Positions 1-64,000 of a stretch of 64,000 nt of DNA are shown here, in pieces. Position 1 is the stretch's first letter, and each line of letters opens with the position of its first letter. The DNA is from Armatimonadota bacterium (lineage in GTDB: Bacteria; Armatimonadota; DTGP01; JAKQQT01). Where the stretch lies: NCBI GenBank assembly GCA_036504095.1, contig DASXVS010000048.1, forward strand, positions 124,001-188,000, read 5' to 3'. The notes beneath the pieces were generated by a model that made no database searches, was not told the DNA's origin, and worked only from the letters and a program-made list of their open reading frames with translations. The position numbers were made by a program, and so were the translations under genes.

Positions 1-794
1 GCCGCCCCGAAGAGCGCAGTTTCCTCCACGTCTCGCCAGGTCTCCGCCACGCGCATGGCATCCATCGGAGCATCGGTCGTAACCTCCAGGACCGTGTTCG
101 GGTACTGGCTCTTCAATTCCGCCGAAGTGCCCAGAGCCACACGTTTCCCCCTGTAGATCATCACGAGGCGGTTACAGTACTCGGCCTCCTCCATGACATG
201 CGTCGTCACGAGGATCGTCACGCCGGAATGCGCAAGGCTGTCGATCAGGTCCCAGAAACGGCGCCGCGACACTGGGTCCACGCCGCTCGTGGGCTCGTCC
301 AGAAACAGGACGTCCGGTTCGTGTACGACCGCGCACCCAAGCGCCAGCCGCTGCTTGTACCCAACGGAAAGCGTCCGCGTGAGGCGGTCGCGGTCTTCGA
401 CCAGATCCGCCAGGTTCAGCACCACGTCGATCCGCTCGCTGAGCCGGTCCGGCGGCACCTTGTACACGCCCGCGTAGAACTGGATGTTCTCCAGCACCGA
501 CAGGTCGTTGTACAAGCTGAATTTCTGGCTCATATAGCCGATCCGCGTCTGGATCTGCTGCGCCTGTTTCACGATATCCAGGCCAACCACCGAGCCCGAA
601 CCCGCCGTCGGCGTCAGAAGGCCGCACAGCATCCGGATCGTTGTGCTCTTACCGCTGCCGTTAGGCCCCAGAAAGCCGAATATCTCGCCCTTGCACACCT
701 CAAACGAGACTCCATCCACCGCCGCGAAATCGCCGAATTTCTTTACGAGGCCGTCCACCACGATCGCCGTCTCCGGACATGTTCGCTCAGTCAT
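1..794 (-). CDS. ABC transporter ATP-binding protein, second ATPase of exporter operon (3' end outside window)
   Basis: The frame is open from an ATG at 794 to the window edge, about 264 codons, so the C-terminus is missing. The product would be the second nucleotide-binding subunit of an ABC exporter. Visible motifs are Walker A (GPNGSGKST, about residue 41), a Q-loop (YMSQKFS), a signature reading LSVGYKQR (Ser-Val where LSGGQ is usual), Walker B (VLFLDEPTSGVDP) and an H-loop (VTTHVMEEAE). The start overlaps the stop of the preceding ATPase (ATGA), which implies translational coupling. The order TetR, membrane-fusion protein, ATPase, ATPase matches the YbhGFSR layout, so permease genes are expected just outside the window. 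The subunit is confident; the substrate is unknown. Confidence 0.88.
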   Translation of the reverse strand, partial: MTERTCPETAIVVDGLVKKFGDFAAVDGVSFEVCKGEIFGFLGPNGSGKSTTIRMLCGLLTPTAGSGSVVGLDIVKQAQQIQTRIGYMSQKFSLYNDLSVLENIQFYAGVYKVPPDRLSERIDVVLNLADLVEDRDRLTRTLSVGYKQRLALGCAVVHEPDVLFLDEPTSGVDPVSRRRFWDLIDSLAHSGVTILVTTHVMEEAEYCNRLVMIYRGKRVALGTSAELKSQYPNTVLEVTTDAPMDAMRVAETWRDVEETALFGA

Positions 795-1774
795 CTGCGA
801 CCGCCGTTCTGGCCGCCCGGCACGGCATGCACAGCGGCAGCCTCCGCGGCGAGGTGTACAAAGATGTCCTCCAGGCCCGGCTCCGTCGGCGATACGGACC
901 TTACCCCTATCCCCGCGCCCTGCAATGCCGCCCGCAGGGCCGGTTCGGCCGTAAGGCCATCCACCGTCAGGACGTGCAGGAGGTCGCCGAAAAGCACGCT
1001 CTCCAACACGCCCTCGCGTCCCAGCAGCGTATCGCGCGCCGCACGCGGTTGATCGGTATCGAACACGAGGATGTCGCCGCCCGCCCGTTGTTTCAATTCC
1101 TGTGGGGTCCCTGACGCGATGATTCGTCCGTGCGACATGAAAGCCACGCGGCGGCACCGCTCCGCCTCGTCCATATAGGGAGTGCTGACCACGATTGTGA
1201 CGCCTTTCCGGGGAAGGTCATACAGAATCCCCCAGAAGTCACGGCGCGAGACAGGATCCACGCCGGTCGTCGGCTCATCGAGAAACACAACCCGTGGGGT
1301 GTGCAGCAGCGTACAGGACAGCGCCAATTTCTGTTTCATCCCACCGCTGAGGTTGCCCGCAAGGCGATCTTTGAACGGTATCATCCGGCTGGCCTGCAGC
1401 AGTTCATTGGCGCTGGCCTGCCATTCTCCGTCCGGCACGGAGTACATCGCCGCCACGAACTCCAGATTCTCCCAAACGGTTAGGTCCGAATACTGGGCAA
1501 AGGTCTGGCTCAGGTAGCCGATATGTCGCTTTGCCGCCTCCGGATTGCCAAGCACATCCTCGCCGCCCACCCACGCCCGGCCCGCGTCGGGCAGGAGGAT
1601 GCCGCATAAAAGGCGAAAAGTCGTGGTCTTTCCCGCCCCGTCCGGCCCAACCAGCCCGAATACCTCTCCCGGTGGAATCTCCAGGTCGAGCCCCGCGACG
1701 GCCGGCCGCCCGCGAAACGCCTTTGAGAGACCTTCCGCGTAAACCGCCTGTTCAGTTGCTCCGGTTTGGGCCAT
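791..1774 (-). CDS. ABC transporter ATP-binding protein, first ATPase of exporter operon
   Basis: The 327-residue protein is a complete ABC nucleotide-binding subunit. It has Walker A (GPDGAGKTT, about residue 43), Q-loop (YLSQTFAQ), signature LSGGMKQK, Walker B (VVFLDEPTTGVDP) and an H-loop region reading VSTPYMDEAE. The usual His of the switch (VSTH) is Pro there, so this site may be hydrolytically weak. A C-terminal extension of about 90 residues is typical of multidrug-type CcmA/YbhF ATPases. It follows the membrane-fusion gene by 107 bp and overlaps the next ATPase by 4 bp. In Escherichia coli YbhF both ATPase domains are fused; here they are separate genes. It probably energises efflux of a hydrophobic compound. 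Confidence 0.9.
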   Translation of the reverse strand: MAQTGATEQAVYAEGLSKAFRGRPAVAGLDLEIPPGEVFGLVGPDGAGKTTTFRLLCGILLPDAGRAWVGGEDVLGNPEAAKRHIGYLSQTFAQYSDLTVWENLEFVAAMYSVPDGEWQASANELLQASRMIPFKDRLAGNLSGGMKQKLALSCTLLHTPRVVFLDEPTTGVDPVSRRDFWGILYDLPRKGVTIVVSTPYMDEAERCRRVAFMSHGRIIASGTPQELKQRAGGDILVFDTDQPRAARDTLLGREGVLESVLFGDLLHVLTVDGLTAEPALRAALQGAGIGVRSVSPTEPGLEDIFVHLAAEAAAVHAVPGGQNGGRR

Positions 1775-1881
1775 CGCTGGAATAGTGCCTTCTCACCATA
1801 CGCTTCGGGCAACCGCGAGGGATGCGGGCGAGGCGCCCGCGCAACGGTCGGTGCCCTCGGCGCGCAGCCCTTTACTAGGGC

Positions 1882-3459
1882 TCACCGGTTCGGCAGAACC
1901 ACGTGCGCCGGCATGCCTGGCTTCAGACGTCCGTCCGGGTTATCGATGGCGACCTTCACCCAGTACACCTGCTGCAGCCTTTGATCGCGGGTCTCCACGT
2001 TCTTAGGCGTGAACTCCGCTTCGGTGGCGACTTCCGTCACCTTCCCCCTGAAGGTCCCTTCGGTAACGTCCGTATCGATAGTTCCTTTGTCGCCCACTTT
2101 CACCTTCCCGAAGCTCCGGAACGGCAGGTACACCCTGACGTAGGCATGCCCAACGTCCAGCATCTTTACGATGGGCAGCCCCGCAGAGACGACTTCGCCC
2201 TCACGCGCCACAATCGTCGATATCTGCCCATCGCCTGGCGCCTTCACCAGGGCCTCGGCAAGATGCCTTTGAGCCAGGGTGACGGCCCCCTCGGCTGCCT
2301 GCCATTGCCCCTTTGCCGCCGCCACGGCATCGGCCGTGTTGCCCGCCTCAAGCAACAACAGGTTCTGCCGCGCTGCGTCAGCCTGTCCTCTCGCGGCCGC
2401 CACCGCCGCTGCCGAGGAATCCCGCAGCGTTCGTGACTGAATTCGGTCAGCCCACGCGGTCTGGGCGTTCGTCAGGGCCTGACGCGCCCCTTCCAGTTGC
2501 GCTGCGACCTGTCGGGCCTGAGCCTCCGCCGCGTCTTTCTGTTTCGAGGTGGCGGCCTTCGCCGTCTGGGCGGAAATCACGCCTTGCCTGGCCGCCAATC
2601 GGTCCTTTAGCGCACGCGTGGCGTTATCCAGTCCCGCCTTGGCCGCCGTCGCCTGGGCCTCCGCGGTGTCCAGACCGGCCTTCGCGGTGTCCAGCGCCAA
2701 CCGCGAGTTGTCCATATCGCGTTTCGCGACGGCGCCCTGAGTGAACAGACCGGTGATCCGGTCGTAGTCCGCGCGAGAGGTAGCCATTGCTGTGAGGGCG
2801 CGCTCCCGTGCCGCGCGCGCTGAATCGTACTGCCCCTGCGCCGCGTCCCGCGCTTGCCGGAGTTCCGTCACAGCGTCCAGTTCCTCTTGAGCCGTCGCCA
2901 GCGTATCACCCGCCCCGGAAGCCGTCGCTCCCGCCGCCTGCGCCGTTCTAAGGGCCGCTGAATATTGCGCGGTCAGGGCGCGTACCTGCGCCTCCGCCGC
3001 TGTCAAAGATTGCTTTACGTCAGTTGCATGGCTGAACGCGATCTCAGCATTCACGAGGTTCGTCCGCGCGCCGGCATACGTGGCCTCCGCCGCCGCTGCC
3101 TGTGCCCGTGCGGCCGCTATTTGCTGCGCCCGCGAACCAGACTTGATGTTCAGGTACGTATTCAGGGCCGCATCACGCTGGCCGACGGCTTGCCGAAGCT
3201 GCGCCCGCAGGTCCCGATCGTCAAGCCGCGCGATCACCTGCCCAGCCTTGACCTTGTCGCCCTCTGCCACCAACACCTTCTCGATCCGCCCCGCCACTTG
3301 CGGGCCGACCTCGATCTCGGTCGCCTCCACCGTGCCGCTGGCTTCGGGCGGCGCGAGCGCGGCGCGCCGGTCCTGTATCCAGTTGTACGCAATGACTCCA
3401 ACGATTGCGACGGCCAGAATTAGCGGGATCATCTTGCGGTTGAATTTCGGTTTCGCCAT
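1882..3459 (-). CDS. HlyD/YbhG-family membrane-fusion protein with unusually long helical hairpin
   Basis: This 525-residue periplasmic adaptor would link the inner-membrane ABC exporter to an outer-membrane channel. An N-terminal transmembrane anchor lies at about residues 10-27. A lipoyl half-motif follows at about 45-85 (VGPQVAGRIEKVLVAEGD), and the second half lies near 405-445. Between them is an Ala/Gln/Arg-rich coiled coil of about 310 residues. E. coli YbhG is about 330 residues in total, so this hairpin is much longer. The ATG directly follows the tetR stop with no gap, so the two genes are probably cotranscribed. Family assignment is firm; the TolC-like partner is not in the window. 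Confidence 0.9.
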   Translation of the reverse strand: MAKPKFNRKMIPLILAVAIVGVIAYNWIQDRRAALAPPEASGTVEATEIEVGPQVAGRIEKVLVAEGDKVKAGQVIARLDDRDLRAQLRQAVGQRDAALNTYLNIKSGSRAQQIAAARAQAAAAEATYAGARTNLVNAEIAFSHATDVKQSLTAAEAQVRALTAQYSAALRTAQAAGATASGAGDTLATAQEELDAVTELRQARDAAQGQYDSARAARERALTAMATSRADYDRITGLFTQGAVAKRDMDNSRLALDTAKAGLDTAEAQATAAKAGLDNATRALKDRLAARQGVISAQTAKAATSKQKDAAEAQARQVAAQLEGARQALTNAQTAWADRIQSRTLRDSSAAAVAAARGQADAARQNLLLLEAGNTADAVAAAKGQWQAAEGAVTLAQRHLAEALVKAPGDGQISTIVAREGEVVSAGLPIVKMLDVGHAYVRVYLPFRSFGKVKVGDKGTIDTDVTEGTFRGKVTEVATEAEFTPKNVETRDQRLQQVYWVKVAIDNPDGRLKPGMPAHVVLPNR

Positions 3460-4059
3460 TTATTCATTCTCCGGGCGGGAGGCCACACCGTGTACGAACA
3501 CTTCCACGAACGTCTCGATGACGACGTCTTCGGAGTGCGGGATGACGTGCCGGAACATCGGGGCGCCAATCGTGCGCGCGAACAGGAGGGCGAGGAACAT
3601 ATGGGCAAAGAGTATCGGATCCCCCGGCCCGACTTCGCCGGTATCCTGCCGGTGCGCGAAGAACGCACCGAGCAGTCTGATAGCCGCCAGGGGGCGCTTT
3701 GCGAGAAATGGCTCCTGTTCCGGATGGCTGGACACCTCCATCAACTGAACGCGCATCAACAACTGAACCTCCCGCATAGCCGCCATGGCGTTCCTGGCGA
3801 CCGCGCACAGATCCGTGTAAAGGTCACCTGTATCCGCCCCGGCGAAAAGGTGGTCGACGTTCTCGACGCTGGCGAACCGCTCGCCGAGCGCGTCCAGCAA
3901 CCCCTGTTTGGTGCCGAATTGGCGGAAAAGGGTCAGTTCGCTTACGCCGGCCCGCTGGGCGACCGCGCGCGTCGTCATGCCCCGACTGCCGCGCTGTGTG
4001 TAAATGTGCGCCGCCGCGATCAGCAATCTTTCTCGAGTATCAGGTTCCTGCGTGTTCAT
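3460..4059 (-). CDS. TetR-family transcriptional regulator of the exporter operon
   Basis: The 199-residue protein has an N-terminal TetR helix-turn-helix at about residues 8-55 (TRAVAQRAGVSELTLFRQFG) and a helical ligand-binding domain. The ATG at 4059 was chosen over an upstream TTG at 4077 because that codon lies inside the operator palindrome at 4065-4090. It is the first gene of the operon and abuts the membrane-fusion gene, as YbiH/CecR regulators do beside ybhGFSR. It probably represses itself and the exporter until an effector binds. The effector is unknown. Confidence 0.9.
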   Translation of the reverse strand: MNTQEPDTRERLLIAAAHIYTQRGSRGMTTRAVAQRAGVSELTLFRQFGTKQGLLDALGERFASVENVDHLFAGADTGDLYTDLCAVARNAMAAMREVQLLMRVQLMEVSSHPEQEPFLAKRPLAAIRLLGAFFAHRQDTGEVGPGDPILFAHMFLALLFARTIGAPMFRHVIPHSEDVVIETFVEVFVHGVASRPENE

Positions 4060-4064
4060 CTGTC

Positions 4065-4090
4065 TGTGCGTAAGCAATTACTTACACACA
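4065..4090. promoter_or_regulatory. Probable TetR operator, 26-bp inverted repeat
   Basis: Two 10-base arms, TGTGCGTAAG and CTTACACACA, face each other across a 6-base spacer (CAATTA); 9 of 10 positions are complementary. The site lies 5 bases upstream of the tetR ATG. Location and symmetry fit an autorepression operator; binding by this TetR is inferred. Confidence 0.7.
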
Positions 4091-4239
4091 AGATACCCTG
4101 CCCCGCCACCCGACGTCAACCCCAACCTCGTGAAAGACACCCGATTTTATCCGGCCGCAGGCGGCGCCGCGCGAGACGGAAGCCTTGCCGTACGGCCGCT
4201 CAGCGCCCCGGCGAAAATTCGCCCATGTGTGTTGCGTTG

Positions 4240-4248
4240 TGTTATAAT
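4240..4248 (+). promoter_or_regulatory. Extended -10 promoter for candidate small RNA/leader
   Basis: TGT immediately precedes a consensus TATAAT, giving a TGN-TATAAT extended -10. No good -35 is seen. Transcription would begin near 4254 and run toward the terminator at 4424-4456, about 300 bases before the HNH gene. Confidence 0.5.
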
Positions 4249-4253
4249 TTATA

Positions 4254-4456
4254 CAGGTTCCTTGTAAAGGGGGATCGGGAAAGACGATGCGGAGCAACTG
4301 CCATCCATATCTATGTGAAGGCGCGTTTTCAGCGGTCGGGTTAGTCCGTCTGCCTCGGGAATCGCGTGCCTTCACGATACGCACGCGTAGTTACACCCCG
4401 GTTATACCCGTTTCCACGAATACGGCCCGCCGCGTCTAGCACGCGACGGGCCTTTT
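4254..4456 (+). ncRNA. Candidate ~200-nt noncoding RNA or 5' leader
   Basis: An extended -10 at 4240-4248 and a GC-rich hairpin with a T-run at 4424-4456 bracket about 200 bases with no convincing coding frame. The product could be a free small RNA or an attenuated leader of the HNH and mntH genes. I looked for 6S RNA, tmRNA, SRP RNA and the yybP-ykoY manganese riboswitch and recognised none. The call rests only on promoter plus terminator. Confidence 0.35.
4424..4456 (+). terminator. Intrinsic terminator
   Basis: A 12-base stem (GGCCCGCCGCGT with ACGCGACGGGCC, one mismatch) has a 5-base loop and is followed by TTTTCCGTTTT. It lies between the extended -10 promoter and the HNH gene, so it either ends a short RNA or acts as an attenuator. 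Confidence 0.7.
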
Positions 4457-4547
4457 CCGTTTTGGTTGTAAGGCACTTGTGCACAGCGCCAGGCGCCCGC
4501 GCAGCCGGGATGCCGGCCCCAAGGGCAGGGGCGGCGGAGAGTACTAA

Positions 4548-5072
4548 ATGACAGGCGAAGTACTGGTTCTAAACAACGACTATGAACCCCTTAACGTGTG
4601 CAACGCACGTCGGGCCATTAACCTGGTGTTTCGGGGGAAGGCTGACGTTTTGCACCACCACGACCGGCCGGTATCTACCATGCAGGGCGCATGGCCGCGG
4701 CCGACGGTCGTCAAATTGAAGCATCACGTAAAGCGCCCGTACCCGGAACTGCGGCTTTCCCGCCGCGGTATCTTCGCGCGGGACGGGCACGTGTGCGTGT
4801 ACTGTGGATCGCCGCGTGAACTCACGCTCGACCACGTGATACCGCGCCGCCTCGGCGGTATGACAACCTGGGATAACCTGGTTGCATGCTGCCGGCCCTG
4901 TAACATCAGGAAAGGCGACAAGACGCCGGCTCAGTGGGGCATCCAGCCGGCGCGCGTTCCGCGGAAGCCGCGGTACGTGCCTTTCATCAGCCTTGCGAAG
5001 TTCCTCGACAGCCGCCAGAACGAAACCTGGCGCGATTACCTGCCGGCATTCGCTGAACTCGACGGCATGTAA
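4548..5072 (+). CDS. HNH endonuclease family protein
   Basis: The 174-residue protein has a C-terminal HNH nuclease fold. Two zinc-type CxxC pairs (CVYC, CRPC) bracket LTLDHVIPRRLGG, followed by NLVACCRPCNIRKGD, at about residues 83-125. The N-terminal 70 residues (VLVLNNDYEPLNVCNARRAI) match the stand-alone HNH proteins found in many bacterial chromosomes. The ATG lies in an otherwise open intergenic region with no strong Shine-Dalgarno. It is not next to phage or restriction genes. The family is usually annotated only as endonuclease; its biological role is not known. Confidence 0.88.
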   Translation: MTGEVLVLNNDYEPLNVCNARRAINLVFRGKADVLHHHDRPVSTMQGAWPRPTVVKLKHHVKRPYPELRLSRRGIFARDGHVCVYCGSPRELTLDHVIPRRLGGMTTWDNLVACCRPCNIRKGDKTPAQWGIQPARVPRKPRYVPFISLAKFLDSRQNETWRDYLPAFAELDGM

Positions 5073-5103
5073 CACCGGAAGGTTTACGATACCGCTCTGC
5101 CTG

Positions 5104-5131
5104 GGAGTGCGGCCCGTGAGGACCGCACTCC
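5104..5131 (+). terminator. Hairpin downstream of HNH gene
   Basis: A perfect 9-bp stem (GGAGTGCGG with CCGCACTCC) has a 10-base loop and lies 32 bp after the HNH stop. There is no T-run, so termination is only probable. Confidence 0.4.
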
Positions 5132-5191
5132 GGGCCGAACGCGCACCCCCTTGCCATCAGAGACGCAGCCTGTCTACCGATATAGGTACTG

Positions 5192-6574
5192 ATGGACATG
5201 CATGACCAGATAGATATCGCCGCCGGAATCCCCGCGACCAACGGCGGTCCGCCCGTCTACTATCGGCCGGAACTACCCGCGGAGCGCCGCCTGCGGCGTC
5301 GGGGGCCGGTACGCTCGCTCCTCCCGTACCTGGGGCCGGCCTTCATGGTCAGCGTGGGGTACATGGATCCCGGCAACTGGGGCACCAATATCGCCGCCGG
5401 CGCCGGGTTCGGGTACGCGCTGCTCTGGGTGTTGCTGATGAGCAACCTCATGGCCCTCCTCCTCCAGACTCTCGCGGCGAAGCTGGGAATCGTGAGCGGC
5501 AAGACGCTGGCGGAAATGTGCCGCGATGAGTTCTCCCCCGGCGTGACCTTCTTCCTCTGGGTGGTCATCGAGATCGCCATGATGGCGACCGACCTCGCCG
5601 AGTTCCTCGGCGCGGCCCTGGGATTCACCATTCTCTTCCATTGGCCGCTTCTCTGGAGCGGGCTGGCGACGGCCATCGTGGTCTACCTGATCCTGGGGCT
5701 GTACCGCTTCGGTTATCGTTACGTTGAACTCGCCATCGCGGGCCTCGTGGCTATCATCGCCCTCGCGTATGTGGTTGAGCTCTTCTACGTGAAGCCCGAT
5801 TGGATGGCGGTGGTGCATGGCACGCTGATCCCCAGAGTACCCAACGCTGCAGCGCTTCTGGTGGCCATCGGCATGCTGGGCGCCACGGTGATGCCGCATA
5901 ACCTCTTCCTGCACAGCGGATTGGTTCAGGCGAGACAGCCGAAAGAGCGCAAGGGCCTCGGCAACCACCGCAATCACAGCGGCTGGCGCGACCTTCACAC
6001 GAAGAAGCTCTTCCGCCTGGCGATCATCGACTCGATTTTCGCGATGAACGGCGCGTGGCTGGTTAATTCGGCCATGGTCATCGTCGCGGCCGCCGCGTTC
6101 TACTACCACAAGCCGCCTCTGAACGTGACGTCGATTCGCGACGCTCACTCCACGATGGCCTTCCTCTTCGGGGCAGGCTCTCCGCTGGTGTTCGGTGTTG
6201 CGCTGCTGGCGGCCGGGATTTCGTCCAGCGCCACGGGCACGCTTGCGGGGCAGATTGTGTTCGAGGGGTTTCTGCACCGGAAAGTGAACGTATTTCTTCG
6301 GCGCTTCGTGACGATGGTACCCGCGCTGTGCGTGTTGGCGCTGATGGAGTACCGCCCGAAGGTGGTGAGTGATGTATCGGTTCTCGTGTGGAGCCAGGTG
6401 TGCCTGTCATTCGCCCTGCCGTTCGCGATCGTCCCGCTCATCATGTTCACGCGCCGGAAGGACCTCATGGGGGAGCACGCCAACCTGCCGCTGACCAATC
6501 TGGTGGCATACTTTGTGGCCGCCGTCATCATCGCGCTGAACGTGTACCTGCTGTATTCGACGTTCGCGGGGTAG
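5192..6574 (+). CDS. mntH: Nramp-family Mn2+/divalent metal transporter
   Basis: The 460-residue SLC11 transporter imports Mn2+ and related metals with protons across the inner membrane. The diagnostic helix-1 motif MDPGN (about residue 58) and helix-6 motif MPHNLFLHS (about residue 233) are both intact, so it should coordinate transition metals. About eleven hydrophobic segments are visible. The loop after the MPHN helix carries a His/Lys-rich stretch (KGLGNHRNHSGWRDLH). It sits 119 bp after the HNH gene behind a hairpin. No MntR box or manganese riboswitch was recognised. A second, divergent SLC11 protein lies at 34474-35886. Confidence 0.93.
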   Translation: MDMHDQIDIAAGIPATNGGPPVYYRPELPAERRLRRRGPVRSLLPYLGPAFMVSVGYMDPGNWGTNIAAGAGFGYALLWVLLMSNLMALLLQTLAAKLGIVSGKTLAEMCRDEFSPGVTFFLWVVIEIAMMATDLAEFLGAALGFTILFHWPLLWSGLATAIVVYLILGLYRFGYRYVELAIAGLVAIIALAYVVELFYVKPDWMAVVHGTLIPRVPNAAALLVAIGMLGATVMPHNLFLHSGLVQARQPKERKGLGNHRNHSGWRDLHTKKLFRLAIIDSIFAMNGAWLVNSAMVIVAAAAFYYHKPPLNVTSIRDAHSTMAFLFGAGSPLVFGVALLAAGISSSATGTLAGQIVFEGFLHRKVNVFLRRFVTMVPALCVLALMEYRPKVVSDVSVLVWSQVCLSFALPFAIVPLIMFTRRKDLMGEHANLPLTNLVAYFVAAVIIALNVYLLYSTFAG

Positions 6575-6696
6575 CCCGCCTGATTCGTGACGCCCAAACC
6601 TACCACGGAGGCTCACGGAGGGCACGGAGGAACACGGAGGAAGCGATGAATTGGGAATGCAGAATACCGACCGGCGTAGCGCGGGCGCCCTCGCCC

Positions 6697-6958
6697 GTTT
6701 CACGGTAGGGGCGGCGTCCTCGCCGCCCATCGGGGCGTCCGGAGCCCCCCTACCCCCCAATGCTGGGGGACCAAACGGGGAGGGTGGCACGATGTGGCGC
6801 CGGCCTCCGTGCCGGCGTTCGTTCTCACGGTAGGGGCGGCGGGGGTGCCGGGCATTGCAAATTGAAAAATGCAAAATGCAAATATCAAAATGCCCGATCG
6901 GACCTACAGCCTCGGCCGTTTCACGGTAGGGGCGGCGTCCCCGCCGCCCTCCGGAGCC
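6697..6958. repeat. Three palindromic GGGGCGGCG repeats
   Basis: A motif beginning TTTCACGGTAGGGGCGGCG and continuing into its own complement (CGCCGCCC) occurs at about 6699-6728 and 6919-6948. A degenerate copy sits near 6823-6845. Each intact copy folds as a GC hairpin. The 6575-7069 gap otherwise holds short CACGGAGG repeats and an A-rich stretch near 6855-6890; no gene is seen. Confidence 0.6.
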
Positions 6959-7084
6959 CTCACCCCAGCCTTCTCCCCAGGGAGAGGGAGCACGTCTGCC
7001 CCATCTGATCGATTTTCCGTATAGCCCAAAGCCAGATTCCGGTTCCCCCTCGCCCGCAGGGAGAGGGGGTTAGGGGGTTAGGGC
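6956..7084. repeat. ~130-bp element with inverted ends, copy A (divergent interior)
   Basis: The left end GCCCTCACCC and the right end GGGGTTAGGGC are imperfect inverted repeats. Inside are CTCCCC-AGGGAGAGGGAGCACG and a TTCCGGTTCCCCCTCGCCCG block shared with the copies at 7535 and 7748. The right end supplies the stop codon and last codons of the DUF559 gene. Confidence 0.6.
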
Positions 7085-7456
7085 TTCGGTGATTCTGGCC
7101 AGTACCGCCTCAATATCGCCGGTCACTTCGTCATTCGTCACGCGAAGCACCGCGAAACCATTCGCCACCGCCCACTCATCGCGCACCGAATCGCGCTCGG
7201 CTTGCTGCGCGTGAATTCCGCCGTCCACCTCGACGATCAGCGCCGCGGAGTGGCAATAGAAGTCTGCGATGAATGGCCCGACGTTGTGTTGGCGCCGGAA
7301 CTTCGCCTTGCCAAGCCGGTGGTCGCGGAGGCGCTCCCAGAGCAATTCCTCGGCGGGCGTCTGGTCGTGCCGAAGCTCCCGAGCGCGTGAAAGGAGTGGG
7401 TCTTGTATCCTCCGGGCACGTCCGGCCAAGATCGATTGTTCATCGGTAGTCGGCAT
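7070..7456 (-). CDS. DUF559 domain endonuclease-like protein
   Basis: The 128-residue product matches the DUF559 family, which has a PD-(D/E)XK/Vsr-like fold. Visible features are the N-terminal RARELRHDQTPAE, then LLWERLRDHRLGKAKFRRQH, then GPFIADFYCHSAALIVEVDG with the acidic catalytic-type residues Asp, Glu and Asp, and FAVLRVTNDEV. The ATG at 7456 is preferred over a GTG at 7471 that lies in repeat-like sequence. The last codons and stop are contributed by the repeat element at 6956-7084, and two further copies lie upstream. The family's function is not established. Its persistent contact with repeat elements here is the notable point. Confidence 0.82.
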   Translation of the reverse strand: MPTTDEQSILAGRARRIQDPLLSRARELRHDQTPAEELLWERLRDHRLGKAKFRRQHNVGPFIADFYCHSAALIVEVDGGIHAQQAERDSVRDEWAVANGFAVLRVTNDEVTGDIEAVLARITEALTP

Positions 7457-7534
7457 GGTGGCGGCCCTCACCGCCCCGTATAGGAGAATACGACGGCCAA
7501 ATATGGCATGGAGTCCGGCCGTACGCCGCGTGGG

Positions 7535-7663
7535 GCCCTCACCCCTCGCCCTCTCCCCGGGGGAGAGGGAGCGCGTTTGCTAGAATCGTCCAGTTTGTCG
7601 TTTCCGCGAAACCTATTCCGGTTCCCCCTCGCCCGCAGGGAGGGGGGGCTAGTGGGTGAGGGC
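7535..7663. repeat. ~130-bp element with inverted ends, copy B
   Basis: It begins GCCCTCACCC and ends GGGTGAGGGC, a perfect 10-bp inverted repeat. The interior is nearly identical to copy C at 7748, including the shared core GCTAGAATCGTCCAGTTT. Similarity to copy C extends about 45 bases further left, around GGCCAAATA. Confidence 0.75.
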
Positions 7664-7747
7664 TTCGGGACGTAGCGTCACCGCTCATCCATACGGGTGA
7701 ATGGGTCGGCCAAATACAAAATGCTGTCCGGTCTTGCGCCGCGTGGA

Positions 7748-7880
7748 GCCCTCACCCCTCGCCCTCTCCCCGGGGGAGAGGGAGCACGTTTGCTAGAATC
7801 GTCCAGTTTGGTGTTTCCGCGAAACCCATTCCGATTCCCCCTCGCCCGCAGGGGGAGGAGGCTAGGGGCTGAGGGGCTCC
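7748..7880. repeat. ~130-bp element with inverted ends, copy C
   Basis: This close copy of 7535-7663 differs by scattered substitutions. Its right end (GGGGCTGAGGGGC) is degenerate and encodes the C-terminus and stop of the HEPN-like gene, just as copy A does for DUF559. Confidence 0.75.
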
Positions 7881-8545
7881 GAGGCGCCGCGCTTGACCTT
7901 TCCTGCCGCATGTGCATCTAGAGCCGAGCCGAGCATCCACTCAAACTCGCGCAGTATGTCCTGCTTAGCCAAATCGAACGACGACCACTCACACTCCTCA
8001 AAGTAGCCTTCGAAAATGTTTACGACCTCCGAGATTTCGATATAGAGCGCCTCAGCTTCTGTCACCCGAACGGATACAGGAGGCGCACCTCTGCCGGGTC
8101 CGTATAGGGCCGAGTGAGCGAAGAACTTGTTTCGTAGCGTGCGCAACCGCTTAACGAGATAGTGCTCCCTGATCCATCTTTCAGAGGCCTCGACTGCTCC
8201 GAGCAACTCATCACGGGTCGGAGCATGAATGAACCCATCCGGTTGGTTCTCGGCTTCGGCCAGGAACCTTGGAAGACTGGCATGGTCAAAGCGCTGATGA
8301 ACGGGATCAAGTATCCGGCTGAGCGCCATAATGGCCTCACAACGGCAGCCCTTAAGAATGCTCTGTAGAAACCAGGTGTTGCCGGGCAAACGGTCGTCTC
8401 CGATGGCCTCAACGATAGCCTGCCAAGTGCAAAGGCACAGCCAGCCTCCAGCGAAGTCATCCCACAGAATCTTGAAGCGCCTCTCGAGATCACTTCTTCT
8501 CGGCGCGATATCTCCTACGTTCGCCGTTGTGCCCGAAACCTCCAT
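7862..8545 (-). CDS. HEPN (AbiU2-like) domain protein
   Basis: The 227-residue helical protein carries RNKFFAH at about residue 140, an R-x5-H motif in the RX4-6H range of HEPN RNases. It is preceded by ALSRILDPVHQRFDHASLPR, as in AbiU2-type HEPN proteins. The ATG at 8545 was chosen because AGGAGG lies 9 bases upstream. The last residues come from repeat copy C. The gene follows a deleted DNA methyltransferase by 47 bp, so it was probably part of a restriction or defence operon. RNase activity is inferred from the motif and could be absent. Confidence 0.65.
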   Translation of the reverse strand: MEVSGTTANVGDIAPRRSDLERRFKILWDDFAGGWLCLCTWQAIVEAIGDDRLPGNTWFLQSILKGCRCEAIMALSRILDPVHQRFDHASLPRFLAEAENQPDGFIHAPTRDELLGAVEASERWIREHYLVKRLRTLRNKFFAHSALYGPGRGAPPVSVRVTEAEALYIEISEVVNIFEGYFEECEWSSFDLAKQDILREFEWMLGSALDAHAAGKVKRGASEPLSP

Positions 8546-8592
8546 TGCCTCGTCCCTCCTGCATCTCCAAGCTTCCCTGCCCACTCTCAGCC

Positions 8593-8888
8593 TTAGCTGA
8601 AAGCGCCAGCTTGTTTCGACCCCTTATGAACCGGTTGGCTTGGAAACACAAACCCGTGGCTGGCAAGGAGTTGCTCCACGGTACGGAATTGGATGCCCGC
8701 GATGCGCAGGTCATTTAGGGAGCAATCTCAAGACGACCAGTACCCTCGCCGGTCTGTTCCTTGAAGAGGACGTTGTCGTCCCGGTTGGTGTTGAAGGGTG
8801 GATCTAGGTAAACGAGGTCCACGCACGCATCGGGCACGTGCTTGCGGAGGATTTCGAGGTTATCGCCGTAGAACAGGGTGTTGCGCAT
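8593..8888 (-). pseudogene. Internally deleted site-specific DNA methyltransferase
   Basis: The N-terminal piece starts at an ATG at 8888 and encodes MRNTLFYGDNLEILRKHV, then LVYLDPPFNTNRD. That is the typical start and DPPF motif of an N4/N6 adenine or cytosine methyltransferase. After about 53 codons its frame ends at 8715. From about 8712 down to 8593 a different frame reads DLRIAGIQFRTVEQLLASHG, which resembles the extreme C-terminus of the same family (IQ-x-x-T-V-E-Q-L-L). The central several hundred residues, including the SAM-binding motif, are gone and the junction is out of frame. It directly precedes the HEPN gene. Confidence 0.7.
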
Positions 8889-8984
8889 GGGATGGGCCTC
8901 CGAACATCTGTTGCGAGTGTGTGTGCGCGCGATGCGCGGCGATTTCAAGAGCCGGCATTCAGCATCCAGCATTCAGCATCCGGC

Positions 8985-9270
8985 ATCCAGGGTGGGGCCA
9001 TCGCTGCGCGACGGATGCGGGCGAGGCGCGCGGGCAACGGGCGAGACGCCGATCGTACCGTGGGCCGGCATCCAGGGCGGAGCCGTCGCTGCGCGCTGGT
9101 AACCGGTGGGACGCCGCTCGTACCGTGGGCCAGCATCCAGGGTGACGCCGTCGCTTCGCGACGGATGCGGGCGGGGCGCCCGCGCTACGTTGGGGCGGCA
9201 GCCGGCATCCAGGGTGACGCCATCGCGGCGCGACGGATGCGGGCGGGGCGCCCGCGCTACTGGAAGATGG
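8985..9270. repeat. Four imperfect ~75-80-bp tandem repeats
   Basis: Units begin GGCATCCAGGG near 8987, 9066, 9133 and 9207 and continue through CGACGGATGCGGGCG(A/G)GGCGC into CCCGCGCTAC or related sequence. More GGGCAACGGGCG blocks continue to about 9360. Similar GATGCGGGCGAGGCGCCCGC sequence also occurs inside the exporter operon gap near 1820-1845, so the family is dispersed. No coding sequence is supported across 8889-9596. Confidence 0.6.
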
Positions 9271-9425
9271 AAGTTGGATGGTGGATGCGGACGGATGGGC
9301 TCGCCCGCGCGGGCAACGGGCGAGGCGCGCGGGCAACGGGCGGGACGCCCGTTCTACTGGGATCCTCTGCGTTACCTCCGCGTCCTCCGCGTCCTCCGCG
9401 GTGAGTTCGGCGATTGTTGTCGTTG

Positions 9426-9482
9426 AGATTCTTCGCTTCGCTCAGAATGACAGCGGTGTCGGGCACGGAGGCCCGACCTACC
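9426..9482. repeat. Dispersed intergenic repeats
   Basis: GATTCTTCGCTTCGCTCAGA (9427-9446) is a repeat type seen between genes in many unrelated bacteria. The adjoining 25 bases at 9458-9482 are the exact reverse complement of 43754-43778. Partial copies occur near 42433-42515. Confidence 0.6.
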
Positions 9483-9596
9483 AGGTCGGAGGGTGGAGGT
9501 TGGATCGGGGTCTGGTTGCTGTCTCCTGCCTCCTTCCTCCTGAAAAAACTTCAGACAAAACCGCCTTCCCGCGGGCTAGTAAGTAGGAGGGCAGAA

Positions 9597-10487
9597 ATGG
9601 AGGAAGCGAAACAGAAGCGCAAGAATTTCTACGACACGGGCGGCACCGGCACGAAACCATCATCCCGCGGCGAAGCTTACAGGTGGTGGGTCCCGAGCCA
9701 GTACACGAGCATCCCCCGGCTCATGATGGCTACACGCCTGGCGATAGGGCCCGCATCGATCGAGGATCTCCGTGATCTTTCGGGAGGCAGCTACTGCGGA
9801 GTATATCAGATTGTGCGCAACTGGGTGGGGAGGCGCTTTGCGGCCTGGACCATTTGCAGGGTGAAAGGGCGCCAATCCGGTGAGCGGTTCGGGGTTGTCA
9901 CCCTCGCCGCGGACGGACGCCGCGACCTATGGCGCTTCGCGCAGGTGACGTCGCGCCTGAGATTCTCGGAGGCCTGGGAATTCCCGTTGCGCTCCGACGT
10001 GCCGGATGAGCCGCTGGAGGCACTGCGTCTTTACGCGCGGCATGAGTTCCTCCGCCCATCCTCGATGGCGCTTGTGGAGGAACTTATCGGGTGGCCCGGT
10101 CAGAATGCTCTGGAGATTGCGAGGCATACCGGTTGCCTTGGCACGACCGATAGAGGGATAAAGCGCCTTCGCGCTGCCGGGTTCCTGACCGACATCACCG
10201 GGTGTCGTGTCCAACGGGGCTGCATCACCATGCCGAAGTGGGTGCTCAACGAAACCGGGCATGATGCCCTCGACCGTCACATCGACGCCCTCCGGCGCGC
10301 TGCGATAGTGAGCGGGTACACACCGGAGCGGTCGTGCGAATACTACTATCCCAACCAGAGGACATCTTTCTGCGCCTCGACGATGAATGAATACACGCCG
10401 CCGCCGTGCCCCGACTGTCTCTGGTATGACGAAGTCATTTTGAGGCAACGGCTGTATCGGGGAGAAGGGTTGAGGGTTGAGGGTTGA
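9597..10487 (+). CDS. Hypothetical protein with two winged-helix-like segments
   Basis: I do not recognise the family of this 296-residue protein. The ATG at 9597 was chosen for the AGGAGG 7 bases upstream; the frame is open for 183 bases before it, but there it only reads through repeats. Residues about 45-95 (ASIEDLRDLSGGSYCGVYQI) and 160-200 (NALEIARHTGCLGTTDRGIK) each look like helix-turn-helix segments. A CPDC pair lies near the C-terminus, as in zinc-binding DNA proteins. The last codons run into low-complexity GGGTTGAG repeats. It is monocistronic in an accessory region. A DNA-binding or replication-related role is a guess. Confidence 0.6.
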   Translation: MEEAKQKRKNFYDTGGTGTKPSSRGEAYRWWVPSQYTSIPRLMMATRLAIGPASIEDLRDLSGGSYCGVYQIVRNWVGRRFAAWTICRVKGRQSGERFGVVTLAADGRRDLWRFAQVTSRLRFSEAWEFPLRSDVPDEPLEALRLYARHEFLRPSSMALVEELIGWPGQNALEIARHTGCLGTTDRGIKRLRAAGFLTDITGCRVQRGCITMPKWVLNETGHDALDRHIDALRRAAIVSGYTPERSCEYYYPNQRTSFCASTMNEYTPPPCPDCLWYDEVILRQRLYRGEGLRVEG

Positions 10488-10596
10488 GAATTGAGAATTG
10501 AGATTTGAGGGTTGATGGTTGCCTTGTGGGAGCATGGTCCGTTCGGAATCCATCGTTTCCGTTCCGGCATTGGGAGCGGAGCGCGGGCGGAGCCCC

Positions 10597-10625
10597 TTGC
10601 GCTACGCATCACAATGTGATAGAAT
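10597..10625 (+). promoter_or_regulatory. Sigma-70-type promoter for secreted protein gene
   Basis: TTGCGC and TAGAAT are separated by 17 bases, about 130 bases upstream of the start at 10754. The match is moderate; low-complexity DNA lies just upstream. Confidence 0.45.
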
Positions 10626-10753
10626 ACCTTCACTGGTTGCACGCTTCAGCGGGCGCACCCTCGGTGCATCGACGCTCGCGATCAGCAAATCGAATACGCC
10701 GCGCTCTGGGCCGCGCCGAACGTGAATCTCTCATCGATCACGAAAGGAACACC

Positions 10754-12022
10754 ATGGACCGAACCCTGCGTAACCCGCCTTGTCCGCCGTTGCGGCCGGA
10801 CAGGCTCCTCGCCGCGCTGGCGGTGCTTGCACTCCTCGTTCCCGCCTCACGCGCGGACATTGTCATCCCCGGCGCCAACGGCTCCGACGGCGCCCTCAAC
10901 GTTACGGCCAACACTACCATCGACCTCTCCCAGGCCGTGGCGGCCAGTTGGGATGCGACCAGCCCGTCCCCGGGCAAGGGAGTTTACGATGGCGCCAAGT
11001 GGGCGGTTGTCTTCAAGTACTCCAGCGTCAACATCGCCTCCGGCGTGACCCTGAGCTTCAAGAACAACGCTTCGCACGCGCCCGTCGTCTGGCTCGTCAA
11101 CGGAAACGTGACCATCAGCGGAACGGTCAACCTCGACGGCGCCAACGGGGTGATCTCATCGACGACGCCCGGACCCACCGAGCCCGGACCCGGCGGGTTT
11201 CGAGGCGGACCGCCTTTCCAATCCGCCACTCTGCTCCCCGGATATGGGTTTGGCCCCGGCGCACCGGTTGGCTACCACACGGGTGGATCCTATAGCCAGG
11301 TGGGTGCGGGCACGTCGCCGGGAACGGCGTATGGCAACACCCTCATTGTTCCGCTTGTGGGTGGCTCCGGCGGAGCGGCATATTCGGCTACATCGGACCG
11401 TTCCGGGGGCGCCGGGGGAGGCGCGATATTGATCGCCGCCACCGCTCAGGTTACCGTGAACGGCACCATCAGCGCCGTCGGTGGTGACATCAGTTCGGTC
11501 GAAGGGTGCGGCAGCGGAGGCGCGGTACGCATCATGGCAAACGCGCTCGGTGGAACCGGCATCATCAGGGCAATCGGGGGAATTGCAGGCAGCACTTCCG
11601 GCGGCGACGGTTTCATCCGCCTGGAGGCGCTCTCGGTGGGTGGCAACCTCAATGTGTTGCCCGCCACGGCGGTCGAGCCGCCGACGAGCCCCGTGACGCT
11701 CTGGGCGCCGACCACAGCCCCCTCGGTGCGCGTGGTTTCCGTTGGCGCGAGCGCCGTTCCGTCGGATCCGTCGTCCAGCCTCGGCCCCGCGCCGGCGGAC
11801 GTGCGGTTCTACAGCGCCGCGCCGCTGACCGTGACGATTGAAACGAAAAACGTCGATACCGTCAACTCCAAGGTGACTCTGCGCGTAACGCCGAAATACG
11901 GGCCCGCGGTCCTCGTGGCCGCCACGTACGCCAGCGGGACCACCGCGACCGCCCTCTGGACGGCTCCTGTTTCCGTGCCGCAGGGCTTCAGCGCCATGCA
12001 GCCACGCGTCGACCCGAAGTGA
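10754..12022 (+). CDS. Secreted glycine-rich beta-structured protein
   Basis: The ATG at 10754 gives a 422-residue protein with a signal peptide (residues about 15-36, LLAALAVLALLVPASRA). A mature region rich in Gly, Thr, Val and Ser follows, with repeated GTVNLDGANG, GGAILIAATAQVTVNGTISA and GGGG-type turns. This is typical of surface beta-helix or adhesin-like proteins with short gly-rich repeats. The C-terminal 100 residues form a separate beta-rich segment (DVRFYSAAPLTVTIETKNVD). It is followed after 7 bp by a second secreted protein. The substrate or binding partner is unknown. Confidence 0.75.
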   Translation: MDRTLRNPPCPPLRPDRLLAALAVLALLVPASRADIVIPGANGSDGALNVTANTTIDLSQAVAASWDATSPSPGKGVYDGAKWAVVFKYSSVNIASGVTLSFKNNASHAPVVWLVNGNVTISGTVNLDGANGVISSTTPGPTEPGPGGFRGGPPFQSATLLPGYGFGPGAPVGYHTGGSYSQVGAGTSPGTAYGNTLIVPLVGGSGGAAYSATSDRSGGAGGGAILIAATAQVTVNGTISAVGGDISSVEGCGSGGAVRIMANALGGTGIIRAIGGIAGSTSGGDGFIRLEALSVGGNLNVLPATAVEPPTSPVTLWAPTTAPSVRVVSVGASAVPSDPSSSLGPAPADVRFYSAAPLTVTIETKNVDTVNSKVTLRVTPKYGPAVLVAATYASGTTATALWTAPVSVPQGFSAMQPRVDPK

Positions 12023-12029
12023 GGACGCC

Positions 12030-12614
12030 ATGAAACGATTCATCGTGGCGCTCCTGCTGATTGCGGCCGCGTGCCGGGGCGGCCCTGCGCCGGCAGCGGG
12101 AGCCGTCGGGCGTGAGTTCAGCGTGTTCAATGCGCCGGGCTCCACGGTCCCTGCCAACCTTGCAGTGGGGCGTGAGTTTACGGTGTTCAACGTACCGGAC
12201 TCCGTGATCCCCGCCAATAGCGCGGTGGGGCGGGAGCTCACCGTATTCAACGTACCGGACTCCGTGATTCCCGCCAACAGCGCAGTGGGGCGTGAGATCA
12301 CGGTGTTTACGGCGCCGGAATCCGTGATGCCGGTGAACATGGCCGTTGGCCGTGAGTTCACGCTGCTGAACCAACCCTTGGCCCAAATCATGCCCAACTC
12401 TGCCGTGGGGCGGGAGTTCTCGGCGTATGTGACTACGTACACGCTGGTGGACGTATCCCAGGCGCTGAGAATCGCCGCCGGCCTGAGCGCGGGAACGCCG
12501 GATTCCGTGTTGCGCCTCAACGTGGTGATAACGCCTCCGTCCGCGACCGTCGTGGACGTGCTGGATGCCGCTCGTCTGGCCTACCTGCAGATGATCGCGC
12601 CGTCCGGCCAGTAA
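12030..12614 (+). CDS. Secreted AVGREF-repeat protein with degenerate dockerin-like tail
   Basis: The 194-residue protein has a signal peptide (MKRFIVALLLIAAACRGG, with a Cys at residue 15 that could be lipidated). It then has six repeats of about 20-21 residues with the core AVGREFTVFN and a linker such as VPDSVIPANS. The C-terminal 60 residues read VDVSQALRIAAGLS and then VVDVLDAARLAYLQM, two helices like a dockerin duplex but without the usual Asp-rich calcium loops. The same tail ends the protein at 52544-55279. The gene is 7 bp after its neighbour and probably cotranscribed. I know no function for the repeat. Confidence 0.75.
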   Translation: MKRFIVALLLIAAACRGGPAPAAGAVGREFSVFNAPGSTVPANLAVGREFTVFNVPDSVIPANSAVGRELTVFNVPDSVIPANSAVGREITVFTAPESVMPVNMAVGREFTLLNQPLAQIMPNSAVGREFSAYVTTYTLVDVSQALRIAAGLSAGTPDSVLRLNVVITPPSATVVDVLDAARLAYLQMIAPSGQ

Positions 12615-12706
12615 TGGACTGCGTATATGACGGGAAAGTGGACGCGGTGGAAATGCCGCGTCCACGATCCCCCGCGAGGGCGGAGCGGCCGCGCGCTCCC
12701 GGCGCT

Positions 12707-12736
12707 TTGACCGATGCGCGCGCGAGGTGGTAGAAT
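12707..12736 (+). promoter_or_regulatory. Promoter of tRNA-Gly
   Basis: TTGACC and TAGAAT are separated by 18 bases and end 11 bases before the tRNA 5' end. Confidence 0.65.
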
Positions 12737-12747
12737 AGGGTTGTTGC

Positions 12748-12824
12748 GCGGGAATAGCTCAGTTGGCTAGAGCGACTGCCTTCCAAGCAGTAGGTCGAGG
12801 GTTCGAGCCCCTTTTCCCGCTCCA
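12748..12824 (+). tRNA. tRNA-Gly (TCC anticodon)
   Basis: The cloverleaf is complete. The acceptor GCGGGAA pairs with TTCCCGC, the D arm is AGCTCAGTTGGCTAGAGCG, the anticodon loop CTTCCAA gives TCC, and the T loop is GGTTCGAGCCC. Discriminator T and CCA are encoded. Its last 43 bases are repeated exactly at 13975-14017. Confidence 0.95.
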
Positions 12825-13264
12825 CTCCCGGTTTTTAAGCACGAAATCGCACCAAAACCCACCACAAGAATGAGGTTGGCCACCTTGGTTGATGGGTCTA
12901 GACGCGATAACCATCCATAGCCAAATGGACCCGAGGCGAAAACCGTTTGTGGGGCGATGGTCGCGGAAGTTGTCGCAAGGCGGTACGACACCACCCCCAC
13001 CGGCAGCGGTCGAGATGATTCTATTGGATTACGCTGGCATCGGCCCTACCTTCGAACTTACACGGGAGGTCCGCCCGGTCCTTAGAGGCCCTCGGATTGA
13101 CGCGTCGGGTTTCACCATGCCACGATTCGAAGCCCCGTAGCCCTGCGAGCGGAGAGCAATCCGGTAGACGGCGGAGTATGTCAGCGGTGAGAGTGGGGTT
13201 CCCGCGGCTTACATCATCGCTGGAGTTAAGCGAAATACGGTATTAAGGCGGAGGGTAAGGACTG
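12825..13264. other. Non-coding left part of the tRNA-associated insert
   Basis: It begins right after the tRNA CCA with CCCGGTTTTT. I see no integrase, excisionase or convincing gene. Short frames are present but lack initiation signals. Confidence 0.5.
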
Positions 13265-13672
13265 ATGGCTGCTTCGTCAAAGCGGTTAGGGGTTTTCCGG
13301 CCAGGATTCAAACCGTTCTCCATTGCCGGGCGAATCAACCGCGCGGAGTTCGCCGGCTGTATCGCGGCTTTCTACGCGTTGTATGTCGCCGCCTACGCCC
13401 CATGCCTGATCCTCTTCCATCCCCAGTGGAATCACGGAAGGGATATCTTCAGTGTTTCGATCTCCTGCGTGCTAGCGGCGTGGTTAGTCATGCAAGCCGT
13501 GAAGAGGATGCACGATCTGGATTGGCCGGGCGAGTATGCGCTCGGGTGCCTGGTCCCGGCCGGCGTCCTGATCTTCGTCCCGGTGCTCTTATTGCTTCCT
13601 GGAACGCCTGGGACAAACCGCTTTGATGTCAAGAGCGCGCCCGAAGGGATGAGCGATGAAGATACTCCGTGA
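13265..13672 (+). CDS. DUF805 family membrane protein
   Basis: The 135-residue integral membrane protein matches DUF805. It has the N-terminal FSIAGRINRAEFAG motif, three to four hydrophobic helices, the cytoplasmic KRMHDLDWPG motif (about residue 79) and the C-terminal PGTPGTNRFDVKS motif. The function of DUF805 proteins is unknown. It lies inside the segment bounded by tRNA-Gly and its 3' duplicate and overlaps the next small gene by 17 bp. The start is ATG at 13265 with modest ribosome-binding signal (GGTAAGGACTG). Confidence 0.85.
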   Translation: MAASSKRLGVFRPGFKPFSIAGRINRAEFAGCIAAFYALYVAAYAPCLILFHPQWNHGRDIFSVSISCVLAAWLVMQAVKRMHDLDWPGEYALGCLVPAGVLIFVPVLLLLPGTPGTNRFDVKSAPEGMSDEDTP

Positions 13673-13841
13673 ACTCAAGTGGTGGATCGTCGGCGTGGTT
13701 CTGTTCGTATTCCTCTACGTCTGGCCGGGTATCTGGCGCTACCAGTGCCTATCCGGCGGCATGGTCCGTATTGACCGCCTCACCCATCAGAAGATGGTCG
13801 ACGACTATGACGGCCACTGGGTCGTCGGGGCGAAGGATTGA
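13656..13841 (+). CDS. Small single-pass membrane protein
   Basis: The 61-residue protein has one N-terminal transmembrane helix (WWIVGVVLFVFLYVWPG) and a short polar tail containing a Cys. It starts inside the DUF805 gene (17-bp overlap), suggesting coupled translation. No family is recognised. The pair may be passenger genes of the small insert. Confidence 0.6.
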   Translation: MKILRELKWWIVGVVLFVFLYVWPGIWRYQCLSGGMVRIDRLTHQKMVDDYDGHWVVGAKD

Positions 13842-13974
13842 CACCCTTCCCTGACACACCGTGTCACCCTGGACGCGCAAACCTTGAAACCCCCTCCGAG
13901 ACAAGGCGCGAAAACCTATAGCGGATATGGGGTTCTGATCACGCTTGGAGGGTGTGGGTCTGCATCGGACGCAA

Positions 13975-14017
13975 TCCAAGCAGTAGGTCGAGGGTTCGAG
14001 CCCCTTTTCCCGCTCCA
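13975..14017 (+). repeat. 43-bp direct repeat of the tRNA-Gly 3' end (candidate att site)
   Basis: All 43 bases equal 12782-12824, from the anticodon loop to CCA. The 5' half of a tRNA is absent, so it cannot be a functional tRNA. It overlaps a perfect 12-bp palindrome (AGACATATGTCT, 14017-14028) at its outer edge. The tRNA-type terminator follows at 14041. Confidence 0.8.
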
Positions 14018-14040
14018 GACATATGTCTGCGCACGACACA

Positions 14041-14060
14041 GGCCCTGCGGGGCCTTTTTT
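14041..14060 (+). terminator. Intrinsic terminator, probably the original tRNA-Gly terminator
   Basis: GGCCC and GGGCC form a stem around a 4-base loop, followed by six T. It now lies 24 bases beyond the att-like copy and over 1.2 kb from the intact tRNA. Confidence 0.8.
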
Positions 14061-14401
14061 GTTCGGTCTGCTGCACCCCCTACCCCTGCACCACCTTTGT
14101 GCTGGGTATTTCGGTGATGCCGACCACCGCCCACCGTCGCCGCGCCGTTCGTCGCCGTCCCGGGATGCGCTCCCCCCGTCCTTCGTCTGGACGGGAGGAA
14201 CGCGAGCCCCCACGACGTGTTGTGCGTAATCAGCCGTGCCGACGGGTGGAAGAGCCCGGCGCCGTATGCCTGGCCCCGGTGGTCATCGCGTGCGGGGCTG
14301 CTTCACCATGGGCCATGGCGTGGGATGCAGGCCGTCTGAACGCGGGAGGCGCACTACCAATATACACGACGAACATCCGATAATCACGGTTTACCTGACG
14401 G
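14061..14401. other. Intergenic region with GGACGGG hairpin
   Basis: CCCCCCGTCC-TTCGTCTGGACGGGAGG at 14171-14197 forms a stem-loop closely matching one at 17566-17592. Each lies downstream of leftward genes. No gene is seen. Confidence 0.45.
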
Positions 14402-15793
14402 CTACGGCCGCGGCGAAAACTTGATTATGCGGTCATAGAGCACCTCGGGAAGTGCGGGGCCGACCTTGGTCGCCGGCTCAAGATACGTGCGGAAGATGAC
14501 GCCGAGGAGAGTGTTGGAATCTAGGGTCAGGCGCGAGCAGTTATCGATGGAGAGCGGGATGCAATGTGTGTCGCTCCCACAGTTCCGAGACACCTTGTAC
14601 ACATACATCAGGTCCGCCGCAGGATCCCCGGGGAGATAAGGCGAGGCGGTGCCCGCAAAGTCTCGGTCATCGATTCCGCCGAGAGTTAGTTTCGCCTCGT
14701 CGCTGGCATAGACATTGACGCTCGCGTAGGTCGCCTTGCCGGAGGCAACGTGGTTGACGCCATAGACTACCAGGAACTCGTCATCCGCCAGCGTGAGTCG
14801 ATTCGTGCATCCAAAGTCGGGCAGCCAACCCCCTGTCATCCAGAACGCATCCCGGCTGTCTCCATATGGGTCAAGTCCCTGCTGGATGTAATCGAATCCC
14901 TCGTAGAAGTTGGGCTTCGTTGGTATATCGGTGGCATGCAATCCAGGATTGGCTGCCATAATCCCCTTGCGCAGTTCGTCCAGCTTGTTCAGTAACGCCA
15001 TTTCAGTGTGTCCGGTGCCGCGAACCCGCAGCGCGGGCATCGGGAATGGGTCCGCTGTTGCCGGGGTGCGCGGCGTGACGCGGAAAACGCTGAGCGGCGG
15101 ATGGGCCAAGTAGGCTTCGCCTGCAATCGGGTCCAGCCAGATTCCATTGCGGGCGTTTATCCTGAGTTCGTCAGCGGCGTCGCCGTATCCGAGGTTCAGC
15201 ATCGACGACGGGATTACGATCGTATTGATGATCGCCGCCGGATAGCCGGCGCGTTTCAGCGCCGCCCGAACGCGGGTGTCGGTTCCTCGATCGGGGGTGT
15301 AGATCAACGCTACAGGGCTGTTGAAGGGTGTCGGTCCGAGGGTCTTGATAGTGGCGTTGTTGACGGTGTCGCCGAGGGTGGACCAAACTCTCTTTCTCCC
15401 GGTGGGATACACCTTTGACGAGAGAAACGCGTGGTAGCCGTAGTACTTCTCGGGCGGCGGCGTCAGGCCGATGATGACGATTGCCTCATCCTCCCGCATC
15501 TGAAAGACAGCGCCGAGCCCTGCATCGTCAGCCGATTTCGGGACGAGGAACATGAGATACGGCTGGTTATTGGCGTAGAGGGCGTGCGGGAACGCCGGGT
15601 TACCAGCGCACCACTCTGCCGCCGGGTTCAACGGTCGGGACGCGCCGACGCTCACCTGAAATCCGGCCTGATCGAGCGCATTGGCAAACGTCTTGAGGGC
15701 GTCAGGTCGCTGTCCCGCGGGTTGAGACAACGCGGAAGGCACCGGCCATAGTATCGTCGCCATTGTCACCGTCAGTAGCAGTCTTGCTTTCAT
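14402..15793 (-). CDS. Secreted protein of unknown family, tandem copy 2
   Basis: The 463-residue protein has a signal peptide (residues 1-23, ending SALS) and about 65-70% similarity by eye to its upstream neighbour. Conserved blocks include GLTPPPEKYYGY, GPTPFNSPVALIYTPDRGTD, RGTGHTEM, NFYEGFDYIQQGLDP-GDSRDA and LADDEFLVVYGVNHVA. Several Cys (WCAGNP, RNCGSDTHC, NCSRL) could form disulfides after export. I do not recognise a characterised family. The AAGGAG ribosome site and leader are shared with the upstream copy. Both end KFSPRP. Confidence 0.7.
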   Translation of the reverse strand: MKARLLLTVTMATILWPVPSALSQPAGQRPDALKTFANALDQAGFQVSVGASRPLNPAAEWCAGNPAFPHALYANNQPYLMFLVPKSADDAGLGAVFQMREDEAIVIIGLTPPPEKYYGYHAFLSSKVYPTGRKRVWSTLGDTVNNATIKTLGPTPFNSPVALIYTPDRGTDTRVRAALKRAGYPAAIINTIVIPSSMLNLGYGDAADELRINARNGIWLDPIAGEAYLAHPPLSVFRVTPRTPATADPFPMPALRVRGTGHTEMALLNKLDELRKGIMAANPGLHATDIPTKPNFYEGFDYIQQGLDPYGDSRDAFWMTGGWLPDFGCTNRLTLADDEFLVVYGVNHVASGKATYASVNVYASDEAKLTLGGIDDRDFAGTASPYLPGDPAADLMYVYKVSRNCGSDTHCIPLSIDNCSRLTLDSNTLLGVIFRTYLEPATKVGPALPEVLYDRIIKFSPRP

Positions 15794-15886
15794 TCACTTT
15801 CTCCTTCTTTGGTAATCTGAGTGTTTGGATGACTACTTGTTGCTGATTGGTCGCGGCTGGTATGAGCTGCTTTTGAACGGCTACGG

Positions 15887-17305
15887 TTAAGGCCGCGGCG
15901 AAAACTTGATGACGCGGTCGTAAAGGATTTCCTGCATCGCGGGTCCGACCCCGGTCGCAGGCTCAAGATACGCACGGAAAATGATGCCCAGGACAGTGCT
16001 GGAATCGATGGTCAGGCGCGTGCAACCTTCGGGGGCGGAGAGTTGCTTGCAGTTCGCTTCGCCTGCAGCGCAGTTGCGCGAAATCCTGTACGCGTACATC
16101 ACGTCCGCGGCAGGATCGCCAGATGGGAGATACGGCGTGGCGGTGTTCGGAAAGTCACGGTCGTCGAGGCCGCCTATTGGTACCTTCGCCGTCTCGCTGG
16201 CATAGACATTGACGCTCATGTACGTTGCCTTGGCGGTGGCGACGTGGTTAACGCCATAGACTACCAGGAACTCGTCATCAGCCAACGTGACCTCGTTAGT
16301 CGAACCAAATTCAGGCAGGTAACCTGCAGTTAGGAACAACGCATCCCGGGAGTCACCCCACGGGTCAAGGCCGCGCTGGATGTAGTCATAGCCCTCGTAA
16401 AAGTTTGGCCTCGTCTGGATATCGGTGGCATGCAGTCCCGGATTGGCTGCGATAATACCCTGACGAAGTTGGCCCAGCTTGTTCATCAGGTTCATCTCGG
16501 TCTGTCCCGTTCCGCGAACGCGCAGAGGTGGCGCGGGGAAGGGCTTAGCGATCGCCGGGGTGCGTGGCGTCACCCGAAAAACATGGAGCGGCGGATTCTG
16601 GATATAGGAGTCGCCATCGGCCTCCTTCAGCCAGATCGCATTGCGCATCACAATGAAAAGTTCATCAGCGTTTTCGTCGTGCCCGAGGTTCAGCATCGAC
16701 GCAGGGAAGACGACCGTATTGATGATCGCTGCCGGATAACCGGCGTGTCGCAGCGCCGCACGAACGCGGGCGTCTGTTCCCTGGTCCGGCGTGAAGATCA
16801 GCGCCACGGGGCTGTTAAAGGGCGTAGGCCCGGTGGTTTTGACAGTGGCGTTATTGACGGCGTCTCCCAGGGTGGCCCAAAGCGGCTGGCGAACCCCGTC
16901 AGGGTTCACCTTTGTTTTTAGAAATGGGTAGAAGCCGAAGTATCTTTCAGGCGGAGGCGTCAGCCCGATCAAAACGATCGCCTCCTCGGGTCCCAGTTTG
17001 AAGGGGCCGGTCAGTTTACCTGGCTCCTGCGCGGATATGGGGACCCGCAGTCCGAGATACGGCTGGTTGTTGGAATACAGGGCGTGGTCGAACGGGAATC
17101 CAGGTATGGTTGTGCCGGCGCACCACGCTGCCACCACGTTGATGGCGGCCGTAGCACCCGTGTTCACATCAAACCCGTCACGTTCGAGCGCATTGGTGAA
17201 CGTCTTTAGCGCGTCAGGGCGCTGTCCCGCGGGTTGAGACAACGCGGAAGACACCGGGCACATCAATGTGGCCGTGATGACGGTCATTAGCATTGTTGCT
17301 TTCAT
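15887..17305 (-). CDS. Secreted protein of unknown family, tandem copy 1
   Basis: The 472-residue paralogue of 14402-15793 has the same signal peptide, ribosome-binding leader (AAGAAGGAGAAAG) and conserved blocks (TPPPERYFGFYPFLKTK, GPTPFNSPVALIFTPDQGTD, FYEGYDYIQRGLDPWGDSRD). The similarity of leader and coding sequence implies a tandem duplication of about 1.45 kb with later divergence. The conserved Asp, Tyr and Trp residues and the soluble exported form suggest an enzyme or binding protein, but no catalytic motif is recognised. A DUF1254/DUF1214 gene lies upstream on the same strand. Confidence 0.7.
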   Translation of the reverse strand: MKATMLMTVITATLMCPVSSALSQPAGQRPDALKTFTNALERDGFDVNTGATAAINVVAAWCAGTTIPGFPFDHALYSNNQPYLGLRVPISAQEPGKLTGPFKLGPEEAIVLIGLTPPPERYFGFYPFLKTKVNPDGVRQPLWATLGDAVNNATVKTTGPTPFNSPVALIFTPDQGTDARVRAALRHAGYPAAIINTVVFPASMLNLGHDENADELFIVMRNAIWLKEADGDSYIQNPPLHVFRVTPRTPAIAKPFPAPPLRVRGTGQTEMNLMNKLGQLRQGIIAANPGLHATDIQTRPNFYEGYDYIQRGLDPWGDSRDALFLTAGYLPEFGSTNEVTLADDEFLVVYGVNHVATAKATYMSVNVYASETAKVPIGGLDDRDFPNTATPYLPSGDPAADVMYAYRISRNCAAGEANCKQLSAPEGCTRLTIDSSTVLGIIFRAYLEPATGVGPAMQEILYDRVIKFSPRP

Positions 17306-17612
17306 CCGCTTTCTCCTTCTTTGGTAATCTGTCTGAACTGCAAATCGTTTGTTGCTGGTCCTTTATGGCGCCCGGCGGGCGCTCGGCTCGTACCGGCAGC
17401 CGACCCGCAAACCGCCCACCGGCTTGCACCCAGAGCCGGCCCCGAATACGTCAACATCCCCCGTCGTGAGGCTCCAGGTCCCGCTTTCTCGCTTTAAATG
17501 CGCGCTTTATTCGGCGCTCCGGGAGGGCCGGCGCCTGGTGCCGCACCATCCCCTACTCGCGTTCCCCCCGTCCCTCGTCTGGACGGGGGGGACGCTTGCC
17601 CCGGGGATGCGA
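17306..17612. other. Intergenic region with hairpin, no gene
   Basis: CCCCCCGTCC-CTCGTCTGGACGGGGGG at 17566-17592 forms a strong stem-loop 20 bases after the stop of the DUF1254 gene and may terminate it. Otherwise I see only GC-rich sequence. Confidence 0.45.
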
Positions 17613-19001
17613 TTAGAGCGGTTCGATCGGCGGGGGCGCCCATCGGCCCTCGATGGCCGTCTTGTCCGGCCAGTACATCCTCAAGGTCATGTTGAAGGGG
17701 GCCGGCGGGGCCGGCAGCCAGTTGGCGAGGAGGTCCGGATCGACCGGCGCCACCGTTTGGACATACAGATCCAGGGAACCGTCCGCGTTGTATTTGAGGG
17801 GGTCCGTGCCATGGATTGCATACCGGTCCAAAGCGTTGTCGAAGAAGTAGTCGCCTTTGTAGAGAGTGATGGACCAGAACCCCTGCACTGGGGGAGTCTG
17901 CCCAGCCGCGAAATGAATCCGGTAACTGCGCGAGGCGACGCCAAGCGGCACGCCGTTCATATCGAGGTATGCTGTCGGGTAGATAGCGTCCGCCAGCAGG
18001 TTGGCGCCCAGCCCGTGCCGGGCGACGGCGGCGCGCTTCAGGTAGTCGGTCTGGAACGTCCCGATCTCAGTGAGAACCATTCCCCAGCCGTTAACCAACG
18101 TGGCCAGAGCGCGCCACTGCACTTCGATTCGGGCTCCCGCGACAGCCTTGGCCGCGTTGATGTCCGCCTGCATGGACGCGGGCGGGTTGAAGGACCTGCC
18201 GGGATAGAATCCGATTGCTTCGAACCGTTTGAGCGTGGGCCTATCCCAGACGGCGGCCGGGCTCTGCTGCATCAGGTCGGAAAGCACCTGAAGGAACTCG
18301 ACCGCGGACAGGCTCTGCAATCGCTGAAGGGGAGTCTGTGCGAGGAGCGCCCCCGGCGCCGGCGGGAGGCAGGGCGACGGATTGCCCTGGCGCCATTCGC
18401 TGAGCGGGGTGAGCGTGTACTGGTCCTGGATCGCGTGGACCGCATCCAGCTCCGCTTCCTGCTCGGCCGGATCCAGATAGTGCTTCACCTCGGTGCGGCC
18501 GATGATCCAACCGAGGCTGGTGCTCGAGCGGATCACCGGAGTATTGCCCGGAAGCGGGCCGCGCCACTCCGGGCCGGCCAGGATGAAGTCCTGGGCAGCC
18601 GTGCCGGTAGTCCGAGAGCCGGGGCTGGAGAAAGTGTTCGTCCAGGCGTCCAGCAATTGGAGCAGGTAGTAGCGACCGGTGGTGTCCGGCACGTGCAGGA
18701 CGAGGGGCTGGGCGGTGAGGTCGAGGAAGGCGCTCGAATAGAGGTTGTCGGTGTTTTGGCGCACCACGCCCTTATCGTCGGCGTCCTTGAGTTCTCGGTC
18801 GTGATGGAAGCAGTTCGCCTGATATCCGTACGCCCAGGCTTGCTCCCTGGTGAATTTCATGAGCACCAGGGGATAACCGTAGACGTACGCATCCGCGGCG
18901 ATGTCCGTCACCGGCGCCACCGGTTTGGCTTCTGGAGCACCTGCTGCAAGCAGGCATGCCGCTACTGCGGGAACATACGCAGTCATCTTGACTCGTATCA
19001 C
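17613..19001 (-). CDS. DUF1254/DUF1214 domain exported protein
   Basis: The 462-residue protein has a signal peptide, then an N-terminal DUF1254 domain (AADAYVYGYPLVLMKFTREQ; DNLYSSAFLDLTAQPLVLHV) and a C-terminal DUF1214 domain (FWSITLYKGDYFFDNALDRY; ADGSLDLYVQ). COG5361 proteins of this kind are common but have no settled function. A GTG start at 19001 is supported by AGGAGGTG 5 bases upstream. It lies on the same strand as the tandem secreted pair but 300 bp away behind a hairpin, so it is probably a separate unit. Confidence 0.85.
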   Translation of the reverse strand: MIRVKMTAYVPAVAACLLAAGAPEAKPVAPVTDIAADAYVYGYPLVLMKFTREQAWAYGYQANCFHHDRELKDADDKGVVRQNTDNLYSSAFLDLTAQPLVLHVPDTTGRYYLLQLLDAWTNTFSSPGSRTTGTAAQDFILAGPEWRGPLPGNTPVIRSSTSLGWIIGRTEVKHYLDPAEQEAELDAVHAIQDQYTLTPLSEWRQGNPSPCLPPAPGALLAQTPLQRLQSLSAVEFLQVLSDLMQQSPAAVWDRPTLKRFEAIGFYPGRSFNPPASMQADINAAKAVAGARIEVQWRALATLVNGWGMVLTEIGTFQTDYLKRAAVARHGLGANLLADAIYPTAYLDMNGVPLGVASRSYRIHFAAGQTPPVQGFWSITLYKGDYFFDNALDRYAIHGTDPLKYNADGSLDLYVQTVAPVDPDLLANWLPAPPAPFNMTLRMYWPDKTAIEGRWAPPPIEPL

Positions 19002-19178
19002 ATTTCACCTCCTGTGAGGGGTTGCCGGACAGATCCGAATCTGCCGGACCGGGCGGCAAAGGCCGCCGCGATAACGTTCGCGGTGGCCTTTGCGACTCAG
19101 TGGCGTCGATGTCGTGTTCCTGTCGCTGCGCCCGGCGGCGCTGCCCCGGCCCGCCGGGCGCGAACCGAGTGTTACCGC

Positions 19179-20111
19179 TCAGTGCACGACGACGATTGCG
19201 TCCTTGCCCTCGACGACGGAGCCGTCGGTTGTTTTGCCGGTCAGCAGCAACTCCTTGCTGGCTGCGTCGATGGCTCCAGCCGCGACCATGGCGGACGTGT
19301 CGAATTTCAGTGCAAGGTCGATCCGCCCGTCCAGGTTGACGTCCGCCAACGAATACCGTACGGGTTGCACCGTTCCAGTAAGCGCCGGATCGCCCAGCTC
19401 AATCGTGCTGGGATCGAGCGTGGTGACGTCGAAATCGGCGCTGCCCAGGACTGCCACCGGGAGCACACCCTTGCCCTTTGCCTTTATGTTGATTTGGTTC
19501 GGCACGACCCCTGGCATCGCGTCGAAGTTAATGGGGATCACAGTCGGCCCGACCACTCCGTTGACACGGAACGGGAATTGAACTGACTGGCCCGGAATGT
19601 AGGTGCCCCCAGCAAATCCACAGTAACCCGTTCCATTGGGATAACCATTCAGGGCCACCAACCATTCGTAGCTGCAGACAGATCCGAGGGCGGAGACGAC
19701 GACCGCGTAGGTCTGCCCCGCCTGCAGTTGGTACGGCGTCATTGGCACATGGACACTAGGGGGCCAACTCGTCAGCCCAGGATCGCTTGCATCCACCGAG
19801 CCGGTCGACAGAAGACCCGCTGTGGTGAGGTCCACAAGGGGCCACGGGAAACCAGCTTAATAATATACCGTTCTGATCTCGAACGAGAGCGGGACGCTGG
19901 TGGTCGCGTACTTGTAGATTGGGACGTCGATGGACCCCACAGTAGCAGTCGTGGTGGCCAGGAAGCCCTGGGCCTGGATTTAGTTCTCGTAGAACGGCGA
20001 CATAACGCCGGAATAACCGGGCCAGTACTCAGCGATGATGGTCTGAGCCGAGGCAGAGACCGTCATCGCGACGATGAACGTTACAGCGAACAACAATTTC
20101 AGTGCTCTCAT
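19179..20111 (-). pseudogene. Secreted anchor-domain protein interrupted by two in-frame TAA codons
   Basis: From an ATG at 20111 a signal peptide (MRALKLLFAVTFIVAMTVSA) leads into FYEN, then TAA at 19982-19980 (codon 44). The frame continues IQAQGFLATTT... to VYY, then TAA at 19859-19857 (codon 85), and goes on uninterrupted for 226 residues to 19179. The joined protein looks like an exported choice-of-anchor-type module (AGQTYAVVVSALGS) plus a domain with INIKAKGKGVLPVAVLGSAD and DVNLDGRIDLALKF. Each stop is one C-to-T change from CAA. No frameshift is needed. TAA ends other genes here, so recoding is unlikely. Confidence 0.75.
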
Positions 20112-20314
20112 TTCCTTTGTCTCCTCTTACCAATTGAATTGCGGGTCATACCGACCGCTTCAGGATCAGATCCGCGCCTCCACCCGAGCGGCCGCGAAAG
20201 GTGAAAGGGCTTCCGTAACGCGTACGGATCTCAAATCATCCCGCCCTCCTTCCTGATCCGAACCCTTCTGCAGAGTTCGGCTGTGGTCAAGCGACTTAGC
20301 GCAAGTTGGTCTGG

Positions 20315-20740
20315 TCACCCGTCGTCGGGCAGGTCGCCGGCGGCGCGGGGGCTTATGAGTACCCAGCCTTCCAGGGCCTCGCGAATGGCGTGGGCCAGAG
20401 CCCGCCCCGCCTCGCGCTTGGTGACGTACGCACGGGCTCCGGCGGCGATGGCCCGTCGCACATGCTCCGGGTCCTCGTGAGAAGAGCAGACCACCACCGG
20501 GATGCCGCGGCGGTGAAGGTCCTCCACCAGCACAAATCCGTCATCCTTCCCCAAAGAGAGGTCCACCAGCACCGCGTCGGGGCGTTCCAGCCCCACGCAT
20601 CTGAGAACCTCATCGCGCCCAGCCGCCTGGGCGCACACGTGGATTCCCTCTTCCTCCAGCAGCTCCGCGAGGGCCTGACGCACGGCACTGTGGTCGTCTA
20701 CCAGAACGACACCTGGATATTGAGGTGCCTGTAGTGCCAC
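20315..20740 (-). CDS. Stand-alone response-regulator receiver domain protein
   Basis: The 141-residue protein consists only of a CheY-like receiver. It has the acidic pair in VVLVDDHSAVRQA, the phospho-acceptor Asp in DAVLVDLSLGKDDG (about residue 60) and the conserved Lys in AYVTKREAG. It has no DNA-binding domain. The GTG start has AAAGGAGG 7-8 bases upstream. It resembles the receiver of the NarL-type regulator at 20935, including the VDLSLG and GA-x-x-Y-x-TKREA segments, so it probably arose from it and may share the kinase as a phosphate sink. Confidence 0.85.
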   Translation of the reverse strand: MALQAPQYPGVVLVDDHSAVRQALAELLEEEGIHVCAQAAGRDEVLRCVGLERPDAVLVDLSLGKDDGFVLVEDLHRRGIPVVVCSSHEDPEHVRRAIAAGARAYVTKREAGRALAHAIREALEGWVLISPRAAGDLPDDG

Positions 20741-20934
20741 GAGGTGGCCTCCTTTGGGGCAACTGCCCGGCCATCCCGGGCCTGAGGAAATGGTACCAGG
20801 CGAACCAGGGCGCTGTCTGTAGCGGAAATCCCCGTCGGGGTGTGGGGGAAGTCCCTTACATGGGACCGGGGAGGGGCGTTACAGCAAGCAGGCGAAGGAA
20901 ATCAGGGGGTTAGGGGCGACCCGCTGCGGGAGCA

Positions 20935-21591
20935 TTAACGCACCGGCGCGTTGAGGTGGTTAATGGCGTGCCGGCGCAGTTCGTGCATGCCTTCCAGGCC
21001 CAGTTTATCCTGAATGCGGGCGTAGTAGGACTCAACGGTACGCGCGCTGATTTCCAGGGCGGCGGCAATCTCGATCGTGCCCTCGCCCTGGCTGAGGAGG
21101 CTGTAGACCTGGCGTTCCTGCTCGCTCAGTTCGCGGTCTCCGGCGTGGTCCGTCGCGCCCGAAAAGCGGGTGGCCAGCGTCACGGCGGCGCAGGGACTGA
21201 CGAACACGCGCCCCGCGGCGGTTTCACGGATCGCCTCGACCAGCACCCGATGGGCCTCCCGCTTGGTGCCGTATCCCAGCGCCCCCGCCGTGAACGCGCC
21301 TTCCACGTGGCGAGAGTCCTCGTGCATCGAATAGACCAGAGCCGGCACCCCGCGCGCGTGCAGATCGGCGACCAGGGATAAGCCATCTTCGCCGCCCAGC
21401 GACAGGTCAACCAACGCCACATCGGGACGGTTTGCCTTCAGGCACGCGAGGGCCCCGGCGTGCTCACCAGCCTCGCAGCAGACGGCGATTCCCTCCGGCG
21501 CCAGCAACAGGGCCAGGCCCTCGCGCACCGCCGGGTGGTCGTCGACCAGAAGGACCCGGATCTCCGGTTCGGTCTGCGGCTCAGGTTCCAT
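20935..21591 (-). CDS. NarL/FixJ-family response regulator
   Basis: The 218-residue protein has an N-terminal receiver (VLLVDDHPAVREGL; phospho-Asp in VALVDLSLGGEDG; Lys in GYGTKREAH). A C-terminal LuxR-type helix-turn-helix follows (ELSEQERQVYSLLSQGEGTI, then EISARTVESYYARIQDKLGL). The ATG at 21591 was chosen because the receiver begins just after it and it overlaps the kinase gene by 11 bp. It should be phosphorylated by that kinase and regulate transcription. The target is unknown; the nearby hydrogenase and cyclic-nucleotide-binding genes are candidates by proximity only. Confidence 0.92.
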   Translation of the reverse strand: MEPEPQTEPEIRVLLVDDHPAVREGLALLLAPEGIAVCCEAGEHAGALACLKANRPDVALVDLSLGGEDGLSLVADLHARGVPALVYSMHEDSRHVEGAFTAGALGYGTKREAHRVLVEAIRETAAGRVFVSPCAAVTLATRFSGATDHAGDRELSEQERQVYSLLSQGEGTIEIAAALEISARTVESYYARIQDKLGLEGMHELRRHAINHLNAPVR

Positions 21592-22906
21592 TGTGCCCGT
21601 CCCTTCTCGAATCGCCGGGCCTGACATCAGGCAGCGGGATACCATTGCGCCGCACCCTGCAGACAACGCTGGTGCCGCCCCCGGGCGCAGCCTCCACGGT
21701 GAGCGTTCCCTCCATCGACTCAGCGCGGTATTCCATCGTCCGCATGCCCATGCCGTCGGTCGGTTGCTCAGCGGACAGGCCGGCGCCATCATCAGCCACC
21801 CGCAGGACCAGCTCGTTTTCGGTCCCGCGGAGTTCCAGGACGATGCGTTGAGCCCGAGCGTGTTTCACCGAATTGCTCAAGGCTTCCTGGGCGATACGAT
21901 AGAGGTTGTGCGCCGCCTCCGGGTCGCCCACCTTCACGTCGCCCGAAGCGATGAACTCACACCGAAGCCCTGAGGTCTTGTGCGCCCGGTTGGTTAGCGT
22001 TCGAAGCGCGGAGACGAGCGCGCCGGGCTCTCTTCCCAGCGGACAGAGGCCCTTGGCAACCGCGTGCGCTTCATCGATCGCCTCTTCCAGCAGGCCCGAC
22101 AGCGCCCTGACCTCGTCCGGCGATACCGTCCCGTTCCGTGCCAGCCCGCGTTCCAGGGCCTGGCAGCGCAGCAGAGCCCCGGTAATCTGCTGGCACACGC
22201 CGTCGTGCACGTCCTGTCCCAGCCGGCAGCGTTCCTCATCGGCCGTGCGGGCGATCTCCCGCTCTAGGCGCCGTCGCTCCCGCATCTCGTCCAACAGGTC
22301 AGATGCTGCCCTTCGTTCCGCGGCGAGAGACTGCAGGAGAAACCCGTGAAAGCGCTCCAACAGGGCCATCACAATCAGGAGCACCCCCGTCATCGCCAAC
22401 CCCTGGGTCAGGAGAAGGCCCGACGAAGCCGGCGCCCGTGTCGGGCCGTTCAAAAGAAGGCGGGCGACCGCGGGAACGGCCCGTAGGAAGGGACCGCCCA
22501 TAAGGATAACGGCCCCGATGAGGGTGGCGACGCGTCCCGCGCGCACGCCGATAAGCGCCAGCGCCGCGATCGACAGCGAGATCGGCAGGGAGCGAAGGAA
22601 CGGACCTTCGGGAAATGCGATGCCCGCGATAAGGGCGAGAACGTACCCGACGCCGACAACAGCCCACACCCTTGGCCGATGGTCGATTCGGCGAAGCAGA
22701 GCGCCCGCCAAGACGATGAGGTAGCCGGCCACCGCGAGGGCCATCACTTGCCAACCCGCCGGCGGCCCGTGTCCGGCAAGCCAGAGCGCCAGACCGGGCA
22801 GATAAACCACCGAGGCGACAATCGTCAGGGCATCGGTCGCCTTCCGACGCCATTCGATGAGCGGCGCTTCATCGCCTATGTCGACCCGGCGGGAGCCGAA
22901 TCCCAT
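21581..22906 (-). CDS. Membrane sensor histidine kinase, HisKA_3 (NarX/DegS-like)
   Basis: The ATG at 22906 has GGAGGT 6 bases upstream and gives 441 residues. About six transmembrane helices occupy residues 25-205, with no obvious periplasmic sensor domain. A dimerisation helix with the phospho-accepting His follows (GQDVHDGVCQQ, about residue 250). The HATPase domain shows the N-box NLYRIAQEALSNSVKHARA, the G1 box DDGAGLS and GMGMRTM. The frame is open for 245 codons before the ATG, but that stretch lacks coding character. It pairs with the overlapping response regulator. The signal is probably membrane-associated; it is not identifiable. Confidence 0.9.
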   Translation of the reverse strand: MGFGSRRVDIGDEAPLIEWRRKATDALTIVASVVYLPGLALWLAGHGPPAGWQVMALAVAGYLIVLAGALLRRIDHRPRVWAVVGVGYVLALIAGIAFPEGPFLRSLPISLSIAALALIGVRAGRVATLIGAVILMGGPFLRAVPAVARLLLNGPTRAPASSGLLLTQGLAMTGVLLIVMALLERFHGFLLQSLAAERRAASDLLDEMRERRRLEREIARTADEERCRLGQDVHDGVCQQITGALLRCQALERGLARNGTVSPDEVRALSGLLEEAIDEAHAVAKGLCPLGREPGALVSALRTLTNRAHKTSGLRCEFIASGDVKVGDPEAAHNLYRIAQEALSNSVKHARAQRIVLELRGTENELVLRVADDGAGLSAEQPTDGMGMRTMEYRAESMEGTLTVEAAPGGGTSVVCRVRRNGIPLPDVRPGDSRRDGHNGT

Positions 22907-23539
22907 CCGAAGACCTCCACCCGCACCCGATGCAGTGCGCTGAGCGCCGCACTTCCGTGCCGTGACCCATTCACAACACGGGGAGGTAGAATCACCTCGG
23001 CCAGACGGGGCCGAGCGGTGTGAACCAGCCAATCGGCCGACGCGTGGACGGTGTGCCGGCCGTGGACAACAGCCATTATACCCTCCCCTGCCAGGATGGA
23101 CCAGTCCACGAAGGGACAGCGTGTCCACGCGCGGGCCGCAGATCCGGGTGCTGCCCGGTGATTGTGCTTGTGTAAAAATGTGGGGCGTCCACGCCGTCGC
23201 CAGGTATCCGAGCCGGCGCCGCGTGGTTCGGCGCGCCCGGGTCATCCGGCGGCGCGCGGTGGATCTTGCGTTTGCACGCCAGTGGTCGAAATCGGCGCGA
23301 CAGAGTAAACTATCGATATGGCGGGTAGCCTTTCCGCGTGCCGGCGCCCGTCCAGCCCGGTGCAGCCGAAGCGAGCAGGAACGCCTTGCCAAAGGCCGGC
23401 GCTCCCGGAGTTCCGCCCGACGATTCCGGCATCTTTCGCGCACGTGGGAGGAGGACGTGCCCACAACCTGAGCCACTTGGATCAGTAAAGGCCGCCCGAG
23501 TGGCCGAGTTCGGGACGTCACGCATGGAGGAGACGTCCG
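22907..23539. other. Divergent intergenic region, no gene recognised
   Basis: This 630-bp GC-rich region separates the leftward kinase gene from the rightward cyclic-nucleotide-binding gene and should hold both promoters. I could not identify a convincing -35/-10 pair or operator. Long frames here lack start signals and codon character. Confidence 0.4.
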
Positions 23540-24040
23540 ATGGAAAATCCCGGTCGCGCACTCTTGGAACCCCTCTCCCATGAGGAGCTCCGCCAACACC
23601 TCGCGGAACACCCCCTCGTCGAGGGCATGCATCCGCGGCACCTGCAGATAATGTCCGACATTGTCCAGCAGGTCGATTTCGACTCAGGCTGCTACTTGTT
23701 TCGGGAGGGTGAGCCGGCGGATCGCGTCTATCTGATCCTTCATGGCTCCGTAATGCTCGAGACCTTCAACGAGGAATACGGCCCCATTCCGATCGAATCC
23801 CTGGAAGCCGGCGACTCGATCGGCTGGTCAGGGTTTATCCCACCTTTCGACTGGCGCTTCGATGCCAAGGCGGTGCAGCCAACCGTCGCGCTCGTGTTCG
23901 AAACGGCCCGCCTGAATTCGATATGCGAGATGCACAACGATTTCGGCTATGCCCTGATGAAACGAATGGCCGGCCTCGTGGAGCAGCGCCTCAACGCGAC
24001 GAAGGAGCACCTGCACGACATCTACGGAACCCGCAAATAG
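23540..24040 (+). CDS. Cyclic-nucleotide-binding domain protein without DNA-binding domain
   Basis: The 166-residue protein is a single CRP-type cNMP-binding beta-barrel (ESGCYLF-like start FDSGCYLFREGEPADRVYLI, then GDSIGWSGFIPP) followed by a C-helix. There is no helix-turn-helix. The classic phosphate-binding RxA-type arginine is not obvious in DWRFDAKAV. It is paralogous to the protein at 27655-28122 inside the hydrogenase operon, sharing YLFREG, GW(S), LGYxxMxR-like and QRL-x-AT segments. A GGAGG precedes the ATG. It converges on the operon's maturation protease. A regulatory or redox-coupling role is inferred only from context. Confidence 0.82.
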   Translation: MENPGRALLEPLSHEELRQHLAEHPLVEGMHPRHLQIMSDIVQQVDFDSGCYLFREGEPADRVYLILHGSVMLETFNEEYGPIPIESLEAGDSIGWSGFIPPFDWRFDAKAVQPTVALVFETARLNSICEMHNDFGYALMKRMAGLVEQRLNATKEHLHDIYGTRK

Positions 24041-24075
24041 CCGGGCGAACCTCGTTTGATGCCGCCGTTTGCCAT

Positions 24076-24132
24076 CCCGGGATTGCCGTGAACGCCGCGG
24101 GAACGCGGTCGATGACACGCCACAATCCCGGG
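24076..24132. terminator. Bidirectional hairpin between convergent genes
   Basis: CCCGGGATTG (24076-24085) pairs perfectly with CAATCCCGGG (24123-24132); a CCGCGGG...CGCGG stem lies inside. It separates the cNMP-binding gene from the end of the hydrogenase operon. There is no T-run. Confidence 0.5.
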
Positions 24133-24169
24133 GGTGACGGCCCGGCCGTCCGGGCAGAGGGTGGTCCGC

Positions 24170-24634
24170 TCAGCCGGCGACCTCAAAGCCGTCCGCGATG
24201 CGGGTGGCCAGGTCGTCGGCCACTCGTCGCACCGACGCTTCGACTTCGGCGGACATGGGATCGCCCGGCTGAAATGACCGCCCCTCGATGCCGATGACCA
24301 GAAGCTGGGGCGGCAGGCGCCCGAGCGTGCGGGCGAGATCCACGGCTTCTGTCACGTTGATGAGGTGGGAGCCGCCCCCGAACCAGGGGCGTGGCAGGGA
24401 ATGCCGGTCCCGGAAGCGACGAATCGTTCCCGGCGGCGCGCCCGAGACGATGGCATCGACGAGGACAACCATTTCGTAGCCCGCCCAAAGGTCCAGCAGT
24501 GCGGCCCCGTCCCCTTCATGCCGCACGGCCGCGACGTCCGCAGTGTCCGCGTCAACCAGGTCTGCAACCATCAGGCCAGCGGCATCGTCGCCGCGCCACG
24601 CGTTGCCGATTCCCACTACGAGAGCGGTTTTCAT
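24170..24634 (-). CDS. [NiFe]-hydrogenase maturation protease (HyaD/HycI, peptidase M52)
   Basis: The 154-residue endopeptidase would clip the C-terminus of the large subunit after nickel insertion. It shows VVGIGNAWRGDDAAGL with the nickel-sensing Asp (about residue 16), VVLVDAIVSGAPPGTI with the second acidic residue, and a GGGSHLINVTEAVDLA His-containing motif. The ATG at 24634 is preferred over codons upstream that run into the large-subunit gene. It lies 56 bp after that gene as the last member of the operon. No other Hyp maturation genes are in the window. Confidence 0.92.
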   Translation of the reverse strand: MKTALVVGIGNAWRGDDAAGLMVADLVDADTADVAAVRHEGDGAALLDLWAGYEMVVLVDAIVSGAPPGTIRRFRDRHSLPRPWFGGGSHLINVTEAVDLARTLGRLPPQLLVIGIEGRSFQPGDPMSAEVEASVRRVADDLATRIADGFEVAG

Positions 24635-24690
24635 CTTTGCGCGCGCCGGTGGTTGGGGTGCGGCGTCATGTCGCACCCCAACCTGCGCCG

Positions 24691-25980
24691 CTACTCCCTC
24701 TCCACGCTCACCTTCAGGAAGTGCGTGGCGCATGAGATACAGGGGTCGTAGTTTCGAACGGCCTGTTCGCATTGCCACGTGAGGTCCGGAAGGGGCAGGT
24801 CAACACGCGGAGCCGCGTACCGGCGCAGATCGTCCTCGATCGTCTTCTGATTCTGGGCGGTTGGCGGTACGATTTTCGCATCGGCGATCAGACCGGCGGC
24901 GTCGATGCGATACCGATGATACAGAATTCCCCTGGGCGCTTCGGTGCAGGCGGAGCCCGTGCCGGCCCGGGGTTCGACGGCCACCGCGGGTTCGCCCGGC
25001 GGCTCATACTCCTTGATGATGCGGAGGGCTTCCTCGCATGCGAAGATGGTTTCGACGGCGCGGACGAGGATTCCCTTGAACGGGTTGTTGCACCCTTGTG
25101 CGATACCTGCAGCCTGGGCGCCTTGCTTCGCGCGCTTGCTCAGGCGGTCCGCGTTCAGGTTGTAACGGGCGAGCGGCCCCACAAAATACGCGCCGCGGGC
25201 GGTCCGCACAGAGTGCAGGGCATTGGAGTGAGACATGTGCTCTTCCACAAAGTTGGACTCGAATTCACTGACCGGGATGTCGATGCCTTTGCTGGATACC
25301 AGGCGGCCCTCGTTGAAGGGGTACTCGTCCGGGTGGCGCAAAGCCACGTATTCGTAATCGCCCTCGAAATCCGGGAACGGAAGGCCCGCCAGCACGGGCA
25401 CAACTCCCGCTGCGGTGTCTACCGCCCATTTCAGGCGTTCGGCCAACGGTTCCAGATCACGCTTGGTCGGCACCTTGTAGAAGCCCCCCACTCGAACGTT
25501 TATCGGGTGGATTTCCCGTCCACCGAGCAGCGTCACGATGTCGTTGCCGATCTTTTTCAGCTTCAGGGCATTCTCGACAAGCGGTCGATGGTCCCTGGCC
25601 ATGCCGATGACGTCCTCGTACCCGAGGAAGTCGGGCGCGTGGAGCAGGAAGATATGCAGCACGTGGCTTTCGATCCACTCGCCGCAATACAGGAGCCGTC
25701 GCAGCGCCCGGAGTTGTCCCCCAACGGTGACCCCTAGCGCCGCTTCCACCGCGTGGGCCGAGCTCATCTGGTAGGCTACCGGGCAAATTCCACATATGCG
25801 CGCCGTGATATCCGGCGCCTCGGCATACGATCGGCCGCGAAGGAAGGCCTCGAAGAACCGGGGCGGCTCGTAGATGCCGAATTTGGCGTCAACGACGCCT
25901 GCGTCGCTGATCTTGATGTGCAGTGATCCTTCGCCTTCCACGCGGGCGAGGGTGTCAACCTTGATGACTTTACCTTTCAT
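24691..25980 (-). CDS. hyhL: [NiFe]-hydrogenase large subunit, group 3b type
   Basis: The 429-residue catalytic subunit carries the Ni-Fe centre. The N-terminal ligand motif is [11 protein letters not shown] (about residue 63), and the C-terminal motif [18 protein letters not shown] keeps both cysteines and a cleavable tail. [13 protein letters not shown] is the usual start. The length and the company of HydB/HydG-type subunits indicate a soluble NAD(P)-linked (group 3b, Pyrococcus sulfhydrogenase-like) enzyme. The ATG at 25980 overlaps the small-subunit stop by 11 bp. It catalyses reversible H2 oxidation and proton reduction coupled to NAD(P)(H). Confidence 0.95.
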
Positions 25981-26749
25981 GGGCTTCACTCTCCCGTCGG
26001 AAGTCCTCGGCGCAGGCATTGAAACTGCGGAAGGCCCGAACGATTTCGGGGTCGCCAGCGCCCAGTTCCGTCCACCCCGCCGCCAGGGCCGCTGTGTTAG
26101 GCGTTTCCTTCGGCCCGAAGCACCCGTAGCATGGCCTTCGATAGGATGGGCACAGCGCGCCGCAGCCCGCCTGGGTAACCGGACCCAGACACGGGAGGCC
26201 CTGCGCCACCATCACGCAGACGGTGCCGGCCATCTTGCATTCCAGACACACGCTGTGCGTGGGCGTGTTCGGCTTCCGGCCGTTGAGCAAAGCGCTGATG
26301 ACCTCGACGAGCTGTGCCTTGCTGATGGGACAACCCCTTAACTCGAAGTCAACGAAGACATGGTCGCGGATAGGCGTTGATTTGTTGAGCGTTTCGATGT
26401 ACTGGGGCGATGCGTAAACGTAGCGCGTGTACGCCTTCACGTCTGAGAAATTGCGGAGCGCCTGGATGCCGCCCGCGGTTGCGCACGCGCCGATTGTGAT
26501 CAGGTAGCGGGAGTTCCTGCGAACGTGGTGGATGCGCTCGGCATCGTGGGGTGTCGTGATGGAGCCTTCCACCAGCGATACGTCATACGGCCCCTTCACC
26601 ACGGTGCGACTGGCTTCGGGGAAATTGGCGATGTCCACGGCTCCGGCGACGGCCAGGAGTTCGTCTTCGCAATCGAGGAGGCTGAGCTGACAACCGTCGC
26701 ATGAGGCGAATTTCCAGACGGCTAGTTTCGGTTTGCTGGATCGGGCCAT
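25970..26749 (-). CDS. hyhS: [NiFe]-hydrogenase small subunit, group 3b type
   Basis: The 259-residue subunit holds the electron-transfer iron-sulfur clusters. Proximal-cluster cysteines are in [25 protein letters not shown] and RGCPISKAQ. More cysteines lie in [30 protein letters not shown] and [11 protein letters not shown]. There is no Tat signal, consistent with a cytoplasmic enzyme. The ATG at 26749 is one base beyond the stop of the diaphorase gene. It pairs with the large subunit. Confidence 0.95.
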
Positions 26750-26750
26750 T

Positions 26751-27641
26751 TCACACCTCCCACGCGCCGAAGAGCGGTTCCAGGTGATCGAATCGGAACA
26801 CGGGGCCGTCCCGGCATACCAGGTCCGGGCCGTACTGGCAATGGCCACAGCAGCCGATGCCGCATTTCATGTTCCGCTCCATGGACAGGTAGATGTTCCG
26901 CTCGTCCACGCCTCGCTTGCGCAACTCCTGAACCGTGAAGCGCATCATCACCTCCGGCCCGCAAACGAGGGCGACCGTGTTGATCGGATCGAACGGCGCC
27001 TTGGGGATGAGCGTCGTGACAACGCCCACATTTCCTCGCCAGTTTCCCATCGCGCGGTCCACGGTGACGTAGATCTCGAGGTCGAACTGGGCGCGCCATT
27101 TCTGAATCTCGCGCTGGAAGAGGATGTCATTCGGGGTGCGGGTGCCGTACAACAGCACGACCTTGCCGAACTGCTCGCGATGCGCAAGGATCTGGTACAG
27201 CGCGGGGCGCAGCGGCGCAAGGCCGATGCCGCCGCACGCAATCACCACATCGCTGCCTTCGCTGTCCAGCACGGGCCAATGCGTGCCGAAAGGCCCGCGC
27301 ACACCCAGTGTATCGCCCCTCTGGAGTGTGCGCATCACGCGTGTGACACTGCCGACCTCGCGGGTCGTGTGCATCAGGGTCCGTGAGTCGGCGGGGTTGC
27401 CGCTGATGGAGATGGGCACTTCGCCGACCCCGTACATGTAAAGCATGTTGAACTGGCCCGGGGCGAATGGAGGCGTATCGCCGTCCAGCGGCTCAAGGTC
27501 CAGAGTGAACGTATCGTGAGTTTCGCGATGCACCTGCCGTACCGTGTACGGGTGGGGCAGCATCGCCTCGGTCGGCGCCGGGTGTTTCGCGCGAGCGGGG
27601 CTCAAAACCGCGGCGCCGGAAGTCTTCGTGGTACTTGCCAT
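26751..27641 (-). CDS. hyhG: Hydrogenase FAD/NAD(P)-binding reductase subunit (HydG/HyhG)
   Basis: The 296-residue subunit passes electrons between the hydrogenase and NAD(P). A ferredoxin-reductase FAD domain comes first ([30 protein letters not shown]). A nucleotide-binding domain follows ([32 protein letters not shown]). A C-terminal [2Fe-2S] motif reads [20 protein letters not shown]. The ATG at 27641 was chosen for the GAAAGGGG upstream and the 13-bp spacing from the cNMP-binding gene. It is the typical subunit of group 3b enzymes. Confidence 0.93.
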
Positions 27642-27654
27642 CGGCGGGCCCCTT

Positions 27655-28122
27655 TCATTTCCGCGGCGCACCCTGATACATGTCGATGAGCTGCAGGTGA
27701 GTCGCCCGGAGCCGTTGAACCATGACGTCGGCGAACCGCTGCATGAACTCATAGCCCAGGTTGTGGTCCTCGGCGCACTTATCGCGGAGGCAGCGCGCGT
27801 CGAGGGATATCGCGCGCGTCATCTCCAGCGCCCGGCCGTCAAACGACCATTTGTACGGACGGATAAGCCAGGACCAGCCCAAGACCTCGTCCTCGCCGAC
27901 CGTCTGGATCAGGATGGTTCCGCGTCCGGGCGCATAGGTCTCCAGGGACACTCGGCCACCGCGCAGAATGAAGAACTGATCGGCCTTCTTGCCCTCGCGG
28001 AAGAGGTATTCCCCCTCTTTGAAGCGGACATTGGCCGCGCAGCCAGTGAGCAGTTCGATATACTCCGGGGCCAATCCCTTTAGAAAGGGATGCTGTTCCA
28101 GGATCGGTCTAAGGGTTTCCAC
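27655..28122 (-). CDS. Cyclic-nucleotide-binding protein within hydrogenase operon
   Basis: The 155-residue protein is a lone cNMP-binding barrel with C-helix: [20 protein letters not shown], then [15 protein letters not shown], then [18 protein letters not shown]. It lacks a DNA-binding domain. The GTG at 28122 is supported by AAAGGA 9 bases upstream and overlaps the end of hyhB by 14 bp, so it is an integral operon member. It is paralogous to 23540-24040. It may bind a nucleotide or act as an accessory subunit; neither is shown by the sequence. Confidence 0.85.
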
Positions 28123-29272
28123 GGGCTTGTTCCTTTCCGGGTGATGCGCCGGCGCGGATGGTTTCAGCCTCTTTGGCGATGTCGATTCCCACGGGGCACC
28201 AGGTGATGCACCGGCCGCAGCCGACGCATCCGGGTGTGCCAAACTGGTCCTCCCAATTGGCCAGTTTGTGCATCAGCCATTGGCGATAGCGCGCGGCCGC
28301 CGAAGTCCGGACACTTCCGCCGAAGATGTAGGAGAAATCCAGGGTGAAGCAGGAGTCCCATCGCCGCCGCCTTTCCGCGCTCTCGCCGGTCAGGTCCGTG
28401 TAGTCTTCCACCGTGGTGCAGAAGCACGTCGGGCATACCGAGGTGCAGTTGCCGCACGTGAGACATCGCTCCGCGACGGCTTCCCAATGGGCGCTTTCAT
28501 AGCTGGCCTGGAGACTCTCTTTGAGCCCTTCCGTGGTGAGGGCCTTGCCCATCTGCGCGGCGGCGCGGCTCAGCACCGCCTCCTCCGCGCCAACGTGCTC
28601 GTCGGTTGCCGGTTCGCTGGGCAGATGAGACGCCGCTTCGGCTCCCGCACCGGATCCGATCTCGCATACGAAGAAATGGCGTGTCTTCCCGACTACTTCG
28701 GTGAGCGCGAGGTCGAACGGCGCGGCCGCCCGTGGTCCGACTCCCATCGATGCGCAGAAACAATTGCCGCCGGAATCGCTGCAGTTGACGGCCACGATGA
28801 AGCAGTTTTTCCGCCTCGCGGCGTACGTGGCATCGGGGTGCTTGCCCTCGAGGAGAACCCGGTCCTGATACGATATCGCCGCGAGATCGCAGGGACGAAC
28901 GCCGAGAAATGCGTACTTCGGCGTCTCGGCCGCCGGGGGGAGAATCTGCAGCCCACTCCCGTTTCGGCGCGCCCGGAAGATGGTCAGGTGGGGGGGATGG
29001 AGGAATTGCTTCCAGGAATGGGATCCCACCGAGTAACCGAAGTACGCCTGATCACGGCGCTTCTTGAGACGGTAGGAGTCAGGGGTTTGCTCGTCCGTCC
29101 AGCCCGACGGAAGGTCCTGGGTGGACGCGACCTCATCATACACGACGCAGCCGTCGCGTACCCGGGGACCGATCACGCGGTAGCCCGATCGGGCGAGAAG
29201 GTCAATCAGGGCGTCGAGGCCCTGTGGCTCCAGTACGATGCGCTCCCCTGGGTGAAGGGCGGATGGTTTCAT
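28109..29272 (-). CDS. hyhB: Hydrogenase 4Fe-4S electron-transfer subunit (HydB/HyhB)
   Basis: The 387-residue subunit is the first gene of the operon. A long N-terminal domain contains [14 protein letters not shown] and [16 protein letters not shown], seen in the HydB/AsrA family. Two ferredoxin-type motifs follow ([31 protein letters not shown]). It would link the diaphorase subunit to other electron carriers. The ATG at 29272 is preferred over one at 29290 because GGAGGTGGC sits just upstream. The divergent region before it has several palindromes. Confidence 0.92.
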
Positions 29273-29418
29273 CGCGCCACCTCCGTTCATGGTGAACTAC
29301 ATTCGTCAGGTGAACAGCGTCAGGTGCGATGCTGGACCGAAGGATCCGGCGAGAGCGGCGAAATGGCGCGAACTCAGCGGATGCAATCGGAATATAAGTG
29401 ATGCCTGCTTCCGGGGCA

Positions 29419-29433
29419 TTCCCTTATAGGGAA
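29419..29433. promoter_or_regulatory. Palindrome TTCCCT-TAT-AGGGAA
   Basis: A perfect 6+6 inverted repeat lies about 147 bases before hyhB. On the minus strand it contains TATAAG, which could be a -10 element covered by a regulator. A related palindrome (CCCTATAGGG) is at 29627-29636. The regulator is unknown. Confidence 0.4.
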
Positions 29434-29575
29434 GTGTATCAGCATCCACTCGCTGGCGGGTAGGCGAAGCCGAGCCAATCGCGAAATTGTCGGAAAAACC
29501 AGCTCTCCCCGACATCGGAGCGCTTGCCATGCCGGCCGAGGTTCCGGCTGGTCCTCTTTCAGGCGCACGGCACGA

Positions 29576-29622
29576 TGCTCAATCATCACGAGGCCCCCGG
29601 TTCGGCGCGTGATGATTGAGCA
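29576..29622. repeat. Perfect 15-bp inverted repeat with 17-base loop
   Basis: TGCTCAATCATCACG (29576-29590) is exactly reversed and complemented at 29608-29622. It lies in the middle of the divergent region between hyhB and the secreted-protein gene at 29821. It is not positioned as a terminator for either gene. Confidence 0.75.
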
Positions 29623-29626
29623 CAGC

Positions 29627-29636
29627 CCCTATAGGG
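29627..29636. promoter_or_regulatory. Palindrome CCCTATAGGG
   Basis: A perfect 10-bp palindrome shares the CCCT-TATAGGG half-site pattern with 29419-29433. It is about 185 bases before the gene at 29821. It may be a second operator for the same factor; this is inference. Confidence 0.35.
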
Positions 29637-29820
29637 TAAATCATTAAGGTCTGCTGGTGGTTATCTGCCGGCAGACAGGACAACTGAATCACGGGCCCCA
29701 CCCCCGAGCGCTCCGTCGGCGTCCCGGGGTGCCGTTTGGGATTTTCTTGCCAATACACGATCGGGGGAGACCACCGTTCGGACCTCCCCTGGGTCCCTGG
29801 CGAATAAGAAGGATGGACCT

Positions 29821-30513
29821 ATGCATCAGTTACCTCGCTTGCGATTGAAATCGCTCGGATTTTCCGCAGCGGCCCTGGCTCTCCTCATGGGAGGGAACAT
29901 GCCCGGAGCACGCGCGGCTCAAGCCAACTCGGTTGTGCTCAGCCCCGGAACCGTAATTCCGGTGAAGCTGATCACACAGCTTTCCTCCGACAAGTCCCAC
30001 AAGGGCGACAGTTTCACCGCCTCTGTCGATGACAGCAAGGCAACGTACAGAGCGATCATGCACGGCGGCACCGTGTCCGGCGTAGTGCGACAGGCTACAC
30101 CGAAGAGCGGCAAGATCCCCGGCCTTCTCGATCTGAGCTTTACGCGCCTGCAGCTCGCCGATGGACGCTCGTTTGCCATCTCCGGCGTTCCCACCAGCAT
30201 GGACGCGAAGTACATCACCACCAACAGTCGCGGCGTCATGGTTGCCAGGAACAGCGTCAAGAACCAACGGCTGAAATACGCCGGGATCGGCGCCGGTACC
30301 GTTGCGCTGGTGAAGGTGCTCGGCGGAAACAAGGTCAAGATCGCGGATATCCTCCTCGGTGGCGGCCTCGGCTACGCCGCCGGCTCGATTCTCAAGGGCC
30401 CCTCGCAGGTCAATGATGTCACCCTCAAGCCCGGGACGCAGATCGGCGTTCTCCTGGGCAACGGCGTACGGTACTCCAAGGTGGCCAGCCGGCCGGCCGG
30501 CCGCGGGCGCTAG
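29821..30513 (+). CDS. Exported protein of unknown domain (single-domain paralogue of 32285)
   Basis: The 230-residue protein has a signal peptide (residues about 10-32, ending ARA). A domain follows: LSPGTVIPVKLITQLSSDKS, GDSFTASVDD, SGKIPGLLDLSFTRLQLADG, a Gly-rich hydrophobic stretch (IADILLGGGLGYAAGSILKG) and TLKPGTQIGVLLGNGV. The same block order appears in 32285-33274. The beta-rich head and glycine-zipper-like middle suggest an envelope protein. AAGGATGG precedes the ATG. No characterised family is recognised. It heads the rightward run of envelope and stress genes. Confidence 0.75.
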   Translation: MHQLPRLRLKSLGFSAAALALLMGGNMPGARAAQANSVVLSPGTVIPVKLITQLSSDKSHKGDSFTASVDDSKATYRAIMHGGTVSGVVRQATPKSGKIPGLLDLSFTRLQLADGRSFAISGVPTSMDAKYITTNSRGVMVARNSVKNQRLKYAGIGAGTVALVKVLGGNKVKIADILLGGGLGYAAGSILKGPSQVNDVTLKPGTQIGVLLGNGVRYSKVASRPAGRGR

Positions 30514-30779
30514 CGGTCGCGCCGCCATGGCCGGCGAGGTCTACGGCATGCCGGCGGGGCGCTTTCGCCGCAGGCGGAGCGTACCGCCGGCCCGGGGCCG
30601 TTGGAACAACCCGCAGGGCCGGGCGTCTATCGAATAACAGCGCCGAGGAGGTTGCAGCGGGGCTGCCCCGCCCTTTCAAAGGCGATATGGGAACTCGAGA
30701 ACTGGAAACTTTGACAATTGCGCATCCTCTCCGAAGGAGGATCACGCACAAATCGGAATTGCAGAAGGAGCGAATCGCG

Positions 30780-31712
30780 ATGCACAAAAGAACCTTTCGG
30801 ATGGCGCTACTCGTGGCGACCGGCGTGAGCCTGGCGGGTGTTTCCGCCAACGCCGTCGTTACGACAGGAGAGAAGCCATTCGTGTATCTGGGCCGAAACT
30901 ACGTCCCACTGAAGAGCACGGCCGGATTGCTTGGCGCGCCAGTGAAGCAGAATACGGCGACCGGCCACACGACGATCCGGTATCAAGGCAAAGACCTTGT
31001 GCTGACCCCCAACAAGACGGCAGCGAAGTATGCCGGCCGATCAGTCAAGCTTCCGTCACCACCCGTGGTTGTGAAGGGCGTGACGTATGTCCCCGTGGAG
31101 ACGTTCAGGAAGTACTACAACGTCCCGGTGCAGTGGGACAAGAACAAGTCCGTGATGAAGATCAAGGGCTCGCGCGGCTGGCGGTCCATGCAGGTGAACA
31201 ACCGGCCACCCTGGCACGGCGGACCTCCGCCGTGGGCGCCGGCCTGGGGTCGACGTGGCTACGCTCCGCCAGGCCACTCGGGCTACCTGAAACCGGGCGC
31301 CGGCGAAAACGGTTACCCGAGGAGTCAGCGCAGGGTCGGCGCGAAAGCCCACCCAATCTACCTGAAACCGGGAGCCGGCGAAAACGGGTACCCGAGGAGT
31401 CAGCGCGGGGTCGGCGCGAAAGGCCACCCAATCTACGTCAGACCTGGAGCAGGCGGTAATGGAAACCGCAGAGGGCAGCGCGACTACGGCGCGCCGGGCA
31501 ACTCGGGCAAAGATCGCCCCGGCGCCCGTGGAAACGGGAACGCCAGGGGGCGGCGCGACGACAATTCGCCCGGCAACTCTGGCAAGGATCGCTCCGACGC
31601 CCGTGGAAACGGTAACGGCAAAGGTCGGCGCGACGACAATTCACCCGGTAACTCGGGCGACGAAAAAGGGAATGGCAACGGAAAGGCGAAGGGCAACAAG
31701 GATCGCGGATAA
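30780..31712 (+). CDS. Exported copper-amine-oxidase-N domain protein with low-complexity repeat tail
   Basis: The ATG at 30780 follows GAAGGAG and gives 310 residues. A signal peptide (ALLVATGVSLAGVSANA) precedes a copper amine oxidase N-terminal-like domain (YLGRNYVPLKSTAGLLGAPV; VVVKGVTYVPVETFRKYYNV), a module that often binds cell-wall polymers. From residue about 160 the protein is Gly/Arg/Asn-rich. It has three YLKPGAGENGYPRSQR-type repeats and then three PGNSGKDR-GARGNGN-type repeats. The strongly basic tail could interact with polyanions at the surface. Function is otherwise unknown. Confidence 0.78.
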   Translation: MHKRTFRMALLVATGVSLAGVSANAVVTTGEKPFVYLGRNYVPLKSTAGLLGAPVKQNTATGHTTIRYQGKDLVLTPNKTAAKYAGRSVKLPSPPVVVKGVTYVPVETFRKYYNVPVQWDKNKSVMKIKGSRGWRSMQVNNRPPWHGGPPPWAPAWGRRGYAPPGHSGYLKPGAGENGYPRSQRRVGAKAHPIYLKPGAGENGYPRSQRGVGAKGHPIYVRPGAGGNGNRRGQRDYGAPGNSGKDRPGARGNGNARGRRDDNSPGNSGKDRSDARGNGNGKGRRDDNSPGNSGDEKGNGNGKAKGNKDRG

Positions 31713-31853
31713 CCGCTATCGGAGTAGCCCCGGTTACCTTACACCGGCGCACGAAGCGTCGGAGCTCAACAACTACCCGTGGGGGGGCAAGGCTCATGCC
31801 TTCATCGCCCCCTCGCGGAAACCATAGTTTCGACTCGGAATGGAGGAATATGT

Positions 31854-32237
31854 ATGGGTGCTTACGTAGAAGATCCGTCATCGGGTGAACGATCTGCCTG
31901 GACGGCTATTGTGTTGGTCCTTGTGGCGATCGTCGTCGTTTTGGCAATTGGTTACTTTGCCTGGTGGGCCCCTGGCCAGCAGACCGTGGTAGTGACACCG
32001 CAACCCACGGCCGTCACACCAAGCGCTCCGGGACCATCCGGCGCGCCCGGACCATCCGGCGCCCCCGGCCCGTCCGGCGCGCCCGGCCCGTCCGGCGCCC
32101 CTGGTCCGTCCGGCGCGCCCGGTCCGTCGGGCACTCCCGGTCCGTCGGGCACTCCCGGCCCGTCCGGCACGCCTGGCCCTTCCGGCGCGCCTGCTCCTGC
32201 TGCGCCTTCCGCCCCGGCACCGCCGAGCGGCCAGTAA
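31854..32237 (+). CDS. Small membrane protein with collagen-like GPSGAP repeats
   Basis: The ATG at 31854 has GGAGGAA 6 bases upstream and gives 127 residues. One transmembrane helix (TAIVLVLVAIVVVLAIGYFA) is followed by an outward segment made of nine GPSGAP or GPSGTP hexamers. That is about 18 uninterrupted Gly-X-Y triplets with Pro, then a Pro/Ala tail. Such sequence could form a short collagen-like triple helix anchored in the membrane. The near-identical DNA repeats make copy number prone to change. It lies between two exported-domain genes. Confidence 0.75.
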   Translation: MGAYVEDPSSGERSAWTAIVLVLVAIVVVLAIGYFAWWAPGQQTVVVTPQPTAVTPSAPGPSGAPGPSGAPGPSGAPGPSGAPGPSGAPGPSGTPGPSGTPGPSGTPGPSGAPAPAAPSAPAPPSGQ

Positions 32238-32284
32238 ACCGGCAGATCTGGCACAACAACTGAATGATGGAAAAGGTAGGAAAG

Positions 32285-33274
32285 ATGAAGAACACATGTA
32301 GACGGCTGATTATAGCCGCATTGTTGATAGCGCCGGCCGCCTCAATCGCGGGCGCGACCGTTGTCCCGAGGGATACGGTCATCCCCGTCACACTCGACGC
32401 CGCTCTGGGTTCCGCGACGAGCCGGGCCGGCAGCACATTCTACGCTCACCACACGGGCGTTAACGGCGCGGGATTCCCCGACCAGACGAGGTTCACGGGG
32501 AGCGTCGATTCGGTGACGAGGGCGTCCGGCAAAACGGCCGGCCAGATCGGCGTCAGTTTCTCGGGCGCCAGGCTGCCCGATGGCACACGCGTACCCATCG
32601 TGGGCAAGCTCACTGCCCTCGATGACACCAGCGTCACGACCGACGAAGCAACGGGCCGGCTTGTGGGCACCACCAAAGCACGCAAGGCGGACCTGAAGAT
32701 GATCGCCTATGGCGCAGGAGGCGGGTGGCTTCTTGGCCAACTCACTGGAAAGAACAAAACGCTCCTCACCGTACTCGGCGCGGCCGCGGGCTACCTCTAT
32801 GGTGAGAAAGCCGCGAAACCCGCCGTCGGGAAAGACGTGGTCGTACCGGCCGGCACACAGTTCGGGATTCTCCTCACGGAAGATGCCACCATTCCCGACT
32901 CCTCGGGTACCCCCTCGCCCCGCTCCACCGACGCTATCCCAACGGGCGCAGGCTGGCAGGTAACCTTCGACAACCTGCGGCCGGTGATGCGGGGGAACGA
33001 ACTGATGGTGCCGTTCCGCTCGGTGATGAATTCAATCGAGATGCCGTTCGACTACGACTCGGCGACGAAGCAGATCAGCGTCAACAACTATGACGTGCAG
33101 ACGACCCACACGGTAGGCACACGGATCATCGACACGAACGGTAAAGAGACCAAGATGGATGTCCCGTCGCGAATCATCAATGGCGCCATCTACGTTCCCG
33201 CCGGTTTCATCGAGCACCTGACCGGCAGAACCGCGTACTGGAACCAGAAGTCCGGGGTCCTGCGCATCGAATGA
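32285..33274 (+). CDS. Exported two-domain protein: unknown domain plus copper-amine-oxidase-N domain
   Basis: The 329-residue protein starts at ATG 32285 (AGGTAGGAAAG upstream; an ATG at 32264 is possible). After a signal peptide, residues about 25-200 repeat the domain of 29821-30513 (VPRDTVIPVTLDAALGSATS; LLGQLTGKNKTLLTVLGAAA; VPAGTQFGILLTEDATI). Residues about 225-329 form a copper amine oxidase N-terminal domain (MRGNELMVPFRSVMNSIEMP; IINGAIYVPAGFIEHLTG). The fusion joins the two domains found separately in its neighbours, suggesting that all act together in the envelope. Confidence 0.78.
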   Translation: MKNTCRRLIIAALLIAPAASIAGATVVPRDTVIPVTLDAALGSATSRAGSTFYAHHTGVNGAGFPDQTRFTGSVDSVTRASGKTAGQIGVSFSGARLPDGTRVPIVGKLTALDDTSVTTDEATGRLVGTTKARKADLKMIAYGAGGGWLLGQLTGKNKTLLTVLGAAAGYLYGEKAAKPAVGKDVVVPAGTQFGILLTEDATIPDSSGTPSPRSTDAIPTGAGWQVTFDNLRPVMRGNELMVPFRSVMNSIEMPFDYDSATKQISVNNYDVQTTHTVGTRIIDTNGKETKMDVPSRIINGAIYVPAGFIEHLTGRTAYWNQKSGVLRIE

Positions 33275-33327
33275 GGGCGTCCGCGCCCGAGCAGGCGTAC
33301 AGCGATAAACGTCGGAGGTGAAAGCCA

Positions 33328-33870
33328 ATGCCAGAGCAGATGCCCGAACAACCCAGAATCGGCAGGAACGTCACCGTCGCGATCTACCCAACCCATGAGG
33401 GGGCGGAAGCCGCCATCAAGGAACTGGAGAGGTCCGGCTTCGATATCAGGAAGCTCTCCGTTGTGGGAAAAGACTACCACACCGAGGAGCACGTAACCGG
33501 CTACTACACCACCGGCGACCGTATGATGGCTTGGGGCAAGTTCGGGGCTTTCTGGGGTGGCGTATGGGGGCTGTTGTTCGGGAGCGCCTTCTTCGTCATC
33601 CCGGGCATTGGCCCTCTCCTGATGGCGGGCCCGGTGGTCGCCGCCATCATCAGCGTGCTGGATGGCGCGGTGGTGATGGGAGGGGCGAACGCGCTGAACG
33701 CGGCTCTCGTCAGCATGGGAGTTCCCCGGGAGAGCGCCAACGCTTATGAGACGGACATCGCCGCCGGCAAGTACGTCCTCATCGTCGACGGGACGCGGGA
33801 GGAAACAGCCAGAGCCAAGGTCCTCTTGCATTTGACACGCCACGAGGGCGTGACCGACCACTCGGAATGA
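33328..33870 (+). CDS. YflT/general-stress-protein-17M-like membrane protein
   Basis: The 180-residue protein begins with a ferredoxin-like fold domain (VTVAIYPTHEGAEAAIKELE; IRKLSVVGKDYH), as in stress protein 17M. A hydrophobic Gly-rich segment follows (FWGGVWGLLFGSAFFVIPGI), and a second alpha/beta segment ends LIVDGTREETARAKVLL. GGAGGTG precedes the ATG. Homologues are often induced by general stress, but their activity is not known. It is in line with the envelope genes upstream and the transporter downstream. Confidence 0.75.
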   Translation: MPEQMPEQPRIGRNVTVAIYPTHEGAEAAIKELERSGFDIRKLSVVGKDYHTEEHVTGYYTTGDRMMAWGKFGAFWGGVWGLLFGSAFFVIPGIGPLLMAGPVVAAIISVLDGAVVMGGANALNAALVSMGVPRESANAYETDIAAGKYVLIVDGTREETARAKVLLHLTRHEGVTDHSE

Positions 33871-34019
33871 GCGAGGGACCCGATGGGAAGCGTACGGGCG
33901 GGACAGCCCATGCCCGTGCGCTTCCCGAGCGGCCCGCATCGGATCGGGCCTCGGCGACGGCGACGTCCAGGTGAACAAACCGCCGCGGGGGCAGGGCTTC
34001 ACACGGAAGGCCAGAACCA

Positions 34020-34406
34020 ATGGAAAAAGCAGTGGGACTGTGGATTGACCACCGGGAGGCCGTCGTTGTCACGGTCTCGGGCAAAACGGATGAAACGAAA
34101 CTGATTCCGTCAAACGTGGAGAAGCGCGTCGAGTATTCCGGCGGTGCGAAGGAAGTCATCGCCGAGGACCGGCTGGACCGCAAATACCTGGACCACCTCG
34201 CAAAGTATTACGCAGGGGTAATCGCGAGCATCAAGGGTGCGGAATCCATTTTGATTATCGGCCCGGGCGAGGCCAAACGCGAATTCGCGAAACAGCTTCA
34301 AAGTGAGGGCCTCGGCAAACGTATCGTGGGCATTGAGACGGCCGACAGAATGACGGATCGTCAGATAGCGGCAAAGGTCCGTCAGCGCTTTCTGGAGGCG
34401 AGCTGA
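34020..34406 (+). CDS. Small protein resembling bacterial eRF1-like (baeRF) proteins
   Basis: The 128-residue cytoplasmic protein begins EKAVGLWIDHREAVVVTVSG and ends with a helix region containing ILIIGPGEAKREFAKQLQ and IVGIETADRMTDRQIAAKVR. The IDHREA and GPGEAK blocks recall the eRF1 domain-2/baeRF family, and this is my best comparison rather than a firm call. The ATG at 34020 follows GGAAGG. It is 68 bp before a Nramp-related transporter. Confidence 0.55.
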   Translation: MEKAVGLWIDHREAVVVTVSGKTDETKLIPSNVEKRVEYSGGAKEVIAEDRLDRKYLDHLAKYYAGVIASIKGAESILIIGPGEAKREFAKQLQSEGLGKRIVGIETADRMTDRQIAAKVRQRFLEAS

Positions 34407-34473
34407 CGTTCAAGCCCCGCACGGCTAACCCAGGAAAGGGCGCCTGCCGGACGAAAGACAGGGAGATACAAGA

Positions 34474-35886
34474 TTGCACTCTAACGGGCCGCCAGCCGAG
34501 ACGCCTGGTGACATCATCGAGCCGACAGACGCCGTTTCCGTGGCGCAGGGCGCTGCCGATGACCTCGTGGACATCAAGAACGCGCAGACGGAAATCACGG
34601 AAGAGAAGCCGAAGCAGCGAACCCCGCTGCTGAGAATCGGCCCGGGCCTGATCACGGGCGCGGCGGATGACGACCCATCCGGAATAGGCACCTACTCCGT
34701 CGCGGGGGCTCAGTTCGGCTACCAGCTGCTCTGGCTGGCGCCGTTGTGCGTCCCGCTGATGATTGCGGTGCAGGAAATGTGCGGGCGTGTCGGCCTCGTG
34801 ACGAACAAGGGACTGGCCGCCATCATCAAGGAGCACTATTCCCGATGGCTGTTGTGGTGCGTGCTGGTGCTTCTGGTCGTCGCCAACACCGTCAACGTCT
34901 ATGCGGACATCAACGTCATGGCCGCTTCGATGAAGATGCTGTTCGGTCTGCCGTTCGCGCTGTGGGCGACGGCGCTGACGCTCGGGATGGTGGTCGCCCA
35001 GATCACCATCCCGTACAAACATTACGTCAAGTTCCTGAAGTATGCCTGCCTGTCACTGCTCGCGTATGTCGTCATCGCGGTCCTGCCGAAGGTCCACGCC
35101 GATTGGCATTCGGTCGCCCACCATCTGTTTATCCCGCATTGGAGTTCCAGGCCGGAATACATCCTGACCATCGTCGGCTTTCTGGGCACGACGATCTCTC
35201 CCTATCTGTTCTTCTGGCAGGCGGAGGAGCAGGTTGAGGATGATATCGCCGATGGCCTCACCGACGATGCGGGCCACCGCGCGAGCCGCGTCAAGCGTTC
35301 CGAGATACGGGCTGTTCGCGCGGACACCGCCGTCGGGATGATCCTCTCGCAGATCATCACGGTGTTCATCATCGTTTCCACCGCGGCGACGCTGCACGCT
35401 TCCGGCAAGACCGATATCAACACGGCGCAGGACGCGGCGCAGGCGCTGCTGCCGCTGGGCGCGTCAGCCTACTGGCTGTTCACTCTGGGCATCCTGGGCG
35501 TCGGGCTGCTGGCCGTGCCAACCCTCGCCGGGTCAGCCGCTTACGCGGTTGCTGAGACCGCCGGATGGCGCTTCGGCCTTTACCGGCGATTCAAGCGCGC
35601 GAAGGGGTTTTACGGCACCATCGCCGTCATCATCATCGTGGGTTACCTGCTGAACTTCGTGCACGCGATCAGCCCGGTGAAAGCCCTTCTGTACTCCGCC
35701 GTTCTCAACGGCCTGGTGGCGCCTCCGTTGATCGTGATTCTGCTCTTCATCTGCAATAACCGCAAGATCGTCGGCAAGAACGCGAACGGTTGGCTATCGA
35801 ATGCCCTGGGCTGGCTCGCCGTGGTCCTTATGACGCTGGCGGGGGGGCTTCTCATGTGGATGCTCTGCACCGGCAAAGCGTCGTGA
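34474..35886 (+). CDS. Nramp-related (SLC11) transporter with altered metal-binding motifs
   Basis: The 470-residue membrane protein has the SLC11 fold but lacks both canonical motifs. Helix 1 reads DDDPSGIGTY where DPGN is usual, and helix 6 reads TTISPYLFFWQAEEQ where MPHN is usual. Loss of the metal-coordinating Met and Asn is typical of Nramp-related magnesium transporters (NRMT). A 50-residue acidic N-terminus precedes the first helix. A TTG start at 34474 is supported by GGGAG 8 bases upstream. MntH elsewhere in the window is canonical, so the two probably carry different ions. Mg2+ specificity is inferred. Confidence 0.82.
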   Translation: MHSNGPPAETPGDIIEPTDAVSVAQGAADDLVDIKNAQTEITEEKPKQRTPLLRIGPGLITGAADDDPSGIGTYSVAGAQFGYQLLWLAPLCVPLMIAVQEMCGRVGLVTNKGLAAIIKEHYSRWLLWCVLVLLVVANTVNVYADINVMAASMKMLFGLPFALWATALTLGMVVAQITIPYKHYVKFLKYACLSLLAYVVIAVLPKVHADWHSVAHHLFIPHWSSRPEYILTIVGFLGTTISPYLFFWQAEEQVEDDIADGLTDDAGHRASRVKRSEIRAVRADTAVGMILSQIITVFIIVSTAATLHASGKTDINTAQDAAQALLPLGASAYWLFTLGILGVGLLAVPTLAGSAAYAVAETAGWRFGLYRRFKRAKGFYGTIAVIIIVGYLLNFVHAISPVKALLYSAVLNGLVAPPLIVILLFICNNRKIVGKNANGWLSNALGWLAVVLMTLAGGLLMWMLCTGKAS

Positions 35887-35974
35887 TGGGAGCGCGGGCC
35901 GGTGTCCTTCGGCCGGCCAAAAACCAGATCGGGCCGCCCCCGTGTGGAGAGCGGCCCGCTGGGTAGAGTCCGGC

Positions 35975-36121
35975 TTACGCCAGCTTGCCGCCAATGACGG
36001 TGATTTTCGTGCCGCAGGACGGGCAGAGGCCCTGGACCGCAGGTCGACCATTCTTGGTCTCGATCTGCTTCGCGTCCTTGATGTCCTTCTTTTCCTTACA
36101 CTTTACGCAGTAGCCTTGCAA
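35975..36121 (-). CDS. DUF5679 zinc-ribbon protein
   Basis: The 48-residue protein has two CxxC knuckles (YCVKCKEKK and GLCPSCGTK) separated by KNGRPAVQ, matching DUF5679. Its start is a TTG at 36121 with AAAGGAGG 7 bases upstream; the upstream frame is not needed. It probably binds one zinc. Function unknown. It is monocistronic and converges on the SLC11-like gene. Confidence 0.82.
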   Translation of the reverse strand: MQGYCVKCKEKKDIKDAKQIETKNGRPAVQGLCPSCGTKITVIGGKLA

Positions 36122-36372
36122 CGGGGTGCCTCCTTTTGCCGTTTTCACGGCGGATGGAAGTGAGACTGACAGCGGACGCCTAAGCGTCGCACTACAACGT
36201 TTATAGCACACTCACGCTCGAATACACAATGGTCAAGCAAGAATATGCGCGAAACGCAAAGAATCTTTTGGGAGCCAACCGTGTTTCACGCTGAGCGAGC
36301 GGGCATGTGACGCGGACAAACCTACTTTGTGGCGTTCCGGCGGGACAGCGGTCCTGCCGTGAAAAGTCCCCC

Positions 36373-37296
36373 TCAGCGCGGGGGGCGAACCGGCGCGTCC
36401 GCGGCCGCGGGCAGCGAGGAGAAGTGCCGCACGGCGTCGCGAAGGGTAGGCTTTCGGATCCACACCGTTTCTATGCGCGGCCCCAGCGTCTCCAGGATGC
36501 CCGGCAGCGCCGCGTCGGCCCGCCGAAGCCGCATGCGCAGGCCATCCGCCACGTGTTCCGCCTCGATGTGGAGCGTCGATCGCAGGTCTGCCGCCGCCGC
36601 GTCGTTGTCGAGGGTGCGTACCAGCACCTCCTCGCGGGCACACGCCGAGCAGAGGACCGGGGGCGCGCCGACAACAGCCACGCGCCCGGCGCTGAGGATG
36701 GCCACGCGGTCGGCCGAAGCCGCCGTTTCCGCATCGTGGGTGGCCAGAACGATGGCGCCCTGCTCGGCCTCCAGCCAGGCTTTCAGCAGGGCCGGCAGGG
36801 CCGACCGCCATTCCGGGTCGAGGCGCGCTCCCGGGTCGTCCAGCAGCCACGCAGCGGCCGGCGCGGCCCATTGCGCGGCCAGGGAGACCCGCGCGCGCAC
36901 CGAATCGGGAAGCGTCCGAATCCGGGCGCCCCGCACTCCGTCGAGATCCCACGCCCGCAACGCCTTCTTCACCCGGCGGTCCGCGCCGCGCCCAGTTGGT
37001 GCGGCCTTGTGGATCCGCCGTTCGATGAACCTCTCAACGGTCGCCGCGCCCGGCACGGTCTCCTCGCTGCCCAGGACGCGGGCCCGGCCGCGATTGGCGC
37101 TTCGCCCATCCACCCAAACGCGGCCCGATTCCGCGCCCAGCCCGCCGGACGCCACGCGAAGCAGCGTGGATTTGCCGGCGCCGGCCAGACCCATGACGGC
37201 GAGCAGGCAGCCGGGCTCGGCGGCCAGCGACAGGTCTTTCAGCGCCCACGGCCGTCCGTATCGCGCCCACACATGATCCCATTCGAGGCAGTTCAT
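36373..37296 (-). CDS. Orphan degenerate ABC ATPase
   Basis: The 307-residue protein is an ABC ATPase by layout. Walker A (GLAGAGKSTLL, about residue 37) and the H-loop (ATHDAETA) are intact. The signature reads LPDSVRARVSL in place of LSGGQ, and Walker B reads AWLLDDPGARLD with Asp replacing the catalytic Glu. The C-terminal 90 residues resemble the regulatory tail of multidrug-type ATPases. No permease is adjacent: tRNA-fMet lies upstream and a zinc ribbon downstream. It may be a weak ATPase or a regulatory subunit; transport activity is doubtful without partners. Confidence 0.75.
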   Translation of the reverse strand: MNCLEWDHVWARYGRPWALKDLSLAAEPGCLLAVMGLAGAGKSTLLRVASGGLGAESGRVWVDGRSANRGRARVLGSEETVPGAATVERFIERRIHKAAPTGRGADRRVKKALRAWDLDGVRGARIRTLPDSVRARVSLAAQWAAPAAAWLLDDPGARLDPEWRSALPALLKAWLEAEQGAIVLATHDAETAASADRVAILSAGRVAVVGAPPVLCSACAREEVLVRTLDNDAAAADLRSTLHIEAEHVADGLRMRLRRADAALPGILETLGPRIETVWIRKPTLRDAVRHFSSLPAAADAPVRPPR

Positions 37297-37389
37297 AGGT
37301 CACAGCATTATATGCGTGTCCCGGGTCATGCCCGTGTCTTGCCGCGGCGTGTCCCGGGCGTGGCTGTTCAAGATCTCCCGCATAACGCC

Positions 37390-37418
37390 TTGACATACCA
37401 CGCTGAACCCGGTATAAT
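37390..37418 (+). promoter_or_regulatory. Consensus sigma-70 promoter of tRNA-fMet
   Basis: TTGACA and TATAAT are separated by 17 bases, the full consensus, and end 12 bases before the tRNA. Confidence 0.85.
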
Positions 37419-37430
37419 AATCTCTGTTGA

Positions 37431-37507
<77 letters not shown>

Positions 37508-37514
37508 GAAAGAG

Positions 37515-37548
37515 TGCCGATCCGAAAGGGTCGGCATTCGTCGTTTTT
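37515..37548 (+). terminator. Terminator of tRNA-fMet
   Basis: TGCCGATCC and GGGTCGGCA form a stem with a GAAA tetraloop; a T-run follows at 37544-37548. Confidence 0.75.
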
Positions 37549-37804
37549 GGGCTCGCGGCGAGAACGTTCCGCGTGCGCCACCTCGGTGGGCCGTATCGGC
37601 GTGAATCTTGCACGTGAATACGTATGCAAGCAGGCTCGGGCCACATGTGTGGCTCTGGGAGCGGCCATGCGCGCGCGGCGTGGCGGAATTTGTCACACGC
37701 TTGCGCCAGTAAGGTCACGGGCTCCGTCTTTTGAAAACGGGGCCCACCCGCCCCCCGTGGCGGACACGTTCAACAGCCGCCATGGCGGCGGAAAGGACAA
37801 TCCA

Positions 37805-38644
37805 ATGCGATTGTGGATAGCTATCCTCGCGGCCGGACCGCTGCTCGCAGTTCCGGCCCTCGCGATCTCGCCCATCGACGGCGCAGGTCTCCACGCCAAA
37901 TTCGTGGGCGACTCAAAGGCCATTCAGACCAACGGCACCGGCTACGGAGACAACTTCTCGGAGCTGGACCAACTCTGGGCCACCAGTGACGGGACGAACG
38001 TCCACCTCGGCGTTTCGGGAAACATGGAGGCGAACGGAAACAGTGTTGTGGTGCTGTTCGATACCATGCCGGGCGGCAGCAGCGTGCTGAATGCCCCCGG
38101 CTCCTCGATTGCCGGACACAATGGCGCGTTGACCTTCGACGACGATTTCATGCCGGACTTTGGCTTCGCCCTCAACAACAGCGGCGGCACACTTTATGCG
38201 GACATGGTTGACTTCGGCGGCGCCACGTCAACCTATATCGGCAACGCTCCCGTGAACGGCGGACCGGGCGGAAGCGACCCGGCGGTTCAGTTTGCACTCA
38301 ACAATACCAACACGATGGGCGTCACATCGTCCGATCCCTCCGGCGCGGACACCGCGGATACCGGACTCGAAATGCTGATCGGCAGCGCGAAGATCGGGGC
38401 GGCCGGCTCCTTCAAGATGATGGTCTATCTGCAGAACCAGAACGGGCAATGGCTGTCCAACCAGTTCCTGCCCGGATTGCCGAACGGAACGGGAAACCTG
38501 AACAACGGGCCGGTTGACCTGCGAACCTTCACGAACGTGCCGCATCACTACGTGACCGTTGGATCGGCCATTCCGGAACCCGGCAGCCTCGCCTTCCTGG
38601 CGACGGGACTCCTGCCGCTTCTTGGCCTTCGCCGGCGCAAGTAA
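37805..38644 (+). CDS. PEP-CTERM exoprotein
   Basis: The ATG at 37805 gives 279 residues with a signal peptide (AILAAGPLLAVPALA). The C-terminus is IPEPGSLAFLATGLLPLLGL followed by RRRK, a complete PEP-CTERM sorting signal read by exosortase. The body is Gly/Asn-rich (TNVHLGVSGNMEANGNSVVV; DNFSELDQLWATSDG), of the sort seen in surface proteins with a predicted beta-sandwich. A GAAAGGA site precedes the start. No exosortase gene is in the window. A second PEP-CTERM protein is at 46720-47463. Confidence 0.85.
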   Translation: MRLWIAILAAGPLLAVPALAISPIDGAGLHAKFVGDSKAIQTNGTGYGDNFSELDQLWATSDGTNVHLGVSGNMEANGNSVVVLFDTMPGGSSVLNAPGSSIAGHNGALTFDDDFMPDFGFALNNSGGTLYADMVDFGGATSTYIGNAPVNGGPGGSDPAVQFALNNTNTMGVTSSDPSGADTADTGLEMLIGSAKIGAAGSFKMMVYLQNQNGQWLSNQFLPGLPNGTGNLNNGPVDLRTFTNVPHHYVTVGSAIPEPGSLAFLATGLLPLLGLRRRK

Positions 38645-38667
38645 CAAGCTAGAGGGTTGAAATGCAG

Positions 38668-38717
38668 AATGGAGGTTGGAAACCGGATATCTTCATCCGG
38701 CCTCCAACCTCCATTTT
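38668..38717 (+). terminator. Long hairpin terminator of the PEP-CTERM gene
   Basis: TGGAGGTTGGA pairs exactly with TCCAACCTCCA, with an inner CCGGAT/ATCCGG stem, followed by TTTTC. It starts about 25 bases after the stop. Confidence 0.75.
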
Positions 38718-38729
38718 CTAACGTGCAAC

Positions 38730-38805
38730 TGGCGCCCTCGGAGGGAGTCGAACCCCCGACTCAAGGCTTAGGACGCCCCAGCTCTATCCACTGAGCTACG
38801 AGGGC
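38730..38805 (-). tRNA. tRNA-Arg (CCT)
   Basis: The minus-strand cloverleaf has acceptor GCCCTCG/CGAGGGC, D arm AGCTCAGTGGATAGAGC, anticodon loop GTCCTAA giving CCT, T loop GGTTCGACTCC, and encoded CCA. It decodes AGG. Confidence 0.93.
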
Positions 38806-38973
38806 AACGGTATCGGCCGCGTTCAGCGCCACGCTCATTGTACCACTGCAGCCGAAGGGCCGTCAAAGTCGGTGCCCGGAGGGGGGCGGGCGACGACTCC
38901 GCCTATACTGCGCGACGTGACATCAACCCCGCACGCCCGTTAACCCGATTACCACTCCATTTACGAGGCCGCC

Positions 38974-39738
38974 ATGTCCATTCCCACGTCCGCACCATCG
39001 AATGCCCCTTTGCCCGCCGGAACGTCCTTTCAGCGCCGCGCGCCGGCTTTGGGCTGGTACGTTCTCGTTGCCGTTCTCGTCCTCCTGTGGCTTTGCCCCA
39101 TCCGCTCGGGAACGCTTCGGAATGCGATCCTTGCCGACGCGGCATTGGTATGGGTTGTCGGCCTCCTCGTCTGGCGCCGCCGGGCGGTAGCCCTCGTTCT
39201 TTTGGCCGTCGCAGCGGTCCTCGTCTTGGCGATTGCATTTGTGCCTGGTCGCCCGTCGGACCCCAGAGCACTCCGCGACCAATATGTGACGAGTCTGCGC
39301 GGTTACGAGGGCATACGGTACGTGTGGGGCGGGGAAAACCATCGGGGTGTCGATTGCTCCGGGCTCGTGCGCGGTGCTCTCGCGGAAGCTGAGTTCCGGC
39401 TAGGCGCCCGAACGCTGAACCCGGCGCTGTTGAGAGGAGCCTTTGCGCTCTGGCGCAACGATGCGACCGCCATGTCCTTACGCGATGGATACAATGACCG
39501 CGCGCGGCGTGTGGACGAGGTTCGCACCCTGAATAACGCTCGGGCGGATCTGCTCGCCCCGGGCGATTTCGCGGTGACGCCTGGCGGCAACCACACTCTC
39601 GCCTATCTTGGCGGCGGGACTTGGATCGCCGCCGATCCGATGCTCCGGGTTGTCAAGACGTATCGATCCCCAGACACCCGCGAGTTCTGGCTTTCGACGC
39701 GCCTCATCATCCTCCGCTGGCGCGTCCTTGAGCCGTAG
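38974..39738 (+). CDS. NlpC/P60 (C40) family cell-wall peptidase-like protein
   Basis: The 254-residue protein has two or three N-terminal transmembrane helices (about residues 25-92). An NlpC/P60 domain then shows the catalytic Cys in YVWGGENHRGVDCSGLVRGA (about residue 127) and the His in GGNHTLAYLGG (about residue 208). Membrane attachment of this domain is less common than secretion. The ATG at 38974 lies behind an open 170-bp leader. It may cleave peptidoglycan peptides or amide bonds near the membrane. Confidence 0.85.
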   Translation: MSIPTSAPSNAPLPAGTSFQRRAPALGWYVLVAVLVLLWLCPIRSGTLRNAILADAALVWVVGLLVWRRRAVALVLLAVAAVLVLAIAFVPGRPSDPRALRDQYVTSLRGYEGIRYVWGGENHRGVDCSGLVRGALAEAEFRLGARTLNPALLRGAFALWRNDATAMSLRDGYNDRARRVDEVRTLNNARADLLAPGDFAVTPGGNHTLAYLGGGTWIAADPMLRVVKTYRSPDTREFWLSTRLIILRWRVLEP

Positions 39739-40179
39739 GATCCCGGCGCAGGGATCCGGCATACGCCATCAATTTCCCGAATGGCGTGGTCCTAGCGAAA
39801 ACCACCGTCCCTTGCGGCCGGTAGAAACCGGCGGCAAGCCGCCCCAGGCAAACTGCACCGTCGCAAATGGTATGCGATCGCCCAATCTGCCGTAGGACCT
39901 CTCCCCCAAACGTGCGTGCGTGTTAAGGAAATAGACACCGGGCCGGGTTAAAATGTGACGAACCACTCTCTCATGCTAAGTTAAGCGCCCGCCGAACATA
40001 GAACCACGGCTCTTTGCGGTTTCAGATCATTTTTCTCGAGAAACCGCGTGACACACGCTCAGCACTACCGTTAACCCATTCAGAATTCATCCATCATAAA
40101 CCGGCCGCGGCGCCCGGGCACTCAGCCCGCCCCGCGTGCCCCAAGACTCATTACCCGCACTCATTCAGGGGATTCACAG
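39739..40179. other. Intergenic region before murA
   Basis: About 440 bp holds no gene. CCGGTAGAAACCGGCGGCAA near 39819 and other GC hairpins are present. A T-rich stretch near 40010-40040 may contain the murA promoter, but I could not define it. Confidence 0.4.
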
Positions 40180-41562
40180 TTGGACAAGATATATATAACC
40201 GGCGGAAAACGGCTTGAAGGCAGAGTCCGCATCAGCGGCAGCAAAAACGCCACACTGGCCGTTCTCGCCGCCGCTCTCACCAGCAAGGGGGAAGTCACCC
40301 TCCGAAACGTTCCCGAGATTGGCGACATCGATACCATGCTGGAACTCTTCGAAGTCCTTGGCGTCCAGATCCGCCGGACTCCCCAGGATCCGACCGAGAT
40401 CACTCTCAACTGCGCGAATCTGGCCACCAGCGAAGCGCCTTACGATATCGTCAACCGGATGCGCGCATCGTTCAACGTCCTGGGTCCCCTTCTTGCCCGC
40501 AACGGCCACGCTCGTGTGGCTTTGCCCGGCGGATGTGACATCGGGGCGCGCCCCGTGGATTTCCACCTCAAGGGGCTGGAGGCGATGGGCGCGGTTATCC
40601 ATGTGAACAAGGGTTACGTGGAAGCCGTGTGTCCGCGTCTGCGCGGCGCCAACATCCTGATGGATTACCCGTCTGTGACGGCGACCAGCCACCTGATGGC
40701 CACCGCCTGCCTCGCCGAAGGCCGAACGGTGATCGAAAGCGCGGCGATGGAGCCGGAAGTGATGGATGTGGCCGCTTTCCTGAGCAAAATGGGCGCGCGC
40801 ATCTGGGGTGCGGGAACGAAGACAATCGAGATTGAAGGCGTCGGCGAACTGGGCCCGTGCCGCCACAACATGATTCCAGACCGCATGGAGGCCGGCACGT
40901 TTGCGCTGGCCGCGGCCATCACCGGCGGCGAGATATTCCTGGAAGGCGCCATTCCCGAGCAGATGACGGCCACCCTGCTGAAACTTCAGCAGACAGGCAC
41001 CGTCGTCGAACCGCTCGGTTTGCCCGCCCGCCAGGATCACCTGGCCAGCGGTACCATCGCCGGCATGTTCGAGCCTGAAGGCCGCATTGAAACCGATACC
41101 GCCGTCGCCGCGCACGGCCTGATGGTCGTGGGGCCAAAGCGCCCGCAACCGGTCGACATCCGCACCATGCCGCACCCTGGCTTCCCCACGGACATGCAGC
41201 AACCCATGGCCTCGCTGCTCTGCATCGCGGACGGCTGCTCGCTCATCACCGAGACCCTGTTCGAGCGCCGATTCAAGTACGTCAACGAGCTCCAGCGCAT
41301 GGGCGCCAACATCCGCACCGACGGCCAGAGCGCCATCATCCTCGGAGTGGATCGCCTCATCGGCTGCCAGGTCCAGGCCAGCGATCTCCGCGCCGGGGCC
41401 GCGCTCGTTCTCGCGGGGTTGGTGGCCGAGGGCGAAACCGAGGTCGATAAGGTCCATTACATCGATCGCGGCTACAGCCAGATCGTGCGCAAACTGGCCG
41501 GCGTTGGCGCCGACATCTCCCGGCGAGACGTCGAAGCGCCGGTTATCGCCATGGCCGCGTAG
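40180..41562 (+). CDS. murA: UDP-N-acetylglucosamine 1-carboxyvinyltransferase with insertion
   Basis: The 460-residue enzyme adds enolpyruvate to UDP-GlcNAc, the first committed step of peptidoglycan synthesis. SGSKNATL supplies the catalytic Lys-Asn. [20 protein letters not shown] keeps the catalytic, fosfomycin-sensitive Cys (about residue 119). [10 protein letters not shown] and [10 protein letters not shown] are conserved. It is longer than the usual ~420-430: about 30 extra residues lie at 272-315, between KLQQTG and PVDIRTMP. The TTG start at 40180 has a weak GGGG site. Confidence 0.95.
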
Positions 41563-41749
41563 CCGAAGCCTTCGGCAGGAATCCGGAAGCCAGGCGATCG
41601 GTAAACTCTCAAGTCCACCGGTCTCCCGGCTTCCTTATGATCCGGCTTGCTTCAAATTCCCCGTTTGCGCTTTCCGGCGTGGTATATTAGGAGAGAGGCG
41701 TTTGTTCGCCTCACCAACTCCAACCCTGTATCAGAGAGGATACTCCACG

Positions 41750-42355
41750 ATGAGGACACGGGCCATATTGGCCGCAGCGCTCCTGGCCACGATAACCCTT
41801 TCGGGCTGCACCCTCGCTCGCCAGGTCACCACCAGGAAATTCGATTTCACCCAGAACCTGATCCCTACGCGTAATCACGGCGACAAGTACGACACAGGCT
41901 TCTCCGACACCGGCGGCCCTATCGGGCCATTACCTTTCGACATCGTCATTACCGGCGACGTGCGAGACAAATATGACAAGTATCACGGAGGCGTGGATTA
42001 CGCTTACCTGACGTACAAAGCCCACACCACAGCGACGGCTCCGGTCCGCGTGAGGCTTTGGGCGACGCTTGGCACCAGCGTTGGAGACTGCCCTCCCGTG
42101 GTCAACGGCCAGGTACCGGAACAGGCGCAGGTTATCCTCGACGTCACCATCCCGGCCAACGGCTTGGTGGACAACGAATCCACCAAACCGTTCAACACCG
42201 AGGAACTCCGCAAGATAGTCGAGGCGCTGCTGATGCAGCCAAACAACTCCGCGGCGTGCGTCTACGTTGAAGCGGATTGCCCGGACGATCCGGCCGGCAA
42301 CGTGGAGGTAACCGACCTCAACGTGCTGGGCCGCGCCCACGGATCCCTGTTTTAG
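41750..42355 (+). CDS. Lipoprotein of unknown function
   Basis: The ATG at 41750 gives 201 residues. The signal peptide ends in lipobox LSGC with Cys 20, so the protein should be lipid-anchored. The mature part is beta-rich (FDIVITGDVRDKYDKYHGGV; VRVRLWATLGTSVGD) with no family recognised. AGAGAGGA precedes the start. A hairpin follows the stop, and the next gene converges. Confidence 0.78.
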   Translation: MRTRAILAAALLATITLSGCTLARQVTTRKFDFTQNLIPTRNHGDKYDTGFSDTGGPIGPLPFDIVITGDVRDKYDKYHGGVDYAYLTYKAHTTATAPVRVRLWATLGTSVGDCPPVVNGQVPEQAQVILDVTIPANGLVDNESTKPFNTEELRKIVEALLMQPNNSAACVYVEADCPDDPAGNVEVTDLNVLGRAHGSLF

Positions 42356-42380
42356 CGAAGCGGACAGCTATAACCAAACC

Positions 42381-42418
42381 AACAGCGGTCAGCCGAAACA
42401 AATCGACTGACCGCTGTT
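42381..42418. terminator. Bidirectional hairpin
   Basis: AACAGCGGTCAG pairs with CTGACCGCTGTT over 12 bp with a 14-base loop. It lies 25 bases after the lipoprotein gene and faces the convergent epimerase gene. Confidence 0.6.
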
Positions 42419-42553
42419 CGCGTTCTTAGCAGGTTGGCCCTCCGTGCCCGACGTTCCTGGTCGGGCCGCGGTGCCCGACGCGTCCGCCCTCAGTATGTCA
42501 GGCCTCCGTGCCCGACGCTCCTGCCCGAGACTTTTCACCGCCGGAATCCGCGG

Positions 42554-43489
42554 TCAAGCTCTGGGACGATAGTGTTCCGCCGTGATCCTGATGCCATCGT
42601 CGTAAGGCGTTGCCATCGACCCGAATGCCCGATCGAATTTGCCGGAATCGAACAGATACGGGCGATCGTACTGGTACACCATCTCGCCGGTCTCCTTGAT
42701 CGTCCTGTTGAACAGACCGCCGACGGTAAGCAGCCAGTTCGGGAGGAGCGCGACGCCATCCGGACCGCCCATGGCGGCGGCCGCCCGCGCGACAAATTCC
42801 CGACCGGTGAGGGGAGGCGCGGCCGTCGGCAGATGCCACGATTGCCCGAAAGCATCGTCCCGCCGAGCGAGCGCGTACAATCCCCGGGCGGCGTCGGGGA
42901 TGAACGTGAACGAATGCGCCGCGTCCGCGCTTCCCATCCACTGAGCCTTCTTGCCACGGGCGAGATTCGAGAACACCAGCAGGTTGGGGACGCTCGTGGC
43001 GCCGATTGCGGGGCCGTAGAAATCCGCGCTCCGGGCAATCAACGCGTTCACGTTGCCGGCAGCCATCTCATCGAGGAGCCGGCGCGCAATCTGCGCTCGA
43101 ACCTCCCCTTTCCGGCTGCTCGGATTGAACGGCGTTTCCTCCGTCATCGGCCCATCGACGATGCCGTACATGTACACGTTGTCAAAGAAGATCAGCCTGG
43201 CGGACGCTTCCCGGCAGGCCGCGATCACGCTGGCCATGATCTTCGGCCATTGATCGCGCCACGCTCGTATGTCGTAGGCCAGACCGGCAAGAAGATAAAC
43301 GGTGGACGAGCCGCGCACGGCGTCCATGGTGGCCTGGCCGTCGGTGAGATCCGCCTTTACGGCTTCCGCCCCCGGAACCGCGTATCCGCGCCGTGAGACC
43401 AGGCGAACGGGTTCGTCCGCATCCAGGAGGATCGGGACCAGCGCATTCGCCACCGCGCCTCCGGCTCCAAGAACTGTGTGAAGTGCCAT
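42554..43489 (-). CDS. NAD(P)-dependent epimerase/dehydratase-like SDR protein
   Basis: The 311-residue protein is an extended short-chain dehydrogenase. The nucleotide-binding turn is VLGAGGAVANALVPIL. The active-site region has FFDNVYMYGIVDGPM, where a Tyr is present but the usual YxxxK spacing is altered (Lys follows at RKGE), and RSADFYGP is typical of the family. It may act on a sugar nucleotide or be a non-catalytic NmrA-like member. The ATG at 43489 has no strong ribosome site. It is monocistronic. Confidence 0.78.
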   Translation of the reverse strand: MALHTVLGAGGAVANALVPILLDADEPVRLVSRRGYAVPGAEAVKADLTDGQATMDAVRGSSTVYLLAGLAYDIRAWRDQWPKIMASVIAACREASARLIFFDNVYMYGIVDGPMTEETPFNPSSRKGEVRAQIARRLLDEMAAGNVNALIARSADFYGPAIGATSVPNLLVFSNLARGKKAQWMGSADAAHSFTFIPDAARGLYALARRDDAFGQSWHLPTAAPPLTGREFVARAAAAMGGPDGVALLPNWLLTVGGLFNRTIKETGEMVYQYDRPYLFDSGKFDRAFGSMATPYDDGIRITAEHYRPRA

Positions 43490-43796
43490 GCCGTATTATG
43501 TGCAGCGGCGCAGCGGCGGAGAGAGGGCGCGGCGCCGGATGCAACTTTATCCATCCCGGGTTTTGAGCGCGTGGCTGGGCGCTCGTCCCGGCGACTGAAG
43601 TCACGGCTATGAAGAGCCCCATGTCGGCCTTCGCCGATTGCGGAATCAGCCCGCGCAGGCGGGCTTCGTGCCGGTCAGAGCCGCCCGTACGGGCCGGAAT
43701 CAAAGTGATAGCCCGTTACCACCCTCCCGAAAACTCGGGATGACTCATGTCAAGGTAGGTCGGGCCTCCGTGCCCGACACCGGATCCTACGCTTCG
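43490..43796. repeat. Intergenic region with dispersed GTCGGGC repeat
   Basis: Bases 43754-43778 are the exact complement of 9458-9482. Related CCTCCGTGCCCGAC fragments lie at 42433-42515, on the other side of the epimerase gene. No gene is seen in this stretch. Confidence 0.6.
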
Positions 43797-44014
43797 CGTA
43801 CGGGAGTCTGGTTTTCCCGAGTGATGCGCGCGAGGAACCGCAGTGCCTCATTCACCGAATCGGCATCCGGGAAAACCTCCGCAACATCGGGCTCGATCCG
43901 AACGACTCCACCGAAGCTCTTGCGACCAGCCCCCAGCCGTCTGACGGTCAGACCAGCCAGATCGTATTCAGGGCGGAGTTCGTCCTGTGAACCGGGCTGA
44001 CTATTTTCACAATT
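43797..44014 (-). pseudogene. Antitoxin-like small protein frame lacking a start codon
   Basis: The frame from 44014 to the TAG at 43797 reads DELRPEYDLAGLTVRRLGAG then VRIEPDVAEVFPDADSVNEA and LRFLARI. This is the pattern of a small protein family often found beside toxin genes (RPEYDL; DPDVA-FPD-VNEALR). No ATG, GTG or TTG lies between the upstream stop and the conserved start of the domain. It is therefore probably a remnant, or it uses a rare start. Residual toxin sequence lies just upstream. Confidence 0.55.
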
Positions 44015-44048
44015 TCATCTTTGCAGGGGTGACAGGTCGACGCGACAT
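44007..44048 (-). pseudogene. Truncated toxin start (13 codons)
   Basis: An ATG at 44048 reads MSRRPVTPAKMKL and stops. Its position right after the frame-shifted antitoxin C-terminus is where a RelE/ParE toxin normally starts. It is only a fragment; the identification is by position. Confidence 0.35.
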
Positions 44049-44059
44049 CAGGCGTTCCT

Positions 44060-44257
44060 TTAGCTCTTCCGAGGTATTCCATCTTCGGGATGCGCGTCGG
44101 CTTCGGCGATCCGCCGGTCGAGCTCCAACCGTTGAGCGTCGGTTAGCTCCGGTAACGTCCCCGCGTCATCCAGACTGTCCCATACGGCGTCCATCAGTTG
44201 GAGCCGCTGCTCAACCGGCCAGGTACCGACTTCCTTCAATACGGCCGTGACATCCAT
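44060..44257 (-). CDS. Addiction-module antitoxin component, C-terminus frameshifted
   Basis: The 65-residue protein matches the putative addiction-module component family: WPVEQRLQLMDAVWDSLDDA and then LTDAQRLELDRRIAEADAHP. It ends GIPRKS. In the next frame the DNA reads EELKERL, the usual ending after GIPW, so one base was lost near 44075 and the last residues are replaced. The partner toxin is reduced to a few codons. The ATG at 44257 follows GAGGAACAGCGG. Confidence 0.75.
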   Translation of the reverse strand: MDVTAVLKEVGTWPVEQRLQLMDAVWDSLDDAGTLPELTDAQRLELDRRIAEADAHPEDGIPRKS

Positions 44258-44440
44258 CCGCTGTTCCTCACTGCCAGGCGCGCACCACACTATACGCGTT
44301 CGTTGCCTGCTTCGTGTTCCCATCATCAGCGTACACCGAGCGAATCAGTTCGCTCCAGTGCCGACCCGGCACGAAAGAGGGAGCGAACCAACCGGTCCGC
44401 TCCCCCATTCATCGCTCATCGTTCCGCGTTCATCGTTCGC

Positions 44441-46160
<1,720 letters not shown>

Positions 46161-46161
46161 C

Positions 46162-46446
46162 CTACTCTTTCACTGCGTAAATCTGGTCCTGGTCGAGGAT
46201 GACGTAGTCCTCGCCTTCAACGGTCACTTCGTTTCCGCCATACTTGGCGTATATCACCACGTCGCCGGCCTTCACGTTCATCTGGGCGCGCTGGCCGCTA
46301 TCGAGAACGCGGCCCGGGCCCACGGCAATGACCTTGCCCTCTTGCGGGCGCTTCTTGGCGGTGTCCGGCAGCAGGATGCCCCCTATGGACGTTTCCGGGG
46401 CGTCTACCGCCTGTACCACAACTTTGTCTCCGATGGGTTTGATCAC
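46162..46446 (-). CDS. groS: Co-chaperonin GroES
   Basis: The 94-residue protein has the mobile loop (APETSIGGILLPDTAKKRPQ) and the conserved KPIGDKVVVQ and VIYAKYGGNEV segments. It forms the heptameric lid of GroEL. The ATG at 46446 follows AAGGAGGATCGTTG. The CIRCE element lies 53 bases upstream. Confidence 0.97.
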   Translation of the reverse strand: MIKPIGDKVVVQAVDAPETSIGGILLPDTAKKRPQEGKVIAVGPGRVLDSGQRAQMNVKAGDVVIYAKYGGNEVTVEGEDYVILDQDQIYAVKE

Positions 46447-46498
46447 AACGATCCTCCTTGGTGGGACGTCAGCCTATAGCGCTCGCCCCTGCGGACTG

Positions 46499-46525
46499 TT
46501 AGCACTCGACTGAATGGACTGCTAA
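46499..46525 (-). promoter_or_regulatory. CIRCE element (HrcA operator) before groES
   Basis: TTAGCACTC, nine bases, then GACTGCTAA. It matches the consensus 9-N9-9 inverted repeat with one mismatch in the second half-site. It predicts HrcA repression of groESL; hrcA is not in the window. Confidence 0.92.
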
Positions 46526-46719
46526 TCTCCTCGTTGATTAATAGCAAACGGGACCGGTTGTGTCAACTGGCGATTGGGTTGAGCGACCGAATAGGTTACA
46601 TCGCCTCCCAGACTCTTACGACCGTGTTAAGCGGGCTGGCACGTTCTATGCACTCAATCTGGAGTGGAATTCCCGCACCGGTATCGGTGCGATTCACCCA
46701 GGAAAGGGCCCGTACTATC

Positions 46720-47463
46720 TTGAACACCAGAAGATCAATCCAACTGGTGGCTGTCGCCATGCTTGCGGCGACGGCCACGGCGGCGTGGGCGGAGGTGACA
46801 CAATCCGTCAACGCCGCGAACTGCGCAACGGTCAAGCCGGCCGGTCCGCGCACCGGCGCCAACGGCGTCAAGTTCCTCAACGTTGAAGGCTCGGCCAATG
46901 GCGTGAACGCTTCCTATGGCGTTCTCCGATTCGACACGTCGCCGCTGAAGACCGCTTTCGACGCCCAGTTTGGCGCAGGCGGATACACCTTGAGTGACGT
47001 CAGCCTCTCACTCATCGAGTCCAACGCTGCGTTCACCAAGCCCGGCAACATCGGGTTCGCCTTCTCGCCGGACAACACCACGGACATCAGCGCAGCCAAT
47101 ACGGCTCTGCAGTACGATGCGGCGAACGCGCTGCATTCCCACCAATTCGCGCAGACATCCATTACAAGCGGGTCGTTCACCACCACTGGCAACGTCAACA
47201 GCGGCCAGGTCGATGTCTATGACCTCTTCGCCGCCAACGAGGGCAGCGACGCCCTGGTCCACGCGATCCTGAGCGGCGGCATCGCCACCCTCATCGTGAA
47301 CGATGAGGACCCGACAGTTGCCGCCACGTGGACCGGTTACACCAACACGAAGCCGCCGTTCCTGACGGTGAAGGCGGTTCAAGCCGTTCCTGAGCCGGGC
47401 AGCATTGCCCTTTTGCTCGGCGCCGCTCCCGCACTGCTGGCATTCCGCCGCCGCCGCGCGTAA
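46720..47463 (+). CDS. PEP-CTERM exoprotein
   Basis: The protein has a signal peptide (SIQLVAVAMLAATATAAWA), a beta-rich body (YGVLRFDTSPLKTAFDAQFG; GYTLSDVSLSLIESNAAF) and a complete PEP-CTERM tail (VPEPGSIALLLGAAPALLAF then RRRR). A TTG at 46720 places the signal peptide at the N-terminus and has AGGAAAGG 12 bases upstream; the frame is open further 5' but would bury the signal. It is divergent from groES and shares the intergenic region with the CIRCE site. 247 residues. Confidence 0.78.
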   Translation: MNTRRSIQLVAVAMLAATATAAWAEVTQSVNAANCATVKPAGPRTGANGVKFLNVEGSANGVNASYGVLRFDTSPLKTAFDAQFGAGGYTLSDVSLSLIESNAAFTKPGNIGFAFSPDNTTDISAANTALQYDAANALHSHQFAQTSITSGSFTTTGNVNSGQVDVYDLFAANEGSDALVHAILSGGIATLIVNDEDPTVAATWTGYTNTKPPFLTVKAVQAVPEPGSIALLLGAAPALLAFRRRRA

Positions 47464-47560
47464 TTGCCTGGCGCTCCGCTCTCAGCCTCCCGCCAACTGC
47501 GTTGACGGGAGGCTGCTTTGTATTTGGCGACGGAACAAGGCCGCGCGAGGAGCAGCGCTA

Positions 47561-47569
47561 TGCTATAAT
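47561..47569 (+). promoter_or_regulatory. Extended -10 promoter of ftsH
   Basis: TGC followed by TATAAT gives a TGN-TATAAT extended -10. No -35 is evident. The ftsH start is about 90 bases downstream. Confidence 0.6.
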
Positions 47570-47657
47570 TGGGTCAAGCGTTGTTTCAGATGATTGAACC
47601 ACGCGGCCCGTGGTTGCGTCTTCATAGTAGAGGCGTGACTCATCAGGAGGGGTGGTA

Positions 47658-49577
47658 TTGAAGACGAGAAGTGGGTCGGTTCTGATTCTGGCGCTGCTAT
47701 GCATCGTGGCTTATATGATGTTCAAGCAGAGCGCTGCCACCACCAGTCCCAAACGCGTCAAAACGACTGAGTTTATCCAGGCGGTGACGGACGGGAAGAT
47801 GCTGAAGGCTGAGATATCAGCCGATGGGAAAACCATCACGGGTTACGCCAAGAATGGCGAGCCGAAGGCGATCATCACCGACGTGCCGACCTGGGAAGAA
47901 GCGCGCAAAGACATCATAAACCAGTTGCAGACACATAAGGTGCCTTGGACGCAAGTGACGCCGCCGATCCAGGAGTGGATCGTCACGGCGCTCGCAACAA
48001 TCCTGCCCCTGGTCCTCGTCCTGGGCCTGATGTGGCTGTTCCTGTTCCGCCAGGCGCAGGCGGGCGGCAATCAGGCGATGAATTTCGGACGGAGCCGCGC
48101 GAAACGCCTCGGGGAGAACGTTCCGAAGGTCACGTTCAACGACGTGGCCGGCGTTGATGAAGCCAAGCAGGAACTGGGCGAGGTTGTCGAGTTCCTGAAG
48201 AACGCCAAGAAATTCCAGGCGCTGGGCGCCAAAATCCCGAAGGGCGTGCTTTTGCTGGGGCCTCCGGGGTGTGGCAAGACGCTGCTGGCGCGCGCGGTGG
48301 CCGGAGAAGCGGGCGTTCCGTTCTTCCATATCAGCGGCTCCGACTTCGTCGAGATGTTCGTCGGTGTCGGCGCGTCACGCGTCCGCGACCTCTTTGACAC
48401 GGCCAAGGCGAACCGGCCAGCGCTGGTCTTTATCGACGAGATCGACGCGGTCGGCCGCCAGCGCGGCGCCGGGCTCGGCGGCGGACACGACGAACGCGAA
48501 CAGACGCTCAACCAGTTGCTGGTTGAAATGGACGGATTCGATCCCAACGCGGGCGTGATCCTCATCGCCGCCACCAACCGGCCGGACGTGCTGGACCCCG
48601 CGCTCCTTCGCCCGGGCCGCTTCGATCGGCGCGTCACCGTTGACCTTCCCGACCAGGTGGGCCGGCTCGCCATCCTCAAAGTCCACGCGAAGGACAAGCC
48701 GCTGGCGGACGACGTGAGCCTGGAGACGCTGGCGAAGCGCACGCCGGGATTCAGTGGTGCGGATCTGGCGAACCTAGTGAATGAAGCGGCGCTCTGGGCC
48801 GCGCGCCGCGAGAAGACCCGCATCGACATGTCGGACATGGCGGAAGCCATCGAGCGCGTCGTCGCCGGTCCCCAGCGTAAGAGCCGCCTGTTGACGGACC
48901 ACGACAAGGAAGTGGTCGCGTACCACGAGCTCGGCCACGCCATCGTGGGACACCTGCTGCCGGACGCCGACCCCATCCACAAGGTGACGATTCTGCCGCG
49001 CGGCATGGCGCTGGGCTACACGCTGAGCATGCCGGACGAAGACCGGTTCACAACCACGAAAAGCGAGCTGCTGGCCCGCATCACCATGTCGCTCGGCGGT
49101 CGCGTCGCCGAGGAAATGGTGTACGACGAATTCGATACGGGCGCGCAGAGCGACCTCGAAACGGCATCGGACATCGCCCGCCGGATGGTGATGGAATACG
49201 GGATGAGCGACGTCCTCGGGCCGCTGAGCCTCGGCAAACGGCACGGCAATCCGTTCCTGGGCCGCGACCTGATGGAAGAGCGGAACTACGGCGAGGAAGT
49301 CGCATCGGCCATCGACAAGGAAGTCCGCAACATCATCGACCAGTGCTATTCCGAGGCGCGTCGCATCCTGATGGACAACCGCCAACTGATGGACAAAATG
49401 AAGGACTACCTCCTGGAACGCGAAATGCTGGAAAAGGAGGAGTTCGAGACTCTCATGGCCGGCGGCACGCTGCCGGACAAGCCGCTGGAGCCGCCGCCCG
49501 CGCCCTCCGCGCCGGCCGAACTCGAGCGCAGGGACGACCCCGTCAAGACGCCGAGACTGCGACCGGAACCCGCATAG
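47658..49577 (+). CDS. ftsH: ATP-dependent zinc metalloprotease FtsH
   Basis: The 639-residue membrane AAA protease degrades misfolded and regulatory proteins. Two transmembrane helices lie at about residues 7-23 and 107-127. Walker A is [10 protein letters not shown], the pore motif [14 protein letters not shown], Walker [14 protein letters not shown], and [22 protein letters not shown]. The zinc site is [10 protein letters not shown], where Leu replaces the common Ala of HEAGH while both His and Glu remain. A TTG at 47658 is spaced 7 bases after AGGAGG. A hairpin terminator follows. Confidence 0.97.
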
Positions 49578-49592
49578 CGGAGCTGGAAATCG

Positions 49593-49640
49593 GGGGCGAA
49601 GCCGGGGCGAACCATTCGCCACGGCTTCGCCCCTCCCTTT
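49593..49640 (+). terminator. Terminator after ftsH
   Basis: GGGGCGAAGCCG pairs perfectly with CGGCTTCGCCCC (49622-49633) and is followed by TCCCTTT. Confidence 0.7.
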
Positions 49641-49672
49641 AGTCCCGCGCCGGCGCCGCCACTTCACACGCA

Positions 49673-50548
49673 ATGACGCCTATCTTCCAGAGTGCCCCCA
49701 ACTTTTCCGAAGGACGCGAAGCCGAAACGCTGCGACGCTTGCGAGATGCGGCGCGCGTCCCGGGCGCCGCTCTTTGCGATTTCTCGGCCGACATCGATCA
49801 CAATCGCTGCGTCGCGACGCTGGTGGGAGATGCGGCGGGCCTCGAACGTGCCGCGGTGGAAATGGCGCGCGTGGCCGTTGAGCGCATTGACCTGCGGGCG
49901 CACGAGGGCCGGCACCCTTTCGTCGGGGCGCTGGACGTGCTGCCGTTCATCCCGCTCCGCGACGCGACTATGGACGATGCGGTGCGCCTGGCGCATACGA
50001 CCGGCGCGCGCATCGCGGGCGAACTGAGCCTTCCGGTCTACTATTACGCGGCCGCGTCGCCCGAAAACACCTCGCTCCCGGCGCTTCGGAAAGGTGGGCT
50101 GGCCGGCCTCGCGGGGCGGATGCGATATTCCCCGCCGGACGAAGGCCCCGCGGAACCGCACCCGACGGCCGGCGTTGCCATCGTCGGCGCGCGCGAACCG
50201 TTGATCGCGTACAACGTGAACCTGGCGTCGAACGACGTGCGGATCGCGGTGGCTATTGCCAAACGGATTCGCGAGTCCGGCGGCGGCCTGCCCGGCGTCC
50301 GCGCTCTGGGGATATTCCTCGCGTCGCGCGATCAGGCGCAGGTGAGCGTAAATATCACCGACACCCGCGCGGTGAGCATGGCGGACGTGTTCGACGTTGT
50401 CCGCGCTCTTGCCACCGCTCAGGGCGTGCATGTCGCGGGGGCCGAACTCATCGGAGGGATATCGAACGAGAACCTGCTTCGGAATGCGGGGCGTGACTTC
50501 GGGTGCGTGGTTGAGCCAAACCGGATTCTGGACAACTGGCTGCCTTGA
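49673..50548 (+). CDS. Glutamate formiminotransferase
   Basis: The 291-residue enzyme transfers the formimino group from formiminoglutamate to tetrahydrofolate, usually in histidine degradation. The N-terminal PNFSEGRE motif, the HPFVGALDVLPFIPL segment with the catalytic-type His, and SRDQAQVSVNITDTRAVSM are characteristic. It is the transferase domain alone, without the cyclodeaminase half found in animal FTCD. The ATG at 49673 lies just after the ftsH terminator. No hut genes are nearby. Confidence 0.9.
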   Translation: MTPIFQSAPNFSEGREAETLRRLRDAARVPGAALCDFSADIDHNRCVATLVGDAAGLERAAVEMARVAVERIDLRAHEGRHPFVGALDVLPFIPLRDATMDDAVRLAHTTGARIAGELSLPVYYYAAASPENTSLPALRKGGLAGLAGRMRYSPPDEGPAEPHPTAGVAIVGAREPLIAYNVNLASNDVRIAVAIAKRIRESGGGLPGVRALGIFLASRDQAQVSVNITDTRAVSMADVFDVVRALATAQGVHVAGAELIGGISNENLLRNAGRDFGCVVEPNRILDNWLP

Positions 50549-50653
50549 CAGGAGGCGGGCGCTACCCGGCCTTTCCGGCGCCGATCCTTCATCGTGTCCT
50601 CCGTCTGTGCTAAACTAACGCATAATCAAGCACATTAGGTAAGGAAGTAGAGT

Positions 50654-52120
<1,467 letters not shown>

Positions 52121-52543
52121 GGGCAACCGGCCTTGAGGCGTTGCCTGAATGGGCCACAACGATTCTAAAGCAGTAAGGCCGGCGTTGTACCGGTCTTACT
52201 GCTTTGATCATCCGGGTATCGCCTTCCGGGTGCGTGTCAGGAGAGTTTACCCCATCGGCTTCAGCCGATGGGGACCAAGGTGACCGGATACGCACCACTA
52301 TCTTGCGACGCACCCCAGCCTAGGTCAGGCGTCCCAGCCACGGAATCCCGATCCGATCGTCAATGGACGGCCCTCCCCGCCAACGGATACCGATTGGCCT
52401 GCCCCATTCCCACCGAGCGGTCCACCGAGGGTGGCGGGCAAGCACAAAATCCCCAGGCCGTTCCCGAATTCGGCCAATTGTGATACGATCTGGTACAATA
52501 TCTGGTGAACTAATACGAGACTCGCCGTTGACTGGAGACTGAT
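52121..52543. other. Intergenic region with two hairpins
   Basis: AAAGCAGTAAG and CTTACTGCTTT (52167-52205) form the guaB terminator stem. CCCCATCGGCT and AGCCGATGGGG (52250-52273) form a second, perfect 11-bp stem. The remaining 270 bases hold the presumed promoter of the beta-helix gene, with TACAAT at 52494; no gene is seen. Confidence 0.55.
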
Positions 52544-55279
52544 ATGCACATCGTCACCCGTTTCACCCTGCCCCTCGTAGCTGCCGCCGCCCTCTGCGCG
52601 CCAGCGAACTCCGCGATCCTCCGCGTCAAGGCGGACGCTCCCGGCCCCACCCACACCGGCGCCTCATGGGCGACGGCTTTCCTCAAGGTTCAAGACGCTG
52701 TCACGGCGGCGCAAGCCGGCGATGAGGTGTGGGTGGCGGCGGGAACGTACGCCGAAAACATCAAGATCGCCGCCGCCACGCCGGTATCGTTATACGGCGG
52801 GTTTACCGGAACCGAGACGGCCCGCGGACAACGCACCCTCCCGGCATCTGACACGGTCCTCGACGGTGGTGGCGTGGGAACGGTGATCGCCATTCGCGCG
52901 GCGGGCGTAACAGTGGACAGATTTACGATCCGGCATGGAAGTGGCAATCCACTCTTCTCGGGAAATCCGGACCTCCTGGAGTTACAGGGCTCCGGCATCG
53001 CCTGTATGGGCGCGAGCCTTACCATTTCGCACAACATCGTCACGGGGAATTTCGCGCACGGCGGCGACATGGGAGGCCTTCCCCTGAGCGCGGGCAGCGG
53101 AGGCGGCATCTATTGCACCGGAGCCAATCCGCTCATCGATTCCAACGTCATCTCCGGCAATCAGGCGTTCGGGATCAGCAGCATTAACTACAGTTGGCCC
53201 GGCTATTTCGTATCCGCTTCGGGCGCCGGGATATACGCGGACGGCGGCGGCGCCGTGATTCGGGGAAACACGATCACGGACAACTCCATAGCTTTCTCCA
53301 AGGAGGAGCCGCCGGTTGAGGCGGGCAACGGCTTCACGGACGGGTTCCAGGCATACGGCGGCGGAATTTCCTGCGCTCAGGCTACCATCGTCAAGAACGT
53401 CATCGCCCGCAACTCCGTCACCGCCATCAGTTGGAGCCGGACAACGCGCGGGGCTATTCAAGGCACGGGCTCTGCCGGTGGCGGAGGAATCTATGCCACG
53501 GGCGCGTGCACGATCATCGGCAACTTGATCTATGGCAACTCCCTTACCGCGAACTCCGCATCATACGGTGGTGGCGTTAACTGCCTCACAGCCTCCGTAC
53601 TTACGAATAACACGATCACCGGCAATACCAGGTCGTTCAGCAGTGGGCAGTCCAGCGAAGAGAACAACGTCATGGCGGACGGGACTCAAACCAACAACAT
53701 CATCGGAGTCTGGACCGATCCCCTCTTCGTGAATCCCGCATCTGGCGACTACCACCTGAAGCCGGGGTCTCCGATGATAGACGCCGGTGACGATTCGGTG
53801 GTTCAACCCGGCGACACCGACCTCGATGGTATGCCGCGCATTCGGGGCGCACACGTGGATATGGGTTGTTACGAGGCGCCGACCTCCCTCCGCGTTAAGT
53901 GGGATGCACCCGGCCCGGCTCACGATGGCAAGACCTGGGCAACCGCCTACCTGAAGGTCCAGGATGCCGCATCCGCCGTTAGTCCAGGCGACGAAGTCTG
54001 GGTGGCGGCGGGAACGTACTTCGAAAACGTCCTCATGACCGGCGCCGCATCGATATCCCTCTACGGCGGGTTCGCCGGGACCGAGGGCAGCCGCAGCGAA
54101 CGCGAAACCTCGATCAACCCGACGGTTCTGGATGGGTACAGATGGAGAACCGTTCTAACCATCCCGGCCGGCGCGGACGGCGTCACAGTTGATGGTTTCA
54201 CGATTCAGAACGGCGGCGCACCGTTCTACGGCGGCATCTTTTTCAATGGGAACCCGCGCAGCGGCGGCATTCAGTGCGTGGGAAACAACGCCGTCATCCA
54301 GAACAACGTCATTCGGAATAACTACGGGCTTCTGGGCGGCTCCGGGACCGCGGGGGGGCAAGTGAGTTTCGTCGGCTCGGGCGGCGGTGTGAGGGTGATG
54401 GGAAATGGCGTGATTCTGCGCGGAAACATCATCGCGGACAATTCCGTGTATATGGACATCTCGAACCGGCATATCATCGGCAGCCACGTTTCCGCCTTCG
54501 GCGACGGGGGTGGAGTAAGCATCTCGGGGACCAACGCGCGCGTGATACGCAACGTCATCACCGGGAACTCGGTGTACGCAAACGCCACGGATAGCGAATA
54601 CGGTTTCCTCACGGGATACGCATCAGGCGGTGGTATTGCGGCTCACTCGGATGCTGTCCTCACCGGCAACGTCATCGCGCGCAACACGGTTTTCGGGACT
54701 GCCCTCGGCGACAGCGGGGGGATAATCGGTGGGGCCACCCTGGCCAACAATACGATTGTCAGCAATTCCGCCAGCGCTGAAAACGCCGCCGACGCGCACG
54801 CCGGCGGAGTAAACACAGGGGGGCTGGTGAAGAACAACATCTTCGCATATAACGTCCCGCTCGAATCGCTCACAGCGGAGAGCGCCTCTTTCAACGATGC
54901 TTTCGGAGAAGCGCCCATAGCCAGCGCAACGAACCTCGCGCTCGACCCGCAGTTCGTCAACGCCGGCAGCGGGAACTACCACCTTCTGCCAGGCTCGCCA
55001 TGCATTGACGCGGGTGACAATTCTATCGTTGCGGCGGGCGACACGGACCTGGACGGCAGACCGCGCATTATCGGCGGTCACGTCGATATCGGCGCTTACG
55101 AGACGCCGAGAACTCCGCTAATGCTGGATGCGGCCCGCGCCCTGGAAATTGCGGCGGGGCTTTCGGCGCCGGTGGCCGGCGAGGTTGCCCGTTTGGACGT
55201 GGTCGCGGGAGATTCCGCGGGCAAGGTGGATATGAGGGACGCGGCAGCGCTCTTACGGATGGCCAATGGGCTGAATTGA
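52544..55279 (+). CDS. Large secreted parallel beta-helix protein with dockerin-like tail
   Basis: The 911-residue exoprotein has a signal peptide (FTLPLVAAAALCAPANS). Two homologous modules follow (about residues 25-445 and 447-855). Each opens with RVK-DAPGP-H-G-W-TA-LKVQDA, continues through right-handed beta-helix repeats (VIRGNTITDNS; VILRGNIIADNS), and ends DAGDD-V-GDTDLDGMPRI. Such folds often bind or cut polysaccharide, but no pectate-lyase catalytic residues are recognised. The last 55 residues (LDAARALEIAAGLS; VDMRDAAALLRMANGL) match the tail at 12030-12614. The ATG at 52544 follows TGGAG. Confidence 0.85.
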   Translation: MHIVTRFTLPLVAAAALCAPANSAILRVKADAPGPTHTGASWATAFLKVQDAVTAAQAGDEVWVAAGTYAENIKIAAATPVSLYGGFTGTETARGQRTLPASDTVLDGGGVGTVIAIRAAGVTVDRFTIRHGSGNPLFSGNPDLLELQGSGIACMGASLTISHNIVTGNFAHGGDMGGLPLSAGSGGGIYCTGANPLIDSNVISGNQAFGISSINYSWPGYFVSASGAGIYADGGGAVIRGNTITDNSIAFSKEEPPVEAGNGFTDGFQAYGGGISCAQATIVKNVIARNSVTAISWSRTTRGAIQGTGSAGGGGIYATGACTIIGNLIYGNSLTANSASYGGGVNCLTASVLTNNTITGNTRSFSSGQSSEENNVMADGTQTNNIIGVWTDPLFVNPASGDYHLKPGSPMIDAGDDSVVQPGDTDLDGMPRIRGAHVDMGCYEAPTSLRVKWDAPGPAHDGKTWATAYLKVQDAASAVSPGDEVWVAAGTYFENVLMTGAASISLYGGFAGTEGSRSERETSINPTVLDGYRWRTVLTIPAGADGVTVDGFTIQNGGAPFYGGIFFNGNPRSGGIQCVGNNAVIQNNVIRNNYGLLGGSGTAGGQVSFVGSGGGVRVMGNGVILRGNIIADNSVYMDISNRHIIGSHVSAFGDGGGVSISGTNARVIRNVITGNSVYANATDSEYGFLTGYASGGGIAAHSDAVLTGNVIARNTVFGTALGDSGGIIGGATLANNTIVSNSASAENAADAHAGGVNTGGLVKNNIFAYNVPLESLTAESASFNDAFGEAPIASATNLALDPQFVNAGSGNYHLLPGSPCIDAGDNSIVAAGDTDLDGRPRIIGGHVDIGAYETPRTPLMLDAARALEIAAGLSAPVAGEVARLDVVAGDSAGKVDMRDAAALLRMANGLN

Positions 55280-57850
55280 AGGCGGCCGGAAGCGCTCGAG
55301 GGATCGATTAGGCGCACCAGACGATCGCCCGTGGCGGAGCGCCCAGACGCGGTTGAACACCTCCACCATCCGAGGGTCCCACTGCGTGCCGGCGCCCTGC
55401 TGGAGCACCTGAAGGGCCTGCTCCGCGGTCATCGCGCGGCGATACGGACGGTGGTCGGTGATGGCACAATATGCGTCGGCCACGGCCACGAGACGGGCCG
55501 CGACAGGGATGTCATCGCCTGAGATCCGCCCGGGATAGCCCTTGCCGTCCCACCGTTCGTGGTGGAAGTGGGCAGCGTCCGCCAGCATCGCCGGCGCTTC
55601 GGTCGCCCTCACCAGCAGAGCGCCGAGTTCGGTATGGCGCTCCATCGCCTCGAACTCATCCTGGCTCAGTTTGCCCGGTTTGCGGAGGCTGAACTCGGCG
55701 ACGCCAATCTTGCCCACGTTGTAGACGAGGGCGGCGGCACGGAGGATGGTGATCTCCGCCGGCGGCCAGCCGAGTTCGGCCGCCATCGCGACGGCGTAGC
55801 CGGCGACCTCCTCGGCGTGCCTCCGCGTATAGCGATCGCGGTTGTCCACCGCGCACACCAACGCATCCAGCGTCGCAAATCCGGCGATCTCGTCCAGGCC
55901 CGCGCGGATATCCCCCAGGCCGCAGTGCGTTCCCCTTCGGCGCTTCGCGGCGTAGAGGTTCGCATCCGCGTGGCTGAGAAGGCCGGAGGCGCTGAGCGCG
56001 TCATCGGGATAGGCTGCCACGCCACACGACATGCGCAGGGGAACATCCTCGCCGTTATGGAGGAATCCGTCGGTATCGAGCGTCTGCCGGATTCGATCGA
56101 CAATGCTTTCGGCAACGGGCGCATCCGCCCCCGGGAGAACCGCCGCGAACTCGTCTCCGCCATAGCGGGCCAGCAGGTCGAACTCGCGGGTGTTTCTTTT
56201 CAGCACTCGCGCAACGTGCCGCAGGACCTCATCGCCGACCGGATGGCCGAACGCGTCGTTGAATATCTTGAAATCATCAAGGTCCATCATCAGCACCGCG
56301 AGCGGCTTGCCGTCGCGCTGAGCCCGGGCGATTTCGTGGCCCAGTCTCGCCTGGATAACCTTGTTGTTCAACAGACCGGTCACCGGGTCCGTTTCCGCGG
56401 CCTCCTCCATGGCTGCGTGCAGGCGCGCGTTCCGCAGCGCAGACGCCAGTTCGGCGGCCACAGACCTGGCGAGGGCTTGCTCCGTCCCCGTGAACGGGTC
56501 CGGCGTTCTCCAGAGCACCAGCCAGCTCAATGAGCCATCGTCGTGCGAAATCCTGCCGATAACCACCTGCAGCCGGGATGCCTCCGCGCCCGGCAGGTCG
56601 CTCCCGTTGCGCTGGAAATAACGCACACGTTCGCGTACGGAACCGCTGGGCTGCCTTCCCGTCACGAACGTCGGGACCTCGTCGAGGCCGGTCCACACTC
56701 CGGCGCCGTCCGCATCAAGCGCGCGGAGAGCGCCTTCGCAGCAGATCCGTACCGCGTCTGGTTCGCGAAGTGTTGACTGCGCGGCGGCCGTCAGTGCCTG
56801 CAAGGTCTCGAGATGACGCGTTCGCTCCTCCACGATGGCTTCCAGTCCTTCGTTGAACTGCGCCAGCCGTTCCTGAATCGCCTGGTTCTCTCGGAGGACA
56901 CGGCTGCTTGCGCTCAATGCGATCGCCTGCCGCAAAAGGTACAGGCCGATGAGCACCGAGCATGCCGCGAGCGTCGGCGCACCGAACAGCATGTCCTTGG
57001 TATAGTCGGACGCGAGGAGCGCGACCCCCGCGGCGAGGGGCGCCACGAGCACGGCAAGGTTCCATGCGCTGCCGGCGGCAACACGTTCGTGTGTCTCGGG
57101 AACACCGGTTTCGGGCGCCCACATCGCGCCGAGGGCGATCAGGAACGGCGCGGCGATCCAGAAGAGGTCCACGGGGAGCCCCGTGGAATGGCGCCCCCAC
57201 AGATGGGTGATCGCGAACAGGGCGTCGCCGGTGATGAAGGCGATGCCGCCGAATGCCACAAAGACCGCCGACTTCAGCGCGCCGTCCCTGTCGCCGGCTC
57301 CCTGCAAGATCATCACGCAGGAGAGAAACAGCGCCAGATCGAGCAGGCTGAATACCACGATGGCGACAGCGGCAGACGGGCTGAGCGATCGATGCGGGAG
57401 GAAGACAAGCGACACCGCCATGGCGCTTGAGAGCGTGATGACTGTGAAATCCAGGGAATTTCGCCCGCTCGCCAAACTGGTCCGCTGAGCCAGGGTTCCC
57501 ATACCGAGGCACAGAAAGACGACGCCCAGCCCGGACGCAATGGTGCCGGGAAGGGGGATCTCGCCCGCAGCGGCATGCGGGCTCTGGAGCGCTGACAGAG
57601 CGGCGCCGATTGCAGCCATGGAACACCCGGCCGACAACAGGCCCCAGCCGACAGTGCCTGGCTCCCCGACCTTGCGCCATCGCCGGAACACTTTCGCGCA
57701 CCACCATGCAGCGAAGGCCGCACCAGGCATCTGGGTCGCAAATGAGACGGCCTCGCGGGCCTGCGGCGAGATGAGCAGCGTCGCCGCGGCATAGACGAGC
57801 GCGCACATCGCCACCGATACGGCGATGCGCCCCGTTTCCCGCCTGACCAT
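55253..57850 (-). CDS. Membrane GGDEF / HD-GYP hybrid with altered HD site
   Basis: The ATG at 57850 gives 865 residues (a GTG two codons upstream is possible). About eight transmembrane helices span residues 8-300. A coiled coil leads to a GAF-like region (about 350-500), a GGDEF domain with intact GGDEF at residue 563, and an HD-GYP domain. In the latter the HD doublet reads YN (ALVYNVGKIGV, residues 709-710), while HHERWDGKGYPG is conserved. The diguanylate cyclase is likely active; the phosphodiesterase is probably impaired. The gene overlaps the 3' end of the convergent beta-helix gene. Confidence 0.88.
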   Translation of the reverse strand: MVRRETGRIAVSVAMCALVYAAATLLISPQAREAVSFATQMPGAAFAAWWCAKVFRRWRKVGEPGTVGWGLLSAGCSMAAIGAALSALQSPHAAAGEIPLPGTIASGLGVVFLCLGMGTLAQRTSLASGRNSLDFTVITLSSAMAVSLVFLPHRSLSPSAAVAIVVFSLLDLALFLSCVMILQGAGDRDGALKSAVFVAFGGIAFITGDALFAITHLWGRHSTGLPVDLFWIAAPFLIALGAMWAPETGVPETHERVAAGSAWNLAVLVAPLAAGVALLASDYTKDMLFGAPTLAACSVLIGLYLLRQAIALSASSRVLRENQAIQERLAQFNEGLEAIVEERTRHLETLQALTAAAQSTLREPDAVRICCEGALRALDADGAGVWTGLDEVPTFVTGRQPSGSVRERVRYFQRNGSDLPGAEASRLQVVIGRISHDDGSLSWLVLWRTPDPFTGTEQALARSVAAELASALRNARLHAAMEEAAETDPVTGLLNNKVIQARLGHEIARAQRDGKPLAVLMMDLDDFKIFNDAFGHPVGDEVLRHVARVLKRNTREFDLLARYGGDEFAAVLPGADAPVAESIVDRIRQTLDTDGFLHNGEDVPLRMSCGVAAYPDDALSASGLLSHADANLYAAKRRRGTHCGLGDIRAGLDEIAGFATLDALVCAVDNRDRYTRRHAEEVAGYAVAMAAELGWPPAEITILRAAALVYNVGKIGVAEFSLRKPGKLSQDEFEAMERHTELGALLVRATEAPAMLADAAHFHHERWDGKGYPGRISGDDIPVAARLVAVADAYCAITDHRPYRRAMTAEQALQVLQQGAGTQWDPRMVEVFNRVWALRHGRSSGAPNRSLERFRPPSIQPIGHP

Positions 57851-58035
57851 CCTCACTTCAACTCCCGACACCGGTATACTGCCTCCAATACGAATGACGC
57901 GGCACGGCGATCCGATCGAACGCGCCCGAGTGCTATTTCCATGCATCACAATACCATCGACAATCCGGGCCGTTCGGTTAACCTCGGGATCGGTGCGAGC
58001 GCAGTTGCTTTGGCGGCTATGATGACTACAGCACC

Positions 58036-58482
58036 ATGGCAAACCCACTGAAAGAGTACCGCCGGACACATCGCGCAATCCGCGCCCTGTTCGACGATTT
58101 CACCCGCACACACTGCGAACAATGCCCGGACCCTTGCTGTCGCAAGCCGGCGCGCGTTGACGACCTGGATGTCCTGCTGGCGGAAAGCCTCGGCTGCGCC
58201 CTGCCGGCCGGCGACCCCGCGGGCGATCGGGCCGCCGCGGCGGAAGCGCTCATCAGCAAAGGCGACATACGGCATCTGGACGAGCCGTGCGACTTCCTGA
58301 TGCGAGATGGGTGCGCATTTCCGGCAGATCTTCGGCCGCTGGGGTGCACAACGTTCGTGTGCCGTTACATGGAGCGCGATATGAGCACGCGCGAACTGAA
58401 GGAGATCAAACGCCTGGCGAAAGTGCTGGAAGAGCAGCGGGCGGCGCTGCTGCAAGCGGTGGGTTTGGGCGGAAGGGGTTAG
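58036..58482 (+). CDS. YkgJ-like cysteine cluster protein
   Basis: The 148-residue cytoplasmic protein has the metal-binding cysteine pattern of the YkgJ/CxxCxxCC family: HCEQCPDPCCRK (about residues 26-37), then EPCDFLMRDGCAF and RPLGCTTFVCRYM. It probably binds Zn or Fe-S; activity is unknown. It is divergent from the GGDEF gene and convergent with ftsA. Confidence 0.8.
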   Translation: MANPLKEYRRTHRAIRALFDDFTRTHCEQCPDPCCRKPARVDDLDVLLAESLGCALPAGDPAGDRAAAAEALISKGDIRHLDEPCDFLMRDGCAFPADLRPLGCTTFVCRYMERDMSTRELKEIKRLAKVLEEQRAALLQAVGLGGRG

Positions 58483-58519
58483 GGATCAGGCGGCGGGGCG
58501 GAAGGAAAACGCGAGCCGT

Positions 58520-59764
58520 TCAGGAGCGCGAGAGCCACCGCCGAAGCCGGCCCAGGAGGCCGCGCGGATGGGGCCGGGCCGCGAATTCCTCGGGCTCTAC
58601 GTCCCGGGCGGCACGCGCGGCAAGACGGGCAAGCCCTACGGCCGTGGCGTATCGAGGGCTGTTCACGGGATCCACGACACCGATCTGCTCGGATGGCATG
58701 GCGATTCGGACGGGGCAGTCCAGTATCTCCTGAGCGGCCTTGTCGGTTCCGTGAAGCCGCGATCCGCCGCCGGTGATGACGGTGCCGGCGGGAATCTGGG
58801 AGCCGAACCCCGATTTCCGGATCTGATCGCGCAACGTTTCGAAGAGCTCCATCATGCGCGCCTCGATGATCTCGGCGAGGATGCTCCGGGGAATCTGCGA
58901 CTGGCTTTGCTCGCCCAGGTGCGTAACGTCCACAAGCTCGTCTTCCGTCAGGAGGTCGGTCAGCCCGGCGCCCCAGTCCACCTTCAATCGCTCGGCTTCC
59001 AGCGGGTCCACGCGGATGCCAACAGCGATATCGCGCGTGACGTGTTCCCCCGCGATGGGAACCACGCCGGTGTGGGCGATGGCGCCGTTGGTGAAGATGG
59101 CCACGTCCGTGGTGCCGCCGCCAATGTCGACCAGCGCTACACCCAGGTCGCGTTCGGCAGGCAGCAGCACCGCTTCGGCGGTGGCCAGTGGGCCAAGGAC
59201 GACTCCCCCACCCTCCACCTGAAGCCCGGCGGCGTAAACGCATTTGAGCACGTTGTCGATGAAAGTGCGCGCGCCAGTTACGATGTGAGCGTCCGCCTCG
59301 AGCCGGGCCCCCGACATGCCTTCCGGGCGCGCGACACCGTCCAAACCATCGACGATGAAGCCGCGCGGGATGGTATGCAGGATTTCGCGGTCCGGTGGAA
59401 GGACAATCGCGCGGGCGTTCTCCATCACGCGGTCAACGTCTTCGGCGCTGATTTCCTGCGCCGGGTTATTGATTGCCACGACGCCCTTCGAGTTGAAACT
59501 GGTGAGATGCTCGCCGGTGATGCCTACGGTGACGGTTTCGATATGGACCCCGCTTGCGAGCTCCGCCTCATCCTTGCAGTCGCGAATGGCCGCCACCGCG
59601 TCAGAGATATCGGCGACGACGCCGCGACGGATTCCGGCGGACGGCACCAGGGAAGATCCCAGGATGGTCAGTGATCCCGAGGCATCCGTTTCGCCGACCA
59701 CGCAGCATATCTTGGTGGTGCCGATATCCAGTCCAACTACGATTTTAGGTTTATTGCGCGCCAA
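58520..59764 (-). CDS. ftsA: Cell division protein FtsA
   Basis: The 414-residue actin-like protein tethers FtsZ to the membrane. The phosphate loops are VGLDIGTTKICCVVGE and ALVDIGGGTTDVAIF. The 1C domain is present (VHIETVTVGITGEHLTS), and the C-terminal amphipathic helix RGLLGRLRRWLSR is the membrane anchor. A TTG start at 59764 overlaps the DUF1290 gene by 14 bp. It is the last gene of the leftward division operon; ftsZ is not next to it. Confidence 0.95.
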   Translation of the reverse strand: MARNKPKIVVGLDIGTTKICCVVGETDASGSLTILGSSLVPSAGIRRGVVADISDAVAAIRDCKDEAELASGVHIETVTVGITGEHLTSFNSKGVVAINNPAQEISAEDVDRVMENARAIVLPPDREILHTIPRGFIVDGLDGVARPEGMSGARLEADAHIVTGARTFIDNVLKCVYAAGLQVEGGGVVLGPLATAEAVLLPAERDLGVALVDIGGGTTDVAIFTNGAIAHTGVVPIAGEHVTRDIAVGIRVDPLEAERLKVDWGAGLTDLLTEDELVDVTHLGEQSQSQIPRSILAEIIEARMMELFETLRDQIRKSGFGSQIPAGTVITGGGSRLHGTDKAAQEILDCPVRIAMPSEQIGVVDPVNSPRYATAVGLARLAARAARDVEPEEFAARPHPRGLLGRLRRWLSRS

Positions 59765-60263
59765 CGATGTCGTTTCCTGGTAAGGTGTCGGAGCCGGAAT
59801 CTGAAGCGACGGGGGGCATGCCCCGTTCCGCGCTCAGCGAGGACTCCAGGGCCGCCCGGCTGGCGCGGCCACGTTCGATGAAAAAGCGCCGGATCAGCGA
59901 GCTGTTCAGGAAGATCCGCCAGCCGAGAACCACAACGGCCGCCACGTAAAGCTCCGGGATGCCGATGGCGTCGCCAAACCACACAAACGCGACGGTGATA
60001 ACCGTGTTCAGTACGAAGCCGGAAAGGAAGACGTCACTGTGAAATTTGCCCTCCATTCCGGCGCGGACACCGCCGAGAACGGAGTCGATTCCGGCCAGAA
60101 CAGCGAGCGCGAGATACCCCGCCCATTGCGTGGACACCTCAAGGCTGGTCCAGGAATAAAACGCGCCGAAGCCCGCGGCAAACGCGAGCACGGGCAGCAG
60201 GACCGATGAGAGCCTCGCCGCGTAGTGGTGGGTATGGGTTGCTGGGTTTATCCTGTTCGTCAA
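59751..60263 (-). CDS. sbp: Small basic protein, DUF1290 (SBP)
   Basis: The 170-residue membrane protein has four helices (LPVLAFAAGFGAFYSW; GYLALAVLAGIDSVLGGVRA; FVLNTVITVAFVWFG; LYVAAVVVLGWRIF) and the conserved GIDSVLGGVRAGMEGKF-H-DVFLSGF-N motif of DUF1290. The family sits beside ftsQ/ftsA in many Gram-positive and related bacteria. The start is TTG at 60263, the only codon that covers the conserved N-terminus. It overlaps ftsA by 14 bp. Confidence 0.88.
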   Translation of the reverse strand: MTNRINPATHTHHYAARLSSVLLPVLAFAAGFGAFYSWTSLEVSTQWAGYLALAVLAGIDSVLGGVRAGMEGKFHSDVFLSGFVLNTVITVAFVWFGDAIGIPELYVAAVVVLGWRIFLNSSLIRRFFIERGRASRAALESSLSAERGMPPVASDSGSDTLPGNDIVGAQ

Positions 60264-60350
60264 TGGATCCGCTCCGGATACGACCGCGTGATCGACATTC
60301 CCTACTTCATCTTGTTGTCTGGAGACCGGGGCGTCAAGGCTTGGCGGCCT

Positions 60351-61118
60351 TTACTGGGGCCTTCCGGCGCGCAGGGCCGTCGGCCCCGAATACGCCGGGG
60401 CCCTTATCTCTTTTTCCTTCGTAATCGAGATCATGTTCAGCAGCGCCAAGCGCGAGTTCTCGGGGTCCATAATTCCGCCGTTCATCATGATCGAGCTATA
60501 GAGTCCATCGCGATTGCCGATAGCGCTGATTCGGAGGGGCATCCCCACCGGCGTGGCGTTGATGAGAACGCTGTTGCCCACACAGCGAATCGGCGATACC
60601 GCCGAAAGCCGTTGGCCGTTGATCACAATCGCTTCGGCGCCCGCCGCGCGCAACTCGTTGACAACCTCGAAAACATCCACATCGTGGATATTGGACTCAT
60701 CCACCGCGAGGCCCATCGTCTTGCGCTTCGCCGGCGGCACATCGTTCAGCGTGATCGTAACGCCGGGCCCGACGATGGGCGTGAGCGCGGCGAACGCCAT
60801 CGTGTCCCGGAGTTCCGCCTTGAGCGTGGCGACCTTCGCCCCGCCGGAATACCCTTCCGTGAGTTTGCGCTTCTCCTCGTTCAGGCGCTTGATCTCAGCC
60901 TGGAGGGCGGTGTTGGCCTTCACCTGCCTGTTGTACTCAACCTGAGGGACGCCGTTGCGGTTCGGGAAGATATTGTTCTTCCGAAAGTTCTCCTGGGCGC
61001 GCAGCGAAGCGCCGAGAATGGCGCCAAGAAACAGCGCCAGCGCAGTCACCTGCCAGAGCCAATGGCGCTGCACGATGCTGGCCTTATCCTGCACATGGTT
61101 TTGTGTGTTCATATTCAT
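60351..61118 (-). CDS. DUF881 division-cluster protein
   Basis: The 255-residue protein has one N-terminal transmembrane helix (WQVTALALFLGAILGASL), a coiled coil (QVKANTALQAEIKRLNEEKR) and a C-terminal DUF881 domain (GVTITLNDVPPAKRKTMG; VVNELRAAGAEAIVINGQRL; CVGNSVLINATPVGMPLRIS). Such proteins lie between ftsQ and sbp/ftsA in several phyla and are thought to take part in division. The ATG at 61118 is 42 bp after ftsQ. Confidence 0.9.
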   Translation of the reverse strand: MNMNTQNHVQDKASIVQRHWLWQVTALALFLGAILGASLRAQENFRKNNIFPNRNGVPQVEYNRQVKANTALQAEIKRLNEEKRKLTEGYSGGAKVATLKAELRDTMAFAALTPIVGPGVTITLNDVPPAKRKTMGLAVDESNIHDVDVFEVVNELRAAGAEAIVINGQRLSAVSPIRCVGNSVLINATPVGMPLRISAIGNRDGLYSSIMMNGGIMDPENSRLALLNMISITKEKEIRAPAYSGPTALRAGRPQ

Positions 61119-61159
61119 CCGACAAAACAGCTAACAGATAGCGTGGAGCGTCCAGGCCG

Positions 61160-62071
61160 CTATTTGCTCCGGCTCCCGTCGAAGTGATAATCCTGGAATT
61201 CCGGGCGCCGCTTTGTATACTCGTTCCCGGGAGATGTCATGTCCAGGACGAGCAGTTTTGAGATCAGGTCCCGCCCGTTCGGCCCGGTGAGCATGCGTTC
61301 GGTAAGAGGAAGCCTGTCCGGGGCGTCGTCCAGCTGCCCTAGCCGTATCTTCAGCCCGTTCGAGTTCTGAAGCCACACGTCGCCGTTGGCTTCCAGGTGG
61401 ACCCGAACGTTGCGCGCGAGTGGAAGCCTGGCCACTCCCTTCAGGGTGGCCAGGGCCGCGCCCCGGGCAGCGATGGGAAGCGGCTTCCCGACCACGATCG
61501 GAGCGGCCGGAGTCATCGCGAACACGGGTACAAAGGCCAGTGGCGCGGGGACGCTCCGGAACACGATCCCGCCACCGTCCATCACCCAGCAGCCCTGGGG
61601 CGTGAGAACGCTCGCCAGCGGCACGCGCTCATTGACAATCACCGCCAGGGAATCGGGCAGATGGCGCTCGACGCGCGCGGAGGCGATCTCCGGCAGCGCC
61701 TCCAGTAAACGAACCGCTTTGCCGGTCGGCGCGCGGAACAGGTTCATTGGCTTCGTGAGGCGCGCAACCCTGCGGATCTCATCCGGCGGGCGGACCGTCG
61801 CGCCGGTGACGGTGACCTTGCGAACGACCAGCAGCGGAGACGTCGCGCCCAACCACAGAGCCTCACCGAGAAGCGCAACGAAGAGCAGGTTTCGAAAACC
61901 GCGCAGCCGGGCATTCCAGGCCACGACGGGCGGGACGCGGTAACGGTTGCGCCGCCGCGGCGACGCAGAGGAACGCGGCGTGTGCCCGGACGCAGATGGA
62001 GCGCGCACGGGCTTGTGAGCCAGCAGATCCGCGCGTTCCGGTTTTCGTACAGGTTTTCGTTGGCGTTTCAC
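61160..62071 (-). CDS. ftsQ: Cell division protein FtsQ
   Basis: The 303-residue bitopic protein links early and late divisome. A basic N-terminus (about 55 residues) precedes one membrane helix (LLFVALLGEALWLGA). A POTRA domain (VVRKVTVTGATVRPPDEIRR; LEALPEIASARVERHLPDSL) and the FtsQ beta domain follow (VIVNERVPLASVLTPQGCWV). It is 2 bp downstream of ddl. Confidence 0.93.
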   Translation of the reverse strand: MKRQRKPVRKPERADLLAHKPVRAPSASGHTPRSSASPRRRNRYRVPPVVAWNARLRGFRNLLFVALLGEALWLGATSPLLVVRKVTVTGATVRPPDEIRRVARLTKPMNLFRAPTGKAVRLLEALPEIASARVERHLPDSLAVIVNERVPLASVLTPQGCWVMDGGGIVFRSVPAPLAFVPVFAMTPAAPIVVGKPLPIAARGAALATLKGVARLPLARNVRVHLEANGDVWLQNSNGLKIRLGQLDDAPDRLPLTERMLTGPNGRDLISKLLVLDMTSPGNEYTKRRPEFQDYHFDGSRSK

Positions 62072-62073
62072 GG

Positions 62074-63015
62074 TCAGTTATCCGTCGTATGTCCGGCGAG
62101 GGCGCTGGCGATCAAGCGGTCCAGCACCTCGGAAAACGATATCCCGGCGGCGCGCGCCGCGTCCGGGAGGAGACTGGTGGGAGTCATGCCGGGAATGGTG
62201 TTGACCTCCAGCACCACGGCGTCATCCCCATTAACAATCATATCCGTCCGGCTCATTCCGCGGCATCCAAGCGCAGAGTGGCAGCGCAGCGCATATTCCC
62301 GCGCCTTCGCCGCCGCGGCATCGCTGATGCGCGCCGGGATGATGTGCGTGCTTCCGCCCGCCTGGTATTTGGAGTCGAAATCATAGAACTCCGCCTTCGG
62401 GATGATCTCTATGACAGGCAGCGCCACAGCGTCCCCGTTGCCCAGAACCGATACCGTTATCTCGGTTCCGGTGATGAATTCCTCCAGCAGGCAGACACTG
62501 TCAAATTGCAGCGCCAGATCGACCGCCGCGGCGACCTCCCGATGCGCGTGAATAATGCTCATTCCGAAGCTCGAGCCCTGCGCGTTCGGCTTCGCGACGA
62601 GGGGCACCGGCAACTCCTCGGGACACTCCGGAACGGACGTAACAGCAAGGGACCACGGAGTCGGGATCCCCTCGCCGCGCAACACCCGCTTGCACATCGC
62701 CTTGTCCATCGCCAGCGCGGATGCCAGCACACCCGATCCGGTATAGGGCAGGCCCAGGAGATCGAGCAGGCCCTGCACAGAACCGTCTTCGCCGTGCGGA
62801 CCGTGCAGCGCGATGAAGACGACGTCCGGCCGCCGCTCCCAGAGCGCCTGTGCGCCGTCGATTCCCCGCAGCGCGAGCGCGTCCACGACGAAGGCGTCGT
62901 AGCGCGCGACGCTCAACGCGGCCATCACCTGTTCACCCGTGCGAAGCGAGACCTCCCGCTCCGCTGAATCGCCGCCCACCAATACCGCAACCCGTAGCTT
63001 CCGCTCTGCCGTCAC
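62074..63015 (-). CDS. ddl: D-alanine--D-alanine ligase
   Basis: The 313-residue ATP-grasp enzyme joins two D-alanines for peptidoglycan. VAVLVGGDSAEREVSLRTG, IALHGPHGEDGSVQGLLDLL, PNAQGSSFGMSIIH and VLEVNTIPGMTPTSLLP are all present; the last carries the Mg ligands. It overlaps murB by 4 bp. Confidence 0.96.
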   Translation of the reverse strand: MTAERKLRVAVLVGGDSAEREVSLRTGEQVMAALSVARYDAFVVDALALRGIDGAQALWERRPDVVFIALHGPHGEDGSVQGLLDLLGLPYTGSGVLASALAMDKAMCKRVLRGEGIPTPWSLAVTSVPECPEELPVPLVAKPNAQGSSFGMSIIHAHREVAAAVDLALQFDSVCLLEEFITGTEITVSVLGNGDAVALPVIEIIPKAEFYDFDSKYQAGGSTHIIPARISDAAAAKAREYALRCHSALGCRGMSRTDMIVNGDDAVVLEVNTIPGMTPTSLLPDAARAAGISFSEVLDRLIASALAGHTTDN

Positions 63016-63950
63016 TCAGTGTCTCCTGCCCCGAGCGGCGGCTCCGGCCACTCGCCAACAAACTCGATTTCCGGCGCGAGGACCGATCCGTCACGTTCCC
63101 GCACCAACTCGCGCATCGTTCCCATCAAGGTCACTACGTCCTGCGCCGTGGCCGCTCCCGCGTTCACGACGAAGTTCGCGTGACGATCCGAGACAACCGC
63201 GCCGCCGACGGACATGCCCTTCGCCCCTGCTTCATCGAGCAGGCGCCCGGCGGACAACCCGGCGCCGGGATTCTTGAACACACACCCCGCGGAGCGATCC
63301 CAATGCGGCTGCGTTCTGTGGCGCCGCTCCCGCATGCGCGCCATCGTCGCCTGAACCTCGTCCGCCGAAGCCGGACGCAGGAGGAACCGCGCCGAGAGCA
63401 ACACGTCACGCGTTTCGCACAACCTGGAGGCACGGTAGGCCATACCGAGCTCGGCGGCGGTGCGGGTCACAACCTCACCACCGCGCGTTACGGCGCGCAC
63501 ATCCACCATGCAGTCCTTGACCTCGCCGAGCAGCGTCCCGGCGTTCATGAAAATCGCGCCGCCCAGCGTGCCGGGGATGCCTTCCGCGAATTCCATCCCG
63601 GTGAGCCCCGCGCGAGCGGCGCGGAACGCAACCTTCATCAGCGGAGCGCCGCAGCCAGCGCGCAACTCTTCGCGATGAATCTCAATGCTCGCCAGGCTGC
63701 GCCCGATCAGCAGGGTGACGCCCCGAATCCCGAGGTCCGAGACGAGGACGTTGGTGCCGTTTCCGAGGACGGTGACCGGCATCCGGGATGCCGCGGCCCA
63801 GCGGATGGCTTCCACAACGTCGTCTTCGCAAGCGGGGAGGATCAGGAGGTCGGCCGGCCCACCGATTCGAAATGACGTGTGGCGAGCCATCGGCTCATCG
63901 CGAAGCAGTTCCCCCTGGATAGACGGTTGAGGGGCGCGCTCCAATGTCAT
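63012..63950 (-). CDS. murB: UDP-N-acetylenolpyruvoylglucosamine reductase
   Basis: The 312-residue FAD enzyme reduces enolpyruvyl-UDP-GlcNAc to UDP-MurNAc. FAD-binding segments are RIGGPADLLILP, GNGTNVLVSDLGIRG and GMEFAEGIPGTLGGAIFMNA. The proton-donor loop reads SAGCVFKNP, with Cys where Ser is common. The C-terminus LAPEIEFVGEW carries the conserved Glu. The ATG overlaps the murC stop. Confidence 0.96.
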   Translation of the reverse strand: MTLERAPQPSIQGELLRDEPMARHTSFRIGGPADLLILPACEDDVVEAIRWAAASRMPVTVLGNGTNVLVSDLGIRGVTLLIGRSLASIEIHREELRAGCGAPLMKVAFRAARAGLTGMEFAEGIPGTLGGAIFMNAGTLLGEVKDCMVDVRAVTRGGEVVTRTAAELGMAYRASRLCETRDVLLSARFLLRPASADEVQATMARMRERRHRTQPHWDRSAGCVFKNPGAGLSAGRLLDEAGAKGMSVGGAVVSDRHANFVVNAGAATAQDVVTLMGTMRELVRERDGSVLAPEIEFVGEWPEPPLGAGDTE

Positions 63951-64000
63951 GCCCCATCCCCCCGGACATACGCCTCGCCGGCCGCACGGATATCGCCGGC
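63947..64000 (-). CDS. murC: UDP-N-acetylmuramate--L-alanine ligase, C-terminal end only
   Basis: The last 17 codons read AGDIRAAGEAYVRGDGA and then TGA overlapping the murB ATG. GAGDI...GE is the usual MurC C-terminus, and murC-murB-ddl order is common. The rest lies beyond the window. Confidence 0.75.
   Translation of the reverse strand, partial: AGDIRAAGEAYVRGDGA

Follow-up and report, generated by a model that had tools for sequence, protein, structure and literature searches.

Short palindromic repeats are common across bacterial genomes, and RAYT transposases are the known partners of REP elements. In the stretch of Armatimonadota DNA analysed here (the window, 64,000 nucleotides), three such repeats lie around the gene for a small nuclease of the DUF559 family (Table 1), which raises the question of whether this nuclease mobilises or recognises them. 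The answer favoured here, which sequence comparison makes fairly likely, is that the locus holds a REPIN-like mobile palindrome with a dedicated homing-like nuclease of the Vsr/EDxHD type, DUF559.

Table 1. Coordinates of the nuclease gene, the palindromic elements and the adjoining gene in the window
Feature	Position	Strand	Description
DUF559 (PF04480) PD-(D/E)XK nuclease gene	7070..7471	-	133 aa, active-site residues intact
Element 1	6956..7084	+	129-bp palindromic repeat with outer inverted ends and two hairpins; gives the DUF559 stop codon
Element 2	7535..7663	+	129-bp palindromic repeat on the opposite side of the DUF559 gene from element 1
Element 3	7748..7880	+	133-bp duplicate of element 2, right end degraded; gives the HEPN stop codon
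Tandem duplication	7476..7875	.	7476-7662 and 7689-7875, 86% identity, spacing 213
HEPN_AbiU2-like gene	7862..8584	-	Pfam HEPN_AbiU2 3.3e-8; adjoins the cassette, outside the general element

The three elements listed in the preliminary description are real. All begin with GCCCTCACCCC, and their right ends read TTAGGGC in element 1, GGGTGAGGGC in element 2 and a degraded GGGGCTGAGGGGC in element 3. Inside the outer inverted ends (GCCCTCACCC.../...GGGTGAGGGC) each element has two hairpins, at CCCTCTCCC/GGGAGAGGG and CCCCCTCgCCCgcaGGGaGAGGGGG. As single-stranded DNA, elements 1, 2 and 3 fold better than shuffled sequences (z -2.1, -3.7 and -4.2), and when as many as 3 mismatches are allowed the pattern CCCTCACCCCNNNCCCTCTCCC has 2 matches in the window versus 0.04 expected. 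An Rfam search returned no matching family. Because elements 2 and 3 share a 187-bp duplication, they do not represent independent insertions. The stop codons of the DUF559 and HEPN genes do fall inside elements 1 and 3, as had been described; this is incidental, since the DUF559 ORF on another contig of the genome (C42) has its stop codon, at 567-569, just outside its own element. Upstream of element 1 lies another repeat family (6689-6957), with TCACGGTAGGGGCGGCG at 6700, 6825 and 6921 and 48-nt copies at 6689 and 6910; a stretch resembling these repeats occurs on contig C64 (L020, ~11850-11900).

A genome-wide count with a look for clustering at DUF559 genes had been proposed as a check. 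The genome search finds only five full-length copies in 4.68 Mb, and all five are at DUF559 genes: three in the window and two on C42, where they flank a second DUF559 gene that is 75% identical to the window's and adjoins an HEPN_AbiU2 gene. The remaining two DUF559 genes of the genome also lie between palindromes of different sequence, one in an inverted pair CCCTACCCCGGCTCGC...CCCTCCCTgaaGGGAGGG and the other among CCCCCTCCCCCAGCCCC...GCGCTGCGG elements. Partial solo copies occur at an hsdR-hsdM-hsdS locus on C64.

The association extends far beyond this genome. Eighty DUF559 loci were collected via protein similarity, and more came from genomes of the window's phylum. With 500 bp per side compared, a flank match of at least 30 bits is present at 72% of 107 DUF559 genes versus 5.6% of 535 control ORFs taken from those loci; a threshold of 45 bits gives 62% and 2.2%. 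A second set of 90 loci from three other phyla, picked by Pfam score only, gave 49% and 33%. No flank match was found for 28% of the first DUF559 set and 51% of the second. Within 500 bp of the domain there are 94 copies of the head motif CTCACCCC and 74 of the head motif CTAACCCC, versus about 3 and about 2 per later 500-bp bin, a drop of ~30-fold past 500 bp. Copies scattered evenly, with no enrichment at DUF559 genes, had been named as the contrary outcome; this is not the distribution found. Moreover, a head (CCTxxCCCC) followed by a hairpin with a stem of at least 7 bp, all within 600 bp, is present at 142 of 203 DUF559 loci versus 17 of 427 control segments. These comparisons establish that matching ends of one architecture flank DUF559 genes in at least 10 phyla. 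For example, in Neisseria gonorrhoeae (L307; NZ_CP119142, 45587-53916) three near-identical ~115-bp repeats with the CCCTCTCCC hairpin flank a DUF559 gene related to 3hrl/NGO0050, and on plasmid pAQ6 of Picosynechococcus sp. PCC 7002 (L314) ~120-bp repeats lie on either side of a DUF559 gene that has a PIN gene as one neighbour and a DUF1156 gene as the other. Viral contigs yielded just three DUF559 loci.

If the repeats were ordinary REP or REPIN elements moved by RAYT (Y1 tyrosine) transposases, DUF559 would be a passenger between two copies. The genome does have seven Y1_Tnp matches, the repeats resemble REPINs in their size and form, and some carry a GTAG-like CTAC head. However, the repeat pattern is absent within 1.5 kb of all 19 RAYT loci from this and related genomes, and the genome's own RAYTs at L146 (C80:205100-208500) and L147 (C45:42800-46200) have a different REP, GTCGGCTTCAGCCGAC, repeated on both sides. 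Repeat number also follows DUF559. Across 61 genomes, the median number of pattern matches is 8 with DUF559 versus 0 without (MWU p=4.5e-4), the DUF559 effect holds within RAYT-positive genomes (p=0.003), and RAYT makes no difference at constant DUF559 status (p=0.10 and 0.56), all of these values being uncorrected for kinship. Some genomes have many repeats without a strong DUF559 gene (236 matches in G012 and 385 in G043). The association in at least 10 phyla is likewise not predicted by a passenger role, and RAYT was rejected as the mobiliser. That explanation is highly improbable.

The resemblance to the REP/RAYT arrangement that the preliminary description saw persists in organisation and is lost in the enzyme. 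Like REPs and REPINs with their RAYT (TnpA-REP), DUF559 repeats are short, dispersed palindromes with an unpaired tag, often in inverted pairs; nuclease-bearing units coexist with nuclease-free derivatives, with one nuclease lineage per repeat type. Unlike the Y1 HUH transposase of RAYTs, the flanked gene encodes an unrelated PD-(D/E)XK Vsr-like nuclease. The tag of the DUF559 unit also differs in resembling the stem sequence, and in-frame insertion into restriction-modification genes is frequent. The element falls outside the REPIN/RAYT class because it has neither a Y1 transposase nor a GTAG tag.

Evidence for insertion comes from units that lie within genes. Many are in frame, with the repeats translated as SPSPxGEG-like linkers, and their hosts are chiefly restriction-modification genes: MmeI-type, type III Mod, HsdM, HsdR and DUF1156 methyltransferase genes. 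The MmeI-type hosts have at least three different insertion positions, of which two fall within the methyltransferase domain. Insert-free orthologous MmeI genes exist (66-77% identity); the insert lies after VNWxK, its terminal repeats at L054 are a perfect 12 bp (GCCCTCATCCCC/GGGGATGAGGGC), and the same MmeI genes contain further in-frame insertions of repeat only. Comparison with uninterrupted relatives demonstrates that units insert in frame into genes, mostly those of restriction-modification systems.

The unit exists in two forms. A methyltransferase gene on a plasmid of Synechocystis sp. B12 contains a left hairpin, DUF559 and a right hairpin, and the homologous gene of Pseudanabaena galeata carries, at the same place and with the same two ends, an in-frame solo repeat of ~100 bp that lacks exactly the DUF559 stretch of 353 bp. 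Alignment of the two demonstrates that gene-free and gene-bearing forms have common ends and share one location within a methyltransferase gene. A 758-bp element-DUF559-element cassette in Sinorhizobium sp. K101, arranged as in the window, is an insertion when compared with the empty site of Shinella sp. PSBB067, whose sequence is 82% and 81% identical to the cassette flanks. No clean target-site duplication was found at these insertions: L054 has only a possible 2-bp CA, and the Shinella/Sinorhizobium site has additional bases on both sides.

The frequency of restriction-modification genes among the hosts admits a second explanation, in which DUF559 serves restriction or defence, either fused to such genes or located beside them, and the repeats are linkers or recombination scars of defence islands that the nuclease never touches. 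Such genes are enriched among neighbours as well as hosts (of 140 nearest neighbours, 13 fit type IIG/DrmMI models and 8 a type III model, and among 118 genes 5-9.5 kb away no methyltransferase family is in the top families listed, singletons excluded), and DUF559 often adjoins PIN, HEPN and toxin genes. A defence role is hard to reconcile, however, with insertions that split the MmeI methyltransferase domain (L055, L078), with the same ends occurring as solo copies without the gene, and with repeat-flanked DUF559 genes beside housekeeping genes, including sufB/sufC, sapF/fabI in E. coli and hpa genes in Deinococcus. This explanation is unlikely.

Most repeats have the head CCTCACC or CCTAACC and a minority CTACCCC. 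CCTCAC heads pair with CTCTCC stems (65:0) and CCTAAC heads with CTTCC stems (22:0), a covariation of 65:0 versus 0:22 (p=4e-21); CCTCC and CCTAC heads pair with CTCCC stems. Because head and stem vary together, this pattern suggests that the head and the stem arms may be copies of one recognition motif. Repeat type also tracks the DUF559 clade more than the host phylum, since none of 5000 label shuffles within phyla reaches the observed value. The clades bear the signatures KFRRQH..G and HFRRQQ.I.G, and in the first set the correspondence of RRQH with CTCA and of RRQQ with CTAA was strong (42:4 versus 3:25). A specificity code of a single residue (RRQH versus RRQQ), with the rule fixed beforehand, was rejected when it failed on 90 new loci (p=0.46), because those loci belong to another subclade. 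The match of nuclease to repeat is retained at the level of the clade only.

The nuclease shares its predicted fold with a homing endonuclease. The window protein matches Pfam DUF559 (PF04480) at 3.6e-35 (120.6 bits, cut-off 20.6), and its predicted structure, with a mean pLDDT of 83, matches in Foldseek NGO0050 (3hrl), the homing endonuclease I-Bth0305I (3r3p) and Vsr. The profile match to 3hrl is at 4e-33; I-Bth0305I is detected both by profile (E=2e-5, 3r3p) and by Foldseek (E=1.9e-4). Across 38 sequences, residues D70, E81, D83, H87 and D94 (alignment numbering) show little or no variation. Profile and structural model agree that the DUF559 nuclease is homologous in sequence and predicted fold to I-Bth0305I, with the active-site residues kept. 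At three loci (L034, L043, L040) DUF559 is the endonuclease domain within a HINT intein, the host at L034 and L043 being a DNA methyltransferase-like gene (CGSGTTAYCAEKW).

The same fold is compatible with a third explanation: DUF559 might process palindromes or mismatches, by acting on hairpins or in Vsr-like repair, with selection for the linkage, while another transposase in trans moves both. Besides the similarity to Vsr, the Caulobacter DUF559 protein VsrA is tied to cytosine methylation and the SOS response (PMC12907096). Processing alone leaves unexplained why the gene sits inside a unit whose ends are those of solo copies, and why DUF559 homing endonuclease domains occur in HINT inteins (L034, L043). 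It is improbable as an account of the repeats.

Further comparisons place the unit among known elements. Like EDxHD/Vsr-like homing endonucleases such as I-Bth0305I, DUF559 has the same nuclease fold and detectable sequence homology, its insertion sites are empty in relatives (the MmeI genes and the Shinella site), and like intein homing endonucleases some DUF559 domains sit within HINT inteins. Unlike either, most DUF559 units are free of introns and inteins and end in palindromic repeats, and gene-free copies of the ends exist. MITEs and IS (DDE) elements combine terminal inverted repeats with a target-site duplication and, in the full element, a DDE transposase; the DUF559 unit has terminal inverted repeats, and no target-site duplication could be read at its insertions. 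Among repeats that still lack an explanation, the closest are the CGTC REPs and the Rickettsia palindromic elements (RPEs), which also lie in frame within protein-coding genes and are reported to have no dedicated transposase (PMC3733652; PMC10969869). They carry a CGTC tag, unlike the CCTxxCCCC head of the DUF559 unit, and a CGTC-type motif is absent near 12 DUF559 loci from a plasmid collection.

Since DUF559 genes lie inside palindromic repeats that appear to insert themselves with or without the gene, it is probably this nuclease that supplies the mobility enzyme so far missing from a widespread class of small mobile DNA. From the association, the architecture, the insertions, the two forms and the relation to a homing endonuclease, we infer that DUF559 may cut the repeats and drive their spread. 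The unit would consist of a left end (head CCTxxCCCC and hairpin), the DUF559 gene or a short spacer, and a right end (hairpin and mirrored head), the gene-free version, 129 bp in the window, representing a non-autonomous form. The DUF559 protein, probably as a dimer, would recognise the CCTxxCCC motif repeated as head and stem arms and cut either the element ends or a target. The break might then receive a copy of the unit or of its gene-free form, via homing-like recombination repair or via transposition. Because the ends are free of stop codons and read as Pro/Ser/Gly-rich linkers (SPSPxGEG), insertion within a gene would be tolerable. A broader proposal can be put forward only tentatively: that a separate class of prokaryotic mobile elements spans phyla, in which the single-domain PD-(D/E)XK nuclease DUF559 alone recognises hairpin ends, spreads its own unit and gene-free palindromes with a preference for restriction-modification genes, comes in lineages matched to their repeats, and has relatives that may mobilise REPs lacking a transposase.

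The E. coli K-12 protein YcjD (b1289, encoded between sapF and fabI) brings this proposal into a model organism. Previously just a predicted PD-(D/E)XK protein (PMC1189080), it is a DUF559 protein (Pfam 1.4e-49) that is 44% identical to the window protein. Both belong to the same Pfam family and have adjacent repeats. At the ycjD locus (L317; NC_000913 1351407-1351760) palindromic repeats lie directly downstream of the gene, between it and fabI. Two E. coli chromosomes have 17 and 27 matches to the ycjD repeat region, mostly of a dispersed core of ~45 bp, largely at different sites in the two chromosomes, and presence varies by strain. Four presence/absence sites in E. coli are polymorphic, and no target-site duplication is readable at them because alternative sequence fills the gap in place of a clean insertion. 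The eef/ycjD allele was considered as an empty site and proved unusable, because the eef operon occupies that place in strains lacking ycjD. In the open-access library searched, no paper was found that ties DUF559, COG2852 or ycjD to palindromic repeats.

These results tie one widespread class of palindromic repeats to DUF559, a large family of small nucleases that await characterisation. Testable members exist in E. coli K-12 (ycjD) and in PCC 7002, a tractable cyanobacterium. If the proposal is correct, DUF559 would gain a function and the known mobile elements a further class, possibly together with a nuclease of naturally small size whose target is defined by a hairpin; the Pro/Ser/Gly-rich inserts without stop codons that spoil gene annotation would also be accounted for. 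A further question is why in-frame insertions fall mainly in restriction-modification genes.

The HEPN gene was considered as a component of the system and rejected. The only homologue of the window's HEPN gene to be found lies at the second cassette of this genome, on C42, where an HEPN_AbiU2 gene of 45% identity occupies the same place; HEPN is a bystander particular to this genome. Directly upstream of it, an ORF of 85 aa (8715-8972, minus strand) looks by eye like the truncated start of an N6/N4 DNA methyltransferase, with a DPPFN motif, and a Pfam search of this ORF returned no match. The region 8838-9426 contains many imperfect repeats, which ORFs read as GRGARAT/SRVTPSLRDG.
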